64,000 nucleotides of DNA, from NCBI GenBank assembly GCA_030068145.1, contig JAPJBO010000012.1:1-64000 (forward strand). The letters are read 5' to 3'. This document shows, in pieces, positions 1 to 64,000 of the stretch. Each line of letters opens with the position of its first letter. Position 1 is the first letter of the stretch. This stretch comes from Diplonema papillatum. Lineage: Eukaryota; Euglenozoa; Diplonemea; Diplonemida; Diplonemidae. The translations under genes and the position numbers were made by a program. The notes below the pieces were generated by a model. That model worked only from the letters and a program-made list of their open reading frames with translations. It was not told where the DNA came from and did no database searches.

Positions 1-328
1 TGTGGCTTCAAAACCCGTCCGTCCGTCACAGTAAGATTTTCCTTGTTTAAAATTCACCTTCGTCGAAAATTTTTATAAAACTCAAAAAAAAAAAATTCAA
101 TAGGGTCCCCTACAGAAATCCGCGAAATAGCCTATAACAGTCCAGGTGTTCAGGATTACTATAAATATTTGTGGCTTCAAAACCCGTCCGTCCGTCACAG
201 TAAGATTTTCCTTGTTTAAAATTCACCTTCGTCGAAAATTTTTATAAAACTCAAAAAAAAAAATATCAATAGGGTCCCCTACAGAAATCCGCGAAATAGC
301 CTATAACCAGTCCAGGTGTCAGGATTGG
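1..328. repeat. Tandem duplication, 169-bp unit, two copies
   Basis: The segment beginning TGTGGCTTCAAAACCCGTCC at 1 recurs at 170 with only a few differences, mostly in an A-run. Each unit has GTGGCTT followed by a CCGT run, an A/T-rich middle and a GGGTCCCCTACAG block. The unit is related in layout to the satellite at 59.1-59.5 kb (GTGGCTTGTCCGTCTGTCTG, then A-rich sequence). No coding potential is seen. Confidence 0.9.
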
Positions 329-599
329 TCGGGTTTGCAGCACAGGTTTGTAACGTTTTGTGCACCGCCACACAACGACTCCAAACTTTCTTACAGGTAC
401 TGCTTTGAAGAATCCAGGGGCAGTCCAAGGAAGAATTTCGTACATACTGTACTCACACTCTTGTGGCTTCCCCCTTTTGCGCATTGCTTCATCGATTCAT
501 TGCTTCATCTATTGCTTTGCGTTCTTTGTTGACTTCTTGTGCAGCAAGCTGGACCCTAAGTGCAATGCAAACAACACACTGTTCGTTCTGCCACTGTTG

Positions 600-1137
600 T
601 TGTAGGTGCTGTTGATGCTGTTGATGCGTTGATGCTGTTGATGCTGTTGCTGCTGTTGATGCTGTAGGTGCTGTAGGTGCTGTTGGTGCTGTTGGTGCTG
701 TTGATGCTGTTGATGCTGTTGATGCTGTTGATGCTGTTGATGCTGTTGACTGCTGTTGATGCTGTTGATGCTGTTGATGCTGTTGATGCTGTTGCTGCTG
801 TTGTGCTGTTGCTGCTGTTGGTGCTGTTGGTGCTGTTGTGCTGTTGGTGCTGTTGATGCTGTTGATGCTGTTGATGCTGTTGATGCTGTTGATGCTGTTG
901 ATGCTGTTGATGCTGTTGCTGCTGTTGCTGCTGTTGATGCTGTTGATGCTGTTGATGCTGTTGATGCTGTTGATGCTGTTGCTGCTGTTGCTGCTGTTGC
1001 TGCTGTTGCTGCTGTTGCTGCTGTTGCTGCTGTTGCTGCTGTTGCTGCTGTTGGTGCTGTTGGTGCTGTAGGTGCTGTTGGTGCTGTTGGTGCTGTTGGT
1101 GCTGTTGGTGCTGTTGGTGCTGTTGGTGCTGTTGTTA
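600..1137. repeat. CTGTTGATG-type 9-bp microsatellite
   Basis: About 540 bases of imperfect 9-bp units (CTGTTGATG, CTGTTGCTG, CTGTTGGTG). Sub-blocks of one variant alternate, which suggests slippage and local homogenisation. Open frames on both strands (poly-Ala/Val/Leu or poly-Asn-Ser/Gln-His) follow from the repeat, so I do not call a gene. Confidence 0.9.
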
Positions 1138-1199
1138 AACTTGGGCAATGGTATGTGTTTGTTTCTGCTTCCTGACTCCTGCTGACGCTCCCCCCTCAT

Positions 1200-2330
1200 C
1201 TTCTGATTCTCTATCTGCTGCCCCTGCTGCTGCCAGCTGTTACCCTGGCTGCCCCTCCTAGCTGATGCTCATCTTGCTTATTCCCCTGTTGATGCAGCTG
1301 CTGCTGCTCCTCTATCTGCTGCCCCTCTAGCTGCTGCTCCTCCAGCTGCACTCATCTTGCTTCGTCCCTCTTTGCGGCTCCTCTAGCTGCTGCTCCTCTA
1401 GCTGCTCCTGTCTTGCCTCCAGTGGTTGCTCATCTTGCTTCCTTCTTGCTGCTGCTCCTCGAGCTGCTGCTCATCTTCCTTCTTCCCTCTTGCTGTAGCT
1501 CTTCCTCCTGCTTCTGCTCCTCTATCTGCTGCCCCTCTAGCTGTTCTATCCTCTAGCTGCTGCTCATCTTGCTTCTTTCTCTCTTGCTGCAGCTCTTCCT
1601 CCTGCTTCTGCTCCTCTTTCTGTTGCCCCTCTAGCTGTTTTATCCTAGCTGCTGCTCCTCTAGCTGCTACTCATCTTGCTTCTTCCCTCTTTGCTGCTCC
1701 TCGAGCTGCTCCTCATCTTGCTGCTGCTCATCTTCCTTCTTCCCTCTTGCTGTAGCTCTTCCTCCTGCTTCTGCTCCTCTATCTGCTGCCCCTCTAGCTG
1801 TTCTATCCTCTAGCTGCTGCTCATCTTACTTCTTTCTCTCTTTTTGCTGCAGCTCTTCCTCCTGCTTCTGCTCCTCTATCTGCTGCCCCTCTAGCTGTTC
1901 TATCCTCTAGCTGCTGCTCATCTTGCTTCTTTCCTCTTGCTGCTGCTCCTCGAGCTGCTGCTCATCTTGTTCCTGCTCATCTTCCTTCTTCCCCTCTTGC
2001 TGTAGCTTTTCCTCTGCTTCTGCTCCTCCATCTGCTGCTCCTCTAGCTGCTCCTTTCTTGCCTCTAGCTGCTGCTCATCTTGCTTCTTTCCTCTTGCTGC
2101 TGCTCCTCGAGCTGCTGCTCATCTTGCTCCGGCTCGTCTTCCTTCTCCCCCTCTTGCTGTAGCTCTTCCTCCTGCTTCTGCTCCTCTACTTCTAGCAGTT
2201 CTATCATCTAGCTGCTGCTCCTCTTGCTTCTTCCTCTTGCTGCTCCTCCTCTATCTGCTGCCCCTCTAGCTGTTTTATCTTCTAGCTGCTGCTCCTCCTG
2301 TCTGCTGCTCATCACGCTACGGCTCGATAG
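1200..2330. repeat. Pyrimidine-rich imperfect tandem array
   Basis: The + strand is almost purely C/T with scattered G (CTCCTCGAGCTGCTGCTCAT, CTTGCTGTAGCTCTTCCTCC) and repeats in blocks of roughly 150-200 bases. The reverse strand would read Gln/Glu/Leu-rich peptide, but stops interrupt every frame. It could be a degenerate Glu/Gln-rich coding repeat or plain low-complexity DNA. Confidence 0.8.
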
Positions 2331-2339
2331 CAAGACCTC

Positions 2340-3830
2340 AAATTCCCAAAGAGTCGCGTCTGAATGATAAAGAGCGGCCCAAGAACGACTGCAAATTGGC
2401 CGATAATCAAACAGCGGCGCAAGAACGACTGCAACTGTGGGCGGCAATGACAGATGACAGATGAACGGAGCTAGACCACAAATGTCCAAAGAGCCATGCC
2501 CGAATGACAGCAAACGGCCAAAGTGCGGTACGAGAACGACTGCAAATGTCCATAACACCTGTCTTTTTTTCCTTCAAGGACAGCAGATGACCGCAGAACG
2601 GTGCCAGAATGACAGCCAATGTCCAAGGAGCGGCACCAGAACGACTGCAGATTGCCAGAGACTGCCCCAAGAATGACAGCCAATGACCAATGAACAGCGT
2701 TAGAATTACACAAATGCCCATGAGCCACGCCTGAATGACAGTGAACGGGCAAAGAGCGGCGCTAGAACGACTGCAATGGCCAAACTACAGAACGAGAACG
2801 ACTGCAACTGGCCGGAGATCGCCCAGGAAGGACAGCCAATGACCAGCAAGCGGCACCAGAATGACAGCGAACGGCCATAGAGCGGTACCAGAACGACTGT
2901 GCCAGAATGCCAGCGAATGCGCCAGAACGACTGCAGATTGCCAGAGATCGCCCAGCCAATGACCAGCAAGCGGCACTAGAATGACTGCCTATGACCAACA
3001 AACGGCGCTAAAATGACCACAAATGCCCATGAGCCACACCTGAATGACGGACCAAGAGCGGCGCTAAAACGACTGCAATGGCCAAACTGCGGAACGAGAA
3101 CGACTGCAACTGGCCGGAGATCGCCCAGGAAGGACAGCCAATGACCAACGAGCGGTACCAGAATGACAGTGAACGGCCATAGAGCGGTACCAGAACGACT
3201 GTGCCAGAATGCCAGCAAATGGCCAAGGAGCGGCGCCAGAACGACTCTCAATGACCAAAGAATGCCGCTAGAACGACTACAAATGCCCATAGAGCCTGAA
3301 TGACGGCAAATGTCCAAAGAACGGCGCTTGAACGACTGCAAATTGCCCAAGAGCAGCGCCAGCATGACTGAAAATGGCCAAACTGCGGCGCGAGAACGCT
3401 GCAACAGGCTGGAGACCGCCCAGGAATGACAGCCAATGACCAAAGAGCGGCACCAGAATGACAGTGAACAGCCACAGAGTGGTACGAGAACGACTGCAAA
3501 TGTCTAAATCACCTTGCTTGAGGGACGGCAAATGACCAGCAAGCGGCACCAGAATGACTGCCGACGACCAAAGAACGGAGCTAGAATGACCACAAATGCC
3601 CAAAGAGCCGCGCCTGAATGACAGCGAACCGCCAAAGCGGTACTAGAGCGACTGCAAATGTCCAAAGCACCTTTGTTTGAAGGACGGCAAATGACTGCAG
3701 AACGGTGCCAGATTGACAGCCAATGGCCAAGGATTGGCACCAGAACGACTGCCAATCGCCAGAGATCGTCCCAAGAATGACAGCCAATGAATGACCAGCA
3801 AGCGGCACCAGAAGTAACGAACAGCGTGAC
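2340..3830. repeat. 32-bp minisatellite, about 45 degenerate copies
   Basis: Units follow the pattern GAACGACTGCAAATGNCCAA then AGAGCGGCNCCA, 32 bases long; adjacent units show GAATGACAG or GAACGACTG at 32-base intervals and longer gaps are multiples of 32. Because 32 is not a multiple of three, all three reverse frames carry overlapping Trp/Phe/His/Ser-rich ORFs of 60-155 codons, which I treat as artefacts. Confidence 0.9.
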
Positions 3831-3889
3831 ACGTGAATGGTATCGTTTGGCTGAACAGGAAACTGTCCAAACCTGTCAAAGAATCCTGA

Positions 3890-4440
3890 TCAATCATCAG
3901 GCAAAGACAGTTGGATAAACAACAAAGACTGCCTGCGTCGGCCGCGCTTGCAGCGCGTTTCCGAGGAACACCACGAGGAGGTGCAGGTCAGATTTTTGTC
4001 CCTCATGTCAAAAACAAGCAATGAGCCATCGTCTGGACTTCGAAGCGGAGGATGATGAGGAATATCCTTTGTGTGACTCTTGATCCCTTTGAAGAGTTTC
4101 CTGCAGTTCACAGGGCCACCTTGCCAAAGGAGCTCTCAACAATGCGATGAGCGCCCCTGATGTCGAAATGGGGAAGAAGTTCCGATCTTCGAAAGAACGT
4201 CGTTCGTCTGTACTTCGAATTCCTGTGAGGGTTTCTTCAGATGCATCGGTCAAAACCATCATCAATTTGAGCACGCACACCGCTCTCTGCACTTGTTCAC
4301 TTAATCGCAAAAAAAATGGCATACTTCATTGTTTCCGGTGGGCGCCAAAACAACCGGCATTGAACCTCGTCATCCCGCCATCTTTTATTTTGGTGTCATG
4401 TTCTTCCAGTTGTTTTTATTACCTTTTTTGTCGTTTCAAT
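3890..4440. other. No gene recognised
   Basis: Short ORFs exist on both strands (for example 4147-4485 +), but none shows a domain, a credible start context or a splice partner. The segment CAGCGCGTTTCCGAGGAACACCACGAGGAGGTGCAGGTCAG resembles CGCGTTTCGAAAAACACG near 4790, so part of it belongs to the neighbouring dispersed repeat. Confidence 0.4.
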
Positions 4441-4599
4441 TTGAATGGTTTCAACTTCTTCTTGCTCGAGTCGGGCCTCCCATAGATGAGAGGCCCCCTT
4501 TCCTGGACAAGACGGCCGCCTTCTTTCAAAGGTTCGGGATTCACGAGGGGGCCCGCTAGGGCCACCGAGTGCGGGTTTGCGGGTTTGGCGGGTTTGCGG

Positions 4600-5600
4600 G
4601 GGAGAAACGGAAACGGTTTGTCAAGCCGCTTCTGCCTTCGAGCCTTCAATTTTCAACCTCTCCGCCCCACAAGGGGGCAGAACCAGCCTTCGGGTGAGGA
4701 AACGGTTTGTCAAGCCGCTTCTGCCTTCGAGCCTTCGATCTTCAACCTTTCCGCCCCACGAGGGAGCAGAGAGGTACTGCTTGCCTTGGCCGCGTTTCGA
4801 AAAACACGTTTCCAGGGGACACCGCGAGGAGGTGGCAAGTCAGCCGGGACCCTGAAAGGACCCTGAAAGGACCCTGAAAGACCCCTGTTTTTCGGAAAAA
4901 AGGGGGGCCCCCAGCAGCTCAAACCCAGAAACCTACCACTTGGGTGGTCCTAAAATGCTCGGGAAATGCAAAATACGTGGTCGGATGCTCGTTTAGGCTG
5001 AAATAATGGCTGCAGAATGCAAAAACAAGACAGAGTCACCTCCCACAAGGCAATTCCTTAAGGAAAACATCAGAAACCCCAGGGGGGGCGTCACCAGAAA
5101 TCCAAAACTCGAAACCTACCACTCAGGTGCTCATAAAATGCTCCGAAACAGCGAAAAACGTGGTCAGACGCTCGTTTAGGCTGAAATAATGGCTGCAGAA
5201 CGCGAAAACAAGTACAAATCACCCCCACAAGCCAATTCCTAGGCAATTCCTTAAGGAAAATCATCAAAAACCCAAACTGCAGCCACAAAAAGCAGCCCGA
5301 CTAGGACACAACCGCAAACGGAACCCAAAAACAATCGGAAACCCCAGGAAAGTTTGATCCACACCGGTGTGGGTTCATAAAACGCCTGCAAAATGTGTCG
5401 CCAAACCGCCGGGACCCTGAAAGGACCCTGAAAGGACCCTGAAAGACCCCTGTTTTTCGGAAAAAAGGGGGGCCCCCAGCAGCTCAAAACCAGAAACCTA
5501 CCACTTGGGTGGTCCTAAAATGCTCGGGAAATGGAAAATACGTGGTCGGATGCTCGTTTAGGCTGAAATAATGGCTGCAGAATGCAAAAACAAGACATAA
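4600..5600. repeat. Compound direct repeats (88-bp and 190-bp units)
   Basis: GTTTGTCAAGCCGCTTCTGC occurs at about 4617 and 4705, a near-perfect 88-bp duplication. A longer block beginning GGGACCCTGAAAGGACCCTG at 4846 recurs at 5410 and runs through the phrase GGCTGAAATAATGGCTGCAG (4846-5032 and 5410-5597), with a diverged third copy of its second half at about 5100-5215. The tract ACCCTGAAAGG is itself tandem. No gene is supported. Confidence 0.85.
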
Positions 5601-5964
5601 CCATCGTTTTCATTATGTGAAAGATGAAGAAGAAGGAAAAGAAGAAATGTGTAGTTTTGTTTGTGAAAAGGATGAACACGGTTGTATTTCCCTCCTCTTG
5701 CCTGTTATTGATGACAGACCTTGTTTTGTGGTACCAACACGAGAGGAGAACTTGGAGAGACAGGTAGAGTGAAAACAGAGGGTTGGATGGAGAGGATGCA
5801 GGTGTGCCGGGGCCGAGGAAGCACCGGCCACCTTTCAAGATGAAAATGCCTGCCCTGAAAAGAAGCACCATTTTACTCGCGGGGGTATGCAAGGGAGCTC
5901 TTCTATGTTCCTCGCCATGCGGAAAGAAACTGGGACCTTTCGAGAAGACTGCGGGAAGTCGGCT

Positions 5965-6310
5965 GAATCGGGGGAAACTTGACTACCTAATCTAATTAAA
6001 TTTGGATTCCGGAATAGGACGTTGACTACCAATTCTAATTAATTTTGGATTCAAAATTGAACGTTGACTACCAATTCTAATTAAATTTGAGATCGGAAAT
6101 TGGACGTTGACTACCTATTCTAATTAAATTTGGATCCAAAGTTGAAAGTGAATCAGAAATTGGACGTTGACTGCCAATTCTAATTAAATTTGGAATTCGA
6201 AATTGGACGTTGACTGCCAATTCTAATTAGATTTGGGATTTGGCATCAGACGTTGACTACCGGTTCTAATTGAATTTGGATTCAATACTAGAAGTTGACT
6301 GCGGAAATTC
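5965..6310. repeat. 44-bp tandem repeat (GTTGACTACCAATTCTAATT)
   Basis: About eight copies of a 43-46-bp unit with core GTTGACTACCAATTCTAATT followed by AAATTTGGATTC and GAAATTGGAC. A lone extra copy sits at about 6455-6485, beyond an intervening G/C-rich segment, so the array appears to have been split by an insertion. Confidence 0.9.
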
Positions 6311-7190
6311 TTCGCTGTACCGTACCGTGCGCTGGGGGGCGCTGCCCCCCAGACCCCCCTCTCTTACAAATTAGCTCAACCATTTCGTCTGATTCTTGTT
6401 CCAACACTGAGGTTGGGTGGGTTGGGCTGGCCTGGCCTGGTGGTGCTTGCCTCTTGACTACCAATTCTAATTAATTTTGGATCCACCACAGGACCCCGAG
6501 GGCGAAAAGGACTTTTGTGCAGAGGGGGAAAAGCTATATAAATCCCTGGGTTATACGACCAAAAAAAAAAGAAAGAGCCAGGAAGAGAAGCGCGGTATTG
6601 CAGAGGGTAGTAGACCCCAAGTTGAGTTCATTTGAGTACATGAACCTTGTTCAAACAAAATAAAAAGGAAAGGAGAAAGAAAGGGTGTGTAAATAAGGGA
6701 AAGAGGATGGTAGATGCGTGGTTGGCCTTTGCACTGTGGCCCCCTGGTACCCACCTAAACGGTCTCGCTGCATCTGAATATGAGCAGCTGCTGCATGACG
6801 CCGTCTCCGCATTACACGGGCATTCGCTTGATGCCTGCAGAGGACTGCAACAACAGCGCCGGTACACAGTGGAGTCCAGCCTCAGAAGCCCACACCCCGG
6901 AGGAATCTTTTCAAAGTCGTACTTCAGAGTACCCCATGACCACATCCACTGACCGGAATTATTCAGCCCAAAAAAAGGTGGGCAGAGTGAGTCGTGCCAC
7001 CATTTTCCCCTGATGGTGGCAAGTATGGTGCCGGACAGCATACTTGTCCTGTATACTTGAATTATTCGTCTTCTTTGCGCCAGGGGCGTGGTTCCGAGTG
7101 TATGTTGACTGCCACAGCGACTCCCGCAGTCACATCCATGGTAATCTTCTATTATGGTGCGCAATGTCTGCTCACGATGGTGCACTAGGG
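6311..7190. other. Intergenic, dispersed repeat GTACCGTACCG at left edge
   Basis: At 6313-6362 a GTACCGTACCG segment is followed by a C-rich GGGGGGCGCTGCCCCCCAGA block. The same block is present in reverse orientation at about 9100-9155. The rest has small ORFs on both strands without recognisable domains. The tract 6560-6640 ends in a poly-A-like run. Confidence 0.4.
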
Positions 7191-7760
7191 AAATAATTCC
7201 AATGATGAGTACGTGCGCTCGGCTAAAGGCCGGCGCGGGGCGAGACTGGAGGCAGCAGTTAAGGTTCGGGAAACAGTAAAGTTCGGGCGAAGCAAAGTTC
7301 GGGCGATGCTAAGTTTGGGTGGTGCAAATTTCTGGTGAACCAAAGTTCGGGCGAAGCAACGTTCGTCTTGCATTTGCTTCCATTTAAGCACTCTGCCGAA
7401 ACCGCAAATCCAATTTGAAACAAGCTGCCAGGAGACAGGTTTTGTTGTTGACATCGTTGGCTTCTCGTACGGATTCGTATGCATTGCCTCGACACCCCCC
7501 TACACTCTCCAGTTCCACAGCCGCCCGCTCCCTGCCAGGCATTGAGAATAGTTTTTACTGAGAAATATCCATAAAACACCCGATTTTGCGGGGGTTGCCC
7601 TAGCTCGCCACAAACCCGCAAACCCGCTGGGCTTGGGGAGTTGAAAGAAAGTTGAAGTATGGCTAAAGATAAAGTGGTGACACCTGAGGGGGTAATCGAA
7701 ATAACATAGGAATTCGGCATGCACTTTTCCGCCAGTCGCTTTCTCGGGCAACGGAATGCT
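7190..7760. repeat. Dispersed repeat with AAAGTTCGGGCGAAGC motif
   Basis: 7235-7370 has repeated AAAGTTCGGGCGAAGCA / GTTCGGGCGATGCTAAG phrases preceded by GGCGAGACTGGAGGCAGCAG. The same sequence occurs at about 42305-42390 (GGCGAGACTAAAGGCAGCAG) and again at 42735-42860. ORFs across it read Arg-Thr-Leu-rich peptide and are repeat artefacts. 7590-7640 also contains the AACCCGCAAACCCGC phrase seen in reverse near 4575. Confidence 0.75.
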
Positions 7761-7777
7761 TTGTCAGAAGAGGGTAA

Positions 7778-8173
7778 CTAAAGCTGGTGCATGCAGTCGT
7801 AAAAGAAGTCCGTGTACGACTTGTTCAGCAGATCTGCAACTGCAGGATTCCGCAAGGTTTTGGAAGCGGCCTGAAGTGCTGCTTCGTTGGCCTTGAAGAC
7901 ACCTTCGTTGATATTCGAATCGAAGACTGCAGTCAATACGAGTCCTAGCGAAGCTTCCTCGCTTTTGTTGCCCTCCATCTCTGCCACCTGGTACATCCAC
8001 TCATCTTCGTTTTCGGCTTGCTTTGTCCGCAAAATCAAGTACACAGGTACCACCACTGTTTTCATCCACGGAAACTTCTTCTTTAGGCTCAGCTGACCTA
8101 TAGGCAATGCATCGAACCTGTGTGGGTCATATGTTTGTGTTGTACCGAAAACCTGTGACATAAATAGCATCAT
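7778..8173 (-). CDS. Hypothetical protein, possible last exon
   Basis: The reverse-strand ORF gives 131 residues from the ATG at 8173. It has well-mixed amino-acid composition, unlike the repeat-derived ORFs around it: a Lys-rich segment (SLKKKFPWMKT), a hydrophobic strand (VVVPVYLILRT), an acidic stretch and a helical, Ala-rich C-terminal half. The N-terminus MMLFMSQ is doubtful, because TTTATGTCACAG at 8153-8164 looks like a 3' splice site and the better-looking sequence (VFGTTQTYDPHRF) begins right after it at 8152. If so, this is the terminal exon (124 codons) of a gene whose upstream exons I could not find between 8.2 and 9.0 kb. I do not recognise the family, and no expression signal is visible. 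Confidence 0.5.
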   Translation of the reverse strand: MMLFMSQVFGTTQTYDPHRFDALPIGQLSLKKKFPWMKTVVVPVYLILRTKQAENEDEWMYQVAEMEGNKSEEASLGLVLTAVFDSNINEGVFKANEAALQAASKTLRNPAVADLLNKSYTDFFYDCMHQL

Positions 8174-8629
8174 CAAAACGTGACAAAATAGCGCAGTGGT
8201 CAGTCGGTATTTCTGTCCGAGCCTCGACGGTACGGTACGATCGAAGAGATCACCTAGTGACTCTAATGCAGGCCATCGCAGCCGATACCCTGCGTTCTAA
8301 CTACAACTGCTGCTGTCTAGCGAACTTTTTGCACCTTTGTTGCGAATGCGGTATTAACTGCATATGGGAGTGGGAGGAGTCTTTCACCACCAAGGGCGCC
8401 CGTGGAGTGTGATCCTCATCAACGCGCTGTTCATAGAGACGAGCGAATCTTTCGCGGATGACCTCCCTCCTGTAACGTCTCAGGAAGGAGTGCTTGCGGA
8501 TGCCTTTGGAGAAGTTGCTCGTTTTTGTTCCTGCGTCATGGCAATCGGACTACGCTTTCGGGACGCCAAAGGGATACAAGGCGAAGTTGGGGTAGGAGGC
8601 GCCACGGGTTTACAGTTGTCTGATCGGCA

Positions 8630-9010
8630 TGATCGCGGAAGTGTGTAGAAAGAGGCAGGCACGGAAGGTTGGAGTCGCAGCAATCCGACGAGTGTATGGT
8701 AGCGGGATCTGCGCGTGGGGCCCGGTTGGAACCCGTGGAGGAAAAAAAATAACCTCGGGCTGGGTGAGCCGGAGCTAGGAAGAGCTGGGAAGGTGATTCA
8801 CGTCTGGCGGCTAGCAGTGCTGGAGAAGAGGCGAACAGACTTGAAGGGGTTCAGTCAAGTTGTGGGGCGGAGACGGGATGTGTAAACAGTGCGACGAACC
8901 GACAGAGGAACCCCTTTTTATTTTTGGGCGAGCCAGTGCTCCCGCTAACCTCACTTTTGGTGAGGAAATCAAAAACCTGTTTTGGGCTTGTTTTTTTTTT
9001 GTGCCCCCCA
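8630..9010 (+). repeat. Decayed repeat, paralogous to 10.4-10.55 kb
   Basis: Phrases in this segment (GATCGCGGAAGTGTG, GTGATTCACGTCTGGCGGCT, GAGGCGAACAGACTTGAAGG) recur in the same order and orientation at 10400-10550 (GGTCGCGGAAGTGTGG, GTGATTCGTGTCTGGTGGCT, GGAGGCGAACAGACTTAGAA). Both copies are broken by stops, so they look like relics of one basic, Arg/Trp-rich coding sequence, probably from a mobile element. Confidence 0.6.
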
Positions 9011-9099
9011 AAAATTTCCCCCCGTGTTGTGCAGGTTATTAGCTTCGTTTTTGCTTCGGGTTCCGACCAACTTCCTATTGCCGCTCTGAGACCGAGAAG

Positions 9100-9155
9100 C
9101 TTTTCTCAAGGGGGGGTCCGGGGGGCTCTGCCCCCCGGCGAACGGTACGGTACAG
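9100..9155 (-). repeat. Reverse copy of the GTACCGTACCG / C-rich dispersed repeat
   Basis: Read on the reverse strand it gives TGTACCGTACCGTTCGCC followed by GGGGGGCAGAGCCCCCCGG, matching the forward copy at 6313-6362. Such G/C-rich palindromic modules are common at transposon edges, but I see no flanking duplication. Confidence 0.5.
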
Positions 9156-9319
9156 GTGGAGAGAGTTTGCACGAGTAGACGCAGACCAGAGATCAAAGGC
9201 ACTTGTGCCGACTCGGAGAGAATCTGTCAAAACGAGTCTCTTTTTTTTTGAGGAATTCCTCGCACTTTTTCGTTAGCGGGAGCACTGGGCCGAGCCTACG
9301 AGCGGACCCGAAGACAGCC

Positions 9320-10560
9320 TCAGTATGCCGAGATCGTCCAATCGCCTGGGCATGAACACGGGATACTGCCCATGGGGAGCCGGATCAACGTTGCACACGT
9401 TCATGGGGAGGTTATACGAGGCGCAAGCTGAAGGAAGGAGATACAGGTCGGATACCCCGCCGACTGCCCTCCTCGCCGGGCCGAAGTTGGAGCTATCAGG
9501 GAGCCGATGGTTTTCGAGGCGGTCGGAGGAGAGGTGGTTCGGGGCGCTGCAGCAGTGGCTCGATGGGATGTGTTGGTGAGTTACGGGGGAAGTTTTGACT
9601 CTGGAGCTCGCAGTAGAATTCGAAGTGTCTTAGAGAGGCGGTGGAAAATAGGACCCTGCAAACGGTGGAAGCACCACCATGCCCCACTGGGTACGAGATG
9701 ACGGTTTCCCGTGGCGGCACGGAGACGATGAAAGTCCTACAGACGCAGTTGAGGAAAAGCAATTACGCGTTCACCGCTGAGGCGTAGAGGATGGACCTCT
9801 TTCACACATACAGGGAGAGGGCCGGACGAGAAAGGCGGCCTACGACGACGGCAGTCGGAAGCAGAAAAAACGCCGCTGAGGGAGGACCCGTGGTGCAGGC
9901 GGGAGGGTTCGTCCCTCGCACCAGAAAGTTAAGTGCGACGCGCGTAAGCGCAGGGCCAAGACGGTTGCGTGGTGTTGTGAGAACAAGAAGAGTGCTGTTG
10001 GAAAGGGCTCATCGTGCGGCTGTGGCCAGAGACGTCGATAAGCCCTGCGTCTCCGCTGAAGCAAGCGAAGCGCGCCAACGCGGTGTTCGTTCTTTCCAAA
10101 GCAGCTGGAGACAAAGTGAAAGGCACAGAAGTGTGAACCTCGGTATCGAGAGCGAAGCCGAAGAAGCTACGATTGTGCAAGCACCATAAAGAAGCAGCTA
10201 TCGACGCGCAACCGATGGAGCCGGACGGGCAGAAGCACCAAGCGCGCGTCTTCGGTATTTACGCAGATTGATGCAGCGCGGTAGAAAGAACGAGCGCCGA
10301 TCAACCGGATGTACGTGCAAGCCGGAGCCGGCATTCCGGACGGAGTATGCGGAGGCTCACACCCTCAACCCATACCGTGTTGCCGTATCGCTCTACTCGG
10401 CATGGTCGCGGAAGTGTGGAGAAGGAGGCAGCTGAGACGCAACAGCGAGCTGGGACTGTCGCTGAACAAGGTGATTCGTGTCTGGTGGCTCAGAGTGCTG
10501 AAGGGAGGCGAACAGACTTAGAAGGGGTTCGAGCGGGTATTGAGTATGCTGCAGGTCGCA
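9320..10560 (+). pseudogene. Decayed mobile-element coding sequence
   Basis: Several + strand ORFs (9325-9579, 9507-9701, 9791-10189, 10309-10521) overlap and shift frame, each encoding Arg/Lys/Gly-rich peptide with no intact domain. The segment near 10195-10255 (GCAGCTATCGACGCGCAACC, then GGGCAGAAGCACCAAGCGCG) matches reverse-strand sequence near 63.65-63.74 kb (GCAGAAATCGACGCGCAACC, then GGCACCAAACGCGCG), where a longer frame is open. This indicates a frameshifted relic of a repeated gene encoding a basic protein. Family unknown. Confidence 0.45.
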
Positions 10561-10858
10561 GCAAGTTAAGTGACACCCGTAGTAGCCGGCTGTCAATGGC
10601 CAGAGCGCCATGGTAGCACGGCGTACGACTGTTGTATTCAGAGAAGTGTCGAGTAAGAAGGGCCCACAACGAGCCCCGCGGCACTCGTTATCTCACTGGT
10701 GCACCAGTTAAGCCATCCTGGCGCGCTCCAATCACGAAAAAACAATACACTTTTTCCAAAATGTACAGAAAAGAGGGGTTGGCTCGAAGAGCAGCTATTC
10801 ACATTGCATTTGACATGGTGCATGCTAGTAAAATACCCCCCTTTTACCAGTTAATTTA

Positions 10859-11993
10859 CCCTAAACGGAAATATATTGGACCGAATTAACTGAACACTCG
10901 GTTGTTCAGGGGTTTCCGATCCAGGTTAATTGCAGTCCGGGCATGTCACTCAGCAACACGGGCATATTCTGCAGCAACCAGGGCAAAAAAAGCGAGGGAA
11001 AACATGGATAAGTGGGTGGTGAAGCGCAAAATATTGAAGGTTCTTGACACAGCAGGCTCTGATGAATGTCCGTTGTCAAATGCACAAGGCGAGGGCGTGT
11101 GTCACTTAGAGTGAGGCTCACTCTAAGTGACACATCCCTCACCCAGCCGTTAGACCTCCACTGTCCCGGGCTGCCTCACGGGGCGGGGATAAGGTCCAAA
11201 ACAGTACGTTTCCCAATTTTGTCCCCAAACAGTAGTTTCGCCAAGTTTGTGCCCAAAACAGTACCTTTTGCTGAGTTTATAGTACCTTTTCTGAGTTTGT
11301 GCCAAAAAGAGTACTATTCCTGAGTTTGTGTGCTCAACAGAGTACTTTGTTCCAACTTGAGTGAGTCCAAGTTTTGGGTCCAAATATTGGGTCCAAGTTG
11401 TGGGTCCAAGCCTTGAGTCCAAGTCATGGGTCCAAGTCTTGGGTCCAAGTTCTGGGTCCAAGTCTTGAGTCCAAGTTTCTGCTGAACCAAGGTTCGGGTA
11501 GCAGATTCAGACTCTCAACATTGAAAATGGCACGGTTTTTGCTTCGCAGGAAAATGCGTGCAACCGTCAGCTGGAAGCGAGCGCGGGGGGCTGAAACTTG
11601 AACGCAAAACCTAGAACTCGAGCCAGAACTTGGACCCAGAACTTGGACCCAGAACTTGGACCCAGAACTTGGACCCAGAACTTGGACCCAGAACTTGGAC
11701 CCAGAACTTGGACCCAAAACTTGGACTCAAAACTTGGACCCAAAACTTGGGTCCAATGTTGGCGATAAGAGGGAAAGCACTGTTTTGGGCAAACTCAGAA
11801 ACCGTTTTGGTATTTCTCCCCCACCGGGCGGCCTGCCCGATGCAACGCGCCGCTGATGACTATCGCAAAAAGAGACAGACTGTAGTCAAAAGTTGCTAAG
11901 TGCACAACTGGACCGAATAATTTTGGGCCGCATTAAACCTGGAACAGAGAGGCTGTTCCAACTTATTCCGGTCCAAAATACTTCCGTTTAGGG
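10859..11993. mobile_element. Foldback TIR element flanked by TA
   Basis: The left end CCCTAAACGGAAATATATTG is the reverse complement, with few mismatches, of the right end (CCCTAAACGGAAGTATTTTG read inward from 11993). Homology extends to GGACCG at about position 25. Both ends abut TA (10857-10858 and 11994-11995), fitting a Tc1/mariner-type TA target. Inside, 11360-11480 carries 15-bp GGTCCAAGTTTTG-type repeats and 11620-11755 carries their reverse complement ACTTGGACCCAGA, so most of the element can fold back on itself. No transposase is visible; the ORFs are repeat-derived. Most likely a non-autonomous foldback or MITE-like element. Confidence 0.8.
11099..11133. repeat. Perfect 17-bp-arm palindrome
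   Basis: GTGTCACTTAGAGTGAG, one central G, then CTCACTCTAAGTGACAC. It lies inside the foldback element and could be a stem-loop or the junction of two abutted element ends. It is not followed by a T-run. Confidence 0.9.
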
Positions 11994-12105
11994 TATATAT
12001 AGAATCCACGTTGTCGTTTTCCCTTCCTTTTTGTATACTCCGACAGCTCTCACACGACCCTAGGGTCCGCCTACCCTGGGATCTGCCTATCGTCGGCGTG
12101 TCTGT

Positions 12106-14613
12106 CTATCGCATGCGAATCGTTTGACCACTATGCTCCGGGGGTTGGAACTTACGGAGTACCGGTGCAGCATCTTCGGCGCTGACTGACGATTGGAATT
12201 CGTGCTGCGAAACAAAGACATACTCAATCTCGACATCTCTGAAAAGCGGGCCATAGATCAGGAGCTCGCATGTCGCCGGTAGACAGTATTGAGTGGCAAT
12301 GTCTGCCAGTTTCCATGAGATATTCACAGCAGGTCCCAAGAGGTTGAAAGCCCTCGCGCTCTTGTCACCACTGTTTCCGACCAGCAACTGGTCTCTCGCC
12401 ATGCCCCCAACAACACCACTTTTTACAAACGGGCAATCTCTTGCAAGCAGTTGCAGAACTGCGTGGCCGATCTTGCAGGCAGTAGATCCAGAGCACTGTG
12501 TGTAGGTGTTCATCGTTTCGCAAGGCATCTATGTTTTGGACGTGGAAAGATTAATTGCAAGTGTTTGTTTGCTACTCTCGAGCCAGCTACTTCGGCCCTG
12601 AAGAATGCTTCGGAGCCTGACCCAAAAACAAATCCTTGGCTGCGCAAGGCGGGAAAGTGGATAGTTGTGTGCTGCTCATTTTCTTTCGAAGGTCTGATTC
12701 TGTGTGCAATTCCAGTCCACAAGTTCGCAGCTGGGGAGATCAAGTAAAACTCAAAAGTTTAACCACACCGCGTTCGAAGAACCGAAGCTGATCAAGACGC
12801 GGTCACCATTGAAGCGGTCAATTTTGCCTTTGTTTCCTAGCCCTGCTACTATCAGTGAGACGTACAAACCCTGTTCGGTGATAACCCGGGCTCCATCCAC
12901 CCCGGCAACAATACCCTGTGACCACCCCCGAACGTTCGTGCACAACATGGTGACAGTCTTCATGAAGAGCGCGCACGTCGTCATTTTTGACATCTGATTA
13001 GGATTGGCTCGTACTTTCGACGCAATTGATTCAGTGCGCGAACGATCACTATGAGAAACGACACCAGACGCGCGTCTTTGAGAACCTTCTTCATGCTTGG
13101 CACCAGACTGATTTGAGCCAGACTCCTCTTCTTCGGCTTCGAACATAGAGGCTGGTAAGAACGACTTGTACTCCAAGAGCTGGGCCACTAAAACCTGAAG
13201 GGCATCTTCCATAAGTGCCAGTTCGGCCACATGCGACTTGCTATGGGAAGTGTCGTCAAGATCGGCCATCATAGACGCGGCGAGCAACCTGTCAGCGAAT
13301 GCAGCTATTGGAGTCGCCAACTTGCTTGCAATGATGAACGACACCGCACACATTACCAGCAGGATGCTGCATGAGATAATAGCAATATTCGTATTCAACT
13401 CCTGTGCTGGCTCGAGGATCTCCGTTTTCGACACGGCGACTACCAACAGGACACCCAGACCATCCGCAGTTGCATCCTGGAGCTCAGCGAATGCAACAAT
13501 GTCGTCGCCAATAGTGCGGAGACGTGCTATCTGTGACCAGTCGCACCCGATGGGAGTGCAGTACCTCTCAAATGTGTCCCTTGCAATGTCCGCAACTCGG
13601 CTTCCGACCGCTGTCTCGTTATCGGCTTGGTGGAAGCGGAGAAGACCGTTTTCGTCATAGCCATCTACCGAGAGTGTCGTATCCGAAGTTGCCATCAATT
13701 GCCGATCTGCCGTGAACATCATCAGCATGTCGTCGTAGTCACTAACTGCTGCAGCAGCAACTAGTACGTCTTGTGGTGTGTCCGTAGCTTGGAAGGTACC
13801 GGAGTTTCTATTTAGCTGCAATGAAAGGAAGCCGTATGCACCGTTTGGGGCATGATCAGGACCGACCAAAGGGAACAGCAGATTTCGGAGAAGGAAGTGC
13901 GGGAACCCTTGCCCAGGATCAACAGTGTCGATTCTGGATCCCCACAGTGGCTTTCGGACGCCTGTTTCCAATTCGGAAAAATTACCGGGGAGGTCATCCC
14001 ACAACGTTCCTGAAGAACCAATAACAGTGCAAGGAAACTTGAAGTAGTTAGCAACCATCCGTCCTGGTGATCCGGATCCTTCTCCTGCGTATATGTTGAT
14101 CTGTGCAGCCCCTGGCAAACATGCACTCAGCAACGAATTCTGGTCGCATCCTGGTGGGTTTCCCGTGGTCGAAGCATTGAAAAAGGCCGCAATTCGGTTC
14201 CCGAAGAAGTACCCATCCAGATCACACACTTGATCTGCTGGCGGCGCCGCCGCGACCACGTTTGGGTCGCGTATGGATAAAACCGAGATGCTGTACAATG
14301 CTGGCGCCCCACGGAACGCTAGATAGAGTGCGTTGCCATATTCTTCATACATCCGATATGCTGGTGCATCCGGATCATTCATAGCCGATAAATTGTACAT
14401 CTGTGCTACCGTCGTCGCGACCGAGCTTGCCTGTTCAAAGTATCCGAACAGCTCTACTCCAATCTGTACCGCCGCACTTGCAAGTTGGTCCTCACGTGCT
14501 TTTGTCAATGAATCAACAGCCATGATCGCTGCGGACACCCAAAGTGCCGCAATAGCAACAGCCACTGCGAGCACGCACATGCACGTCACTAAGGCTCGAA
14601 CGCCTAGAGCCAT
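12106..14613 (-). CDS. Receptor-type class III nucleotidyl cyclase, two exons
   Basis: Exons 14613-12769 and 12528-12106 join in phase 0 across a 240-base intron and give 755 residues. I start at the ATG at 14613 because the open frame upstream has only a TTG. Residues 6-30 form a transmembrane helix (CVLAVAVAIAALWVSAAIM). A roughly 370-residue extracytoplasmic region follows, then a second membrane segment near residue 415-435 (IAIISCSILLVMCAVSFIIA), then a linker with LLEYKSFLPAS and an acidic, Ser-rich stretch. The cyclase homology domain starts at VTMLCTNVRGWS and GKIDRFNGDRVLISFG in exon 1 and continues with VKSGVVGG and LLGPAVNISWKLA in exon 2. In active class III enzymes the first motif has a metal-binding Asp, here Asn, and the VN-x3-R transition-state Arg is here Lys; the second metal Asp (NGD) is kept. 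The domain match is clear. Cyclic nucleotide production is therefore uncertain; it could be a sensor or heterodimer partner. Confidence 0.8.
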
Positions 14614-14649
14614 TGTTGCTGCCTGCTTCGTTTTCAACAAATGAATCTT

Positions 14650-15480
14650 CTTTTTGTCTACCCCCTTCTATTTGTTTTCCGATTCGACTGCACGAAGGAG
14701 TGGTCGAAAGCCTGTTGCTGCAGCAGTGGGGCGTAATCAACAATGGGGCGCCTTCAGAAGAAAGATTTACTGACATCGACTTTCTGAAAGCGTGTCTCCT
14801 CGAATGTGAGCTTGATCCTCCGAGGAAGCACAAACGCAACCCCTGACGACCTGACGGTTACTGCAGCGCAGACCTCTCAAACGCACCATAAAGGATGAGA
14901 ATCTGCGCTCCAGCTTGTCGATGACCCAACGCCCACAGATACACTGGCAACGGAACTAACTCCTAGCCATTCTTCGCAGTACCGCAGATGTCCAGGGCGT
15001 TTTGGTTGTATTTGCCCTTGTTCCCCCGTCGCTTGCTTGCTTCTGCGCGACGTGTTGGTTGACGAAAACGGCGCAAACAAGTAGACCGTTGGGGCAACAG
15101 ACCAGGAGACTCGTCCCATGACCTTTCGCACCGGCGGACATCCAGAGCTCTGTGCAGTACATTTTGAGCACATCGCTACTGGAAAAGGTTCGGCACCTCC
15201 AGAAAAACTTGAAAGTATCATGTTGTGGTGGTTGGGCAAAATTTTCGGGTTCTGGCCAAAAGTTGCTGAGTACACACAATGTTTTTTTTTAGCCACATGC
15301 AATGTGTGAGGAAACTGAACCGCCCAAGTAGGACCTTCTGATCATGATCATTTGCCAAATTGTACCTGAAACCACGTCCAGAATTTGGGCTCAGGTTAGT
15401 GCGGTCAACGAAAACTCTAGTTTCCCTTTCTACTTTCTCCTACTGTCGCGGTGTGCGGTTTCGGAAACCCGGTGGAGGCG
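14650..15480. other. Upstream region of the cyclase gene; no second gene assigned
   Basis: ORFs on both strands of about 60-140 codons (for example 14877-15302 on the reverse strand) lack recognisable domains. GACGGTTACTGCAGCGCAGACC at about 14852 is repeated at 19590 (GACGGTTACTGGCAGCGCAG), so part of this stretch is dispersed repeat. The cyclase promoter presumably lies just above 14613, but no TATA-like element stands out. Confidence 0.3.
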
Positions 15481-15497
15481 AAGTACTTTCTATTACT

Positions 15498-16900
15498 CAT
15501 AGTTGGCAAGCAAAGCAAATGTAAGCAAAGTTGGTGACCCCCGAAAAAAGCAAAGGCGACAGGGGACGGCCTCGCCGTGAAGTATTGCGAGAAGCACAGG
15601 ATGACGCAGTGCGGTACGTGCAAGACGATCGCGGAATGCTGCAGGAACTCACACCGCGGATGCCTGCCTGCAGCACGATATGCCGATGTGCGGAGTCGGC
15701 GGCAAAGAGACGGAAGCGCGGGCCTTCGCCCCTGGGGACGCCCGAAGCGACACCGAAGTCGAGACGCAGGCTGCGACCATCAGCCCAAAGCGCCACAAGG
15801 GAAGCGGCGGATGCAGATTATCGCCACAGGCTCTTTGCATGCTAACCCTAACCACCAGGACCAGGGGCAGCTGCGGTCGAAGACGGCTATTCGAGCGAGG
15901 AGTAAGGTTGATAACCAAAATGAGAGGCACGATGGCCATCCGAAAGCAGGGTTGCAGGATGATGCTTGGCCGAGGATACGGTTACTATGGCGACTGGGAC
16001 AGAGAGATAACGCAAGATAGAGTGTCCTCCTTATGGGGTGGTCACACCTTCGCAGTCCCAGGGCCTCCACCCACCTGCATACGGTCGTCGACTGACCATT
16101 CCCGAGACGAGTTGGAATGCGGGTACCATCTTTCCGGAGATTTCCGGTTCCTCCCGTACTCTACAACTCCCCACATAAGTGAACGTGGACTCCGAAGTGG
16201 ACACTCCTTTCAACCGGGTGCACGAATTCAGAATTCCGGGATGGGTTGACCCACTGTTTCCGATGCGGCTTCCAATCATCGAAGGCTAAACTCGGGTGCA
16301 GGAGCGGTGCTCGTCGTTCGGGACCAGATGGGGGACGACTGGGTCTGCCCGGTTTACACGTGACTGCTGCAGCGTGGTCAGAAGTGGGAAGGTCATCGGG
16401 AGATGGCGGGCGCGAATAATTTTTGCCCAAACCAAAACCCAAGAGGGGATTGGAGAGTTTTACATAAGAATGGCAAACTCGTGGTACCGAAGGTTGCAAC
16501 CGCAAACAGAAGAGTCAGATGATGGTTGAACCTGCGCACATGCACACGACGCGTCCTGTTCAGACTCCTCCCTGTGTCCAAGGACTCAAAGGCAGGTCCT
16601 GCAGGTTTTCCAGCAACTGCTGGTTCGCCTTGAGGCCCTCCGAATCTGCAGGCTGAAGGGTGTGCCTCAACAACTGCCCAGGAGTCCAAGCTACAGTTGG
16701 TAGATGCATCCGGTTCGTAGAGGAAGAGGATCGGAGGAGGAGGAACACGGACGGCTCAAGGGAGCCGCGTAGTTGTCAAAATCCCTAGTGCATGATGCCT
16801 ACTTTGCTTAAATTGCTTTATATTTGCTTTTATTTGCTCGTAATCTGAAGCAAAACTCCTGAGCAAATTTAAGCACAGTCGGCTTTGTTTGCCAACTATG
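15498..16900. mobile_element. TIR transposon with exact 7-bp target duplication TATTACT
   Basis: The left end CATAGTTGGCAAGCAAAGC and the inverted right end CATAGTTGGCAAACAAAGC differ at one base. TATTACT precedes the element (15491-15497) and follows it (16901-16907), an exact 7-bp target site duplication in an A/T-rich repeat of the host element. Length is 1,403 bp. It contains a Cys/His-rich ORF (15577-16020) but no recognisable full transposase, so it is probably a decayed or non-autonomous copy. 16110-16180 shares about 70 bases with 35930-36000 (core CCCGTACTCTACAACTCCCC). Confidence 0.85.
15577..16020 (+). CDS. Cys/His-rich putative zinc-binding ORF inside the TIR element
   Basis: The 147-residue ORF opens with a compact Cys/His cluster within its first 28 residues (YC-x2-H-x5-C-x2-C-x6-CC-x4-H-x2-C), consistent with a small zinc-binding module. 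It then becomes Arg/Lys/Gln-rich and loses any pattern. It lies entirely within the 15498-16900 transposon, so it is likely the N-terminal DNA-binding part of a degraded transposase or an accessory protein. The frame is open slightly upstream of the ATG, so the true start or a 5' exon is unclear. The zinc-binding role is inferred from residue spacing only. Confidence 0.35.
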   Translation: MKYCEKHRMTQCGTCKTIAECCRNSHRGCLPAARYADVRSRRQRDGSAGLRPWGRPKRHRSRDAGCDHQPKAPQGKRRMQIIATGSLHANPNHQDQGQLRSKTAIRARSKVDNQNERHDGHPKAGLQDDAWPRIRLLWRLGQRDNAR

Positions 16901-17576
16901 TATTACTATCCCCAAACTTTTATACCATTTTATTACTACCCCCAAACTTTTGTACCATTTGGTTGGTATCCCAGCACTTGGCGTCAGTACCAAAAACGTT
17001 GAAGCGTTATCCCACCGCACGAAACAAAGAGGCCCCTTTTTGCTTTGCCGCGAGTTTCTAAGCGAAGACGAAATCTCAATCTGCCAGCACGGAGTCTAAG
17101 TGGATTTCGGTCTCTCGTTTGCGGAGTCGACGACCCCGACATTCTGTTTTGCCCCGACTCCACCCGTGGTGTGGAGGGAGCTTCCGTGGGAATCCCACTC
17201 AAATCCTGTAGTTCCGCCCTTTGACGCTAATCAGGCTCAGATACGAGTCAGTACGCGTGCACGGTGCTGGATTCTGGAGTCTACGCTATATCGCCGAACA
17301 AAAGCCACCACGACTGTGCCCGGCCCAGGGTTCCACCGAAGATTTGGTCGACCGTTCAGCCACTCTGACGACTCAGACTGGTCGCCGGCCGCTGTGAAAT
17401 CCACAAATAACGCTAGAAATCATCGGTCAGTTTCTTTGGCCCACCGCAGTCGCGCTCTGCTGCACAACCCTGCGAGTCAGCACAAACCCTTTCATGTGGG
17501 TTACCGGCTTTGGTAATTCCCTTTGAGAGTTCTCGCAGAACAGGTGTCATCAGGAATGGCAGGATGTCAACTGAGT

Positions 17577-19216
17577 CAGTGTGGGGGCCAGCTACGGTAG
17601 CTCTAGCTCTGGTAGCTCGTGGTAGCTCAAAAAAAAATTTTGTTTTTCATGTCGAATTCGCTCGAAACTCGCAGGGGACGACCGAAAAATGCTGAAAAGA
17701 GCAAGAAAACGCACAGAAAATTGTGCTTTGTCGAATGAAATGGACGGGTGAAAGTGGAAAAGCTATCGGTTCCCATTTGACAATGTCTGGGCTGTGCACT
17801 CGCGCTCCAGCTGCCCTGCGGAAGTGAAAGACCAACGAACCACAAATTTATCTTTCGTTTTCGGGTCTATTTTTCACGGTTCTCTTCATCGGAGCAAGAG
17901 ACGAGCAAAAAAACGGCGAAAAAGGTCTGCAACGTGGACCAGCGGGAGAATGACACCAACCAGGTAATTGATTCGCGTCCACCCCCATTGCAACCCTGGT
18001 GGTTTCCACGCCCACTGCTCTGCATGTTGTAAAGACCCACGAACCACGCACATACTTTCTGATCCCCAGGTCCATTTTTCATGGATCTCTTCATCGGAGC
18101 TGATCACGAGCAAAAACTCGCCGAAAAAGGTCTGCTACGTGGACCAGCGAAGAAATGTCACCAGCCAGGGGATCGACACCCGTCCTTGCCAATGCGCACC
18201 TGGTGGTTTCCACGCCCGGCGTTCTGCATCTGATAAGACCCACAAGCCATGCACGTACTTTGTGGTCCCCGGGTCTGTATTTCACCGTTCTCTTCACCGG
18301 AGCTGAGTACGAGCAAAATTTCGCCGAAAAAGATCTGCTACGTGGACCAGCGAAGGGATGTCACCCACCAGGGGATGGATACCCGCCCTTCCCAATGCAA
18401 ACCTGGTGGGGTTCCACGCCCGGTGCCCTGCATCTTATAAAGACCCACGATCCATGCACATAACTTTCGATCCCCGGGATTATTTTTCACAAATCTCTCC
18501 ATCGGAGCTGATCACGCGCAAAATTTTGTCGAAAAAGGTCTGCTACATGGGCCAGCGAAGAAATACCACCACCCGGGGGGATCGATTCCTGTCCTTCCCA
18601 TCGAATCCCAATGCAAACCTGGTGGGTTCCACGCCGGTGTTCGCCACCTTGTAAGGGCTCACGAACCCTGACATACTTAATGGTCTCCGGGTCCATTTTC
18701 CACGGATCTCGTCATCAAGCTGTTCGCGAGCTAAAATTCATCGAAAAAGGTCTGCTACGTGGACCAGCAAAAAAATGTCATCAGCCAGGGAACGATACCC
18801 GTCCTTTCCAATGCAAGCCTGATGGTTGCCACTCCCGGTTCCCTGCAACTTGTAAGGCCCCGCAAACCACGCACATACTCTTAGCACCCCGAGTCAAGTT
18901 TTCACGGATCTCTTCACCGGAGCTGATCGCGAGCAAAAATTCGTCAAAAAAGGTCTGCTACGACAGCCTATGTGGATCGGCGAAAAAATCCCAGCCAGTC
19001 TGAGCCACCAATGGGACTGCCCGTGGCTGTCACTCACACTGACCAGGGGGGGGTCGAAAAAAGCCGGAAAAAGGCATTTCGTCACGTTTCTTTGCATTTT
19101 TCCGCATTTTGTGGCCCTGACTACAGGTATATTTCCAGTTTCGGACACAATACATGTTTTCCACTTTTGAGCTACCACGAGCTACCTGGTAGCTCTGGTA
19201 GCCAGTCCCCACACTG
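17577..19216. mobile_element. TIR element CAGTGTGG, 7-bp TSD, with 205-bp internal array
   Basis: The left end CAGTGTGGGGGCCAGCTACG matches the inverted right end CAGTGTGGGGACTGGCTACC. ACTGAGT flanks both sides (17570-17576 and 19217-19223). The subterminal regions are further inverted repeats of GGTAGCTCGTGGTAGCTC, and both inner flanks carry GTCGAATTCG / GTCGAAAAAAGCCGG A-rich arms. The middle consists of about five tandem units of roughly 205 bp. Length is 1,640 bp with no transposase. A sister copy lies at 45423-46942. The CA-rich terminus recalls hAT ends, but hAT elements normally make 8-bp duplications. Confidence 0.85.
17934..18970. repeat. 205-bp tandem array, about five units
   Basis: GTGGACCAGCG (or a close variant) recurs at 17934, 18139, 18342, 18548 and 18759, with a degenerate site near 18971. 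Each unit has a GGTGGTTTCCACGCC block, a TAAAGACCCACGA block and the pair GATCTCTTCATCGGAGCTGATC, followed by a small hairpin CGAGCAAAAACTCG. Because 204 is a multiple of three, long ORFs can cross units, but frames shift between units, so coding is not supported. Confidence 0.85.
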
Positions 19217-19559
19217 ACTGAGTCGGCAAAATCAACTGCAGAGCTTGGCTGCGTTTCGTTTACGGGCAACACGTAGTACATGCTGCGGGAATGGTTCCCA
19301 GGCTGTCAATGGGACCCAGCCCTGGAAAGCCCGCGGCTCTCGGGGCTGCACAAGGCTTTTGTGACAAGCATGTAATTGTCTTTGTACCGAGGGCTGCCAG
19401 CAATGGGTGAATTCAGTCTCCAGAGTTGCAATAGTAATAGAATGGTATAAAAGTTTGGGGGTAGAAATAGAATGGTATAAAAGTTTGGGGGGAGTAATAG
19501 AATGGTATAAAAGTTTGAAATAGTAATAGCATGGGCAAAAAAGTTTCAAACGTCATATT

Positions 19560-20510
19560 TAAGTCTTCACCTCACCGTGGCAGTCTACCTGACGGTTACT
19601 GGCAGCGCAGACCTTGAACGTGATATGCAGCAACAATCTGTGACGATAGACTGCACAAGTAGTAGTAGTTTCAGCTTAGTGTGAGTTTGATCAAAGTAAC
19701 ATCAAGGCACCCCTTACAAAGACCAGCCACAGTCAACGCCGCGTGGATGCGGACTTTTGATATTTATCATGTTTCAAACCACCGATTGCGCGTAACCTGG
19801 AAACACCCAGAGCCTGAGAGGGTGTCGGTGGTACAAAGGTGCAGTTGCTCGCATCCATTCGGCAATCAGCTCGCAGTAGTATGTGTCGTCTGCCGAAGCA
19901 GCCGGAGACAGCAGGCGCAGGGGGCAGGTCTTGCTTTACTTTTCTCTTCTTCATGGAGACCCGCCCCCGGCAAGCCCGACTGTATAATCACGGTCGGGAA
20001 AGGTTTGCGCCTATTGTGATGAGGTGGTTGACCAGGCCCCCACGAAGCCTTACACAAGACGGCTACAACACGACGATGCAGCCCTGCTTCGGTATGCACT
20101 CAGCCATCAGGCCATTGGCTGCTAAGCACCCCCCGACCGGTTGATTTGCCACTTTTGTGACCCTCTATTAGTAGAGGGGAGGGTTCCGGCGGGGGGGGTA
20201 AGCTTCGAACTACGAGTTCCATCGTGCAGGAACTATGGGGAGTCAGCAAATTGCACGTCCGTGATGGTGCGAGAAATGAAAGGTAAGCGAAACAAAGGAA
20301 AGCGAAACTTGTAAGGCCATAAGAGATAGCAAGGAAGCTACAGCGGTCGTTTCAGCAAGTACGTGTTAGAAACACATCCGAGGAATTACTGATACCCGAA
20401 GAGATTGCTACCATGTTTCCGGGAACTCGGCTGGAACCAGTTAATGCAAACAGTGGTGTCCCCTGCCGTAGAACGTATGTCGCCAGGCAATTGTATGAAA
20501 CTGCAGAAAG
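19560..20510. other. Intergenic with dispersed repeat
   Basis: 19905-20105 shares several blocks in order with 56185-56355 (AGACAGCAGGCGCAGGG, CAGGTCTTGCTTT, GTGATGAGG, CCAGGCCCCCAC, GATGCAGCCC), so it is a roughly 200-bp dispersed repeat. 19681-20019 and 19839-20144 are overlapping ORFs within it and are not credible genes. 20150-20210 has a short inverted repeat (CCCTCTATTAGTAGAGGG). Confidence 0.5.
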
Positions 20511-20518
20511 TAGCAGAA

Positions 20519-20866
20519 CTACCGCTCTTCAGTAGCTGCTAACCTCTCCTTCATCTTCCGTTTTGCATACACCTTGTCACGAACCAATGCTACTCCGACT
20601 TCATCAGTGTGTGTTCGCTGGTAAAGCTGCACACCATCTGAGACAAGCGGCTGCAGAACAGGCAGTGTCGTCCAGCTGTCGCTCAGCCATTGACGTTGCC
20701 TGCGCTTGATAATTTCATTGCTATGAACCCAGTCCAACCGCTTCCGGCGATACGTTATGCTTTGTGGGCTTTCGTTGACACGAGGTACTCCGCCGGTCTT
20801 CAATACCTGCACATCTGCCAGCCGGTTGTTTGTCACATTGAGCAGAACGCGACCAGCTCGGAACAT
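20519..20866 (-). CDS. Small basic hypothetical protein
   Basis: The ORF gives 115 residues from an ATG at 20866. The sequence is evenly mixed, starts MFRAGRVLLNVTNNRLADVQ and contains two basic clusters (ITYRRKRLDW, IIKRRQRQW) plus a Lys/Arg/Glu-rich C-terminal helix (VYAKRKMKERLAATEER). It is free of repeat sequence. The size, charge and helical C-terminus would suit a small mitochondrial or ribosome-associated protein, but I recognise no family. A weakly amphipathic, Arg-containing N-terminus could be a targeting peptide. Whether it is a single exon is unknown. Confidence 0.5.
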   Translation of the reverse strand: MFRAGRVLLNVTNNRLADVQVLKTGGVPRVNESPQSITYRRKRLDWVHSNEIIKRRQRQWLSDSWTTLPVLQPLVSDGVQLYQRTHTDEVGVALVRDKVYAKRKMKERLAATEER

Positions 20867-20889
20867 GATCTTGAGTTTTCTTTGCCTTG

Positions 20890-23620
20890 AGTGGAGTGCA
20901 ACTTCTGAAACAGCATAAAGCTCTAACTTTGGCGGTCTTTAATCAATTATGGGGGTCACAATAATCTTGTCGGGGAACGGCCATAATTTGCAATTCGGGT
21001 TTGATCTCTCGGCAGACAAACTGCACACAGATACCGCTGCAAAAATCGGGACACCGCCAAGAAATGGGGGGGGTTTACGATGACACACGCTACCCTGCAA
21101 TCCCACCAGGTGCCAAAGAGATTTGCCCGAGGACGTCGAGCCTGGGAGAGTTTGTCTGATAAGGAATCAGAGAGGTGTGGAGGCGGACGGCGTGCTGGGC
21201 TTGCTCCACCCCCAGCAGTTCAGCGGGTGTACTGAGCGGGCGCAGTGCAAGGGAGTTCACGCATTGCCAGGGTTGGACCACACCTTCTGCTCCAACACAA
21301 CATTTATTGTCACACCGCATATGTTGAAGTCGGCACTGGTGGAACGACTAATCACGGCTCCAGTGGAGGATACAGAGGACTACGTGACACACATGGTATT
21401 TCTGCATTCCCTCGAAGGCAGTTCAGTCGGCCACTTCGTACTGTACCTTCCTCAGCCAAACCTGCAGCAAAGACGCAGAAGGCAGCACCAGCAAAAGCCG
21501 CACCACACAGGAGAAGACTGCAGTACGCGTCCAAAAACTGCACCTCAATCTACAAATGTCACTCCACCAAAAACGTATATTTTCCCCGAATAGCAACCCC
21601 CAGATTCAAATCGCGGTTCTGCACCAGGCAAAATGTCGGGTGCCCAGTTTACAGCCAGCAGAAAAGCACGGCGCTTTTCGAGGAATAAGAGCCCCCCTCC
21701 AAACACGAGGTATTAGCAGTCCTGCTACTTTGATGGCTCCAAAGACTCCATTTGACACCACCCGAACCGGTCCCCAGGGCGATCTTGACCGAGCAACCCC
21801 TTGTCAATCTTCCGCCACTTTTTCACAGATGAGGTGCTGACAAAGATTCCAGGCCAGATGAAGGATGCGTACTGGGACCAAATGCGTCCTTCAAGGAACC
21901 ACCCAGATCCCTCTTGCAGGCCTCCAGAAAAAAGCGAATTGGATAGTTTCCACTGCAATGATCCCGATCCAATTTTCTTATCATTTGGGTCTATCACGTC
22001 ACTATTCGTATGTCCTTCCCTTAATGTTGCCGTTACCTCTCTGGCAGCGCTGGGGGCCGCAACGTTGAGGCTGACGAGAGACTAACGAGATCGGTCGACG
22101 TCAGAGCCCCGACGCCGCAAGAGAACGAGGTGCTAATCCTACCGGTGATACCTTTTTAAGACTTTCAGTTCGTGTTTGCCAACTTCGTCTATCTATTCTG
22201 TGTCGCGTCCATGTATATTCATTTAGCTCCAAGGTGCTTTCCATCGCAACGAACGATGTAAAGTTCAAGGTTGGCTGCATCGACCTTTGCAAAACTCTTC
22301 GATACACGAGTCCAGCGGCCCTCGCAAACAGTGGCACACAAAAGAGTGTATCGGCATGAAAGGCAGAGCTTAACTGCGACAGTGGCCTTGTTTCGACTCT
22401 GTCTACCCAGCATACATGAAGAAGTGGTGGACATCGTTTCGAAACATCATTTCTCTCTGCAAAAGCCCGTTCTTCCACTTAAAGGTAGCTTGCACCGTGC
22501 CATAACCACGACCAATCATTGCCGCTCCGTTGAAAATGAAGTATCTCACCCCGTGAAAGTGGCTCACTTCCCAAGATTGCATCAGGGCCGAGACACTTTC
22601 ACGGGGGAAAGATTTTCGCTGTTTAGAACACTTCTCATTCTTGAATCAACTAGTGACACAAATTGTACTACTATCGTTGAAAGTTTGCCTCCTGTCAGTG
22701 CTGGTGAGGTTTACAGGTTTACAGGCAAATGGTGTAACTTTGAAAACAGCCAGTAGTTCGTTCTTATCCTTTTCTTCGATCGCTTACGTAAAGGCTGGAA
22801 AGCCTCAGACGTATTCGTGGTGTTTACCGTTGTCGAAACAGAAATGTGTAGGTTTTGTCTTTATTGGTTCGTTGGAAGAAGTGTTCGAACTTCAACAAAA
22901 TCCTCTAGCCAACCACCCGAAAACTTGTGCGCATCAATTGCCAAGCTTCCAGAACACTTCATCTGCGGGGTCAGAAGGGTGGTGGCATGTCAACGAAGCC
23001 AAGAGTCATACCCGATCGCTGCAATGGCGCATATGCAGAAACACGATCTCGCCCTGACAAACAAGATCGTGGGGTTTGAGATCTGTACCCGGATGTTTGA
23101 AGCAGGCTATTCGCACTCCCTCTGGCTGTTAATTCACAACGATTGTCCACAGGTAACGAAGTCAAGCAAGGGCGAGCTGTACGCGAGAAAGACCCGTACG
23201 AGCGAGTTCGTGATACAGCGTTGCTCACCACTTCTTCGCGTATGCGGCGCATCCGAACTCGCTTTGCCACATTAGACCCACCGTATGGTACCGCTGCCCG
23301 CTCATGCCTCACCTGGGTGTCGCAAAAAGACGTCAAGCAAGGTCGTGGGGTGGCTGACAAGAACGAAGAAGCCGCGCCGCATTTGTTGCGCTGTGTGATA
23401 TATTGTATACTGACATAAGACGCTCCGCCAAGCCGGGGTCAGTTCTTCGCTTGGTTCCTCTTCGTCGGGAAATGTACGAACGCACAAAGAGAATGGGCAT
23501 CTTGCCCGTGCTGTATCATTCATGCGAATCTCCGCACACATCGGTTTGCAGTACTATATGTGTTCGTCCGATTGCAAGGTCTACAACATAAGACGACTGC
23601 GAAGTGTGAAAAAGGCTTGT
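20890..23620. other. Mostly unassigned DNA with low-support ORFs
   Basis: ORFs at 21123-21593 (+), 22271-22756 (+), 22971-23360 (-) and 23143-23418 (+) are of moderate length but overlap ORFs on the other strand and show no domain. The reverse frame 22971-23360 contains a duplicated phrase RPCLTSF / RPCLTSLPVD, and the + frame the matching KQGRGV / KQGRAV, so an internal repeat of about 175 bp is present at 23150-23345. I cannot choose a coding strand. Confidence 0.35.
22549..22606. repeat. 13-bp inverted repeat with 32-bp loop
   Basis: CCCCGTGAAAGTG at 22549-22561 and its exact reverse complement CACTTTCACGGGG at 22594-22606. It could form a stem-loop in RNA or be a binding site; no flanking T-run is present. 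Confidence 0.85.
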
Positions 23621-23624
23621 ACAC

Positions 23625-24722
23625 TTAAGAAGGCAGATACCATCTGAACTTGAGCACGGCATTGGAACAGATCCCTTTCCTTTGCAACGCGCACTTGCAA
23701 GGGATCACTGCTGAAGATTCGAGCCCTTCTGGCGGTGCTTGGCTTAGGCAAATGCTCTGACCCCTGTGGGATGCAGTAGAGTTGGATATCTGCCTGAACA
23801 GCCTCAGAAACGGTGGTACCACCGGCTGGTCAGCATCCGGTTGCTCCACCGGCGGGTCAGCATCCGGTAGCTCCACCGGCGGGTCAGCATCCGGTAGCTC
23901 CCCCGGCGGGTCAGCATCCGGTAGCTCCGAGGCCCTGTCTTCGGCTGTGCTCGTGCCTGCAGGCTTCGTCGGCTTCGGCTTCTTCCAGATGTCGAAAAGA
24001 GATCTGTAGCTGGACAGATCCTCTTTCGCGGCAGCGGCTCGCCTTTCTTCCTCTCGTCGCGCTTGAGCCCCAACTCGAGAGTCTTGCAAATGAGACCCTC
24101 GCTTCTTCTCGACCGCAGCCACCGCGGTCTTCTCCAGCAGAGCGGCGCCCTTTTCACAGCCGCTTATGTGGGCTTCGTAGGGGGCTAGCCTGAGCTTGTC
24201 CTTGTCCCCCTCCTTGGCGACGAACACCACCTTTGAGCATCCCACGCAAGATACGGTGGGCGAGATGCCTTTACCGACCTTGAAGGCCGGTTGCAGGTCG
24301 GCGCCGGTTAACTTAGCGGCTAGCTGGGCCGCTGTGTTCGCTTGCTTGCCTGCCGCCCGCTTCTCGGTTGCGTCCAGCACGACAATAAGCTGTCGTGCGT
24401 CCGCTCTGGCTGCTGCGAACAAGTCCGCCGGCCCAACGACCTCGCGGATGCCGGTGTCATCGTCGTCGAGGCGCGCGGCGGATTTCGGCAGCGTGTACCG
24501 AACGGCGGTGGGGGCTAGGGAGACAGTAAAGCCCTCCCTTCGCGCGATCGGCACCGCTGCGTCTCGTGCCTTTTTGACGTACTGCGCAAGGTCGTCACCC
24601 CCCTGCTCAACGTACAAAACGGCCTCTGCGGCCGCTGTTCGGTCCTTTTTGGTAAGGAGCTTTTTTGTGCGCTCCCCCCAAATCACCTTCATGGTGAAGC
24701 TGATCTCATTCTCGCGCGGCAT
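23625..24722 (-). CDS. BED-like zinc-finger protein, probably transposon-associated
   Basis: 365 residues from the ATG at 24722; the frame upstream has only a GTG. The N-terminal 150 residues (MPRENEISFTMKVIWGERTK onward) form an Ala/Lys/Asp-rich region of unknown family. A Cys/His finger follows: C159-x2-C162, then H185-x3-C189 after 22 residues, the spacing seen in BED fingers of hAT-type transposases. Then comes a charged linker and a tandem 9-residue motif (ELPDADPPV and variants, about five copies, encoded at 23825-23945), and a less structured tail. The next reverse-strand ORF upstream (25052-27226) resembles a transposase core that lacks this finger, so the two may act together. Base composition here is visibly more G/C-rich than the flanks. 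A host transcription factor is an alternative. Confidence 0.65.
   Translation of the reverse strand: MPRENEISFTMKVIWGERTKKLLTKKDRTAAAEAVLYVEQGGDDLAQYVKKARDAAVPIARREGFTVSLAPTAVRYTLPKSAARLDDDDTGIREVVGPADLFAAARADARQLIVVLDATEKRAAGKQANTAAQLAAKLTGADLQPAFKVGKGISPTVSCVGCSKVVFVAKEGDKDKLRLAPYEAHISGCEKGAALLEKTAVAAVEKKRGSHLQDSRVGAQARREEERRAAAAKEDLSSYRSLFDIWKKPKPTKPAGTSTAEDRASELPDADPPGELPDADPPVELPDADPPVEQPDADQPVVPPFLRLFRQISNSTASHRGQSICLSQAPPEGLESSAVIPCKCALQRKGICSNAVLKFRWYLPS
23825..23945 (-). repeat. 27-bp in-frame coding repeat, about five copies
   Basis: Units of the type GGTAGCTCCACCGGCGGGTC AGCATCC repeat at 27-base intervals and encode (E/V)LPDADPP on the reverse strand. Unlike the other minisatellites here the period is a multiple of three, so copy number can change without breaking the protein. 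Confidence 0.9.
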
Positions 24723-25051
24723 CTTAGAATTCAAACCCCCTGCAATAAAGTTCACAATGAAAGATTATCAATGCAGCACGAAGCGAAGCACAACCAGATC
24801 ACACGCTTGAACGCACACAACATTCGAGACAAGGCATCGAATGCACGACAGCCACTGATAGAGAACGACAAGAACGCAAGAGAGATGGGACAAACATATG
24901 ACGGCATGCGTTTTCGTAGAGTCCGTACAGGCCAGATGGTTTATGTAAGAGCAGCAAGAATGAGGACGTCGTCTGAATGAAAATGAGCCTGCTGACCGCA
25001 AACAAAATTACTTGAGCAGAGGAACGAGAAGCTAAAGTGACCCATGGTTAA
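24723..25051. other. Spacer between the BED-like and transposase-like ORFs
   Basis: About 330 bases with lower G/C than either ORF and no extended ORF of good quality. It probably contains the 3' end of the upstream gene and the promoter of the BED-like gene (both on the reverse strand). Confidence 0.4.
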
Positions 25052-27226
25052 TCAGGAGTCAGCGCTTGACGAATCGTCGGCGCTGTCGGACTCGTCGGAC
25101 TCGTCAGAATTGTCGGACTCGTCGGAATTGTCGGACCCATTGGACGAGGTACTACTGCCTGACTTGTTCGATGATTTCCCAGCCTTAACCGTAGGGTTCT
25201 TTTTCCGACGTTTCACAGAGTGCTTTCCCCCGGGCTTCTCCGGACGCTTTCGCCCGACCTTGCCGTAGGTAGTCGGCAGCTTGAAGTCGGACTTGTCGAA
25301 GGCGATGATGGCTTCGAGAAGGTCGCTCATTTTGCCCTTTTTGGGAAGGCGTCGCTTCATGCTTTGACTCAATACGCATGCGCGAGTGCCGTTTTCAGCA
25401 ATCTCCTTCGGGGTCAACTGCTCGATTGCCTCCAAGCGTGTCTTCGCGATCTCTTCCCTTGCATCGCGCTTGCGCTGGCTTTCATCAGCAAGATTCTGTT
25501 TTCGCTGGGTGTGTGCTTCGAACTCGTCTGCCAGGCGGTGGGACCTTTCAATGCAGTTTTCCCATGAACGGTACACCGTATCACAAAGAGTCGAAACGGC
25601 GCAGTCCCGAAGCAGCCACTCGCTGATCTCAGGTTCGTTTCCTCCTCGAATAACAGCTATACCCCTGAGTACCTCATCGGTGACAGTCTGGTTCTTGCAG
25701 TCTTCAACAGTCTGCTTCACCACACCTACAGGGGTTTCCGTTAAATTCGGATTGCAGTTCGGGGGTGCGTTGGCTGCATTCGACATGTTGATGTACTTGT
25801 CGAATTCTAGGCGCTTGAAATGCCGCACGTATTTCATTACGTGCCCAACCAGAACTTCGGCTTCCTCGGAGACTGCAGTACACTCAATTTCTTGGGGTAT
25901 GTCGGACTGTCGATGGGGAGCGAGGGCGTCTTTTAAAGCTGCTGCGTATCCAGATAGCTTTGCACCAGGCTTGTCCTCGACAAGGAAAACATCTTCGAGT
26001 TCCACAACACCGAACTTCAGCTTCGACTTGGATGCGGTTTCCACCACTCGGATCTGCAACGGGACGACGCATCCGAACCAGTCCTTCTTGCCCTGCACGA
26101 CCAATTTCTGAAGATCGTGGTCACCCACATTCTTGCAGAGGCAACACAGGATGCTGCACCACGCCTCCTTGACGGTGCCGAGCTGGTCAAGATGCCAAAG
26201 CAAGTGCGTCAGAGGATAGCAGAGCGACGTGAACAGCAAGCGGAGGACGCGGAGCTTCGGAAGGAACGACGTGCCCACGAGGGCCTCATACAGCTTGAGG
26301 AACCGGTTTGGCACACGCTTCTTTGCTATTGGGCTGGACGCGTACAGCAGGACTTGCCGCGTGGAAAGATAAAGCCGCGCCCACTCGGCAAGAGGTTTTC
26401 CCCGAATCTCTTCTGAAAGGCTGTAAGCTCCGGCCGTCAGTGTTGAAAACCGACCGGCTTTGACTGGTGCCCAAAACACGCCTGCTGGGCTCACGCCAGC
26501 GTTTTCTTCCAGCCAGTGGTGGAAGGCATCGTTTCCTGCGATGAAATCATACGCCAATGGAATGAGTGATCGCAAAGGAAGGTCGGTCGCCAGACATTTT
26601 TGGACGGCTTTGTCAGCAAGGTGCAGGCGATGCACGGGCTCCATGATGACCTCGTCGACGGCCCCACAGGCGTACAACTCACTAGCCGTCGTGAAGAGGC
26701 CTCTGTCTGTAACAACCTTCTTCATCCTTGGGAGCAGTGCATCGCCAGGGAGATCGAACCCCAAGGCAAGGAGCGACTCTTGCAGCTTCTGAAAGTAGTC
26801 CAGCACGTACTGGAGATACTTCGTCGTCGTTGCTGGATCCTTCTGCCGCACAAGTGCTGCAAGCACAAGCCGCGTCCTCCACCTCTGCTCCATCGTGTCC
26901 AGGTACGAGAACGTCAGGCAGAGGATATCCTTGCTCCCCGGAAGCTCTCCTGCATCCCCGGCAATGACGAAGTCACCACCCCCAAGCCGGAGCAGAAACT
27001 CCATGTCACCGAGGACAAGGTGCCTACCAAGCGCTCGGCGAACAGCCCTATCGCCTGGAACTGGCCCGCACGGAATGCCGAAAGGCCCAAGTACTAGCTG
27101 CGCTAAATTGAATATATGCGAGCTAATGCGAGATACTGGTACCCGAGCCCGTATGCACTCGACAACCTGCTTCCGCAAGTCAGCCCGAACTTCCTGGTCT
27201 CCAGCTGCACGGCCTGTCTCGGGCAT
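25052..27226 (-). CDS. Transposase-like protein, RNase H-type core suspected
   Basis: 724 residues from an ATG at 27226, one of the two longest uninterrupted ORFs in the window. Around residues 85-130 the sequence GGDFVIAGDAGELPG then ILCLTFSYLDTMEQRWRTRL looks like the first two strands of an RNase H-like transposase core, with D91 as candidate catalytic Asp. A second Asp, D174, lies in MKKVVTDRGLF, and EPVHRLHLADKAVQKCL at 196-212 resembles the C/R-x2-H-x-L-x-L motif that follows the second Asp in hAT transposases. The C-terminal 200 residues are charged: a Lys/Arg/Glu coiled-coil-like part, a SAP-like LLEAIIAFD segment, a KRRKK basic patch and an acidic Ser/Asp tail. No BED finger is present; the next ORF downstream has one. 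No terminal inverted repeats were found. A domesticated gene is possible. Confidence 0.6.
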   Translation of the reverse strand: MPETGRAAGDQEVRADLRKQVVECIRARVPVSRISSHIFNLAQLVLGPFGIPCGPVPGDRAVRRALGRHLVLGDMEFLLRLGGGDFVIAGDAGELPGSKDILCLTFSYLDTMEQRWRTRLVLAALVRQKDPATTTKYLQYVLDYFQKLQESLLALGFDLPGDALLPRMKKVVTDRGLFTTASELYACGAVDEVIMEPVHRLHLADKAVQKCLATDLPLRSLIPLAYDFIAGNDAFHHWLEENAGVSPAGVFWAPVKAGRFSTLTAGAYSLSEEIRGKPLAEWARLYLSTRQVLLYASSPIAKKRVPNRFLKLYEALVGTSFLPKLRVLRLLFTSLCYPLTHLLWHLDQLGTVKEAWCSILCCLCKNVGDHDLQKLVVQGKKDWFGCVVPLQIRVVETASKSKLKFGVVELEDVFLVEDKPGAKLSGYAAALKDALAPHRQSDIPQEIECTAVSEEAEVLVGHVMKYVRHFKRLEFDKYINMSNAANAPPNCNPNLTETPVGVVKQTVEDCKNQTVTDEVLRGIAVIRGGNEPEISEWLLRDCAVSTLCDTVYRSWENCIERSHRLADEFEAHTQRKQNLADESQRKRDAREEIAKTRLEAIEQLTPKEIAENGTRACVLSQSMKRRLPKKGKMSDLLEAIIAFDKSDFKLPTTYGKVGRKRPEKPGGKHSVKRRKKNPTVKAGKSSNKSGSSTSSNGSDNSDESDNSDESDESDSADDSSSADS

Positions 27227-27377
27227 TTTTTCAGACTAATATTCTTGTTTTTATTCCGATTTCAATATCCTGTCATCAGCACCTTTTTAGCCCCGGAAGA
27301 AGGTGCGTTAGTGGGTACGTTGAACCGACCAATCAAGATTGCCTGAGTGTTACGCCGTTAATCAATTACTGCAGTAC

Positions 27378-27502
27378 CCCCCCAATTCACCCAAAAGTTG
27401 ATCGAGTGTAATCGAGCGTAATCGAGCGTAATCGAGTGTAATCGAGTGTAATCGACGCGTAATCGAGCTAAAGTCATTTTCAGGGGGGCTAGGTGAATTG
27501 GC
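27378..27502. mobile_element. Possible small MITE with 10-bp internal repeats
   Basis: CCAATTCACC near 27381 is mirrored by GGTGAATTGG near 27492, with G- or C-runs (CCCCCCC, GGGGGG) inside each end. Between them GTAATCGAGT/C repeats about six times in 10-base steps (27415-27470). No clear target duplication. Confidence 0.4.
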
Positions 27503-27509
27503 TCAGTGG

Positions 27510-28850
27510 TGCTGATTTCTGGGGGTGAAAATCTTAGTTTAATGTTTAGGCAGAGCACTGCCTCTCATGCATGGTTGATGCTAGCATCAAGTCTTCTTCG
27601 AGGAAGATGTCGTCTAGGAAAGGGATGCAAAATAGAAAATAGAAAGTTGTAAAGAGGGGAGTGTACGGCTCCCAAAGTGGGGAATGAAACCTTGAGGGGC
27701 TAGCCCCCTGTATTTTTTTCACCGCGGTGTTGTGTGCACCTCGTTCTTCGTCTCATGTTTCGCTCTTGAACGCAGACCAATCCAAAGTCAGAGCTCATCA
27801 GTGGGTCCTTTGGATGGGGGGTGGGGGTGGGAGAAAGACGTCGCGATCCAGTTCGTGACACCCGCTTTTTTTAACGTTCTTCACGTGCACAACACATAGG
27901 GTATGCTCTTTAGCAGTCAGTTGCGTACTAGCTCAAAAAACTGTCAACTCGTCATACGTGGCGTGGTCTTGTCAAGAAAAGCAACTTCTGCTTAGTCCGC
28001 GTTTGTGAAACAGAGATTTGTGGAGGAGCTCTTCACTGCAAGAAAGTCAGCAGGAGCGTGCGTCGAAACTTTTCATTTCCGCGGGTTGTGCTCTAAAAGT
28101 ACATACTTGCCCAGGACTGTTTCTACAGCCTAGCTCCCAGCCTTCCGTGCGCTTTACGTTCTTGTGCGCAACCAACCTTTTGGATCGTCCTGTGCGCTCC
28201 ATCTACCTTCTTCACTCACCAAGTCGTAGGTGAATGGAACAGCGGACGTTGAGTGCCGTATTACAAACATATCATTTTAAACCCTTGGAGTCGTTAAGTT
28301 GTCAGTTTCCAATTATAGGTATCCTTATAAGTCGCTTGTGATGTTTAACATCACCTGCCCGACACTTCTGTCAAATGAAAGTAGGTGACTGTATCAGATT
28401 CAGCCTGAATAGCTCAAGCTACATGTGAGGATTGACACTGAGACTGTGCAGTGTGTTCTAGACTAGACTGTTTTCACACATGAAGCAAGGAAACGAACAG
28501 ATTCGTTCGAGAAACTCGTAGCGGCAACGGATCGTGTATTTCAGGCATGTTCGCAAGAAAAAGGAGCAAGACGGAACGAGTGAAATATTGAATTGAACGA
28601 GCGCTTACAATTGTGGCCGTGATTCCAAAAGCCAAAGAACTCCTTGGAACTCAAGCATGGAGGTTGCACATGGCAACACCGCAGTACGTCAGAATTGAGC
28701 TTGCATTCGACGATGCAATGGCAAACCTACAACCTCAACAACAAGCTGGCATTTAAAGTAGCCGGTGCAAAAAAGGATACTTCGCTGTCTAGTCCGTTTC
28801 AGGCGCGCCATGCCTGGGTGTATGCCAACAAGACCTCGTCGTGCTGGTCA
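27510..28850. other. Gene-free stretch
   Basis: Only short ORFs with poor composition. Small sequence features are the palindrome GTGATGTTTAACATCAC near 28338 and a G-rich tract near 27815. The 3' UTR of the WWE-DCN1 gene probably occupies the right edge. Confidence 0.4.
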
Positions 28851-28853
28851 TCC

Positions 28854-30934
28854 TCAATTTTTCCCCTTTTGCAATTGAGGTTTTGCCCACTCCACAAATT
28901 CGTCGATAAGGACTGGCCACCCTTCATCTTCGCTGTAGTTGGACAAATCAGGCTCTGTGCTCAACATGAAGTCCAGGAGAGACTTCCAAACATCCTTGCT
29001 TATAGCTTTTTTGTGAACTGATGCAATGAATTCACACCACAGATCTATGGGAAAGTCCTGTGATGTTTGTTTATTTTGAGGTACCGTTGATCCTTTCCCA
29101 CTTGACTTTACGGTGTCAGTTTCAGGTTAGGAATTCTGAACAACGACCGAAACACGCTGCCTTGAAGGGCAACCGCAAGATTGTAAGTACTAAGTTTATA
29201 GGGGTTTTCTCCTGCCGTCAGCGCCCGCAAACGCAACGAGCTTGGGCCTGGGCCTTCCGAGTGCAGGGTTTCGAAGGTATCTTTCATCGGTGTGTACGAT
29301 AAAGAAGGTCTCAAGAAGTTGTGGGCCAATGGAGTTCCCTCAGGTTGAGATCCCATATAAGCCGGTGGGAGAGTGCTTTTGCGACTGCTTCCGAATGAAG
29401 GCTTTGTGAAGTTTCAAAACAGGAGAACACACCTTCGCACGCGGCTTTAAGAGCTGTTGCCAGCTTTCGATAGCTGGTTCGTACTGCATCACACGCATGT
29501 TCTCTTCACGAGTCCAGTCAAAAGCGAACCAGTAGAAGTACTTGAAATGCCGCTTCTCTGCAAGATCTTTTTTCCAAGTTGGAATGGCGTTCTTGAGATC
29601 TTTAACATTGTCTATACCGAGACATCTCATGGCCGTTTTGAATTCTTCTCCTCCAATTTTGAAAGGCTCAGAGGCCTGAACACGGCAGGCCAGGAGGAGG
29701 AGTGATTCATCATCCAAGCTAATCCCGAGGTCCTGTGTGGTGACGAAGGACTGTTTGCTGCTGCGAGGCTGCCTTGGCGCACAAACCAAAGGCTGGACTA
29801 TGAATGGCGCCCAGTTCAGCGGTCAGACAAGGAGATGATAGGAAAAGAATGACAGCAGTCTTTTGTACGCCGATCGGAAAGCGGAAGAAGCCGGGAGGTC
29901 CTGGAACAAAACAATTCATACCGTGCATAAAGAGATGAGGCCCTCGCCCTGAATGCAGTTCTCGTCGCAATCGCTGACTTTGTGATGCTTCTGGAAGAAG
30001 GCTTCAATCTTTTTCATCTGAAGCTTCGGATTTGCGTATGGATCAATCTCATAGGGATTAGCTGAGCTGACTTCTTCGCGCTTTATGGGTACAATGTGCC
30101 CCGCATTGAGATCATGCATTCGCCGACGCGAGAAGTCGACTCGGTACGCGGAGCCCCCAACCTGTGTTAACACGGCATAGTTGCGTCTGTGAAAACTGCT
30201 ATCTGGAGTGAATATATTCGCTTGACCCTCCCGCTCCTCGTGCATAAAGAGCTTTCGTACCGTATCAGACTACTACTATCTTATACACGGGTTTCCGTAG
30301 CGAGCACGTGGGACCTTCACTAAAGACAGTTGCAGTACACTAGGCGGACGCCTCTCTTCAGCTCTTGCCAAAACCACGTACTTATCATACGTACAAGTAC
30401 ATGTATTTGTCATATGGGCAAAAAGCTGCATTGTGTTCGAGTCAGTCCACCTATACTTGCGCCAAACGGACATCATACTAAGTGTAGATCCGTCCCCGTC
30501 CACACCCTGTTTACCATCTAGCCGCCCATCCGCCCACCCGTCCACCCGACTACCCTCCACCCACCGACCTGCCCACCGAACTACCAACATGGCTCACCCA
30601 CCCATTCACCTTCCTGCCCACCTTTCCCACCAGGAAGTGTCGGGGAGATCCGGGGACTCACCAGGAGCCCGGACCTCAAGACTCGGAAATTCCGGGAATG
30701 TCAGCTTTCTCTTCTCTTCGATGGCGGCAAACTATGACTCAGCAGGTGCAATAAACGCAAGCAAATGGGGGGTTTCTCTTGCTGGGCATACATGGGTAAA
30801 CTGAAATGTTGGCATACCACTACTTCACAAGATGGAATACGCTGTTGAAATGCTTTTTCGAGTTTTTGGCTCACTGCAAGATCGGCTTCTACCCAGTTGG
30901 TCCATTCCTGGAAATACCATCTTCCCCTTGACAT
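28854..30934 (-). CDS. WWE-DCN1 (PONY domain) fusion, neddylation co-E3-like protein
   Basis: Four exons join in phase 0: 30934-30818, 30161-29922, 29732-29433 and 29057-28854 (introns 656, 189 and 375 bases, all GT-AG), giving 286 residues. Residues 1-65 match a WWE domain: RGRWYFQEWTNW, LEKAF, then across the first intron EVV/VGGSAYRVDF and NAGHIVPIKRE. The rest is a DCN1-type PONY domain: KKIEAFFQKH, LISLCT/DLGISLDDES, FKYFYWFAFDW, ESWQQLLKPRAK/DFPIDLWCEF, ISKDVWKSLLDF and EGWPVLIDEFVEWAKP. DCN1 proteins help transfer NEDD8 onto cullins. Of the three cullin-binding residues known as Asp-Ala-Asp, both Asp are present (SKD, IDEF) and Ala is Gly. The start at 30934 sits directly at the WWE domain; the frame is open to 31012, where CCGCAG could be a splice site, so an extra 5' exon is possible. 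The usual N-terminal UBA domain is absent. Confidence 0.85.
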
Positions 30935-31029
30935 TTCCTTTGAGTAAGCCTGCTGTAATCCTTGCGCCCTATCCGAGGAAGAGAAGAAGTAGAAGGTTGT
31001 TGCTGGCAGCAACTGCGGTAGGCAAAGCT

Positions 31030-34000
31030 AGGGTCGTAGCACAGTTCCATAATCCGTTCGTCTAGCCTGTGACTGTCGAATGATCTCTAAACCTACAACA
31101 GGCTGTACTACAGAGTAGCACGAACTCACGACACACACAGCAACAATCTGACAGTACGGTCGGTCTATATTACCGCCATACCATAATACGGAAAGAGCAC
31201 TCAAACTTGAGATCACGACAAATCGGCAGAAAAGGGTAGGATAGCATCTGGAGAAGACAGAGAGAGAGACTGTTCTGACTCTGATGCATTGTCCACCTGA
31301 AACAGTTTTGCTCCCATTTCCTCTGATGCAAAACATGGCTCAGAAGAACAACCAGTGGCCGTCAGCATTGGGTCAGTACCAGGTCTTTCCTCACATCCTT
31401 CAGTGTACAGATTCGGCGGCCAATAAGGAAAGCCGAGCTTGATTAGCCCAGGAAGAACGTTGTGGCGTTGTGGATGGATCGTGAAAACTACACCGTTGTC
31501 GGACCAGGGTTTCTAAACAAGCCTCCTTTTAAGGGAGCCTGGGCGTTGGTTGTCTTTTTTCTCTTTCTGCCCTGTGCAGACGCTGTTCTTCGGAGGTGGT
31601 GTACTGCAGATGCTGTTCCGCCTGCCTGTGCTTGACGAGCAAAATGGATGGCGCAGGGATGGCGCATCGAGCAAGGCCAAGTTGCTCATGGAGCACAACA
31701 GCGAGCTCCGTAGCGCGGCACGCACGCGCAACAAAAACGTCACTAACAAGCAATGTTGCATTGGTGGAAAGTATCGTAGTACAGCGCAAAACACATCACA
31801 AGCTACCCGCCTGCGGCGATTGGTGACAATTTTCCGTGTCCAATGTTATGTCGACCCAATGTTGACGGCCAGTCCGGTGTTTCGGGTTTCCAGCTTTTTA
31901 CCCAACTATCCGCCTCTGTCGCCGAGGTCTTGCTTTGACTTCTTTCATTCCGATGGTTGTTGGCTCGCAAAGACTAAGAAAAAGAGACAAGAGGAAAAAG
32001 CCAAGGTATCGAGGGCGTGTGACTCCCTGCTTGTTCCATGAGCCTGGGAGCAGACTGTCACCAACTAACTTCGGTACTTCTACAGTAGGCAGGGCTTACT
32101 CGGCCGATGGGGACGTTTTGATCTTTTGAAAACAAAAATTCTACTGGTGTCAGCCTACCGGCAAGGCGCCAGGCACACGCTGTTCAAGCGTTGGGAGGTT
32201 TCCTCCGGGGCAAGCCACTACCTATAATACTGGCGGTTGCCGTCAGATCCTGGGTACGACACCTTTCGTTCTGAGCTGCGAACAAACATCTCACTCACTC
32301 GAAAGAAATACAACCTTACTTGCATCTGCAGCATGCCCAAGTCGGCATCTGGCCGAGCATCTCAGACATCAGTGTGGCCCGACGAAAGGTTGAGCCAGCT
32401 ACACATCCTCATCCTTGCAAATTGGATAACACTGGCTTGCTGAATAACCGATGTCTCGCAAATCAATCCTGATAGTGCCGCCTACCTACACTCATCAGTT
32501 TTGCTGTGAGAGCACTGCACGCGAGTCTGCACTAAAGGTATCTTTTGCTGAATGCTTAAGCTCCCCCTTTTGACAAAACTTTCTCGAGTATCGTGACGTT
32601 CCTTGTTCGCACACCGCCATGACTGTCGGGCACGGATACTCTTCAAGAGTACAGGTAGAATATGTGACCCAGTTTGGCAGACATTTGCTGGGTGGCATAT
32701 TTCAGTGGCTAGTTTTTCGACTCGAGACGTGACGGGGACAACTTGGAAGGCGAGTTCCTGTTCCTGATCTCCTCGTGTTTCTTTACAGGTGGCTCTCCAG
32801 AAACTCGACAACATGACAACAGACTTTGTCTGAGTCGATTCGCGTCAGAGTTGTGACAGGCGTGAGGTAGCAGAACCAAAACAGGGTGTTTACAGTCCCC
32901 TCACGCCTGGTAACCCGTAAAAAGGAATCGTTTCTTCGCCCTGGTCTGGAGGGTGACCATCTTTGTTGGCAACGCTGCATTGTGTACCAGGTTTCGCGCG
33001 ACCCTAATAAATTCTTGTTGCCAGCCGCAACGACACGGCAAATACGTGCAGCATGGACTGCAAATTAGGATGGTTGTCGGACATAGGAAGCGTGAACCTT
33101 GGCGTTTTGCAGCTCATCGGGCATGGAAATTGTATTGCACTGAACTTTGAACTATGACATCCGAGGATGGAATGAACGAAATAGGCCTGCAAGTTCCTTC
33201 ATGCCACCGGTGAAATAGAAGATACATGTTTCAGAAGCTCCTAAGACGGAAGCAAAAGTCCCTGCAAGCAAACAAAACATAATCGGAGCCGGGCACGTGC
33301 AACAAAATAACCACATTTCAGGAACATTCTCTGTACGATGTTAACTCGTTGTCTTTAACTTCTCCTCTGCGCTACTAGATGTTCACAGCAGACACGCCCA
33401 ACCCAGGTCAAAGCATCAGGACCCAACGCTTTCAACTCCGCAGCAGGTTACGCTTATCATAGTTTGATGATTGCATACCCCCCCAATTTGTTCAGGCAGC
33501 TCGTGTGTGCAACAGAAAACAAATCAACAAATAAACGCAAAATAGAATCACGACGTCACCATTCTTGCAACTCAGCAATCTAAACTTGTGACTTGCTGGG
33601 CGTGTCCTCGTTGATCGTTGACCTGATGGAGTGCTCATGAAAGCCTTTTGATAGGCAACTAAGCTTTCTTGCGTTTCGTTCGTTCACTGCCGATTCCAGT
33701 GAGTGTCAACAAGATGTCTGGAGGTTCAATCTCCACACACAGGCAACCCAAGACAGGTGAACCGCCTGGGTACTCATGCTCGGTTCTAATGATTCACGAA
33801 GCAACAAGGATAGGCGCATGTTCCTGTCATTAGCGGATCGTTATCAGACAGATTACTGCTGGCCCGATACTACCTGAGTAGCAAACTAGAGAAGAACAAC
33901 TGTGCAGTAACTGCTGTGTACACAGGTGTCGGCCTACACATCACAGCTGTTGGCTTCATCATTGCGTATCTCCTGAGGTAGACCTTGCAGTCTCTGAATA

Positions 34001-34420
34001 GAAATCATTTGCGCTTGACTGCACGAATTACAGGAGCTACGAAACGAACTATTCCAAATCAGAGAGCCGCAAAATAGAACAAACAATGCAAAGAAAAATG
34101 CCTAAATTTCGTAGCATTCGCACGCTTTCTTGAGAGCATGAGTCCAGTCTCTGTTTGTTTGTTTCGAAGTGTCTCAGGAAGTGCACGGAATACGAAGTGT
34201 CTCTTACATAAGCGCCAGCTTGAACGGAAATGCTCGACGATACTGCCCGACAAAGAACAGAAGGGATCCTAACTACCGAACCACGTGTTGAACGGACGTG
34301 AGGTCATGCGGGTCTACCCCTACACGACAAATCACACAAACACAACAGGTCAAAGTCCGGAGTGAGAAAGCAACACACGGTGGTGTAAACGAAGTACAAA
34401 CAGTCTGCTCCTGATCACTA
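31030..34420. other. No firm gene; scattered exon-like ORFs
   Basis: 31529-31789 (-) and 31596-32041 (+) overlap on opposite strands with equally plausible composition. 32482-32814 (-) reads 110 residues without a known domain. On the + strand 32886-33068 ends with PNKFLLPAATTRQIRAAW, which resembles the last strand and helix of a PH domain, but no N-terminal half was found. 33200-34050 has no ORF of note. The 3' exon of the PH gene at 34444-34730 should lie here on the reverse strand but could not be placed. Confidence 0.3.
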
Positions 34421-34443
34421 ACGTTTGTCACCAGCTTGCATAC

Positions 34444-34730
34444 CTCATTTGCTCAAAGGTCAGCGCGGCAAGTTCGTACCGAGACTTTGCCTTCTTTTGA
34501 ACGTTGAGAATGGGGCCTTCGAGCGAGAAAGCAAGACTGTCGGCAGAGCAAATGACTCGTGCACCTCGAAGGTCAAGTGTTCCACATGGCTTCCCTCCCT
34601 CAGCCTCGCTGTAGGTCATCACATGACCCTTGAGTTCGAACCAACGTTTTTCAGCTCCTCGACCCATGATGTTCTTGCCGCCGTTCTTCAGCAGGTACCC
34701 TTTCTGCACAATTGCATCGTCCTGCTTCAT
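34444..34730 (-). CDS. PH-domain protein, first exon
   Basis: The exon runs from the ATG at 34730 to a donor AG/GTATGC at 34444. It encodes a PH-like fold: VQKGYLLKNG, then RGAEKRWFELKGHVMTYSEA (the typical R-W-F-x-L-x-G core of strands 2-3), CGTLDLRGARV, and RYELAALTFEQMR just before the C-terminal helix. The helix with its invariant Trp must come from a downstream exon I could not locate. PH domains bind phosphoinositides or proteins at membranes; the basic strand 1-2 loop pattern needed for lipid binding cannot be judged confidently. It is one of at least three PH units in 3 kb on the same strand, suggesting local duplication. Confidence 0.75.
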
Positions 34731-35256
34731 CTGTTGTGCGTCGTTTTAAGTTTGCTACACAACGGTATTAGCTATTCTTATTGCGCTTAAGTTGAGGTTG
34801 AATGAAGTTGAGGTTGGAGTTGAAGTTGGTAAAGGGACACACCGTTGCTGCATTTTCGATCGCGCCTTTCCACTTTTGAAAATTAACTTCGTCGTCAGCT
34901 GTTAGAACATAGTCTTTTCCCTGCGGTATTGTCTTTGTTCATCCAAAGCTTACACACTGCGCATGGTTAACAGCTCAATCAAGCAAGCGTGTTCTGGTTT
35001 CCATCTTGTTCACATTTAGCAGGTTGGGGTGACACAAACCAACCTGGTAGATACATGCTTTCGCTCACATGATTGTAATCGTTCACAGTGGCAAGTTGGT
35101 TGGGCCGATGGCTGCGGTGACGTTCACCAATGAGCCTGAAGGCTTTGTCTGTGACAGCAAATAGGCTTCCACTTGCTTTTCGTGCTCAAAAAGTCAATCA
35201 TTACTTGCACCCGTACACTCGGAAGCAGCAACTGCTGCTGGTACCCTGTCTCGTAC

Positions 35257-35530
35257 CTTCGCCAGTTGCCCCTCGCAATTTGGGGAAGACAAATACTGAA
35301 AAAGCTTGGTCTGTATCCGGATGGTTGCAATAATACGATGCGTTTTCCTGAAAGCATACCGTTTTCGAGGCGTTGAGTGGTTGGCCGCCTTCAATCTTGA
35401 ACGTGAGAGCGACGCCCGGGTTGGTGAGGAAGCGTGAGCCACGGAGGTCCAGGACACCAAGTACTTCACCCTTTTCGTCATTCTGCGTGGTGTGATGCTT
35501 AAAGCACGGTCCCGCACGGCAGCATGGGTG
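35257..35530 (-). CDS. PH-domain gene fragment, middle exons
   Basis: An exon ending at 35360 (ACG/GTATGC) encodes CFKHHTTQNDEKGEVLGVLD, LRGSRFLTN and LTFKIEGGQPLNASKT, which aligns with strands 3-6 of the PH unit at 34.4-34.7 kb (GGKPCGTLDLRGARV). A 39-base exon 35295-35257 (YLSSPNCEGQLAK) follows in phase 0 and corresponds to RYELAALTFEQMR in that paralogue; both end at a donor just before the expected C-terminal helix. The 5' boundary near 35515-35530 and the N-terminal exon with the W-L-x-K strand are not resolved, and the last exon (35.1-35.2 kb) is uncertain. It could be a pseudogene. Confidence 0.5.
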
Positions 35531-35699
35531 GGACTAATACAAAACTCGAATTAATCTCGAGCATTGCAATAGCAGTCGCAAAAGACAACTGAAACGGGTG
35601 GAAAATGTTTCTTGGGTTTGAAGAGCGCGTGGTGCTTGCACCACTGAGGCCAGGTTATTTAACCGCGGATTTAGTGAAGGATTGTTCAGGAAACGGTCG

Positions 35700-35812
35700 C
35701 GAGCGAAACCCAACCAGGTAACGACCATTTCACTGTCTTCTTTGTTTTGTGATGCGAACATCACGAGGTGCTGTCCGAAGACACCGCCCACGTGAGCACT
35801 GTTAAGCATTGA
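35700..35812 (-). pseudogene. PH C-terminal helix fragment
   Basis: The reverse frame reads HVGGVFGQHLVMFASQNKED and then SEMVVTWLGFARDRF, the pattern of the last PH strand plus the helix with its conserved Trp. The matching N-terminal half should lie between 35.8 and 36.28 kb, but that interval holds a dispersed repeat (35930-36180). Either a large intron contains the repeat or the unit was disrupted by it. Confidence 0.4.
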
Positions 35813-35929
35813 GTTCTTTTAAGTACATGAACCACATGGATTAGCATGCACTTAAGCAGCGGTTGCCACGTAGAGGTGGTTTAGGCCTTGCCGCATTCTA
35901 CTGCTATAGTGCGTTGCTCAGGGAGTTTC

Positions 35930-36180
35930 CATCTCTCCGGAGAGTTTCCGGTTTCTCCCGTACTCTACAACTCCCCACATAAGCAGACGTGGACTCAGAA
36001 TTCACCTCCTCATCTTCCCCGCCTTGTGCCCATTCTCGAACTCACTCAACTTTTTTCCTCAAGAGAGCCGCGTCCGCCAACGACCAACTTGTCCCGCCCA
36101 CCCACCTTCAGCCCCATTTTCCCACTAAAATCGGGCTGAGTTTCGGGGAAGTGTCGGGGAAATTCGGGAACTTACCCAGG
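35930..36180. repeat. Dispersed repeat inserted in the PH cluster
   Basis: GAGTTTCCGGTTTCTCCCGT and CTCTACAACTCCCCACATAA here match 16140-16185 inside the 7-bp-TSD transposon. The right part (GAAGTGTCGGGGAAATTCGG) resembles 30640-30660 in the first intron of the WWE-DCN1 gene (GAAGTGTCGGGGAGATCCGG). Termini and duplication were not identified. Confidence 0.6.
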
Positions 36181-36283
36181 TGGAAAAACTAAGAAACCGC
36201 AACGGCATGGCCAAGATCCGCAAGGCTGGGATCTGTCCGGTACACTTGACCGCCCACAAAACCTTTTTGACATGATACTGCGA

Positions 36284-36963
36284 CTACATGATCTCAAGTG
36301 CGTAAACCTCATCGAAGTCATTCTGCTCCTCTTTTTTATCTTCGCCAGACTTGCCCGCTGACCGTGCTGATGAGTACTTCCTAGGCAAAAGCCCCATGTC
36401 CCCGTTTCTTCCGCGTTGCTCGCTTGTTGTGGGCTGTATTGAACACCCATCGACGGCAGTGACGGTGACTGGACAACGAAGCCACGAGACTACGAATTGG
36501 GGAAGGTAGTTGAATCCCTGTTTCCTTTTTTACTCGAACGCTGAACTGGGTCATTTCCGGTCTGCAGAGAGCTCCAGGCTCCACATGGTGTCCTGAAAGT
36601 CTTCTCACACATTGTCATCGGAGAAGGCGTGGAACACCGATTCCCAATCACTCCTCGACTCGAGAGCGGGAGAAAAATACACCATCAAAACGACTCCAGG
36701 GTCGAAGACTTTCAGCATGTGGACGCGGTGCCGACGCCGCTATACCTCAGGAAGTTTCCCTCTTTTCTCTTTTTCTCCCATGTCCCAAAAATATCTACAC
36801 GTCGGAACATCTGCTGCTTTGAAAAAAGAAGTATACATACCGTGCTCTTCCATGTCAAGCAAGGACCTTTTAAAGAGCACCACCTTCTGTGATCTTGAGC
36901 ACCTCTCTTCAGGAGCCAGCCTTCCATGTTCGGATATTGTGGTTGCGGGGTCGTGGACGCCAT
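36284..36963 (-). CDS. PH-domain protein, three exons
   Basis: Exons 36963-36841, 36739-36609 and 36422-36284 join with matching phases (0, then 2) and give 130 residues. Exon 1 has EGWLLKRG and RRWCSLKGPCLTW (PH strands 1-3). Exon 2 supplies MLKVFDPGVVLMVYFSPALE and SDWESVFHAFSDDN, the last strands and C-terminal helix with its Trp. Exon 3 adds a charged tail (SGEDKKEEQNDFDE, ending YALEIM). Donors are GTATGT and GTGAGA; acceptors are TATAG and AACAAG. The frame is open to an ATG at 37086 (41 more residues), but the 36963 start places the PH domain at the N-terminus as in the neighbouring unit. A one-domain PH protein of this size is likely an adaptor or membrane-recruited small protein; the ligand is unknown. 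Confidence 0.75.
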
Positions 36964-37099
36964 GTTAGAAGGTGGTGGCTGTGAGGCACTCTTCAGCCCG
37001 GCAGGTTCTCGGATACGAGTGATTGATGTTCTTTCGCGTTTTAGCAACTTTTTCTTTTCTTCCTTGCACAGGTTATTCTTGCTCACGGTCTCCAGTCAA

Positions 37100-37930
37100 A
37101 GGTTCTATCTTGTTCTTTCAGTACAAAGCTGATCAAATTGCTTGTTGGTAAAAAACGCAAAATCCGCACACAGGGTGGGCCGGGAGCGGAGGTCGTCTCA
37201 AACTGTGTACTCGGATGCATTGCTCATCTGAGTTTGACATGGAAAGCAGAACTACAAAGAATATGAAACATGCGATCTGAGCCAAACAGACTCATGGATG
37301 CAGCAGTACATGGTAAGGAAACTATCTACGAGTTCGAAGTGACAAAACAGCTGTAAATACAATAAGAGCGCCATATACACATGGTAGACAGATGTTGGCG
37401 AAGGTTCTCACGACCGAATTTGCGTGTGATCGAACACTGAATTAACAAAAAATTGCCGTTGGATCACAAGTAACAGAATGCTCAGCAGCTGTTCACAACG
37501 GTGTACAATTGCGGGCGTGGTTTTAATGAACTGAAACTGATTCATCGGCTCGGGCTAGCGCTCGTTTGAATGCCTCGACGCATGCCTGTGTGTAGGAGGT
37601 AAAAATGAACCACGTGCTCCGGGTATTCCTTGCTGCAGCCAATTATCCTCAGTTGATTGTTGCGTGGTAATCGATTCACACAGTCCGTCGAGAGGTCGTC
37701 CACTCGATTTCAGTGTCTCACCACTCGTTTTACAGCGGTCGACTAATACCATTGCCAGGCAGTGATCGGCAGTCGACAAGCAGAGAAGTGGGTAATAGCA
37801 ACCTGCCAGAGAACTGATTGGTGGAAATCACATCTGGGCCAGTGTACAGGCTCGGCCACGCCAGGGGTCACCAAGATTGCTTCGGGCTGGTGAAATCTGG
37901 TGACTTTGGTGATTCTTGGTGAATATTCAA
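37100..37930. other. Gene-free stretch upstream of the PH gene
   Basis: Only a 74-codon reverse ORF (37555-37779) of uncertain value. The region shifts from mixed composition to the A/T-rich TTTATTTAGCTTATAGCCAC repeats at 37940. Confidence 0.35.
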
Positions 37931-37936
37931 AAAAGA

Positions 37937-38099
37937 AAGGGCTTTTTATCTAATAGCCACCTGCTAACTTTTTATTTAGCTTATAGCCACCTAAAGTAAA
38001 ACTTTTTAATTAGCTTATAGCACTTTCAAATCTTTTTATTTAGCTTATAGCCACAAAAAACTTTTTATTTAGCTTATAGCCACAAAAAACTTTTTATTT
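37937..38099. repeat. AACTTTTTATTTAGCTTATA repeats
   Basis: Five imperfect copies of a unit with core CTTTTTATTTAGCTTATAGCCAC. The array continues on the other side of the inserted element (39827 onward), and the same motif in reverse is found at about 43922-43950. Confidence 0.85.
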
Positions 38100-39826
38100 G
38101 GGTGCGTACCAGAAGGGCGTGCGCTGCGGTGAATAAAAATTTTTGACCAAGAAAAACGGCATCCGGTTTCTGTCTGGCACCCGTGTTTTGTCCACAGTAG
38201 GGTTGTGCTTTCATCCATGGTGGCCTGGGGTAGGGCGACGTCTGCAGGCTAAGCACTTAGCCATTTTTTTGCATATTTGTGGCCATTTTGGCTGATTCGT
38301 TGTGCTGCAGGCTGTATAAGGAAACAGTCGAATCGGTTTTTCTCAACCCTCGATTGTGATCCCACGAACACGATACATCGGCCGGTTCCGGATGTCAGGC
38401 GTCTCCGATGAGCTCTGTTCCACTTTTCCTGCCTGTTCGATCTGTGAATCAAGAGAAAACGTGAGATTGAAGACAGGTTAACGCGAGTAATAAGCAAGCT
38501 CGTGACCGGAAGTTACATCATGTTGGAAAGGTTCAGTGTTTCGCCCTTTTAGGAGTGTGGGGCTCTTCGTCGCTTGCTTCAGCTGACTCGTCGTCGCTTT
38601 CGCTCTCTTCATCATCCCTTTCCGGGCAACGCGGTGCGTAGTGCCCGGTCTTGTGGCATAGACTGCACTTCCGGTTGCTTGGAGCAGATTTTGGGATGCG
38701 TGCCTTTGGTGAGCTGTTGGACGTGGGGTCGGCAACGTCTTGCCAGAAGGCTTCGTACCGTTCCTGATGCCTGCGCAAAGCTCCTTCAGTGACAGTGTCG
38801 CGTTTTTCCTCTCGAGTTCGTCCTTCGTCGTGAACAAACACAACCGTACCTTGCAAAGAAGAAATGCCGGGCAGCTTGTCCGAGACCTTGCCTTCGAACT
38901 GTGGGCTGGCAGCAGACGATGACCATGTAACTGCATGCGAAGACGAATTTGCTGTTGGGAAATTATAGCATGGCTACCTTCGCGTGTGTAGCTGTACATG
39001 CAGTGGACCTTCTCAATGTCGTTAACGTTGACAGAAGGAAGCTTCTGGCTTCTGCACGTGTCGGATGGTGATGGCCTCACCTCTTTCTCTGCTGAGCCGC
39101 TTCAGTACAATGCAGCTGTCTACAGAAGCACTGTACCATTCAGCGACGATACTGCCATGCAATTCCTCATTTGCAGGCCGACCAATCATTTTAGCGTCCG
39201 GTGTTGTCACGTTCCGCCATTCTCGTCTCGTCGGCTCAAAGCCGGCCCCAGCAACTTCCTGCGCCGTCCAACCAAAAAGCCTCATCCCACGCATGATCCC
39301 GCTTCGCTCTTCCGCGCTCCAAGCAATGCTTTCTTCAGAAAGCCCCATGCATGCTCGCCAAAGCACGTTCTTCGAGTTGCGAAACACATCGCCTAGCAAC
39401 CCGGCAACGTTTCCTCCTGAAACATGCTCGAGCAGCAGCAAAACCGACGATGCTACCTGCTTATCCACGCCTTCCTGCCTCTTGCTCTGCTTCCAGGGCA
39501 CGTACTCCTTCATATATGGCTTCACCTTAGGGAACAGCTGGTGGAAGCCTACTTTGCCGTTTCCATCCACATGGACATTAAATGATGGCCGCCCTGCCAT
39601 ACTCCACACCCCCCTGTTGTGGCTGTCCATTGCGCATAGAGGGCGTGTACATAGAAAAACAGGGGTTTTTTGAGTTTTCCACACATGCAAGGTGTACTGG
39701 TACCCCTGCCCAAAACACACCGCCATACGTACTGGAAAACCATGGGTCTGGGCTGGGATGGGGGCCCATTTTTGTACTTGAAAAAATTTTATTCACCGCA
39801 GCGCACGCCCCTTTTGGTACACATCC
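38100..39826. mobile_element. TIR transposon with ATTT duplication and zinc-knuckle gene
   Basis: The left end GGGTGCGTACCAGAAGGGCG and the inverted right end GGATGTGTACCAAAAGGGGC continue into a shared GTGCGCTGCGGTGAATAAAA block, giving TIRs of about 45 bp. ATTT lies immediately outside each end (38096-38099 and 39827-39830), and removing the element restores the ACTTTTTATTTAGCTTATAG repeat, which confirms the boundaries. Length is 1,727 bp. It carries a single reverse-strand gene of 370 codons with a CCHC zinc knuckle. Confidence 0.9.
38533..39726 (-). CDS. Zinc-knuckle (CCHC) protein of the ATTT-flanked transposon
   Basis: The only gene of the element. Two segments in the same frame, 39726-39033 and 38951-38533, are separated by 81 bases with stops that begin GTCAACG and end CCCAACAG; removing them as an intron gives 370 residues. 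The start may instead be the ATG at 39600 (MAGRPSFNVHVDG). The N-terminal 230 residues contain KVGFHQLFPKVKPYMKEYVP, an acidic/aromatic part (MRLFGWTAQEVAGAGFE) and IVAEWYSASVDSCIVLKRLS, none of which I can assign. Near residues 327-340 is CSLCHKTGHYAPRC, a canonical C-x2-C-x4-H-x4-C knuckle, followed by an acidic Glu/Asp/Ser stretch and a basic end. No D-D-E transposase core is evident, so this is either a divergent transposase or an accessory nucleic-acid-binding protein. Confidence 0.65.
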
Positions 39827-39865
39827 ATTTAGCTTATAGCCAGGAGGTTCTGAAACTTTTTTTTT

Positions 39866-40614
39866 AGCTTAGGGTGCTCTGACTTTTTTTTTTGTTTCTG
39901 GTCCCGCGTGCGTACAGATTTCTGAGAATTGCCGGAAAAAAAGATAATCCAAGAAAAAGATAATTTGCACAAGAACTGACCACAACGTTACAAACTGGTC
40001 GGTTCGCCTCTGTCTCGTCGCGCTGTGATGGGTTTCTAAAGCACGCGCTCTCAGTGTGTTCAGAACAGCACCCGGCCACAGCTACACAGAGAGCTGGAAG
40101 GCGCCAATCGGCCTTCATCAAGATACAGAATCTGCACCAGTCTATTAAGTGCCCAATGTGTAACAAACTTTGCGGAATCATCCGGGCAAGTGTATCCCAG
40201 CCAAGCTTCACCAGGGTGCCTTGTCTCAACTCATCGAGGAAACACGTTACAATGCACCATGACATTTCCTGAGGAGGCTGCTACGAGTACAGGGCGAGGG
40301 AGACAATGCTAGTGAGATTAAGCTGTCATCCGTGTTGCCACAAAGGGAGGGATGTCCTGTACTGCCCATGTCGAGTAGACCTTAAACCTGACGACACTCT
40401 ACAACGGAAGTACAAGACGACTCAAAATATCTGTGATCTGTGTACAACCAGAGTCAGCCACGACAGATGCGACGCAGAGGCTCAGAGAAAAACACCTTTT
40501 TAGGCCCTAGTTTTTTTGGGCTATTTATTTATTTTTTGCGTGCGTGCGTACAGATTTTTCGGGGGGGCGGGGGACCAGAAACAAAATAAAAAGTCAGAGC
40601 ACCCTTAGAGCCAC
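39866..40614. mobile_element. Short TIR element with CxxC-rich ORF fragments
   Basis: AGGGTGCTCTGACTTTTT and TTTGTTTCTGGTCCC at 39871-39904 occur inverted at 40571-40606 (GGGACCAGAAACAAAATAAA, GTCAGAGCACCCT). Within these arms the phrase GCGTGCGTACAGATTT is present at both sides in direct orientation. The interior (40054-40503 +) reads Cys-rich peptide with KCPMCNKLCG, CHPCCHKGRD and ICDLC motifs, split by a stop, suggesting a decayed zinc-binding transposase domain. No target duplication was seen. Confidence 0.6.
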
Positions 40615-40621
40615 CTGGTGA

Positions 40622-41910
40622 AAACTTGGTCGAAAATTTTGGTCAAAATTTTTTGGTCAAAAATTTTTGGTTAAAAAATTGGCCAAAAAATTTGGTCAAA
40701 AAAAATCGGTCAAAAAAAATCGGTCAAATTTTTTGGCCAAAAATGTTGGTCAAAAAAATCGGTCAAAATTTTTTGGTCAAGATTTTGGGTCAAAATTTTT
40801 TAGTCAAATTTTTTTGGCCAAAAAATTTGTTCAAGAAAAATCGGTCACAAATTTTGGTCAAAAAAATTGGTCAATTGTTAGCCAATCTGAGAAAAATCAC
40901 ACACGGAATTCGAACCCAGAAAACCCTTTGCCGTGCTGTGCCAGCTACTGGAGTGGCCACACCTATTTGCACACGTTCATCTTCGCTGCAGGTAGGGGTT
41001 TTCGGGCCCACCCGGAGCGAGTCCAACCTTCTCCACGTCTTATCATCTCATCACTCGAAACAGTCGTATCATCTTATCATTGCTTGAATTTTTGGAGTCT
41101 GATACTCGAAACAGTCTAGATAGGGTCACCCACGTGTGTTTACGCCCGAAGGCTACATAAGAACCGACTTGAAAAATCGTCCACAAAGAGCTTGCCGCCG
41201 TTTGCGTTAAAGAGAGTGTCATCGAAAAGTACTCTGGTCTGAACTCTGCGAGCTATGTATCATGTTTCCCGGTTTCTCTTTCAGCACCCGTATGCTCGCA
41301 ACATTTATGCCCGGTACTTCCAGTCTTTTAGCGTGTTGCACCCCTTGCTCCCACTACGGCCGTCCAGATGCCGCCGGGTTGCAGGAATCTGATAGTCCCT
41401 GTCACGAACACCGCCACGAACTCGCTGACGAAGAAGGTTGTTGGAGGTCAAGAGAGTTAACAACGCAATGGTTGCCAAAGTGTTGCGCCGCAAGTCGGCA
41501 GTCGCAAATCGGCAGAAAGGGGGTCCAAGTAAACGAGACCTAGGCAAAGTTGAAATGGGATGAGATTAGACGCTACCCCAGAATCACCTTGACTCCCCCA
41601 AACGTATCCCACACGTTGAAGCTTAAAACTTGCAACTTGAAACTTGAAATTGGAAACTTGAGTTCGAATCCAAATCGCACAGTTGTCACAGTCAATGGCT
41701 GGGTAAATGGTTCGAATCCCGCCATGGGTGTGTTCTCAGGGATTGGAGTCTAATTGTAGACCAAAAAATTTGACCAAAATTTCGGCCAACATTTTGACCA
41801 AAAAAAATCGACCAAAAAATCGACCAAAATTTGACCAAAAATTTGACCAACAATTCGACCAAAATTTCGGCCAAAATTTTGCCAACTCAGAAAAATGACC
41901 AAAAATTTGC
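40622..41910. mobile_element. Element with long inverted TTGGTCAAAA / TTTTGACCAA arms
   Basis: The left arm (40622-40875) consists of about 15 copies of TTGGTCAAAAATTTT variants; the right arm (41758-41885) carries their reverse complement (CGACCAAAATTTGACCAAAA). GCCAATCTGAGAAAAATCAC borders the left arm and GCCAACTCAGAAAAATGACC borders the right arm, in direct orientation. The interior has no intact gene. Arms like this could form a very long hairpin. Confidence 0.65.
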
Positions 41911-42400
41911 AAATGTGGCTCGACATGGATTGACAAACTCCTTTTCAGAAGTTGTTGGATTTGCCCATTTTTTTTCACATCTTGAAGAAAAAAAAAGATC
42001 TTGAAATTTTGTGAAAAAACGTCAAGGTAGTAGTGCAGTTTCTGTGCTTTAATGGTTGCTCACACGGCCAACAATGCTGGTGAGGGCTCCGCAAACGCGG
42101 TGAGAAGCGGCGGACACCCGCCGACATGGCACGCGGACAACGACGTTCACCCGTGAGCCGCCCCCGCAGCTCGACCCATCTGCTGTTACGTAGACACCGA
42201 CTATGTGCACAGTGCGTTGCTCAGGGTAGTAATGAACAGACGGAACGCTCGGATGGAATGATGCAAGTGCGTAAACACCACAGGAGAAAAAGTACCTGTG
42301 CGCCGGTAAGGCGAGACTAAAGGCAGCAGTTAAAGTTCGGGAAACCGTAAAGTTCGGGCGAAGCAAAGTTCGGGCGATGCTAAGTTCTGGACCAGAATCT
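41910..42400. other. Spacer and dispersed repeat
   Basis: 42300-42400 is a copy of the AAAGTTCGGGCGAAGC repeat of 7.2 kb. 42050-42300 has overlapping short ORFs but nothing recognisable. Confidence 0.4.
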
Positions 42401-42404
42401 GGTA

Positions 42405-42965
42405 GACTGACTCAAATTACCCAAGGGGACCCAAAAGCCACGAGATATTGAGAAACTCGGCAAAAAAACGCAAATGTCGGGCACATTAGACCCCGAAACC
42501 CAAACTGCTGCCTCTACGCGCAAAGCGCAGCACTTTTTAGAGTGAAAGTTCGCTTGAAACTCCGGGGCACTTTTTATAGCGTCATTTCAACGGTCTCCAT
42601 AACAGGAAGTTTTCCCCCTGGAAATGACACCGTGATGGCAGAGTGAACAGCGCAAGCCTTCACGGCTGGAGGTCCCGGGTTCGAACCCGGGCGAGGCACT
42701 TTTCCGGTCGACAATGATTTACGGGGTTTGTAAAGTTCGGAAAGCAGCAAAGTTCGGGCGAAACCAAGTTGCTAAGTTGTGGTGATGCAAAAGCAAAGTT
42801 CGGGCGAAGCTAACTTCTGGTGAAGCAAAGTTCGGGCGATGCTCAGTTCTGGTAGACTGACTCAAGCTACCCAAAGGGACCCAAATACCGCGAGTTATTG
42901 AGAAACTCTGCAAAAAACGCAAATTTCGGGCATGATAGACCCCGAAAACCAACAACCGCGAAAAT
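42405..42965. repeat. 100-bp direct repeat pair around a tRNA-like segment
   Basis: GACTGACTCAAATTACCCAA with ATTGAGAAACTCGGCAAAAA and AGACCCCGAAACCC at 42407-42510 recurs at 42853-42955 with small changes, each preceded by AAAGTTCGGGCGA phrases. The arrangement suggests two copies of one composite repeat. Confidence 0.8.
42636..42703 (+). ncRNA. tRNA-derived (SINE-like) Pol III module
   Basis: TGGCAGAGTG at 42636-42645 fits the tRNA A box and GGTTCGAACC at 42678-42687 is a perfect B box, 32 bases apart as in a tRNA, within the strong T-arm-like palindrome CCCGGGTTCGAACCCGGG and followed by TTTT at 42700. The acceptor and D stems do not pair, so it is not a functional tRNA. A second T-arm copy lies inverted at 42990-43022, and 32 bases around it (42965-42996) are the reverse complement of 42686-42717. 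Confidence 0.45.
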
Positions 42966-43079
42966 CATTTTCGACCGGAAAAGTGCCTCGCCCGGGTGTC
43001 CTCGGCCGGGTTCGAACCCGGGGAAATGGACTACTAGAAAAACGCGTACGACGGTAGGCTAAAAAAGTGTCCCCGGGCT

Positions 43080-43481
43080 TCGCCCCCGATCCCCTAAAAA
43101 GTGGGGTTGGCTCGACAGAGCAATTAGCATATCCTCGTCTCGGAATGTCCGATTCCACTGATTCCGACTCACTGATTCGAAATCCGCTGGCTCCGTGGCA
43201 ACAACAGATTTCGTCGCGACCCGGACCCCGATCACGAGCCTGAGGCTCGTGACCTCGATGAGATGCCGGAGGCCGCAAAGCTCTTTTATGGCAAAACCCA
43301 TCGCATGTATATGCGAAGGGGTAAGAAGCAGTGTCTGCAGGATGCTCTGACATGTGCTTTAGTCACAAAGAAGTGGAGTGACACTGCATCGGAGGTAGCA
43401 GACAAACTTGCCCGTTTCGAAATCGCGGAAACGCGAGCAGGGTGGAGAGAGCAGCGTGTGTGTCGAATCAACCCAAGCTGA
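43080..43481 (+). CDS. Hypothetical charged protein, probable exon
   Basis: The + frame reads FRRDPDPDHEPEARDLDEMP, LFYGKTHRMYMRRGKKQCLQ and ALVTKKWSDTASEVADKLAR before a stop at 43481. A TGA just upstream of 43190 and CAACAACAG at about 43199-43207 suggest that the coding part starts as an exon at about 43208; the first ATG is at 43263 (72 residues). Composition is natural rather than repetitive. The neighbourhood is transposon-dense and no domain is recognised, so it may be a fragment of a mobile-element protein. Confidence 0.35.
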
Positions 43482-43990
43482 GAAGCGTTGTCGGCTTGTT
43501 CAGTCTGTTGCCTTACCTACATGTGAAACTGGACTAGGTTATAGTCTACCAGAACCGAAAAAGGATTCCGGGTGCTACGGTGGCCGTGCACGTTCTTGGG
43601 CGCGTGCCTCGTGTTGGGCGGGTGTTTTGTAACCCGTGAAGTTCTTTTCTGGTGCAATCCGACGAGACTGGCGCCGAGTTTTGTCTCACAGCTGGTTTCC
43701 TTAGGCTGCAACCTCAGGGAGAGGCAACGACAGGCGCAATTCACCTCAAAAAGGACCACACACCCCCACTCACAAGGACAACGCACAGTCACTATTTTTT
43801 ACAAAATTTCAAGATCTTTCTTTTTTCTTTTTTACACAAAGATGTAAAAAAGAAGTAGTTTATTTTGAAAAACATGTGGAAAAATGCAAAGATCTTTAAT
43901 CCATGGCTCGAAGCTAATAAAAAAGTTTTTTGTGGCTATAAGCTAAATAAGGGTAGGCGGGGGGTTTTTTTTTTGGCCCATGTCCGCGCG

Positions 43991-44369
43991 CAGGGGACTT
44001 TAGCTCTTTGTCTGACCGAGCAAAAAAGCCGGTTTCAGCCAAAACCCCGGTTTTGGGGCTCTGCGGTGCCTGTGGGTGTCTGAGTGCCTGGAACCGTCGC
44101 CCCGCGCACGCAAACAAGGGGACGGAGGGGGGTGGTGAGATATAAGCTTGCGGTGGTGGTGGTGTGCACGTCTATCAAACTACTGAGATGGTAAGTGAAA
44201 AGCTTCGAATTGCAGTGACACACCGTGACGCGCCATGTAACTGCAGTCACTGTACAGTACAGGGGCCACTTGAAATCATAATTTATAAATTATTTTTATT
44301 TTTTTGAAAAACCGAAACCGGAAAAACCCGGTTCCTGAAACCGGGAAACCGGGTTTCCAAAGTCCCCTG
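43991..44369. mobile_element. 379-bp hAT-like MITE with 8-bp TSD
   Basis: Both ends read CAGGGGACTTT inward (11-bp perfect TIR). TCCGCGCG flanks the element at 43983-43990 and 44370-44377. The CAGGG-type terminus together with an 8-bp duplication is diagnostic for the hAT superfamily. The interior is non-coding and includes AAACCCCGGTTTTGGGG and AAACCGGGTTTCC phrases. Confidence 0.85.
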
Positions 44370-44439
44370 TCCGCGCGCGCGTAAATTTTTGGAAACCCCC
44401 GGAAAAAAAAAACTTTTGCAAAAAAAAAACTTTTGGGAT

Positions 44440-45415
44440 CTGTGCATTGGAACCGGTCGTGAGAGCGACTGCAGGCGTAGTCACGAGCGTGTCCGGCTCG
44501 GGAAAAGTCGAAAACCTGTTCATCACACCGATACTTCACGGCGATGCAAATCGCGTAGACGTTGTTTACCTCAGTGTGTATTGACTTTGAAGCCGACTAT
44601 GCCCGGTGCTGGGTTGGTGCGCTGGGCAAGCAATATCGTGATACTTTGACGTTGGTGCCAATCTAAACAGCAAGATTTGCGTAGTTTTAGCCAGCTCCTG
44701 CTGGACGCAGTCGAAGCACGCGGGATACAAGCACAGCCTCAGCCTCGAAACCGTGCGCGGTTTTACCGGCAAGGCATGTCGGGGGGTTTTTTTGCCGCTG
44801 TGGTGCGATTATCACACAGAACCAGTCCGCGGGCAGTGCACGCGTCTATGCCTTCCGACGCCTGGAGCAGCTACTAGTAGGGACGTATCTGAGACTCGAC
44901 TGACGAGGCATGAAAAGGACGCAGGGCAAGCGATGCGTTCGCGGTGCTTGCGACATAGTGCTTTGCACTTGACCGGCGGCAATGCTTGTGCCGAGGTATA
45001 TTTGCGAAGAAAACGGCACTCGTCGCCTGCCAGTCTAGACCGCACATCCCCGAGCATAACTGCCTTCGTTGCACACGGCGTCCAACCAATTGCCGTGTGC
45101 TACAAGCACCTGCTCGAGATATCACCGGTCTCTTTCGATGTGGGTGTGAGTCCGGCGCCGTTTGTTACGCATGAGAAGGTGGCCACTGGCTAAAGCTTGC
45201 TGCACTTGGTTCGGTAGGACCGTGACATCGCAATGGGGCATGTCAGAAGAGAGATACAAGATTGACGGACACCCGCACAATCGACAGTCCTCTGGTTCAC
45301 TGCTTTATCGTTCGCGGCGTACCCGGCGAACCGCGATCTCGAGTTTAAACCCGAGTGTTTTTTCTCCTGTGGCATCGTCTATCCTCTGCAGCCTTCGACT
45401 AAGGAACTGTTGAAC
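44440..45415. other. Interior of the composite element; no gene assigned
   Basis: Several overlapping ORFs on both strands (for example 44753-45193 + and 44874-45125 -) have no domain and no consistent coding strand. This is likely decayed transposon interior. Confidence 0.35.
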
Positions 45416-45422
45416 TCTAGAC

Positions 45423-46942
45423 CAGTGTGGAGGCCAGCTACGGTAGCTGGTAGCTAGCTACTGGTAGCTCAGCTACCGGTAGCTCTGGTAGCTCGTGGTA
45501 GCTCAAAAAAAAAATTTTTTTTTTATGTCGAATTCGCTCGCAGGGGACGACCGAAAATTGCGGAAAACAGCAAAAAAACGCACAGAAAATGGTGCTTTTT
45601 CGAAAAAGATGGACGGGCGCATGGCTCCAAAGTGGAAAAACTATCGGTTCTCATTTGACAATGTCTGGGCTGTCCAATCGCGCTCCAGCTGCCCTGCGGA
45701 AGTGAAAGGCCAACGAACCACAAAACAATTTTTCGTTTTCGGGTCTATTTTTCACGGTTCTCTTCATCGGAGCAAGAGACGAGCAAAAAAACGGCGAAAA
45801 AGGTCTGCAACGTGGACCAGCGGGAGAATGACACCAACCAGGTAATTGATTCGCGTCCCCATTGCAACCCTGGTGGTTTCCACGCCCACTGCTCTGCATG
45901 TTGTAAAGACCCACGAACCACGCACATACTTTCTGATCCCCAGGTCCATTTTTCATGGATCTCTTCATCGGAGCTGATCACGAGCAAAAACTCGCCGAAA
46001 AAGGTCTGCTACGTGGACCAGCGAAGAAATGTCACCAGCCAGGGGATCGACACCCGTCCTTGCCAATGCGCACCTGGTGGTTTCCACGCCCGGCGTTCTG
46101 CATCTTGTAAAGACCCACGATCCATGCACATAACTTTCGATCCCCGGGATTATTTTTCACAAATCTCTCCATCGGAGCTGATCACGCGCAAAATTTTGTC
46201 GAAAAAGGTCTGCTACATGGGCCAGCGAAGAAATACCACCACCCGGGGGGATCGATACCTGTCCTTCCCATCGAATCCCAATGCAAACCTGGTGGGTTCC
46301 AGGCGGTGCCCTCCGCCTTGTAAGGACTCACGAACCATGACATACTTAATGGTCTCCGGGTCCATGTTTCACGGATCTCGTCATCGAAGCTGATCGCGAG
46401 CTAAATTTCATCGAAAAAGGTCTGCTACGTGGACCAGCAAAAAAATGTCATCAGCCAGGGGATCGATACCCGTCCTTTCCAATGCAAGCCTGATGGTTGC
46501 CACTCCCGGTTCCCTGCAACTTGTAAGGCCCCGCAAACCACGCACATACTCTTAGCACCCCGAGTCAAGTTTTCACGGATCTCTTCACCGGAGCTGATCG
46601 CGAGCAAAAATTCGTCAAAAAAGGTCTGCTACGACAGCCTTGTGTGGATCGGCAAAAAAATCCCAGCCAGTCTGAGCCACCAATGGCTGGTGGCTGCCAC
46701 TGACTGCCCGTGGCTGTCACCTACACTGACCAGGGGGGGTCGAAAAAAGCCGGAAAAGGGCATTTCGTCACGTTTCTTTGCATTTTTTCGCATTTTCTGG
46801 CCCTAAATACCGGTACATTTCCAGTTTCGGACACAATCCATTTTTTCCACTTTTTGAGCTACCACGAGCTACCGGGAGCTACCCGGTAGCTCTGGTAGCT
46901 CAGCTACCGGTAGCTGGTAGCCAGCCCCCAGCCCCCACACTG
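45423..46942. mobile_element. Second CAGTGTGG element, 7-bp TSD TCTAGAC
   Basis: It begins CAGTGTGGAGGCCAGCTACG and ends, read inward from the right, CAGTGTGGGGGCTGGGGGCT then GGCTACCAGC. TCTAGAC is present at 45416-45422 and 46943-46949. It is colinear with the 17577-19216 copy and over 90 percent similar by eye across long stretches, but lacks one whole 205-bp unit (units at 45812, 46013, 46217, 46429). Length is 1,520 bp, with no transposase. Confidence 0.9.
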
Positions 46943-47063
46943 TCTAGACTGCCACCGCAACCCCTCGGACACATCAAGCTCACCACACACATCTTTGAGC
47001 TCATCGTCCAGGAATTCCACCAACAACGGGCACAAAAGTGCCAACAGCGGACCGGCCAGTAGT

Positions 47064-47495
47064 ATAGCCGGTACATACGGTGTGAAGCGGTAGGTAGAGC
47101 CGGTTCATACGGTGTGAAGCGGTAGGTAGAGCCGGTACATACGGTGTGAAGCGGTAGGTAGAGCCGGTTCATACGGTGTGAAGCGGTAGGTAGAGCCGGT
47201 TCATACGGTGTGAAGCGGTAGGTAGAGCCGGTACATACGGTGTGAAGCGGTAGGTAGAGCCGGTACATACGGTGTGAAGCGGTAGGTAGAGCCGGTACAT
47301 ACGGTGTGAAGCGGTAGGTAGAGCCGGTACATACGGTGTGAAGCGGTAGGTAGAGCCGGTACATACGGTGTGAAGCGGTAGGTAGAGCCGGTACATACGG
47401 TGTGAAGCGGTAGGTAGAGCCGGTACATACGGTGTGAAGCGGTGTGTAGCCGGCATACGGTGTGAAGCGGTGTGTAGCCGGTACATACGGTGTGA
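47064..47495. repeat. 32-bp minisatellite, about 13 near-identical copies
   Basis: The unit is CCGGTACATACGGTGTGAAG plus CGGTAGGTAGAG, 32 bases; some units have GGTTCA in place of GGTACA and the last two are shortened (GTGTGTAG). The near identity indicates recent expansion. Three reverse-frame ORFs of 130-236 codons across it (TASHRMYRLYLPLHTV-type peptides) are artefacts of the period. Confidence 0.95.
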
Positions 47496-47639
47496 CATCC
47501 AGTAGCAGAAAGTCTTGTGGCAAAAGTTTTCTTTTTTCTGAAAAGTTTTTTTATTGCGCGCGCGCGCGTAAATTTCTGTGGGCCGACGGACATGGGCCAA
47601 AAAAAAAAAACCGCCTACCCTAAAAAGTTTCTTGGTGGC

Positions 47640-48190
47640 TTGGTGTGATCCATATGCCCGGTGCAAACCCGGCACAAACCCGGCACAAACCCGGAAAAAC
47701 TCAAGGGGGGTCCGATTTTTTATTTTGCACCACCCCTTCAGGTTGTGGCAGGTGACCGCTGCATTCAAGCTAAACCGACTGCACCAGGGTCCTGTTGAGT
47801 CAAAATCAGCACCAATAAATAAGTATGGCGGCACTGAAAGTGTAGGTCCACTGCAGAAGCATTGCAGCGCTGAATGCACACCTCTGACAGACAGGAGCTA
47901 CTATTTTCCAATGCCTCCAGAGTGCAAGCCCGGTTGTGCTTGACGCAACGGACTACAACCGACCACCAGCCACCAATTGTCTCAAACTCTCCCGACACTA
48001 CGGGAACCGAGGAACCTGGCGCAGTCGGCAAGCCGAGTAAACCTCCGCCCTCGCACTTTTTCAAATGAAGCATCATTTCCAAAGTCATGTCCTCGTATGT
48101 GGTTTTGAGTGAGCTTTCTCCTTCTGATACTGTGTCATGCTGGCTCTTGCCGGATGCTAACTAGAGGGGTGACATTCAAGCGAGCTTCGT
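47640..48190. other. No gene recognised
   Basis: 47670-47700 has three tandem GGCACAAACCC units. Reverse ORF 47765-48088 and + ORF 47578-47943 overlap and neither shows a domain. Confidence 0.3.
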
Positions 48191-48194
48191 TTCT

Positions 48195-48640
48195 TCACCA
48201 CCGCGCCGTAGGCTCCTCTGTACCCTGGGCTCCCTGATTGGTTGTTCTCAGCTGGTATGTCCGCAGTGTTTCCTCGTCTTTAGACTTCTTCTTCGAGTTT
48301 TGTGTAGCCCGAACGTCCGGGTCTGCCACTGGCGCGGCCCCGCTTCTCCGTTCTCGTCTCTCCTGCTTCACCTCATGCTTCCATCCGTCCGGGCTTGCCT
48401 GCGCTTCCGTCCGCTGGGTATTGTTCCCGGGGGCGAATCTTCCATTTCGAGTCGCCGTTTTCGAGCGACCTGCCTGAGGTACGGCACGCTCTCTTGCCTG
48501 CTTTCTGCCGTCTTGCCTGTCGTACGCTCGCAGAACGGCCTCGAATGCCTGCATTTGCGGCAGTGGCGATGTTCTGCATCCACGGTACGTGCTTACGTTT
48601 CAAGTCGACAACTACTGCTCCGTCCGACACATTGAGCTCG
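48195..48640 (-). CDS. Hypothetical basic protein, probable exon(s)
   Basis: Two overlapping reverse frames both have coding-like composition: 48373-48630 (MSDGAVVVDLKRKHVPWMQN, then Arg/Lys/Ser-rich) and 48195-48554 (EAVLRAYDRQDGRKQARERA, ending in a Lys/Glu-rich stretch). A short intron or a frameshift could join them. The VVDLKRKH-type start and basic tail recall the middle of the zinc-knuckle transposon protein at 38.5-39.7 kb only in general character. Family unknown; a mobile-element origin is possible. Confidence 0.3.
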
Positions 48641-48796
48641 TGCTAACTGACGACCACTGCAGAACGAGTGATGACCTGTCTATGCTGATTGCGTGACGCT
48701 TGTTTGCTCGCAGCCACGAACGCCACGCACCCATGCTTGGTAGCCATTCCTCCGCAGTTGCTGCCGTTGGGGTTGTTCGTACCCGTTTCGGAGTGC

Positions 48797-48860
48797 ATGG
48801 AAACCCTTGCGGAGTGCATGGAAACCCTTGCGGAGTGCATGGAAACCCTTGCACCTTCTA
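48797..48860. repeat. Three copies of a 21-bp repeat
   Basis: CGGAGTGCATGGAAACCCTTG repeats three times exactly. The period is a multiple of three and the reverse frame reads (ARVSMHS)3 within the 48643-49023 ORF, so it could be coding, but that ORF has no other support. Confidence 0.9.
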
Positions 48861-48869
48861 GGCGAGGGT

Positions 48870-49720
48870 AAACCGTTTGTACTTGATGGGAGGGGAACCC
48901 GCCCGTTCGAATCCGCCTGTTGCAGACTTCTGTTCCGATGGTACAAACGAGTGGGTTGAGCGTAGGAAGTTCTGTCCTTCTTTCTGATTCGATGGGATGC
49001 TTGCTTCGCTCTCCGGTTTCCAAGCTACGGAAGGGCCCTCAAACCGGCAAAATATACACGATACAGCAGCCTGTAGGCTGAACATGACAGAAGTGTGAGG
49101 GACCACAAAGAGCGGGACAAACCCCCACGAGCACCAGACGACCACGGGACGTGGCAAAATCCACCGCGAAGCCTGAAATCTCCACGACCAAGGGTGCTAG
49201 CGGGTGCCGGGGAGACAAAAATAAAAACCCCGGACCCCCCCCCGGACTTTCCGAGTTTTCCAGCATGTTTTCGCAATAGCGCAAGGGAATGTTGAGTGAC
49301 CGCCTTAACCCGGGGAAACGAGCTTGGACGAGGTCACCGGGCGATTTGGGAGGGTGGGAAAACTTGAATTTTTCTTTTAACCAACCACACCCTGAAGGCT
49401 GTGTGAAGTTCTCTAATCGACTTTTCGTGGTGCATCAACTCCCTCAGTGAAACTGTGAAACTGGGGGGCGAAGCCCACCAAAATCAGCCAGCCTGCACAC
49501 TGTCTGGGCCGAACAATAGAAATCTTCGAAGAGAACAGGTGTGTGGCATGGACAAAAAGACATACCCCGCACAAATGCCGGCCCGCATCCTCCCTTGCCA
49601 CCTTCTCGAGCCTTTGACACACTGCTCTTTGATGACTTCGGCGCGATGGCCCTGTAGATGGGGGGTGGCATGATGTATTGTTCTCATGATGTGTGTGTTC
49701 CGCAAAGTTCGGCTTTTCGT
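48870..49720. other. Intergenic, no gene recognised
   Basis: Overlapping short ORFs on both strands with no domain. A run of C (GACCCCCCCCCGG) lies near 49231. The 3' UTR of the coiled-coil gene probably falls in 49.6-49.72 kb. Confidence 0.35.
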
Positions 49721-49723
49721 CTA

Positions 49724-51483
49724 TTAGGCACACCTCTTTATTCGTTCATCACGCTCACGTATTAGGACAGCTTCGCGTCGTTCACGCTCAGCCACAAGCT
49801 CCCTGTGCTTCATGGCACACACCGCGGCCAAGTTGTTGAGGTTCGTACTGTTGCGGATTAGCTCGCGTGCCATGGGTATCTCTCGCTTTTTCGTCGTGGG
49901 CATCATGTCGTAACAAATGGCTAGCTGCTTCAAAGCTGTGTACAGTGTTTCGACTTCATCGTAAGTCGGCTCAACGTCTGGTTCAAGAATCCAGGCGTCT
50001 CCTTCTCTCTGAGCACCATGAATTGATGTTACATATTGCCGAACGTACGTGTACCCAGCGATGAAGCCGGACAGCGCTTGGACAGGGTTTGCTGTGCCGA
50101 TCGTTCGGCGAGTAACCGATGTGTGCTCCTCGCACTCTGAATACTTTTCGTGGACGCTATTTATGAATGCAACGTCTTCTGCAAGGTTGATGGCAATGGC
50201 TTTGAGAATCAGCATGACGTCTTCCAAATTCTCGAGACGAGTGTCCGATCCGTGAGCTCCCAATAGTTTGTCGACGGTGCTATCAAGCTCTGTCACCTGA
50301 GCACCTTTTTCACTTTGGATCCGGCGCAGTTCTGCCGTTAAATGGTCTCGTTCACCTTCGAGCCGCTCGTGGTCCGCCTGCAGCTCAGACACCTTTTTAT
50401 GAGACATCGCAGATCGTTTTCGCGCAAGTTCGAGCCTCTCGTTCAGCTTCTCAAGAGTTCTTCCCATCGTCTCCGAAACCTGTTGAGGATTTGATGACTC
50501 ACAAATACCGGACAAACAAGCAGAATTCGTCGTTTTCATGCTCAAACAAGAAGATGTCGCAACTCAACACAAGATGCCTGCCACGGTACCTTGAGCAAGT
50601 CTCTTGTGTGTACTTTTGCAATGCATATCTGCGTCGTTCGAGGTTGCAAACGTGTAGCGCGTGTAGCTTGTCGTGCGGAGGGCCAATGGCGGGGACACTT
50701 CCGGAGTATTGTCGTGTATTGATTAACAAAACCAGCATAATAGATTCTTGTTCTTCGTCTACAGCCTACCGGCATAGGCAATAAACCTCTATTTGGGGGT
50801 TACCTGTTGCGGCACTTTTGGTCGGTTTCGGTGGCCAGCAACTTTGACTCAAGTACAACGATAGTAATGCAAACCTTTTTGCTTTCGTTCAGCTCTTCTT
50901 CGGCTGACCGGCAACTTTTCTGTTTGAGCTCAGTGAGAGTTGCGTGCTCCTGCCGCAGCTTCTCGAGCGCCTTTGACTGTCTGTCAGCCAGCTCGTCGGC
51001 ATCAATAACCTTATCTTCCAGGTTTCTGAGCCGCATTTCGCGCTCTGCCTGAAGGTCAAGGGTTTCTGAGAACCGCTGAAGTCCGCCAGATAGCGTCTTG
51101 TCATCCTCGAGCCGTTTTTCCATCCGGGCGGCCGAGGCCTCGGCGACATGCAATTCAAGCTGGAGCTGCCGGTTTTCCGACGACAGGGCGGCAACTTCGC
51201 TGTTGTGCGATTCCAACTCGATCTGCAGGACACGCACCTCGCACTCCTTGGCCCCGAGCAAGTTTTCTAATTCTTCGATATCCAAAGTCGCGAGTTCTTG
51301 GACCAAATCGCCTGACTTACTTACGCTTCGGCGATTCATCAACTCAACAAGCTCGCGTTCTGAACGGCGAAGTTCAGCCAACATGGCGTCCATGTGCTTG
51401 AGAGTCTCGTTGTGCCTCGCCTCTAGCCTTACAGCTTCACTTTGCAACGCTTCCAGGTCACCATCTCGAGGGTCGTGGTCCAT
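49724..51483 (-). CDS. Coiled-coil protein, two exons
   Basis: Exon 51483-50875 ends NESKK/GTTTGC and exon 50479-49724 begins after CAACAG with VSETMGRTLEKL, joined in phase 0 across a 395-base intron to give 454 residues. Exon 1 is almost entirely heptad-rich helix (LEALQSEAVRLEARH, LENLLGAKECEVRVLQIELE, LRNLEDKVIDADELADRQSK). Exon 2 continues the coil to about residue 280 (LEGERDHLTAELRRIQSEKG) and then changes to a globular-looking part (LEDVMLILKAIAINLAEDVA, YTYVRQYVTSIHG, DEVETLYTALKQLAICYDMM) before a final charged helix. Such proteins are usually structural, cytoskeletal or tethering factors. No motor, SMC hinge or other defining domain is present, so the role is unknown. Confidence 0.75.
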
Positions 51484-51499
51484 CCTCTTCGTCAGGTCG

Positions 51500-52170
51500 A
51501 AATTTCCTCAAAGCACGACAGCCGCTCTGGTGATTCAAAGCCTCCAGACGGCTGCCTATAACTGTTGCTCTTTGTTTCTGCTACCGGTTTTGTCTGACGG
51601 TATCCTATTTTGAATTCTGTGCTTTGTATGGCCGGTTCCCGTAGCTCCGGAAGCAATCGATTCGCTCAACACGGACTCGTTCAGTCTCATTTTTTCTTAC
51701 TAGTAGTGTGGACGCTCAATTCACGTTCCACGTCCCGCGTGATTTTTACGCCGACACACTGAGTAGGAAACACGATGTACTGTCTATGCAAGCACGTTTG
51801 TGCGACACCAAGCCACTAATCAGGTGCGGGCCTCTCTTCGTCGCGGAATAATCTGTTTGGATGGTAACAGTCTTTCTTCGGAACCACACCAACATTCGGG
51901 CTACATGATACAGACCAGCTTCGAGTCTCATCGCAACACTATGCTGGAAGAAAAAAGAGGCGAAACTATTACGTAAAGCAGGGCGATTCTAAGGAATGTG
52001 GGCTAGACGGCGGCTCCACAGGCAAAGAGACCTTTCTACTGTGTTCTGTCACTTGCTTTGTTTGTCGAAGCTGGAATCGTTTCGCGTGCTTATTACGCAC
52101 TCGCTTGTGGACGGATCCACAAGCCTCGTAACCCCGTTTGACTTTGGCACTGAATATCCGGGCCAACCTG
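51500..52170. other. Intergenic with uncertain exon-like ORFs
   Basis: Reverse ORFs 51746-51931 and 51969-52166 and + ORF 51996-52181 are about 60 codons each without domains. This interval presumably contains the promoter of the coiled-coil gene. Confidence 0.3.
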
Positions 52171-52175
52171 TGGTG

Positions 52176-52545
52176 TTATAAACATTGAAGTCTTTCAACT
52201 GTGGGATGTGTCAGCCAATGAGGCACAGCAGTTTCGAAGATCCAGTCATAGTTTTTGAAACCGATTTGCTGTACCCACGCCTCTCTCTCTAAGGACAGGC
52301 ACTGTGTGCCAGACCAATAGCAGCTTAAACTAAGGTAGCCGGTATCGAAGCTGACGAAGGACACGCCGCACCGCCGTGCAAATGCGGGCACCTGAACCAT
52401 AAAACTACCAACACTCTCGGTGTGCACTTGTTGTATGCAAAGGTTTTGACTACGATCATCAATACCTGCAGCTCGCACGTTGAACCTTCGCCTTCGACAA
52501 GTCTAAATGGCTTCAAGCCCGAACCGGAAAGGCTGTCTCACAAGC
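52176..52545 (-). CDS. Hypothetical protein, 3' exons
   Basis: Reverse-strand sequence SGLKPFRLVEGE (ending about 52489 at GAAG/GTTCAACG) can be joined in matching phase to VHTESVGSFMVQVPAFARRC at about 52430, removing a short intron. The frame then runs through FDTGYLSLSCYWSGTQCLSL and FKNYDWIFETAVPHWLTHPT to a stop at 52176. The composition, rich in aromatic and hydrophobic residues, suggests a folded domain rather than noise, but I do not recognise it. The 5' part is unresolved because an in-frame stop lies just upstream of 52545, so further exons would be needed. Confidence 0.35.
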
Positions 52546-52935
52546 TACTGAAAACCGATCGCGAAGAAAGTCATGGAAGAAGCCCCACGGAATACGATGC
52601 CGAAACAGTAGAAAACCCTGCACGTTTGGCACGTGTCAGGCTGTTGTGGAGGTGTTCGAGCGCAATCAAAAACTGAATATGATACTTGAGCGCTGATTCT
52701 GTGGAACCTTTGCTGCGTTCAAAGCCAGCACCGCATTTGGCGAGTCACAACGCCAAGCTTTTCTAGAAGGTTGGCAATTCAACACATGTAAGCTGCTAGT
52801 TGACGTAGTATGCTGCCGTTGAAGTTCGCTTTTGTCACCAGTCCTGGCTACGGGCACGGCAAAAATGCAACGACAAGGAAGAAAAGAGTGACCATCTATG
52901 CCGCAGCGCCGCCGCAGCCAGTCGGCACTCGAGCG

Positions 52936-55134
52936 TCACTCTGGATCCCGAAACGAGGAATCAGAGCAGCTTGCATGCGACAATAAATTGTCATCCAGCC
53001 TCTCGGGTGCCGATGACGACGCAGTGCTTCGAGCGACCGTCGAGGCAAGAAGCCTGGCTGCTAGCAAAGCGGAGAGCGGCGACGCAGTCTTCCCACTTGT
53101 CGACGGCCACTGTTGTGTGCACGTTGAGAACGAGCTAGCCTTTGCATCAGACTGCAAACCATCACTCCCAGAGCTGGTTGACGGGCCTGCCTCTGGAACA
53201 AAACTATTGACGTGTACCAAGGGTTCAATATGGTAGCTCGCGCTTTCACAAATGCTAGCATCAAGCATATCATTCGATGCGTCGTCCATTTTTGAGTGCT
53301 CGTCGGATTCTAAGCCGTCCTCGCTTGGCGGTGTTTCCACGTAGGCGTCAGTATTCCCGAAGCTGCGCTGCCGTGCCCACAACGAAACAATTTTCTGTAA
53401 GGAGAAAAGATTGGTGCAACAACATATTAAAGGTTGAACTGTGGCGGGTCTTCGGCGGTTCACGCCTCTCTTGCTGCTTCAGAAAGGTGGCTTCTGCAAG
53501 GGCTGACTGCAGTCTCGTTGTCCTCACACTACGCTGTGAGAACAGAAAGCAACACCGTTCTTGGGTTTTCCGTGTAGGGAAATGGGGCCGACGCTATTGT
53601 TCTTGGGCTGGTCTTGATCGTCATTCAGGGCCAGAGCAGACGTATGGTAACAGTTCACGACTCCTGAGCTATTGCCGTTCTTTAGAAAGATCCTTCTTCT
53701 GCTGTAAGTTTTCATTGGAGTTTATGCAAAGATGGCATACTTTTAGCATTGCTTCTACCGCGGGTTGTTGGCTGATGTCCGGCACGCATAAAGACGGACT
53801 TGTCTCGTCTTCGTCCTCAATAAACTGGAACTTCGGCTCGTCGCCATCAGTTTGTACGGACACTTCTTTGCACTCGTCAATGATGCTTGTACAAATTTCG
53901 TTGCAAGGCTCGGCCTTAGCCGGTGTCTCCAACTTGCAGAGATCAACATAGCTTTCGAGGGCCTCGTCCGACGTGTTGAGAAACGCTGCGTATCTTTCCA
54001 GTGCCTGCATATCCCACGCTTTCACCGGAGCGTGATACCCGCCCCCAACAAGAACCTTTTCTGTCTCTATCTGCTCTTGCATGCTGCGATACCAGTTGAA
54101 GAGGTTGCGTATGGCGGCCTTGGGCGCATTGCCAATGCGTAGCGTTTTCTCAAGGTGTGGCAGAAGGAGAACCATGTGCCGTATGCAAAGGTATCCAATG
54201 TGCTCCAGCAGCAAGCGCAGTTTGCACGACACGCGGTGCTCGAGGTTGTAAATGTATGTTCGCAGCAGCCGCATCCGCGAAAGGTGCTCAAGGTTGTACT
54301 CTTGATGCTTCACCTGCAGGAGTTTGAAGTTGTGGGAAAGAAAGCTTTGAAACGGCAAAAAAACAGAACACAAGTACTCTTCCCTCACCCCGCTCAAGGC
54401 TATAATGTCAAGCGGAGGCCTTACAAAACGCCGGCCTTTTCAATCTCAAAATGCGCCACACCCTCGCAAACTGAAGCATCCTGCACGCATCCAACACAAC
54501 AGTTTTGTATGCAATACACGCAGTGCTGGAGAAATGCGGCTTGGGGGCGTGCGTGAGTAGTATAATAATGAGTAGTAGGTTCGTGGACGGGCGAAGGTGC
54601 ACCCTGGTAAATTCATCAAGATAGTTATTGATTCAAAAGGAAGCAGACCTGGTATCTGAGGAGCAGTTGCATGTACTTCGGGAACGAGTCTTTACCATCT
54701 TCCCCGGAGAAGTAGGAGTCTGTCTCGCACCGGTCGGAGATGAGGAGCCTGTGCATGTCCAAGTCGCTTGCTTTCGTTAGAAAGGACAGCGCAGCAGGCT
54801 TGTACTCTGTCAGACTGTCCTGATCCGGGTTGCGCAGCGCAACAAAGTCTCCACAGGAAAATTCCAGCGGCTCGCAATGCGGAAAGTAATACGCGGAACA
54901 TCCCTTCGACTCTGGCCAGACCGAAACGATGTCGGCGAGCGTCATGTCACCAGTCGTGTAGACAATACGGCACCGCATAACCCTGTCACAGTACCGGTGG
55001 ACACAGCAAGCAATGACCTGCTTTCTCAGCACATCGTCCCACAGTCTGCAAACGTGACGCAGTTCAGATGTGGCTTTGCTGCCCGGAAGCCATGACAATA
55101 TTTCAATATTCAGGTCTTCCGGCAGTTTCTTCAT
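52936..55134 (-). CDS. F-box protein with long helical C-terminal region, three exons
   Basis: Exons 55134-54649, 54313-53741 and 53394-52936 join in phase 0 (introns 335 and 346 bases) to give about 505 residues. The second intron has a clear pyrimidine tract before CTTACAG. The start is the ATG at 55134; the frame extends upstream only to a TTG. Residues 1-40 are an F-box (KKLPEDLNIEILSWLPGSKA then ELRHVCRLWDDVL), the module that binds Skp1 in SCF ubiquitin ligases. Residues 41-162 are a folded region of unknown type. Exon 2 begins HQEYNLEHLSRMRLLRTYIY and is strongly helical to AIRNLFNWYRSMQEQ, then acidic. Exon 3 is Ser/Ala-rich and probably disordered. If the first splice is wrong, the F-box gene ends at 54625 after QVCFLLNQ and the helical protein is a separate gene. 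Confidence 0.65.
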
Positions 55135-55159
55135 ACTTTTTTTTGCGGGGCTCTCCAAA

Positions 55160-55590
55160 TTACTGTGCCTGAAATTCTGATGCTTTCGGTCATAAACGCA
55201 AAGTGGACCGTAATAGCCGCGAAACTACCCTGGTATACAATGCACCAGCTTTCCCCTTCATTGTTCTAACTCGCGCATGGTGTGATGTGAAGATCACGTA
55301 AAGAATGACAAGAATGAAAAGCATGACAAAGATAAAGGTTGCAGAAGAACCAGCCCGAGTAAAAAAGCAACCGAATGTGAAAACAGTGAAAGCAGAAGAG
55401 GCGCATCCGTCTACACTTTTGCGTCTGGCTGTGAAAAGAAGAACTGAATGTGTCGCACTAAAGACGCAACGTGATTGACGGACTGCAAAACATTGGGTGG
55501 AGCTCTCTCAAGTTTGAAAGTGTCCTGCAGGTCGCAAGCGCACAACGAGCACTGGCGCAACAACGACAGCTAAGCGCCATGCACCTCGCA
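55160..55590. other. Probable divergent promoter region
   Basis: This lies between the F-box gene (reverse) and the 55670 ORF (forward). There is no ORF of note. 55290-55360 is purine-rich with repeated AAGAATGACAAGAATGAAAA phrases. Confidence 0.35.
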
Positions 55591-55669
55591 ACACATGAGG
55601 GCAATGTATGACGTAGGCCCGCCGACTCCTACTTGTTTGACGGTTTTTTGGTTGCGGTTTATCGAAGTT

Positions 55670-56113
55670 ATGCCTGTTAAAAAAGGAAGCCGTGGACCAG
55701 AAAGGACTTTTCGATACACCCGTTTCCGCATATTTGATAGGATCTTGGTGCTGCGCCCAATTCTTTTGAAAACGGCGCAACGACTCTCCGACACTACAGG
55801 CCCACGAGAGGGACCGTTCAAGGGTCTCCCCGTATCGTTGCCTAAACACAAAGACGACATGGTCGTGAATCAAAATAGCGGGAGTGATGAGGGGAGCATG
55901 ACGGATGAGAGCGGATCGGGATCGAACGAGGATACCCACTTCCACCACTACCGAGTCTCTCCCCAGGCCCAGGTTCTCGAAGGAACCTGGGCCTCTCAGC
56001 GAGAGCGGTTCTATCAGAAGCGCTCCACAGAAGGAAACAGACTGATAGCAAATTTTGCACCTTTGGCAAAAGCACCAGAAGCAGCCCATTGTTCTTTGCG
56101 ACTTGCGACTTGA
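55670..56113 (+). CDS. Hypothetical protein with acidic Ser-rich middle
   Basis: 147 residues from MPVKKGSRGPERTFRYTRFR (ATG at 55670; an ATG 25 codons upstream is in frame but its leader is Pro/Cys-poor and less protein-like). The N-terminal third is basic with a helix-forming part (FDRILVLRPILLKTAQRLSD). The middle is acidic and Ser/Asn/Gly-rich (NSGSDEGSMTDESGSGSNED). The end is a charged helix (WASQRERFYQKRSTEGNRLI). The opposite strand carries a longer ORF (55508-56137), but its Cys/Arg/Ser-rich composition and lack of pattern make the + strand the better choice. Family unknown. Confidence 0.45.
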   Translation: MPVKKGSRGPERTFRYTRFRIFDRILVLRPILLKTAQRLSDTTGPREGPFKGLPVSLPKHKDDMVVNQNSGSDEGSMTDESGSGSNEDTHFHHYRVSPQAQVLEGTWASQRERFYQKRSTEGNRLIANFAPLAKAPEAAHCSLRLAT

Positions 56114-56129
56114 AGGTCCACCGCGCGAA

Positions 56130-57755
56130 ATGTGCATACAATCACAATAAATCTAAGTGGTGGTAGAAATCTCCAAAGTCAGAGACAGCAGGCGCAGGGA
56201 CAGGTCTTGCTTTGGTTTTTTTCTTTCCCACTTTCAGGCGATTGTCCAATCTCCGTCACGAAAGGATGGTGCTCTGTAGTGATGAGGAAGTTGGCCAGGC
56301 CCCCACCGTATGCACAACATGGCTGCAACACGAGGATGCAGCCCGCTTAGGTGTGCACTGCCTCCCAGATCTCGTTACTTAACCTGACGCAAGTGTCACC
56401 CCTGCAGCCGCAGCAGCAACCTTCGCAATGAAGGCGCGCACAGCCGGAGTATACGTAGGCGATATCGTAAAACAGCTGCACAGACGCAGGTTGATCCGAG
56501 AGTTCTCTGGGGGAGGTGGCGCCACTCAATAAACTCGAAATAAAAGTCAATGATGAAACAGGGGCGTGAGCAGAAACTTGCAGAATCGCTTGTGTGGTCT
56601 CTTGAAGTCCATGTTTCTCGATCTCTCGCCAGTGGGAAGAATATGAACTGAACGTAACGGAAAGGAGGGTACGTTGCGACAGGTTTATGGTGTACTTGTT
56701 AAAGAACTGGGGGAAAAAAACTGTTTGCCCCTCTACGTCTGTGCCTAATTGCGGCTGACGTTGACTGCAATTGCTTGCCGCTGAGTCTGAAGACTAGTGT
56801 TTGCAGGTATGCGGGAGTGCTGAAAAGGACGTGGACTACGACAAGCACGGCGCTCCTCACTCAGATGCGCAGCATATTCGGCAGCACATTGACGCGTTCG
56901 TGCTAGTGTGTGTACCAACGGCAAGACTTCTGTGTCCGTCGTCGTGAGCCGCGGCTGACAACCTATTATTGGTTGGGTAGAAACCACGGGTGGATAGTGT
57001 GCTGGGTTGAATGATCGAGGTGCCAACGAAAACAATCTGTACTGACCACACTCGAGTGGTCTGTTAGTCGTGTCCGTTTGGGTCCTTTTTCAGCCTTCTA
57101 TCCCTGTTCGTCAGTATCTTAGAACGGGGCAATCCTGGGAGGCAGTGTCCACACATAGCGACCTCATTTTGCACACCGGTCCTACAATTGCGGAGCGCGA
57201 GCACGCTGACAGCTCTGGGACTGAATAAACAATGAATATTGCGCGTGTCTCGTAAGGCAAACGTATCATTTAGGGGCCATGTCGGAGAACCTTATTATCG
57301 CTTTTCTCACGACAGGTCTTCGCTGATTCGTTCAGTCCGACGCTATGCGAGCTGCATGACTTGAGAAAATATCAGCCGATTTGAAATAACTTTCGTCGGT
57401 TAGAAATCTGCCCAACAGAATCAAACACCTCCAGGTGGGCTTGCCTGGTACCTTTGGAAAAAACAAACCGAATCTTCCTCTGCCAAAGTCCATGTTATCT
57501 GCGGTGCAAGCATTTTCTAGACTGTTTGTGAATTGTTGTCAACGTACACGTGCACGTGTACAGACTTATTCTTTCCAAGGTCGGTTCAGTAGCATGTAAG
57601 CAACAGGCAACCAGGAGGAGTTGCCGCAAACGAAGCACAAAATACTTTCATGAGCTGCAATAGAACTAGATTCTTTTTTCGTTTCCGGAAATTTCCTCAA
57701 GCATTCGGGTTGCATTGCTTCGCTCACCCAAACCTTCCACGCATATAACGACGGA
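56130..57755. other. Gene-free stretch with one dispersed repeat
   Basis: 56185-56355 repeats the 19.9-20.1 kb segment (AGACAGCAGGCGCAGGG, then CCAGGCCCCCACC). The remainder has short ORFs only. GTACACGTGCACGTGTAC at 57544-57561 is a near-palindrome, a possible protein-binding site. Confidence 0.45.
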
Positions 57756-57761
57756 GCTTTT

Positions 57762-57998
57762 TTAGTTCTGGACCTTGGTTGCGAAGGACCGAAAAGGTTC
57801 GTCTCTCAAGGCATTTCCTGCTGAAAGAAGGGTTGAATCCTCCGAGAGAACAGAGTAAGGCGAAAGGGGACGGACAAAAACAAGGGGGGCATGGAAGACA
57901 TCTGCTTCCAGAGAGCGAGGCTCGATGTTGACCACGCGAAGGAAAGACTGAAGCAAGAACGTAATAAGGATCAGTTGCCGCAAACTCGATGAAGCCAT
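57762..57998 (-). CDS. Possible small secreted protein
   Basis: From the ATG at 57998 the frame gives 78 residues that begin MASSSLRQLILITFLLQSFL, a good signal-peptide profile (short polar N-region, 12-residue hydrophobic core), followed by VNIEPRSLEADVFHAPLVFV and a Ser/Asp/Leu-rich mature part with no Cys. The ORF is open 39 codons further upstream, but that part is His/Arg/Cys-rich and not protein-like. No homologue is recognised; a short ORF in gene-poor DNA may be chance. Confidence 0.3.
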   Translation of the reverse strand: MASSSLRQLILITFLLQSFLRVVNIEPRSLEADVFHAPLVFVRPLSPYSVLSEDSTLLSAGNALRDEPFRSFATKVQN

Positions 57999-58009
57999 TG
58001 CAAAGTACG

Positions 58010-59120
58010 AATGAGGGATTGGTACCCAGACAAAAACTGGATAATGGGTGGCATGAAAAAAAGACCCCTTGATATTTGACCGACAGTGGTCACGGTGGTC
58101 TAGAGTCCGCAGCATCCTGGACGCTGAGCGCGGCGGGGACTATGCAAAAGTTTTTTCCTCTTCCTTCGTATTTAGTACTGGCGACACGTCGGCGTATTTG
58201 TACACGTAACTCCGCAGCGAAGTGTGGAGCGGTCGTGGGGGGAGCCGCATTTGCGAGTGCATCTCGGTGAACGATGTCGTCCTGGATATCAGAAGGATAG
58301 GTAGACGATACGCGAGCCCCGTCAGCAACCCTCGCCTTCGTGCCCGCCAAGCGACTTGCACTTGATGGACAAAGATTACAGAACAGTCGAAAAAGAACGA
58401 AGTTGCTCTCGCAAGCAATTCGAATACACTTTGCAGTCGATGAGGGGAAGCTCTGCCATTCGAAAAGCAACCCGCTGCGGATGCATGGAGTGAGCAATCG
58501 TGGATAGCAGCGAAGTTATCCAGTTCCCCCTATCGTTACGTAGAATCCGTGCCTTTCCTCCTTCTGGCGCTCGCGTTGTACATTCACATGTGTGTCTGCC
58601 AAAGGTATGCGTATTCAACAAACAAAACGCGGCTGCACCGAGGTCTAGTCAAGAACAGATCTGTCGATGTCATTAACTCTTGTTTTCAGAGCTTATTAAA
58701 AAGAATCTGATGAAACAACAAAACCCAACAAATGCGAAACAGCTGCAAAGATGCGGGCGGGGTGGGACGGGGCGCAACCGAGGCGAGACCATGCCTGGTC
58801 AATGCGCACGGAATGGTCGAAAGAGCCTATGTGAATGTCTCACTTTGCCATTTCCGGATGATGGGGACTTGATGGCCCAGCACAACGACAGAGATTTGCT
58901 TCGGCAGCATAGGATACCAGAAAGCCCACGTTGCTAGTGGTGGGGGTTCACTGGGGGCAGCAGGTGGATCGTGTCGACAGCTTCCTTCTCTCGCGTCCGC
59001 ATGTGTCCTCCTTGCACGTTGTCTGCAACCTGTAGATTCGTTAGTTATGTCGAATAAGCTTTTTGACCATAAAGGCATTCCATGAACTTGACCTCCCGTT
59101 TCGCACTCTTCTGCGCATCC
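58010..59120. other. No gene assigned
   Basis: ORFs 58090-58497 (-), 58680-58937 (+) and 58827-59078 (-) have no domains and overlap others. Any 5' exon of the putative secreted protein would be here. Confidence 0.3.
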
Positions 59121-59123
59121 AAT

Positions 59124-59490
59124 TCCACAGGTCAGGTTACTATATAATTATGTGGCTTGTCCGTCTGTCTGTCTGTCTGTCTGTTCGTCAGAATGAAAAA
59201 TTCCAAGCAAAAATTTCACCTTTGTCAAAAAAAAATTCTGAAAAACTCAAAATTCAGAATCCAGTTTCTATTGGTTTTCCTATGAACCAGACCCGCAAAC
59301 CAGCCATTTTTTGGCAGCATCCAATTCCGCAGGTCAGGTTACTATATAATTATGTGGCTTGTCCGTCTGTCTGTCTGTCTGTTCGTCACAATGAAAAATT
59401 CCAAGCAAAAATTTCACCTTTGTCAAAAAAAAATTCTGAAAAACTCAAAATTCAGAATCCAGTTTCTATTGGTTTTCCTATGAACCAGAC
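59124..59490. repeat. Tandem duplication, about 200-bp unit, with GTCTGTCTGTCT core
   Basis: CAGGTCAGGTTACTATATAA then TTATGTGGCTTGTCCGTCTG recurs about 200 bases later. After the GTCT run both copies have GAATGAAAAATTCCAAGCAA-type A-rich sequence and TTGGTTTTCCTATGAACCAG. The layout is the same as the 169-bp repeat at the left end of the window (GTGGCTT, CCGTCCGTC, A-rich, then a C-rich end), so both appear to be branches of one dispersed satellite or MITE family. Confidence 0.85.
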
Positions 59491-59694
59491 CCTTTTCTGT
59501 CCGCAAGGACGAAGTCAGGCAAACTGGACGAGACCCAACCTGACTCCGGTGCATTTGAGCTCCCGCAGTGTGATCGGGTCAAAAGGAAGAGAGTAGATAC
59601 ATGATTAAACCGTTGTTCATAGAGGACCTCTTCTTTATTGTCTCTCCAGTAAAATGGAATCCTATCATTGATCTGGGCTAATCCAAGCGTTCCC

Positions 59695-60117
59695 CTAAAG
59701 GGACGCAAGTCCTCGGGTGTCGCAAAAAAAACATACCTCGCCGTCGTCGAAGAGAATCGAATAGGTACCATTTTCATGGTGTTCTTTGACTTTTCCGCCG
59801 TACCACCCCTCTTCGTCGCCGTAGTATACGTCTACGTCAGTGCCGATAGGCCACACTTGCTGCCACACATCGCCATCGGTCCAGACAATTTGGCTCCACT
59901 CGTGCCTTGCGACAAACGCATCGATCAGCGTGATGCGGCCGAGGGTAGCAAAATGTTCAGACTCCACCAAGACGTGCACTTCGGAATCGCCGGTTTCTTT
60001 CAACTTCACAACAGCCTTGTGGCCCTGGTGGTGTGTTTTCTTGATGAATCGAAGGCAACGGCAGCACAAGTTGGTGGGTTGCGCCTGGAGGGAGACATTA
60101 TCTGTCCCGACACTCAT
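59695..60117 (-). CDS. Tudor/Agenet-like domain protein
   Basis: 140 residues from the ATG at 60117. The C-terminal part (about residues 88-128) reads VWPIGTDVDVYYGDEEGWYG then GKVKEHHENGTYSILFDDGE, the G-W-Y-x-G/A-x-V ... G-x-Y-x-(I/V)-x-(F/Y)-D-D-G-(E/D) pattern of Tudor-like barrels that bind methylated or unmodified peptides. The N-terminal 85 residues contain CCRCLRFIKKTHHQGHKAVV and a hydrophobic strand-rich part (VHVLVESEHFATLG, RITLIDAFVARHEW) that may be a second small beta domain. The reading frame ends CFFCDTRGLASL just after GACGGCGAG/GTATGT, a good splice donor, so the true protein may continue in an exon below 59.69 kb. Localisation is unknown. Confidence 0.6.
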   Translation of the reverse strand: MSVGTDNVSLQAQPTNLCCRCLRFIKKTHHQGHKAVVKLKETGDSEVHVLVESEHFATLGRITLIDAFVARHEWSQIVWTDGDVWQQVWPIGTDVDVYYGDEEGWYGGKVKEHHENGTYSILFDDGEVCFFCDTRGLASL

Positions 60118-60179
60118 GATCGCTCACCCTTCCGCGATTCTATCTGGACTAAACTTACTTTCTGGACTTAACTTACTTC

Positions 60180-60660
60180 ATAGTTCGTTCTCGGGAACAA
60201 TATTCATTCTCATGGAGCATAAACCGACCAGTGGTCCTTCACGTTCTCGATTCCAACTGAGTGCGCGCAATCCATACCTTCACTTTCCATTCGTTGTCCG
60301 CGCTATCTTCCCAGCAGCCTTGTAAAATATCCAGCTCTTTTTGCTGTGTGATGAGGGTTTGTTGTCACGTGAGCCTGTTTCCACGTACGCTGTTCAGAAA
60401 GATTGGGTTGTGCCCTGCTTCAGTTTCGGGTTAGGGAGTCGCATCAACCTCCGAAACACGCTGCCTACGTCTCTTTAGCTTTCAGGATACATTGCAGAGG
60501 AACCGAAAGACTGTAAGTATAGAACAGAAGTCGGGGTTGAAACTCCTCAGGCTGCGCTCTCGAAGCCAATCGCAAGCCAGAAGTCAAACTAGCCACCCAG
60601 AGGTTTGTAAAAACAGGCGCCTGATTCCGCTGCACAACCACGGGTCCGGGGTTTAATAAG
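60180..60660. other. No gene recognised
   Basis: Contains GTCGCATCAACCTCCGAAAC and ACACGCTGCC phrases similar to 29140-29160 (GAACAACGACCGAAACACGC), so some dispersed repeat is present. No ORF with domain support. Confidence 0.3.
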
Positions 60661-60674
60661 AACTGACCACGGTT

Positions 60675-61105
60675 GTGATACGAATCGTTTATTGTAGTTT
60701 ATTGTATTTTTATTGTACAGATTTTCGTATATTATTGTCTACAATACTGTATAATACATCCTCCTCCTACTGCGTATACTGGCTCCGTCTGCTGCTTCGT
60801 CTTCACCGTCGCGGATGATGCATAAATCGAAAGTAGAAAGGTCAGCAGTGATTCGGTGTGTTTGTCACAATCGTCGTGACGCCTCAGGACACGGCTTCAG
60901 AAAAAAGGGGGCAAGCGAGGGGTGAAGTTACGATGTTTTCGGGATAGCGACGGGGTTATTTAACCTGTAATGAGTGTTAGGTATTCGTCGGGTATGTTAA
61001 TCTTCTAAGATCTGCGATCTTATACGACCAATAATACAATAATTTACAATAATGTACAAGAATGTACGATAATTCACAATAATATACGAAGCACGGTTGG
61101 CAGAT
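60675..61105. mobile_element. A/T-rich foldback element
   Basis: GTTTATTGTAGTTTATTGTA through CGTATATTATTGT at 60688-60740 is mirrored at 61025-61095 (ACAATAATTTACAATAATGT through ACAATAATATACG). The about 270-bp centre is of mixed composition without an ORF. Probably a MITE or foldback; no duplication was recognised in the A/T-rich flanks. Confidence 0.6.
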
Positions 61106-61109
61106 AATC

Positions 61110-61285
61110 ACGATTATTACCTATTATTAGATTTCCGAAATCCGCCCCAAATTATTAGATTTTATTAGAAATTATTAGATATTATTACCTGGTTCCTGAA
61201 ATTATCAGATATTATTACCTGATTATTAGAAATTATTACCCATTATTAGATATTATTACCAGGTAATAATCCATTATTACCTGAC
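61110..61285. repeat. ATTATTAGATATTATTACCT repeats
   Basis: A short degenerate array of ATTATTAGA and TATTATTACC units adjoining the foldback element. Confidence 0.85.
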
Positions 61286-61299
61286 TTTACCATGCATTC

Positions 61300-61745
61300 T
61301 CACAGCAAAAGTGCCCCTAGGAGTGGAAGGTGATCGTCACGGTGGGTGTTCGTGCGTCCAAACCATTCCGTTCACCCCGTTCGCAATTCCGTTTGTTGCT
61401 AAGTCGAAATGGAAGGATGCCAAAAGAGGTAGGAGAGGTTTGAGGCAAGATCCTGGCAGAGGACGATGATGTGGCACGTGGGGTATGCGACCTCTACCCG
61501 CCAGAACCCGTATTCTTAGGGCAGAATGGGGGTCTAACTCATCTGGGAAACCTTCTTTTGAGCACGAATCCCGTTCGCTGGGCATACAGTCCGTTGCATG
61601 TGGCCTTTGATGATCGGCATTCGCTGGAACCCGACCGAAGCAGACAATAAGATCCCGTATCATTTCACGTTCATCTGCACGCGGAATGTACGGCCTGCTT
61701 GTGATCTTCTGCCGGTTCTTCGGACTGTCTTCTGCAAGCACCATA
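61300..61745 (-). other. Possible truncated ORF next to the 205-bp array
   Basis: Reverse ORF 61337-61765 (142 codons) has mixed composition, including ADEREMIRDLIVCFGR and FDLATNGIANGVNGMVW, but its N-terminus runs into the start of the 205-bp repeat array. It could be an interrupted gene or chance; no domain is recognised. Confidence 0.25.
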
Positions 61746-61754
61746 GTCACGTCC

Positions 61755-62355
61755 CCGGGGACCAAGAAGTATGTGCGTGGTTCCGCGGGTCTTTACAAGA
61801 TGCAGGGCACCGGACATGGAAACCACCAGGTTTGTGACGGGAAGGACGGGAATCGATCCCCTGGGCGGTGCCGTTTTTTTCGCTGTCCACGGAGCAGACC
61901 TTTTTCAACGACTTTTTGCTCGCGATCAGCTCCGATGAAGAGAACCGCGAAAATTAGACATGGGGATCAGAAAGTACGTGCGTGGTTCGCGGGTCTTTAT
62001 GATATGCTGTGCACCGGGCGTGGAAACCACCAAGTGTGTGTTGAGAAGGGCGGGAATCGATCCCCTGAATGGTGGCATTTTCCGGCTGGTCCACGTAGCA
62101 GATCTTTTTTGACGAATTTACGCTCGCAATCAGCTCCGATGAAAAGATCCGTGAAAATTAGACCCGGGGATTACAAATATGTGCGTGGTTTGTGGGTCTT
62201 TGTAAGAGACAGGGCCCCGGCGCGGACCACCGGGTGTGCATCGAGAAGAAAGGGAATCAGTCCTGTCATTTTTTTTGCTGGTCCACGCAGCAGACCTTTT
62301 TCGGCGTTTTTTTGCTCGTGATCAGCTCCGATGAAGAGATCCGCAAAAAATAGAC
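61755..62355. repeat. Third locus of the 205-bp array, opposite orientation
   Basis: Read on the reverse strand this holds three units of the array found in the CAGTGTGG elements: GGTCCACG(T/C)AGCAGA, TTTTTGCTCG(C/T)GATCAGCTC and TGCGTGGTT(C/T) GCGGGTCTTT blocks recur near 61760, 61965 and 62170 on the + strand. It is more diverged than the other two loci, and I could not find CAGTGTGG ends, so this may be an older, truncated copy. A 211-codon + ORF crosses the units because about 204 bp is divisible by three. Confidence 0.8.
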
Positions 62356-62469
62356 CCGGATATCCAAGAAAATGTGCAAAGGTTTTCTCGCGTTTTGGGG
62401 GGATTGTCGAATCTGCTTCGCATGGGGTAAAGGGCTGACACGGGCGAAGAAATCGGTGCATATTTCTTT

Positions 62470-62695
62470 TTTGACGGGTCCAAAGACCTGGAAAAATCGG
62501 CAAAAACGGCCCAAAATGGCCAAAATCTAGAAAAATCGGCAATAACGGCCCAAAATGGCCCAAAATCTGGAAAAATCGGCAAAAATGGCCCAAAACGGCC
62601 AAAATCTGGAAAAATCGGCAAAAATGGCCCATAGTGGCCAAATCTGGAAAATCGGCAAAAATCGGCAAAAACGGCCAAAATCTGGAAAATGTGAA
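62470..62695. repeat. AAAATCTGGAAAAATCGGCA tandem repeats
   Basis: About seven units mixing AAAATCTGGAAAAATCGGCA with AAAATGGCCCAAAACGGCC. The ORFs across it (Phe/Leu/Pro-rich on the reverse strand) are repeat artefacts. Confidence 0.9.
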
Positions 62696-62699
62696 TTTT

Positions 62700-63570
62700 G
62701 ACCCAAAAAAAAACACAAAGTGCATTTCCAGCCAAAAAGTCTGGGAACAATTTCAAGCCAAATTTTGGTACCTCTAAGGAAATTTCCAAAATTGTTTTTA
62801 GGCCAAATTGGCTGAGAAATGTACTTAGAGAACTTCGATGGACCCCGAACCCGGGATTTTGAAAAACGCAACTTTTTGTATAACTTTCATACAAGGATTT
62901 CTTTCTAACTTTCATTGTGCATGCACTTTTTTAGAGTTAGGTTCGCTTGAAATTCCGGGGTTTTTGTGTAGGATAACAGGTTTGTGTTGTCGGAGAGATT
63001 GGCCTGTGAAGGAAACTGGCATCTGCACCTGTGCAATCACTTTTCCCAGAAATCTGCTACAGGCAAACAAAAGCAGCTGACAGATCAACATGGTTCACAT
63101 CTCAGCAAGTATGTCGGGTTCCTTCTGGGCCTTTCGACCGCGCACTGGCCGCACATTCCAGGATGTGCTTTGTGGTGCTGTAGTTGCTTGCGACAACGGA
63201 TTGTTACTGTGTGCAGGTCGCTTGGCAACGTTCTGGGGCCTTTGCGAGATGAAACACCAGAGTCTCACTTTTCTGCGCCTTCTGCGCGGTCAAGTCACCA
63301 AATGTCCTACCAGCAGGCACACACACACGAACCTAGGGACGATGGCCTGTGGATCTTACAGTACTGTAGCGAGTAAGTTACGCCAACCGCAAAAGTCGCG
63401 TTTCAGCGTCCTTCGAGGTAGCCTACGACAAAGTTCCAAATTCCTGGACGATGACCAATGTGGGCTTGGCGACTTCTAGGCGACTCGCAGACTTAAAGGA
63501 GGATGCGCGTCCCCTAAACATCATGCTGTTGGGGCCTTGTGTTTTGGAAGTTGCAATAAGCCGTTCCAGA
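62700..63570. other. Dispersed repeat, then ORFs of low support
   Basis: 62925-62960 (CACTTTTTTAGAGTTAGGTT then CGCTTGAAATTCCGGGG) is similar to 42531-42570. + strand ORFs 62984-63376 and 63090-63479 overlap in different frames; the latter (GRTFQDVLCGAVVACDNGLL) has the more natural composition, but no domain is recognised. Confidence 0.3.
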
Positions 63571-63573
63571 GAC

Positions 63574-63964
63574 CTAGTTATCTCTTCGCACGTGGTGTCG
63601 CCTCTTTAGCTCGTCTTGATCGTCGCGCTCAGGCGCGCGTTTGGTGCCTCGCTTCTCCTTCGACTGCTCGTCCAGGTTCATCGGTTGCGCGTCGATTTCT
63701 GCTTCTTCACGGCGCTTGGGCGATGGCCGCGCTTCGATGGGCGCTCCTCTACGCCGTTTTGTTGTCGGCTTCGACGCAGAGTTCGTTCGCCGCTTCTTCG
63801 CTCGTCTTTTTGACCCTCGCCGCTGGTTTCGTTGTTGATGTTGCGGTCTCTGATGTTGCTCGTCTTCTGCTGCTTCCGGTAGCAGGATCACTCGATAAGA
63901 GAACTTCACAGCCTTCAGGGTGTAGCTGGTTCAAAGAAAAAGTCAAGTTTTCCCATTCAAGCAT
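63574..63964 (-). pseudogene. Basic, Lys/Arg-rich ORF of a repeated gene, frame-disrupted
   Basis: Two overlapping reverse frames share the region: 63964-63749 starts with an ATG (MLEWENLTFSLNQLHPEGCE, ending NKTA), and 63909-63574 continues with QRRGSKRRAKKRRTNSASKP and KRREEAEIDAQPMNLDEQSK. Neither alone looks complete, so either a frameshift or a small intron separates N- and C-terminal parts. The second frame is highly basic with nuclear-localisation-like clusters. A related but more damaged copy lies at about 10195-10255 on the + strand. This suggests a multicopy, probably mobile, gene cut by the window edge. Function unknown. Confidence 0.4.
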
Positions 63965-64000
63965 CAGACTGCAACCGTAGGATGGTGGCGGTAAGGGGTC

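Follow-up and report, generated by a model that had tools for sequence, protein, structure and literature searches.

A predicted Diplonema papillatum gene joins a divergent WWE domain to a DCN1-type cullin-binding domain

Results

Structure of the WWE-DCN1 gene

The window, by which we mean the whole stretch of 64,000 nucleotides of Diplonema papillatum DNA that was analyzed (contig JAPJBO010000012.1), carries on its minus strand a predicted gene whose spliced translation joins a WWE domain to a DCN1-type region. This gene, referred to here as WWE-DCN1, runs from position 30934 to 28854. Its four phase-0 exons of 117, 240, 300 and 204 bases, the last of which contains the stop codon, yield a protein of 286 residues, and the intervening introns of 656, 189 and 375 bases are all bounded by GT and AG (Table 1). 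A preliminary description of the locus had given the same coordinates, the same four exons in phase 0, the same 656-base first intron and the same length of product, all of which were reproduced. In the own-genome profile search, the match to the Cullin_binding family (PF03556) at 29379-29597 extends beyond the end of exon 3 into intron 3.

Two further features of the window were recorded. The strand that carries WWE-DCN1 also has, upstream of it, a gene of several exons with several PH-like stretches, of which one is confirmed as a PH domain by Pfam and the others were recognized by eye. A tandem repeat region, also on the minus strand, reads TASHRMYRLYLPLHTVCTGSTYRF.

Table 1. Positions of the features described in the text
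Feature	Sequence	Positions	Strand	Content
WWE-DCN1 exon 1	window	30818..30934	minus	start codon and residues 1-39; WWE domain from residue 6, first half
WWE-DCN1 intron 1	window	30162..30817	minus	GTATGC...ACACAG; interrupts the WWE domain
WWE-DCN1 exon 2	window	29922..30161	minus	rest of the WWE domain (residues 40-67, to 30078), linker and start of the DCN1 region (residues 85-119); positive codon usage
WWE-DCN1 intron 2	window	29733..29921	minus	GT-AG
WWE-DCN1 exon 3	window	29433..29732	minus	middle of the DCN1/PONY region (residues 120-219)
WWE-DCN1 intron 3	window	29058..29432	minus	GT-AG
WWE-DCN1 exon 4	window	28854..29057	minus	last part of the PONY domain, including the residues aligned to the cullin-binding patch (Asp241, Gly265, Asp271), then stop; PF03556 match at 28887-29051
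PH gene	window	34102..37095	minus	several PH-like stretches
PH domain confirmed by Pfam	window	34434..34745
Proposed last exon of PH gene	window	34102..34150	minus	PH end and stop, preceded by an acceptor of matching phase
Tandem repeat region	window	46900..47897	minus
C450 DCN1 locus	L002	1018..1932		PONY end, apparently in several tandem copies
WWE-WWE-PNKP-like frame	L007 (G000:C560)	1153..2163	plus	two WWE domains, then start of PF08645
WWE-WWE-PARP frame	L010 (G000:C57)	1435..2706	plus	424-codon open frame
WWE-WD40 frame	L021 (G000:C235)	1171..3021	plus	WWE stretch before WD40 repeats
WWE half with UBA-like match	L023 (G000:C284)	1444..2925	minus	one open frame

Domain assignment

The preliminary description had proposed a search of the 286-residue model for the WWE and Cullin_binding families, and both were found over their Pfam cut-offs in the one spliced frame. 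The WWE domain (PF02825) covers residues 6-67 at 33.7 bits (E 4.9e-8; cut-off 21.1 bits) and Cullin_binding covers residues 165-276 at 101.9 bits (E 4e-29; cut-off 27.9 bits). No family match to a UBA domain was obtained in the model in a Pfam search at E values up to 10, in which filters drop most weak matches. In a comparison with solved structures, the best match to the DCN1 region was DCNL1 (E 4e-37) and the next DCNL2 (E 2.4e-33); a DCUN1 protein of Galdieria (E 4.3e-29), DCNL3, DCNL4 and yeast Dcn1 matched as well. The WWE domain searched alone in the same way gave a weak match of residues 5-55 to the WWE domain of RNF146 (E 0.006).

Evidence for one gene

The strongest argument that the two domains belong to one gene, and not to two neighbors, is provided by exon 2, which encodes the rest of the WWE domain together with the beginning of the DCN1 region and so bridges the domain boundary. 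Exon 1 alone scores 18.5 bits against the WWE profile, under the cut-off, and exon 2 alone has no WWE match in Pfam. When the two are spliced, residues 1-69 reach 37.3 bits (E 3.7e-9); the first residues of the protein do score as WWE, and the domain is split by intron 1 and becomes whole only once spliced, as had been proposed. The specificity of this join was gauged with decoys in which exon 1 was spliced to other AG acceptors, 37 of which, at 29.5-30.8 kb, open a frame of at least 30 codons. Pfam scoring covered 30 of these 37, the seven that overlap others being omitted. All 30 match WWE, owing to exon 1, with a best E value of 3.4e-4; one scores 21.1 bits, exactly the cut-off, so that a decoy may reach the cut-off yet stays short of the true join. 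A second profile was built solely from WWE domains found elsewhere in the genome, 17 in number; against it the true join reaches 29.9 bits, ahead of 140 of 140 decoys, among them all 37 near ones. The best decoy in this comparison, at 25.8 bits, repeats part of exon 1, and the next scores 23.2 bits. Human RNF146 reaches 52.5 bits with the same profile, and the WWE domain of the DCN1 fusion is thus a divergent member of its family. With the true join above every decoy tried, the presence of the WWE-DCN1 fusion in one predicted gene, favored in the preliminary description, is confirmed at the level of sequence.

Codon usage bears on where this gene begins. Parts of exons 2-4 score from 0.07 to 0.20, and exon 1 lies at background (-0.15 versus a background mean of -0.13), which counts against the gene model. 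The latter value would fit a shorter protein in which a working DCN1 begins within exon 2, at the Met at 30119 or at a same-frame Met near 30245, and exon 1 is used seldom or not at all; the frame of exon 2 is open upstream to 30269 and contains in-frame ATGs, and a decayed WWE domain would suit the loss of pocket residues described below. However, codon usage at the start of exon 2 resembles that of coding sequence, its first 28 codons having a value of 0.17 over the 95% background value of 0.11, and these codons lift the WWE match far over that of exon 1 alone, so that we judge a start within exon 2 to be quite improbable.

An extension of the gene in the opposite direction, with more upstream exons such as those encoding the PH domains contributing to the same protein, appears very improbable. 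The PH exons do lie on the same strand, the end of that gene being about 3.2 kb from the WWE exon, but an exon that ends in a stop at 34102 can supply the end of the last PH domain. The exon proposed is one of four places that fit the search pattern, the other three having early stops. A codon-usage scan of the minus strand from 34443 to the WWE exon found no stretch over threshold; exons that are short or score poorly can escape such a scan, as exon 1 and the proposed last PH exon did, and it is accordingly weak evidence. The upstream PH domains were considered as part of the WWE-DCN1 gene and are unlikely to belong to it, given the proposed stop and the lack of a stretch over the scan threshold between.

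Related domains in the genome

The assembly searched comprises 271 Mb in 2910 contigs, and the profile searches work exon by exon. Six matches to PF03556 fall at four loci, namely the WWE-DCN1 gene and loci designated C51, C321 and C450. The WWE-DCN1 gene has the top score of the four, 101.9 bits versus 88.6 for C51, 78.2 for C450 and 65.1 for C321, where the latter three were scored as unspliced open frames, some of them perhaps incomplete. The C51 locus is an open frame of 244 codons without another Pfam domain, and that of C321 has 434 codons with a basic stretch ahead of the domain. The C450 locus seems to have several tandem copies of the PONY end, marked by AWPVLFDEF-like stretches.

The genome search for WWE gave at least 19 matches on 16 contigs (L007-L025), none of which is listed among the contigs with a PF03556 match. 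The split WWE domain of the DCN1 fusion is itself absent from this list, so that split copies are missed, and a split WWE or UBA domain beside the other DCN1 loci could be missed as well. Neddylatable cullins are represented by nine matches to the cullin Nedd8 domain (PF10557), seven of them over the cut-off; a bacterial control genome has one weak match, under it. PARP domains account for 26 matches, with exons counted apart and one match containing internal stops, and PARG for two. Given PARP and PARG, an ADP-ribose signal should exist in the organism. The preliminary description had also referred to related algal proteomes. An algal origin finds no support in the genome search, which gave no match to the chlorophyll-binding family PF00504 in the assembly, a result limited by the exon-by-exon method and by missing organelle contigs.

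Cullin and E2 surfaces of the PONY domain

The cullin-binding patch of DCNL1 is described as Asp211, Ala235 and Asp241 (PMC6393609). In an alignment in which 72 of 194 aligned residues are identical to the WWE-DCN1 protein, these positions correspond to Asp241, Gly265 and Asp271, so that two of the three are the same. The two paralogues aligned keep the Ala, and the Gly in WWE-DCN1 counts against the explanation we favor below. For the hydrophobic pocket that receives the acetylated N-terminus of the E2, 22 positions were taken from the inhibitor contacts named in PMC10526667; five are identical, with a core that is hydrophobic and a rim that is changed, and this partial conservation likewise counts against it. 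Judged from these alignments, the PONY domain is likely to bind cullin, and binding of the E2 is plausible.

The ligand pocket of the WWE domain

Structures of WWE domains from human E3 enzymes are described in which three conserved residues engage the ligand, a Gln that bonds to the adenine and a Tyr and an Arg that hold the proximal phosphate, with Asn1669, Thr1672 and Asn1674 named among the pocket residues of HUWE1 (PMC11269756). In the WWE domain of the DCN1 fusion the Tyr is kept (Tyr45), and Phe8 supplies an aromatic residue at the place of RNF146 Tyr107. The Gln column holds Met54 in a MAFFT alignment or Asp56 in the alignment to the own-genome profile; since no Gln occurs between residues 32 and 86 of the aligned protein, the adenine-binding Gln is missing whatever the placement of gaps. 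No Arg occurs between residues 54 and 66, and the Arg column is occupied by Val63. The places of the three HUWE1 residues, with the spacing counted from the Tyr, fall on Asp, Ala and His.

In the profile alignment, Gln and Arg are both present in RNF146, in DTX1 (twice) and in the second Deltex domain. The comparison within the genome covered 17 of the 19 listed WWE matches, with L021 and L023 omitted because they end before the pocket columns. Gln is found in all 17, Arg in 16 (the exception being L020, with Leu) and Tyr in 14. Among the domains compared, the loss of both Gln and Arg is, in these alignments, special to the DCN1 fusion. The WWE domain of the fusion probably does not read ADP-ribose in the known way, and the absence of the two residues speaks against the function first proposed for this protein, the linking of an ADP-ribose signal to cullin neddylation.

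For that function to hold, the WWE domain would have to read ADP-ribose or poly-ADP-ribose with an altered set of pocket residues and so direct cullin neddylation to ADP-ribosylated sites. We regard this as improbable, even though the fold signature, Tyr45 and Phe8 are kept and the ligand should be available, the genome containing a WWE-WWE-PARP protein in addition to the PARP and PARG matches counted above. The substitutions at the Gln and Arg places, the residues at the three HUWE1 places and the retention of Gln and Arg by the sister domains all argue in the other direction. The WWE domain of the fusion could also be decaying and without a role.

Discussion

Yeast Dcn1 and human DCNL1 and DCNL2 have an N-terminal UBA domain. 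WWE-DCN1 resembles yeast Dcn1 and human DCNL1 (DCUN1D1), its closest solved relative, in its PONY domain, and shares with DCNL1 both aspartates of the cullin patch. It differs in having a WWE domain in place of the N-terminal UBA, in the change of Ala235 of the patch to Gly and in the altered rim of the E2 pocket. The closest solved WWE domain is that of RNF146 (Iduna), with 28% identity over the domain; unlike RNF146, WWE-DCN1 lacks the pocket Gln and Arg and is without a RING, none being found by Pfam in the model.

Taken together, these comparisons suggest that WWE-DCN1 is probably a cullin-neddylation co-E3 of the DCN1 family with a protein-docking WWE domain where the UBA stands in its relatives. 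By homology to DCNL1, the PONY domain would hold the cullin through the patch of Asp241, Gly265 and Asp271, and its hydrophobic pocket would hold the NEDD8 E2. The WWE domain keeps the signature of the fold and, because the pocket Gln and Arg are absent, most likely docks a protein partner rather than poly-ADP-ribose in the known pocket. Through this docking the WWE domain would determine the site of neddylation, or the cullin complex on which it is stimulated. The UBA is reported to be unnecessary for the neddylation activity of Dcn1, and the N-terminal regions of this family are considered to determine location and targets, a view for which the same account notes little direct evidence (PMC4886823). 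A precedent for the occurrence of either domain within one family is provided by VPS13 proteins, where VPS13A and VPS13C are described as carrying a WWE and VPS13D a UBA as accessory domains (PMC7613979), although these are lipid-transfer proteins with a core unrelated to that of WWE-DCN1. The dispensability of the UBA, the role of N-termini in location and the VPS13 precedent favor a co-E3 with a docking WWE domain.

A related but unlikely proposal keeps the co-E3 role in neddylation and gives the WWE domain a ligand new to it, which might be ubiquitin, NEDD8, a modified nucleotide or a protein of the PARP pathway. Such a co-E3 would route cullin activation to a signal that known DCN1 proteins do not read.

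The preliminary description named no described protein with this architecture, in agreement with our search of open-access papers, in which none of those listed and judged by title and the opening of the abstract presented it. Neither the fusion nor its DCN1 part had a relative in viral contigs or prokaryote genomes, sets with few eukaryotes, from which little can be concluded. The predicted fusion offers two opportunities. A WWE domain in the place of the UBA, on the best-scoring DCN1 domain of the genome, is a test case for the role of the N-terminus in this family. A WWE domain without the ADP-ribose residues, while the others in the genome keep them, is a natural mutant for asking what the fold can bind.

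The genome survey also revealed several other WWE architectures. In L007 two WWE domains precede the beginning of a polynucleotide kinase 3' phosphatase domain (36 bits versus a PF08645 cut-off of 22), which suggests a WWE-WWE-PNKP-like protein. Known PNKP has an FHA domain where L007 has its WWE domains. The open frame of L010 combines two WWE domains with a PARP domain that scores over the cut-off. Open frames in L011, L015, L016 and L017 (G000:C132, C138, C1121 and C662) have a PARP-like stretch followed by a WWE domain, and three of them contain cysteine-rich repeats, recognized by eye. PF00644 was matched at E < 0.001 in each of L011, L015 and L017, the frames scanned, and the PARP domain is over the cut-off in L017, as in L010, and under it in L011 and L015. 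In L021 a WWE stretch stands before WD40 repeats, its match stopping ahead of the pocket Gln column. Finally, L023 combines half of a WWE domain with a UBA-like match just under the cut-off.
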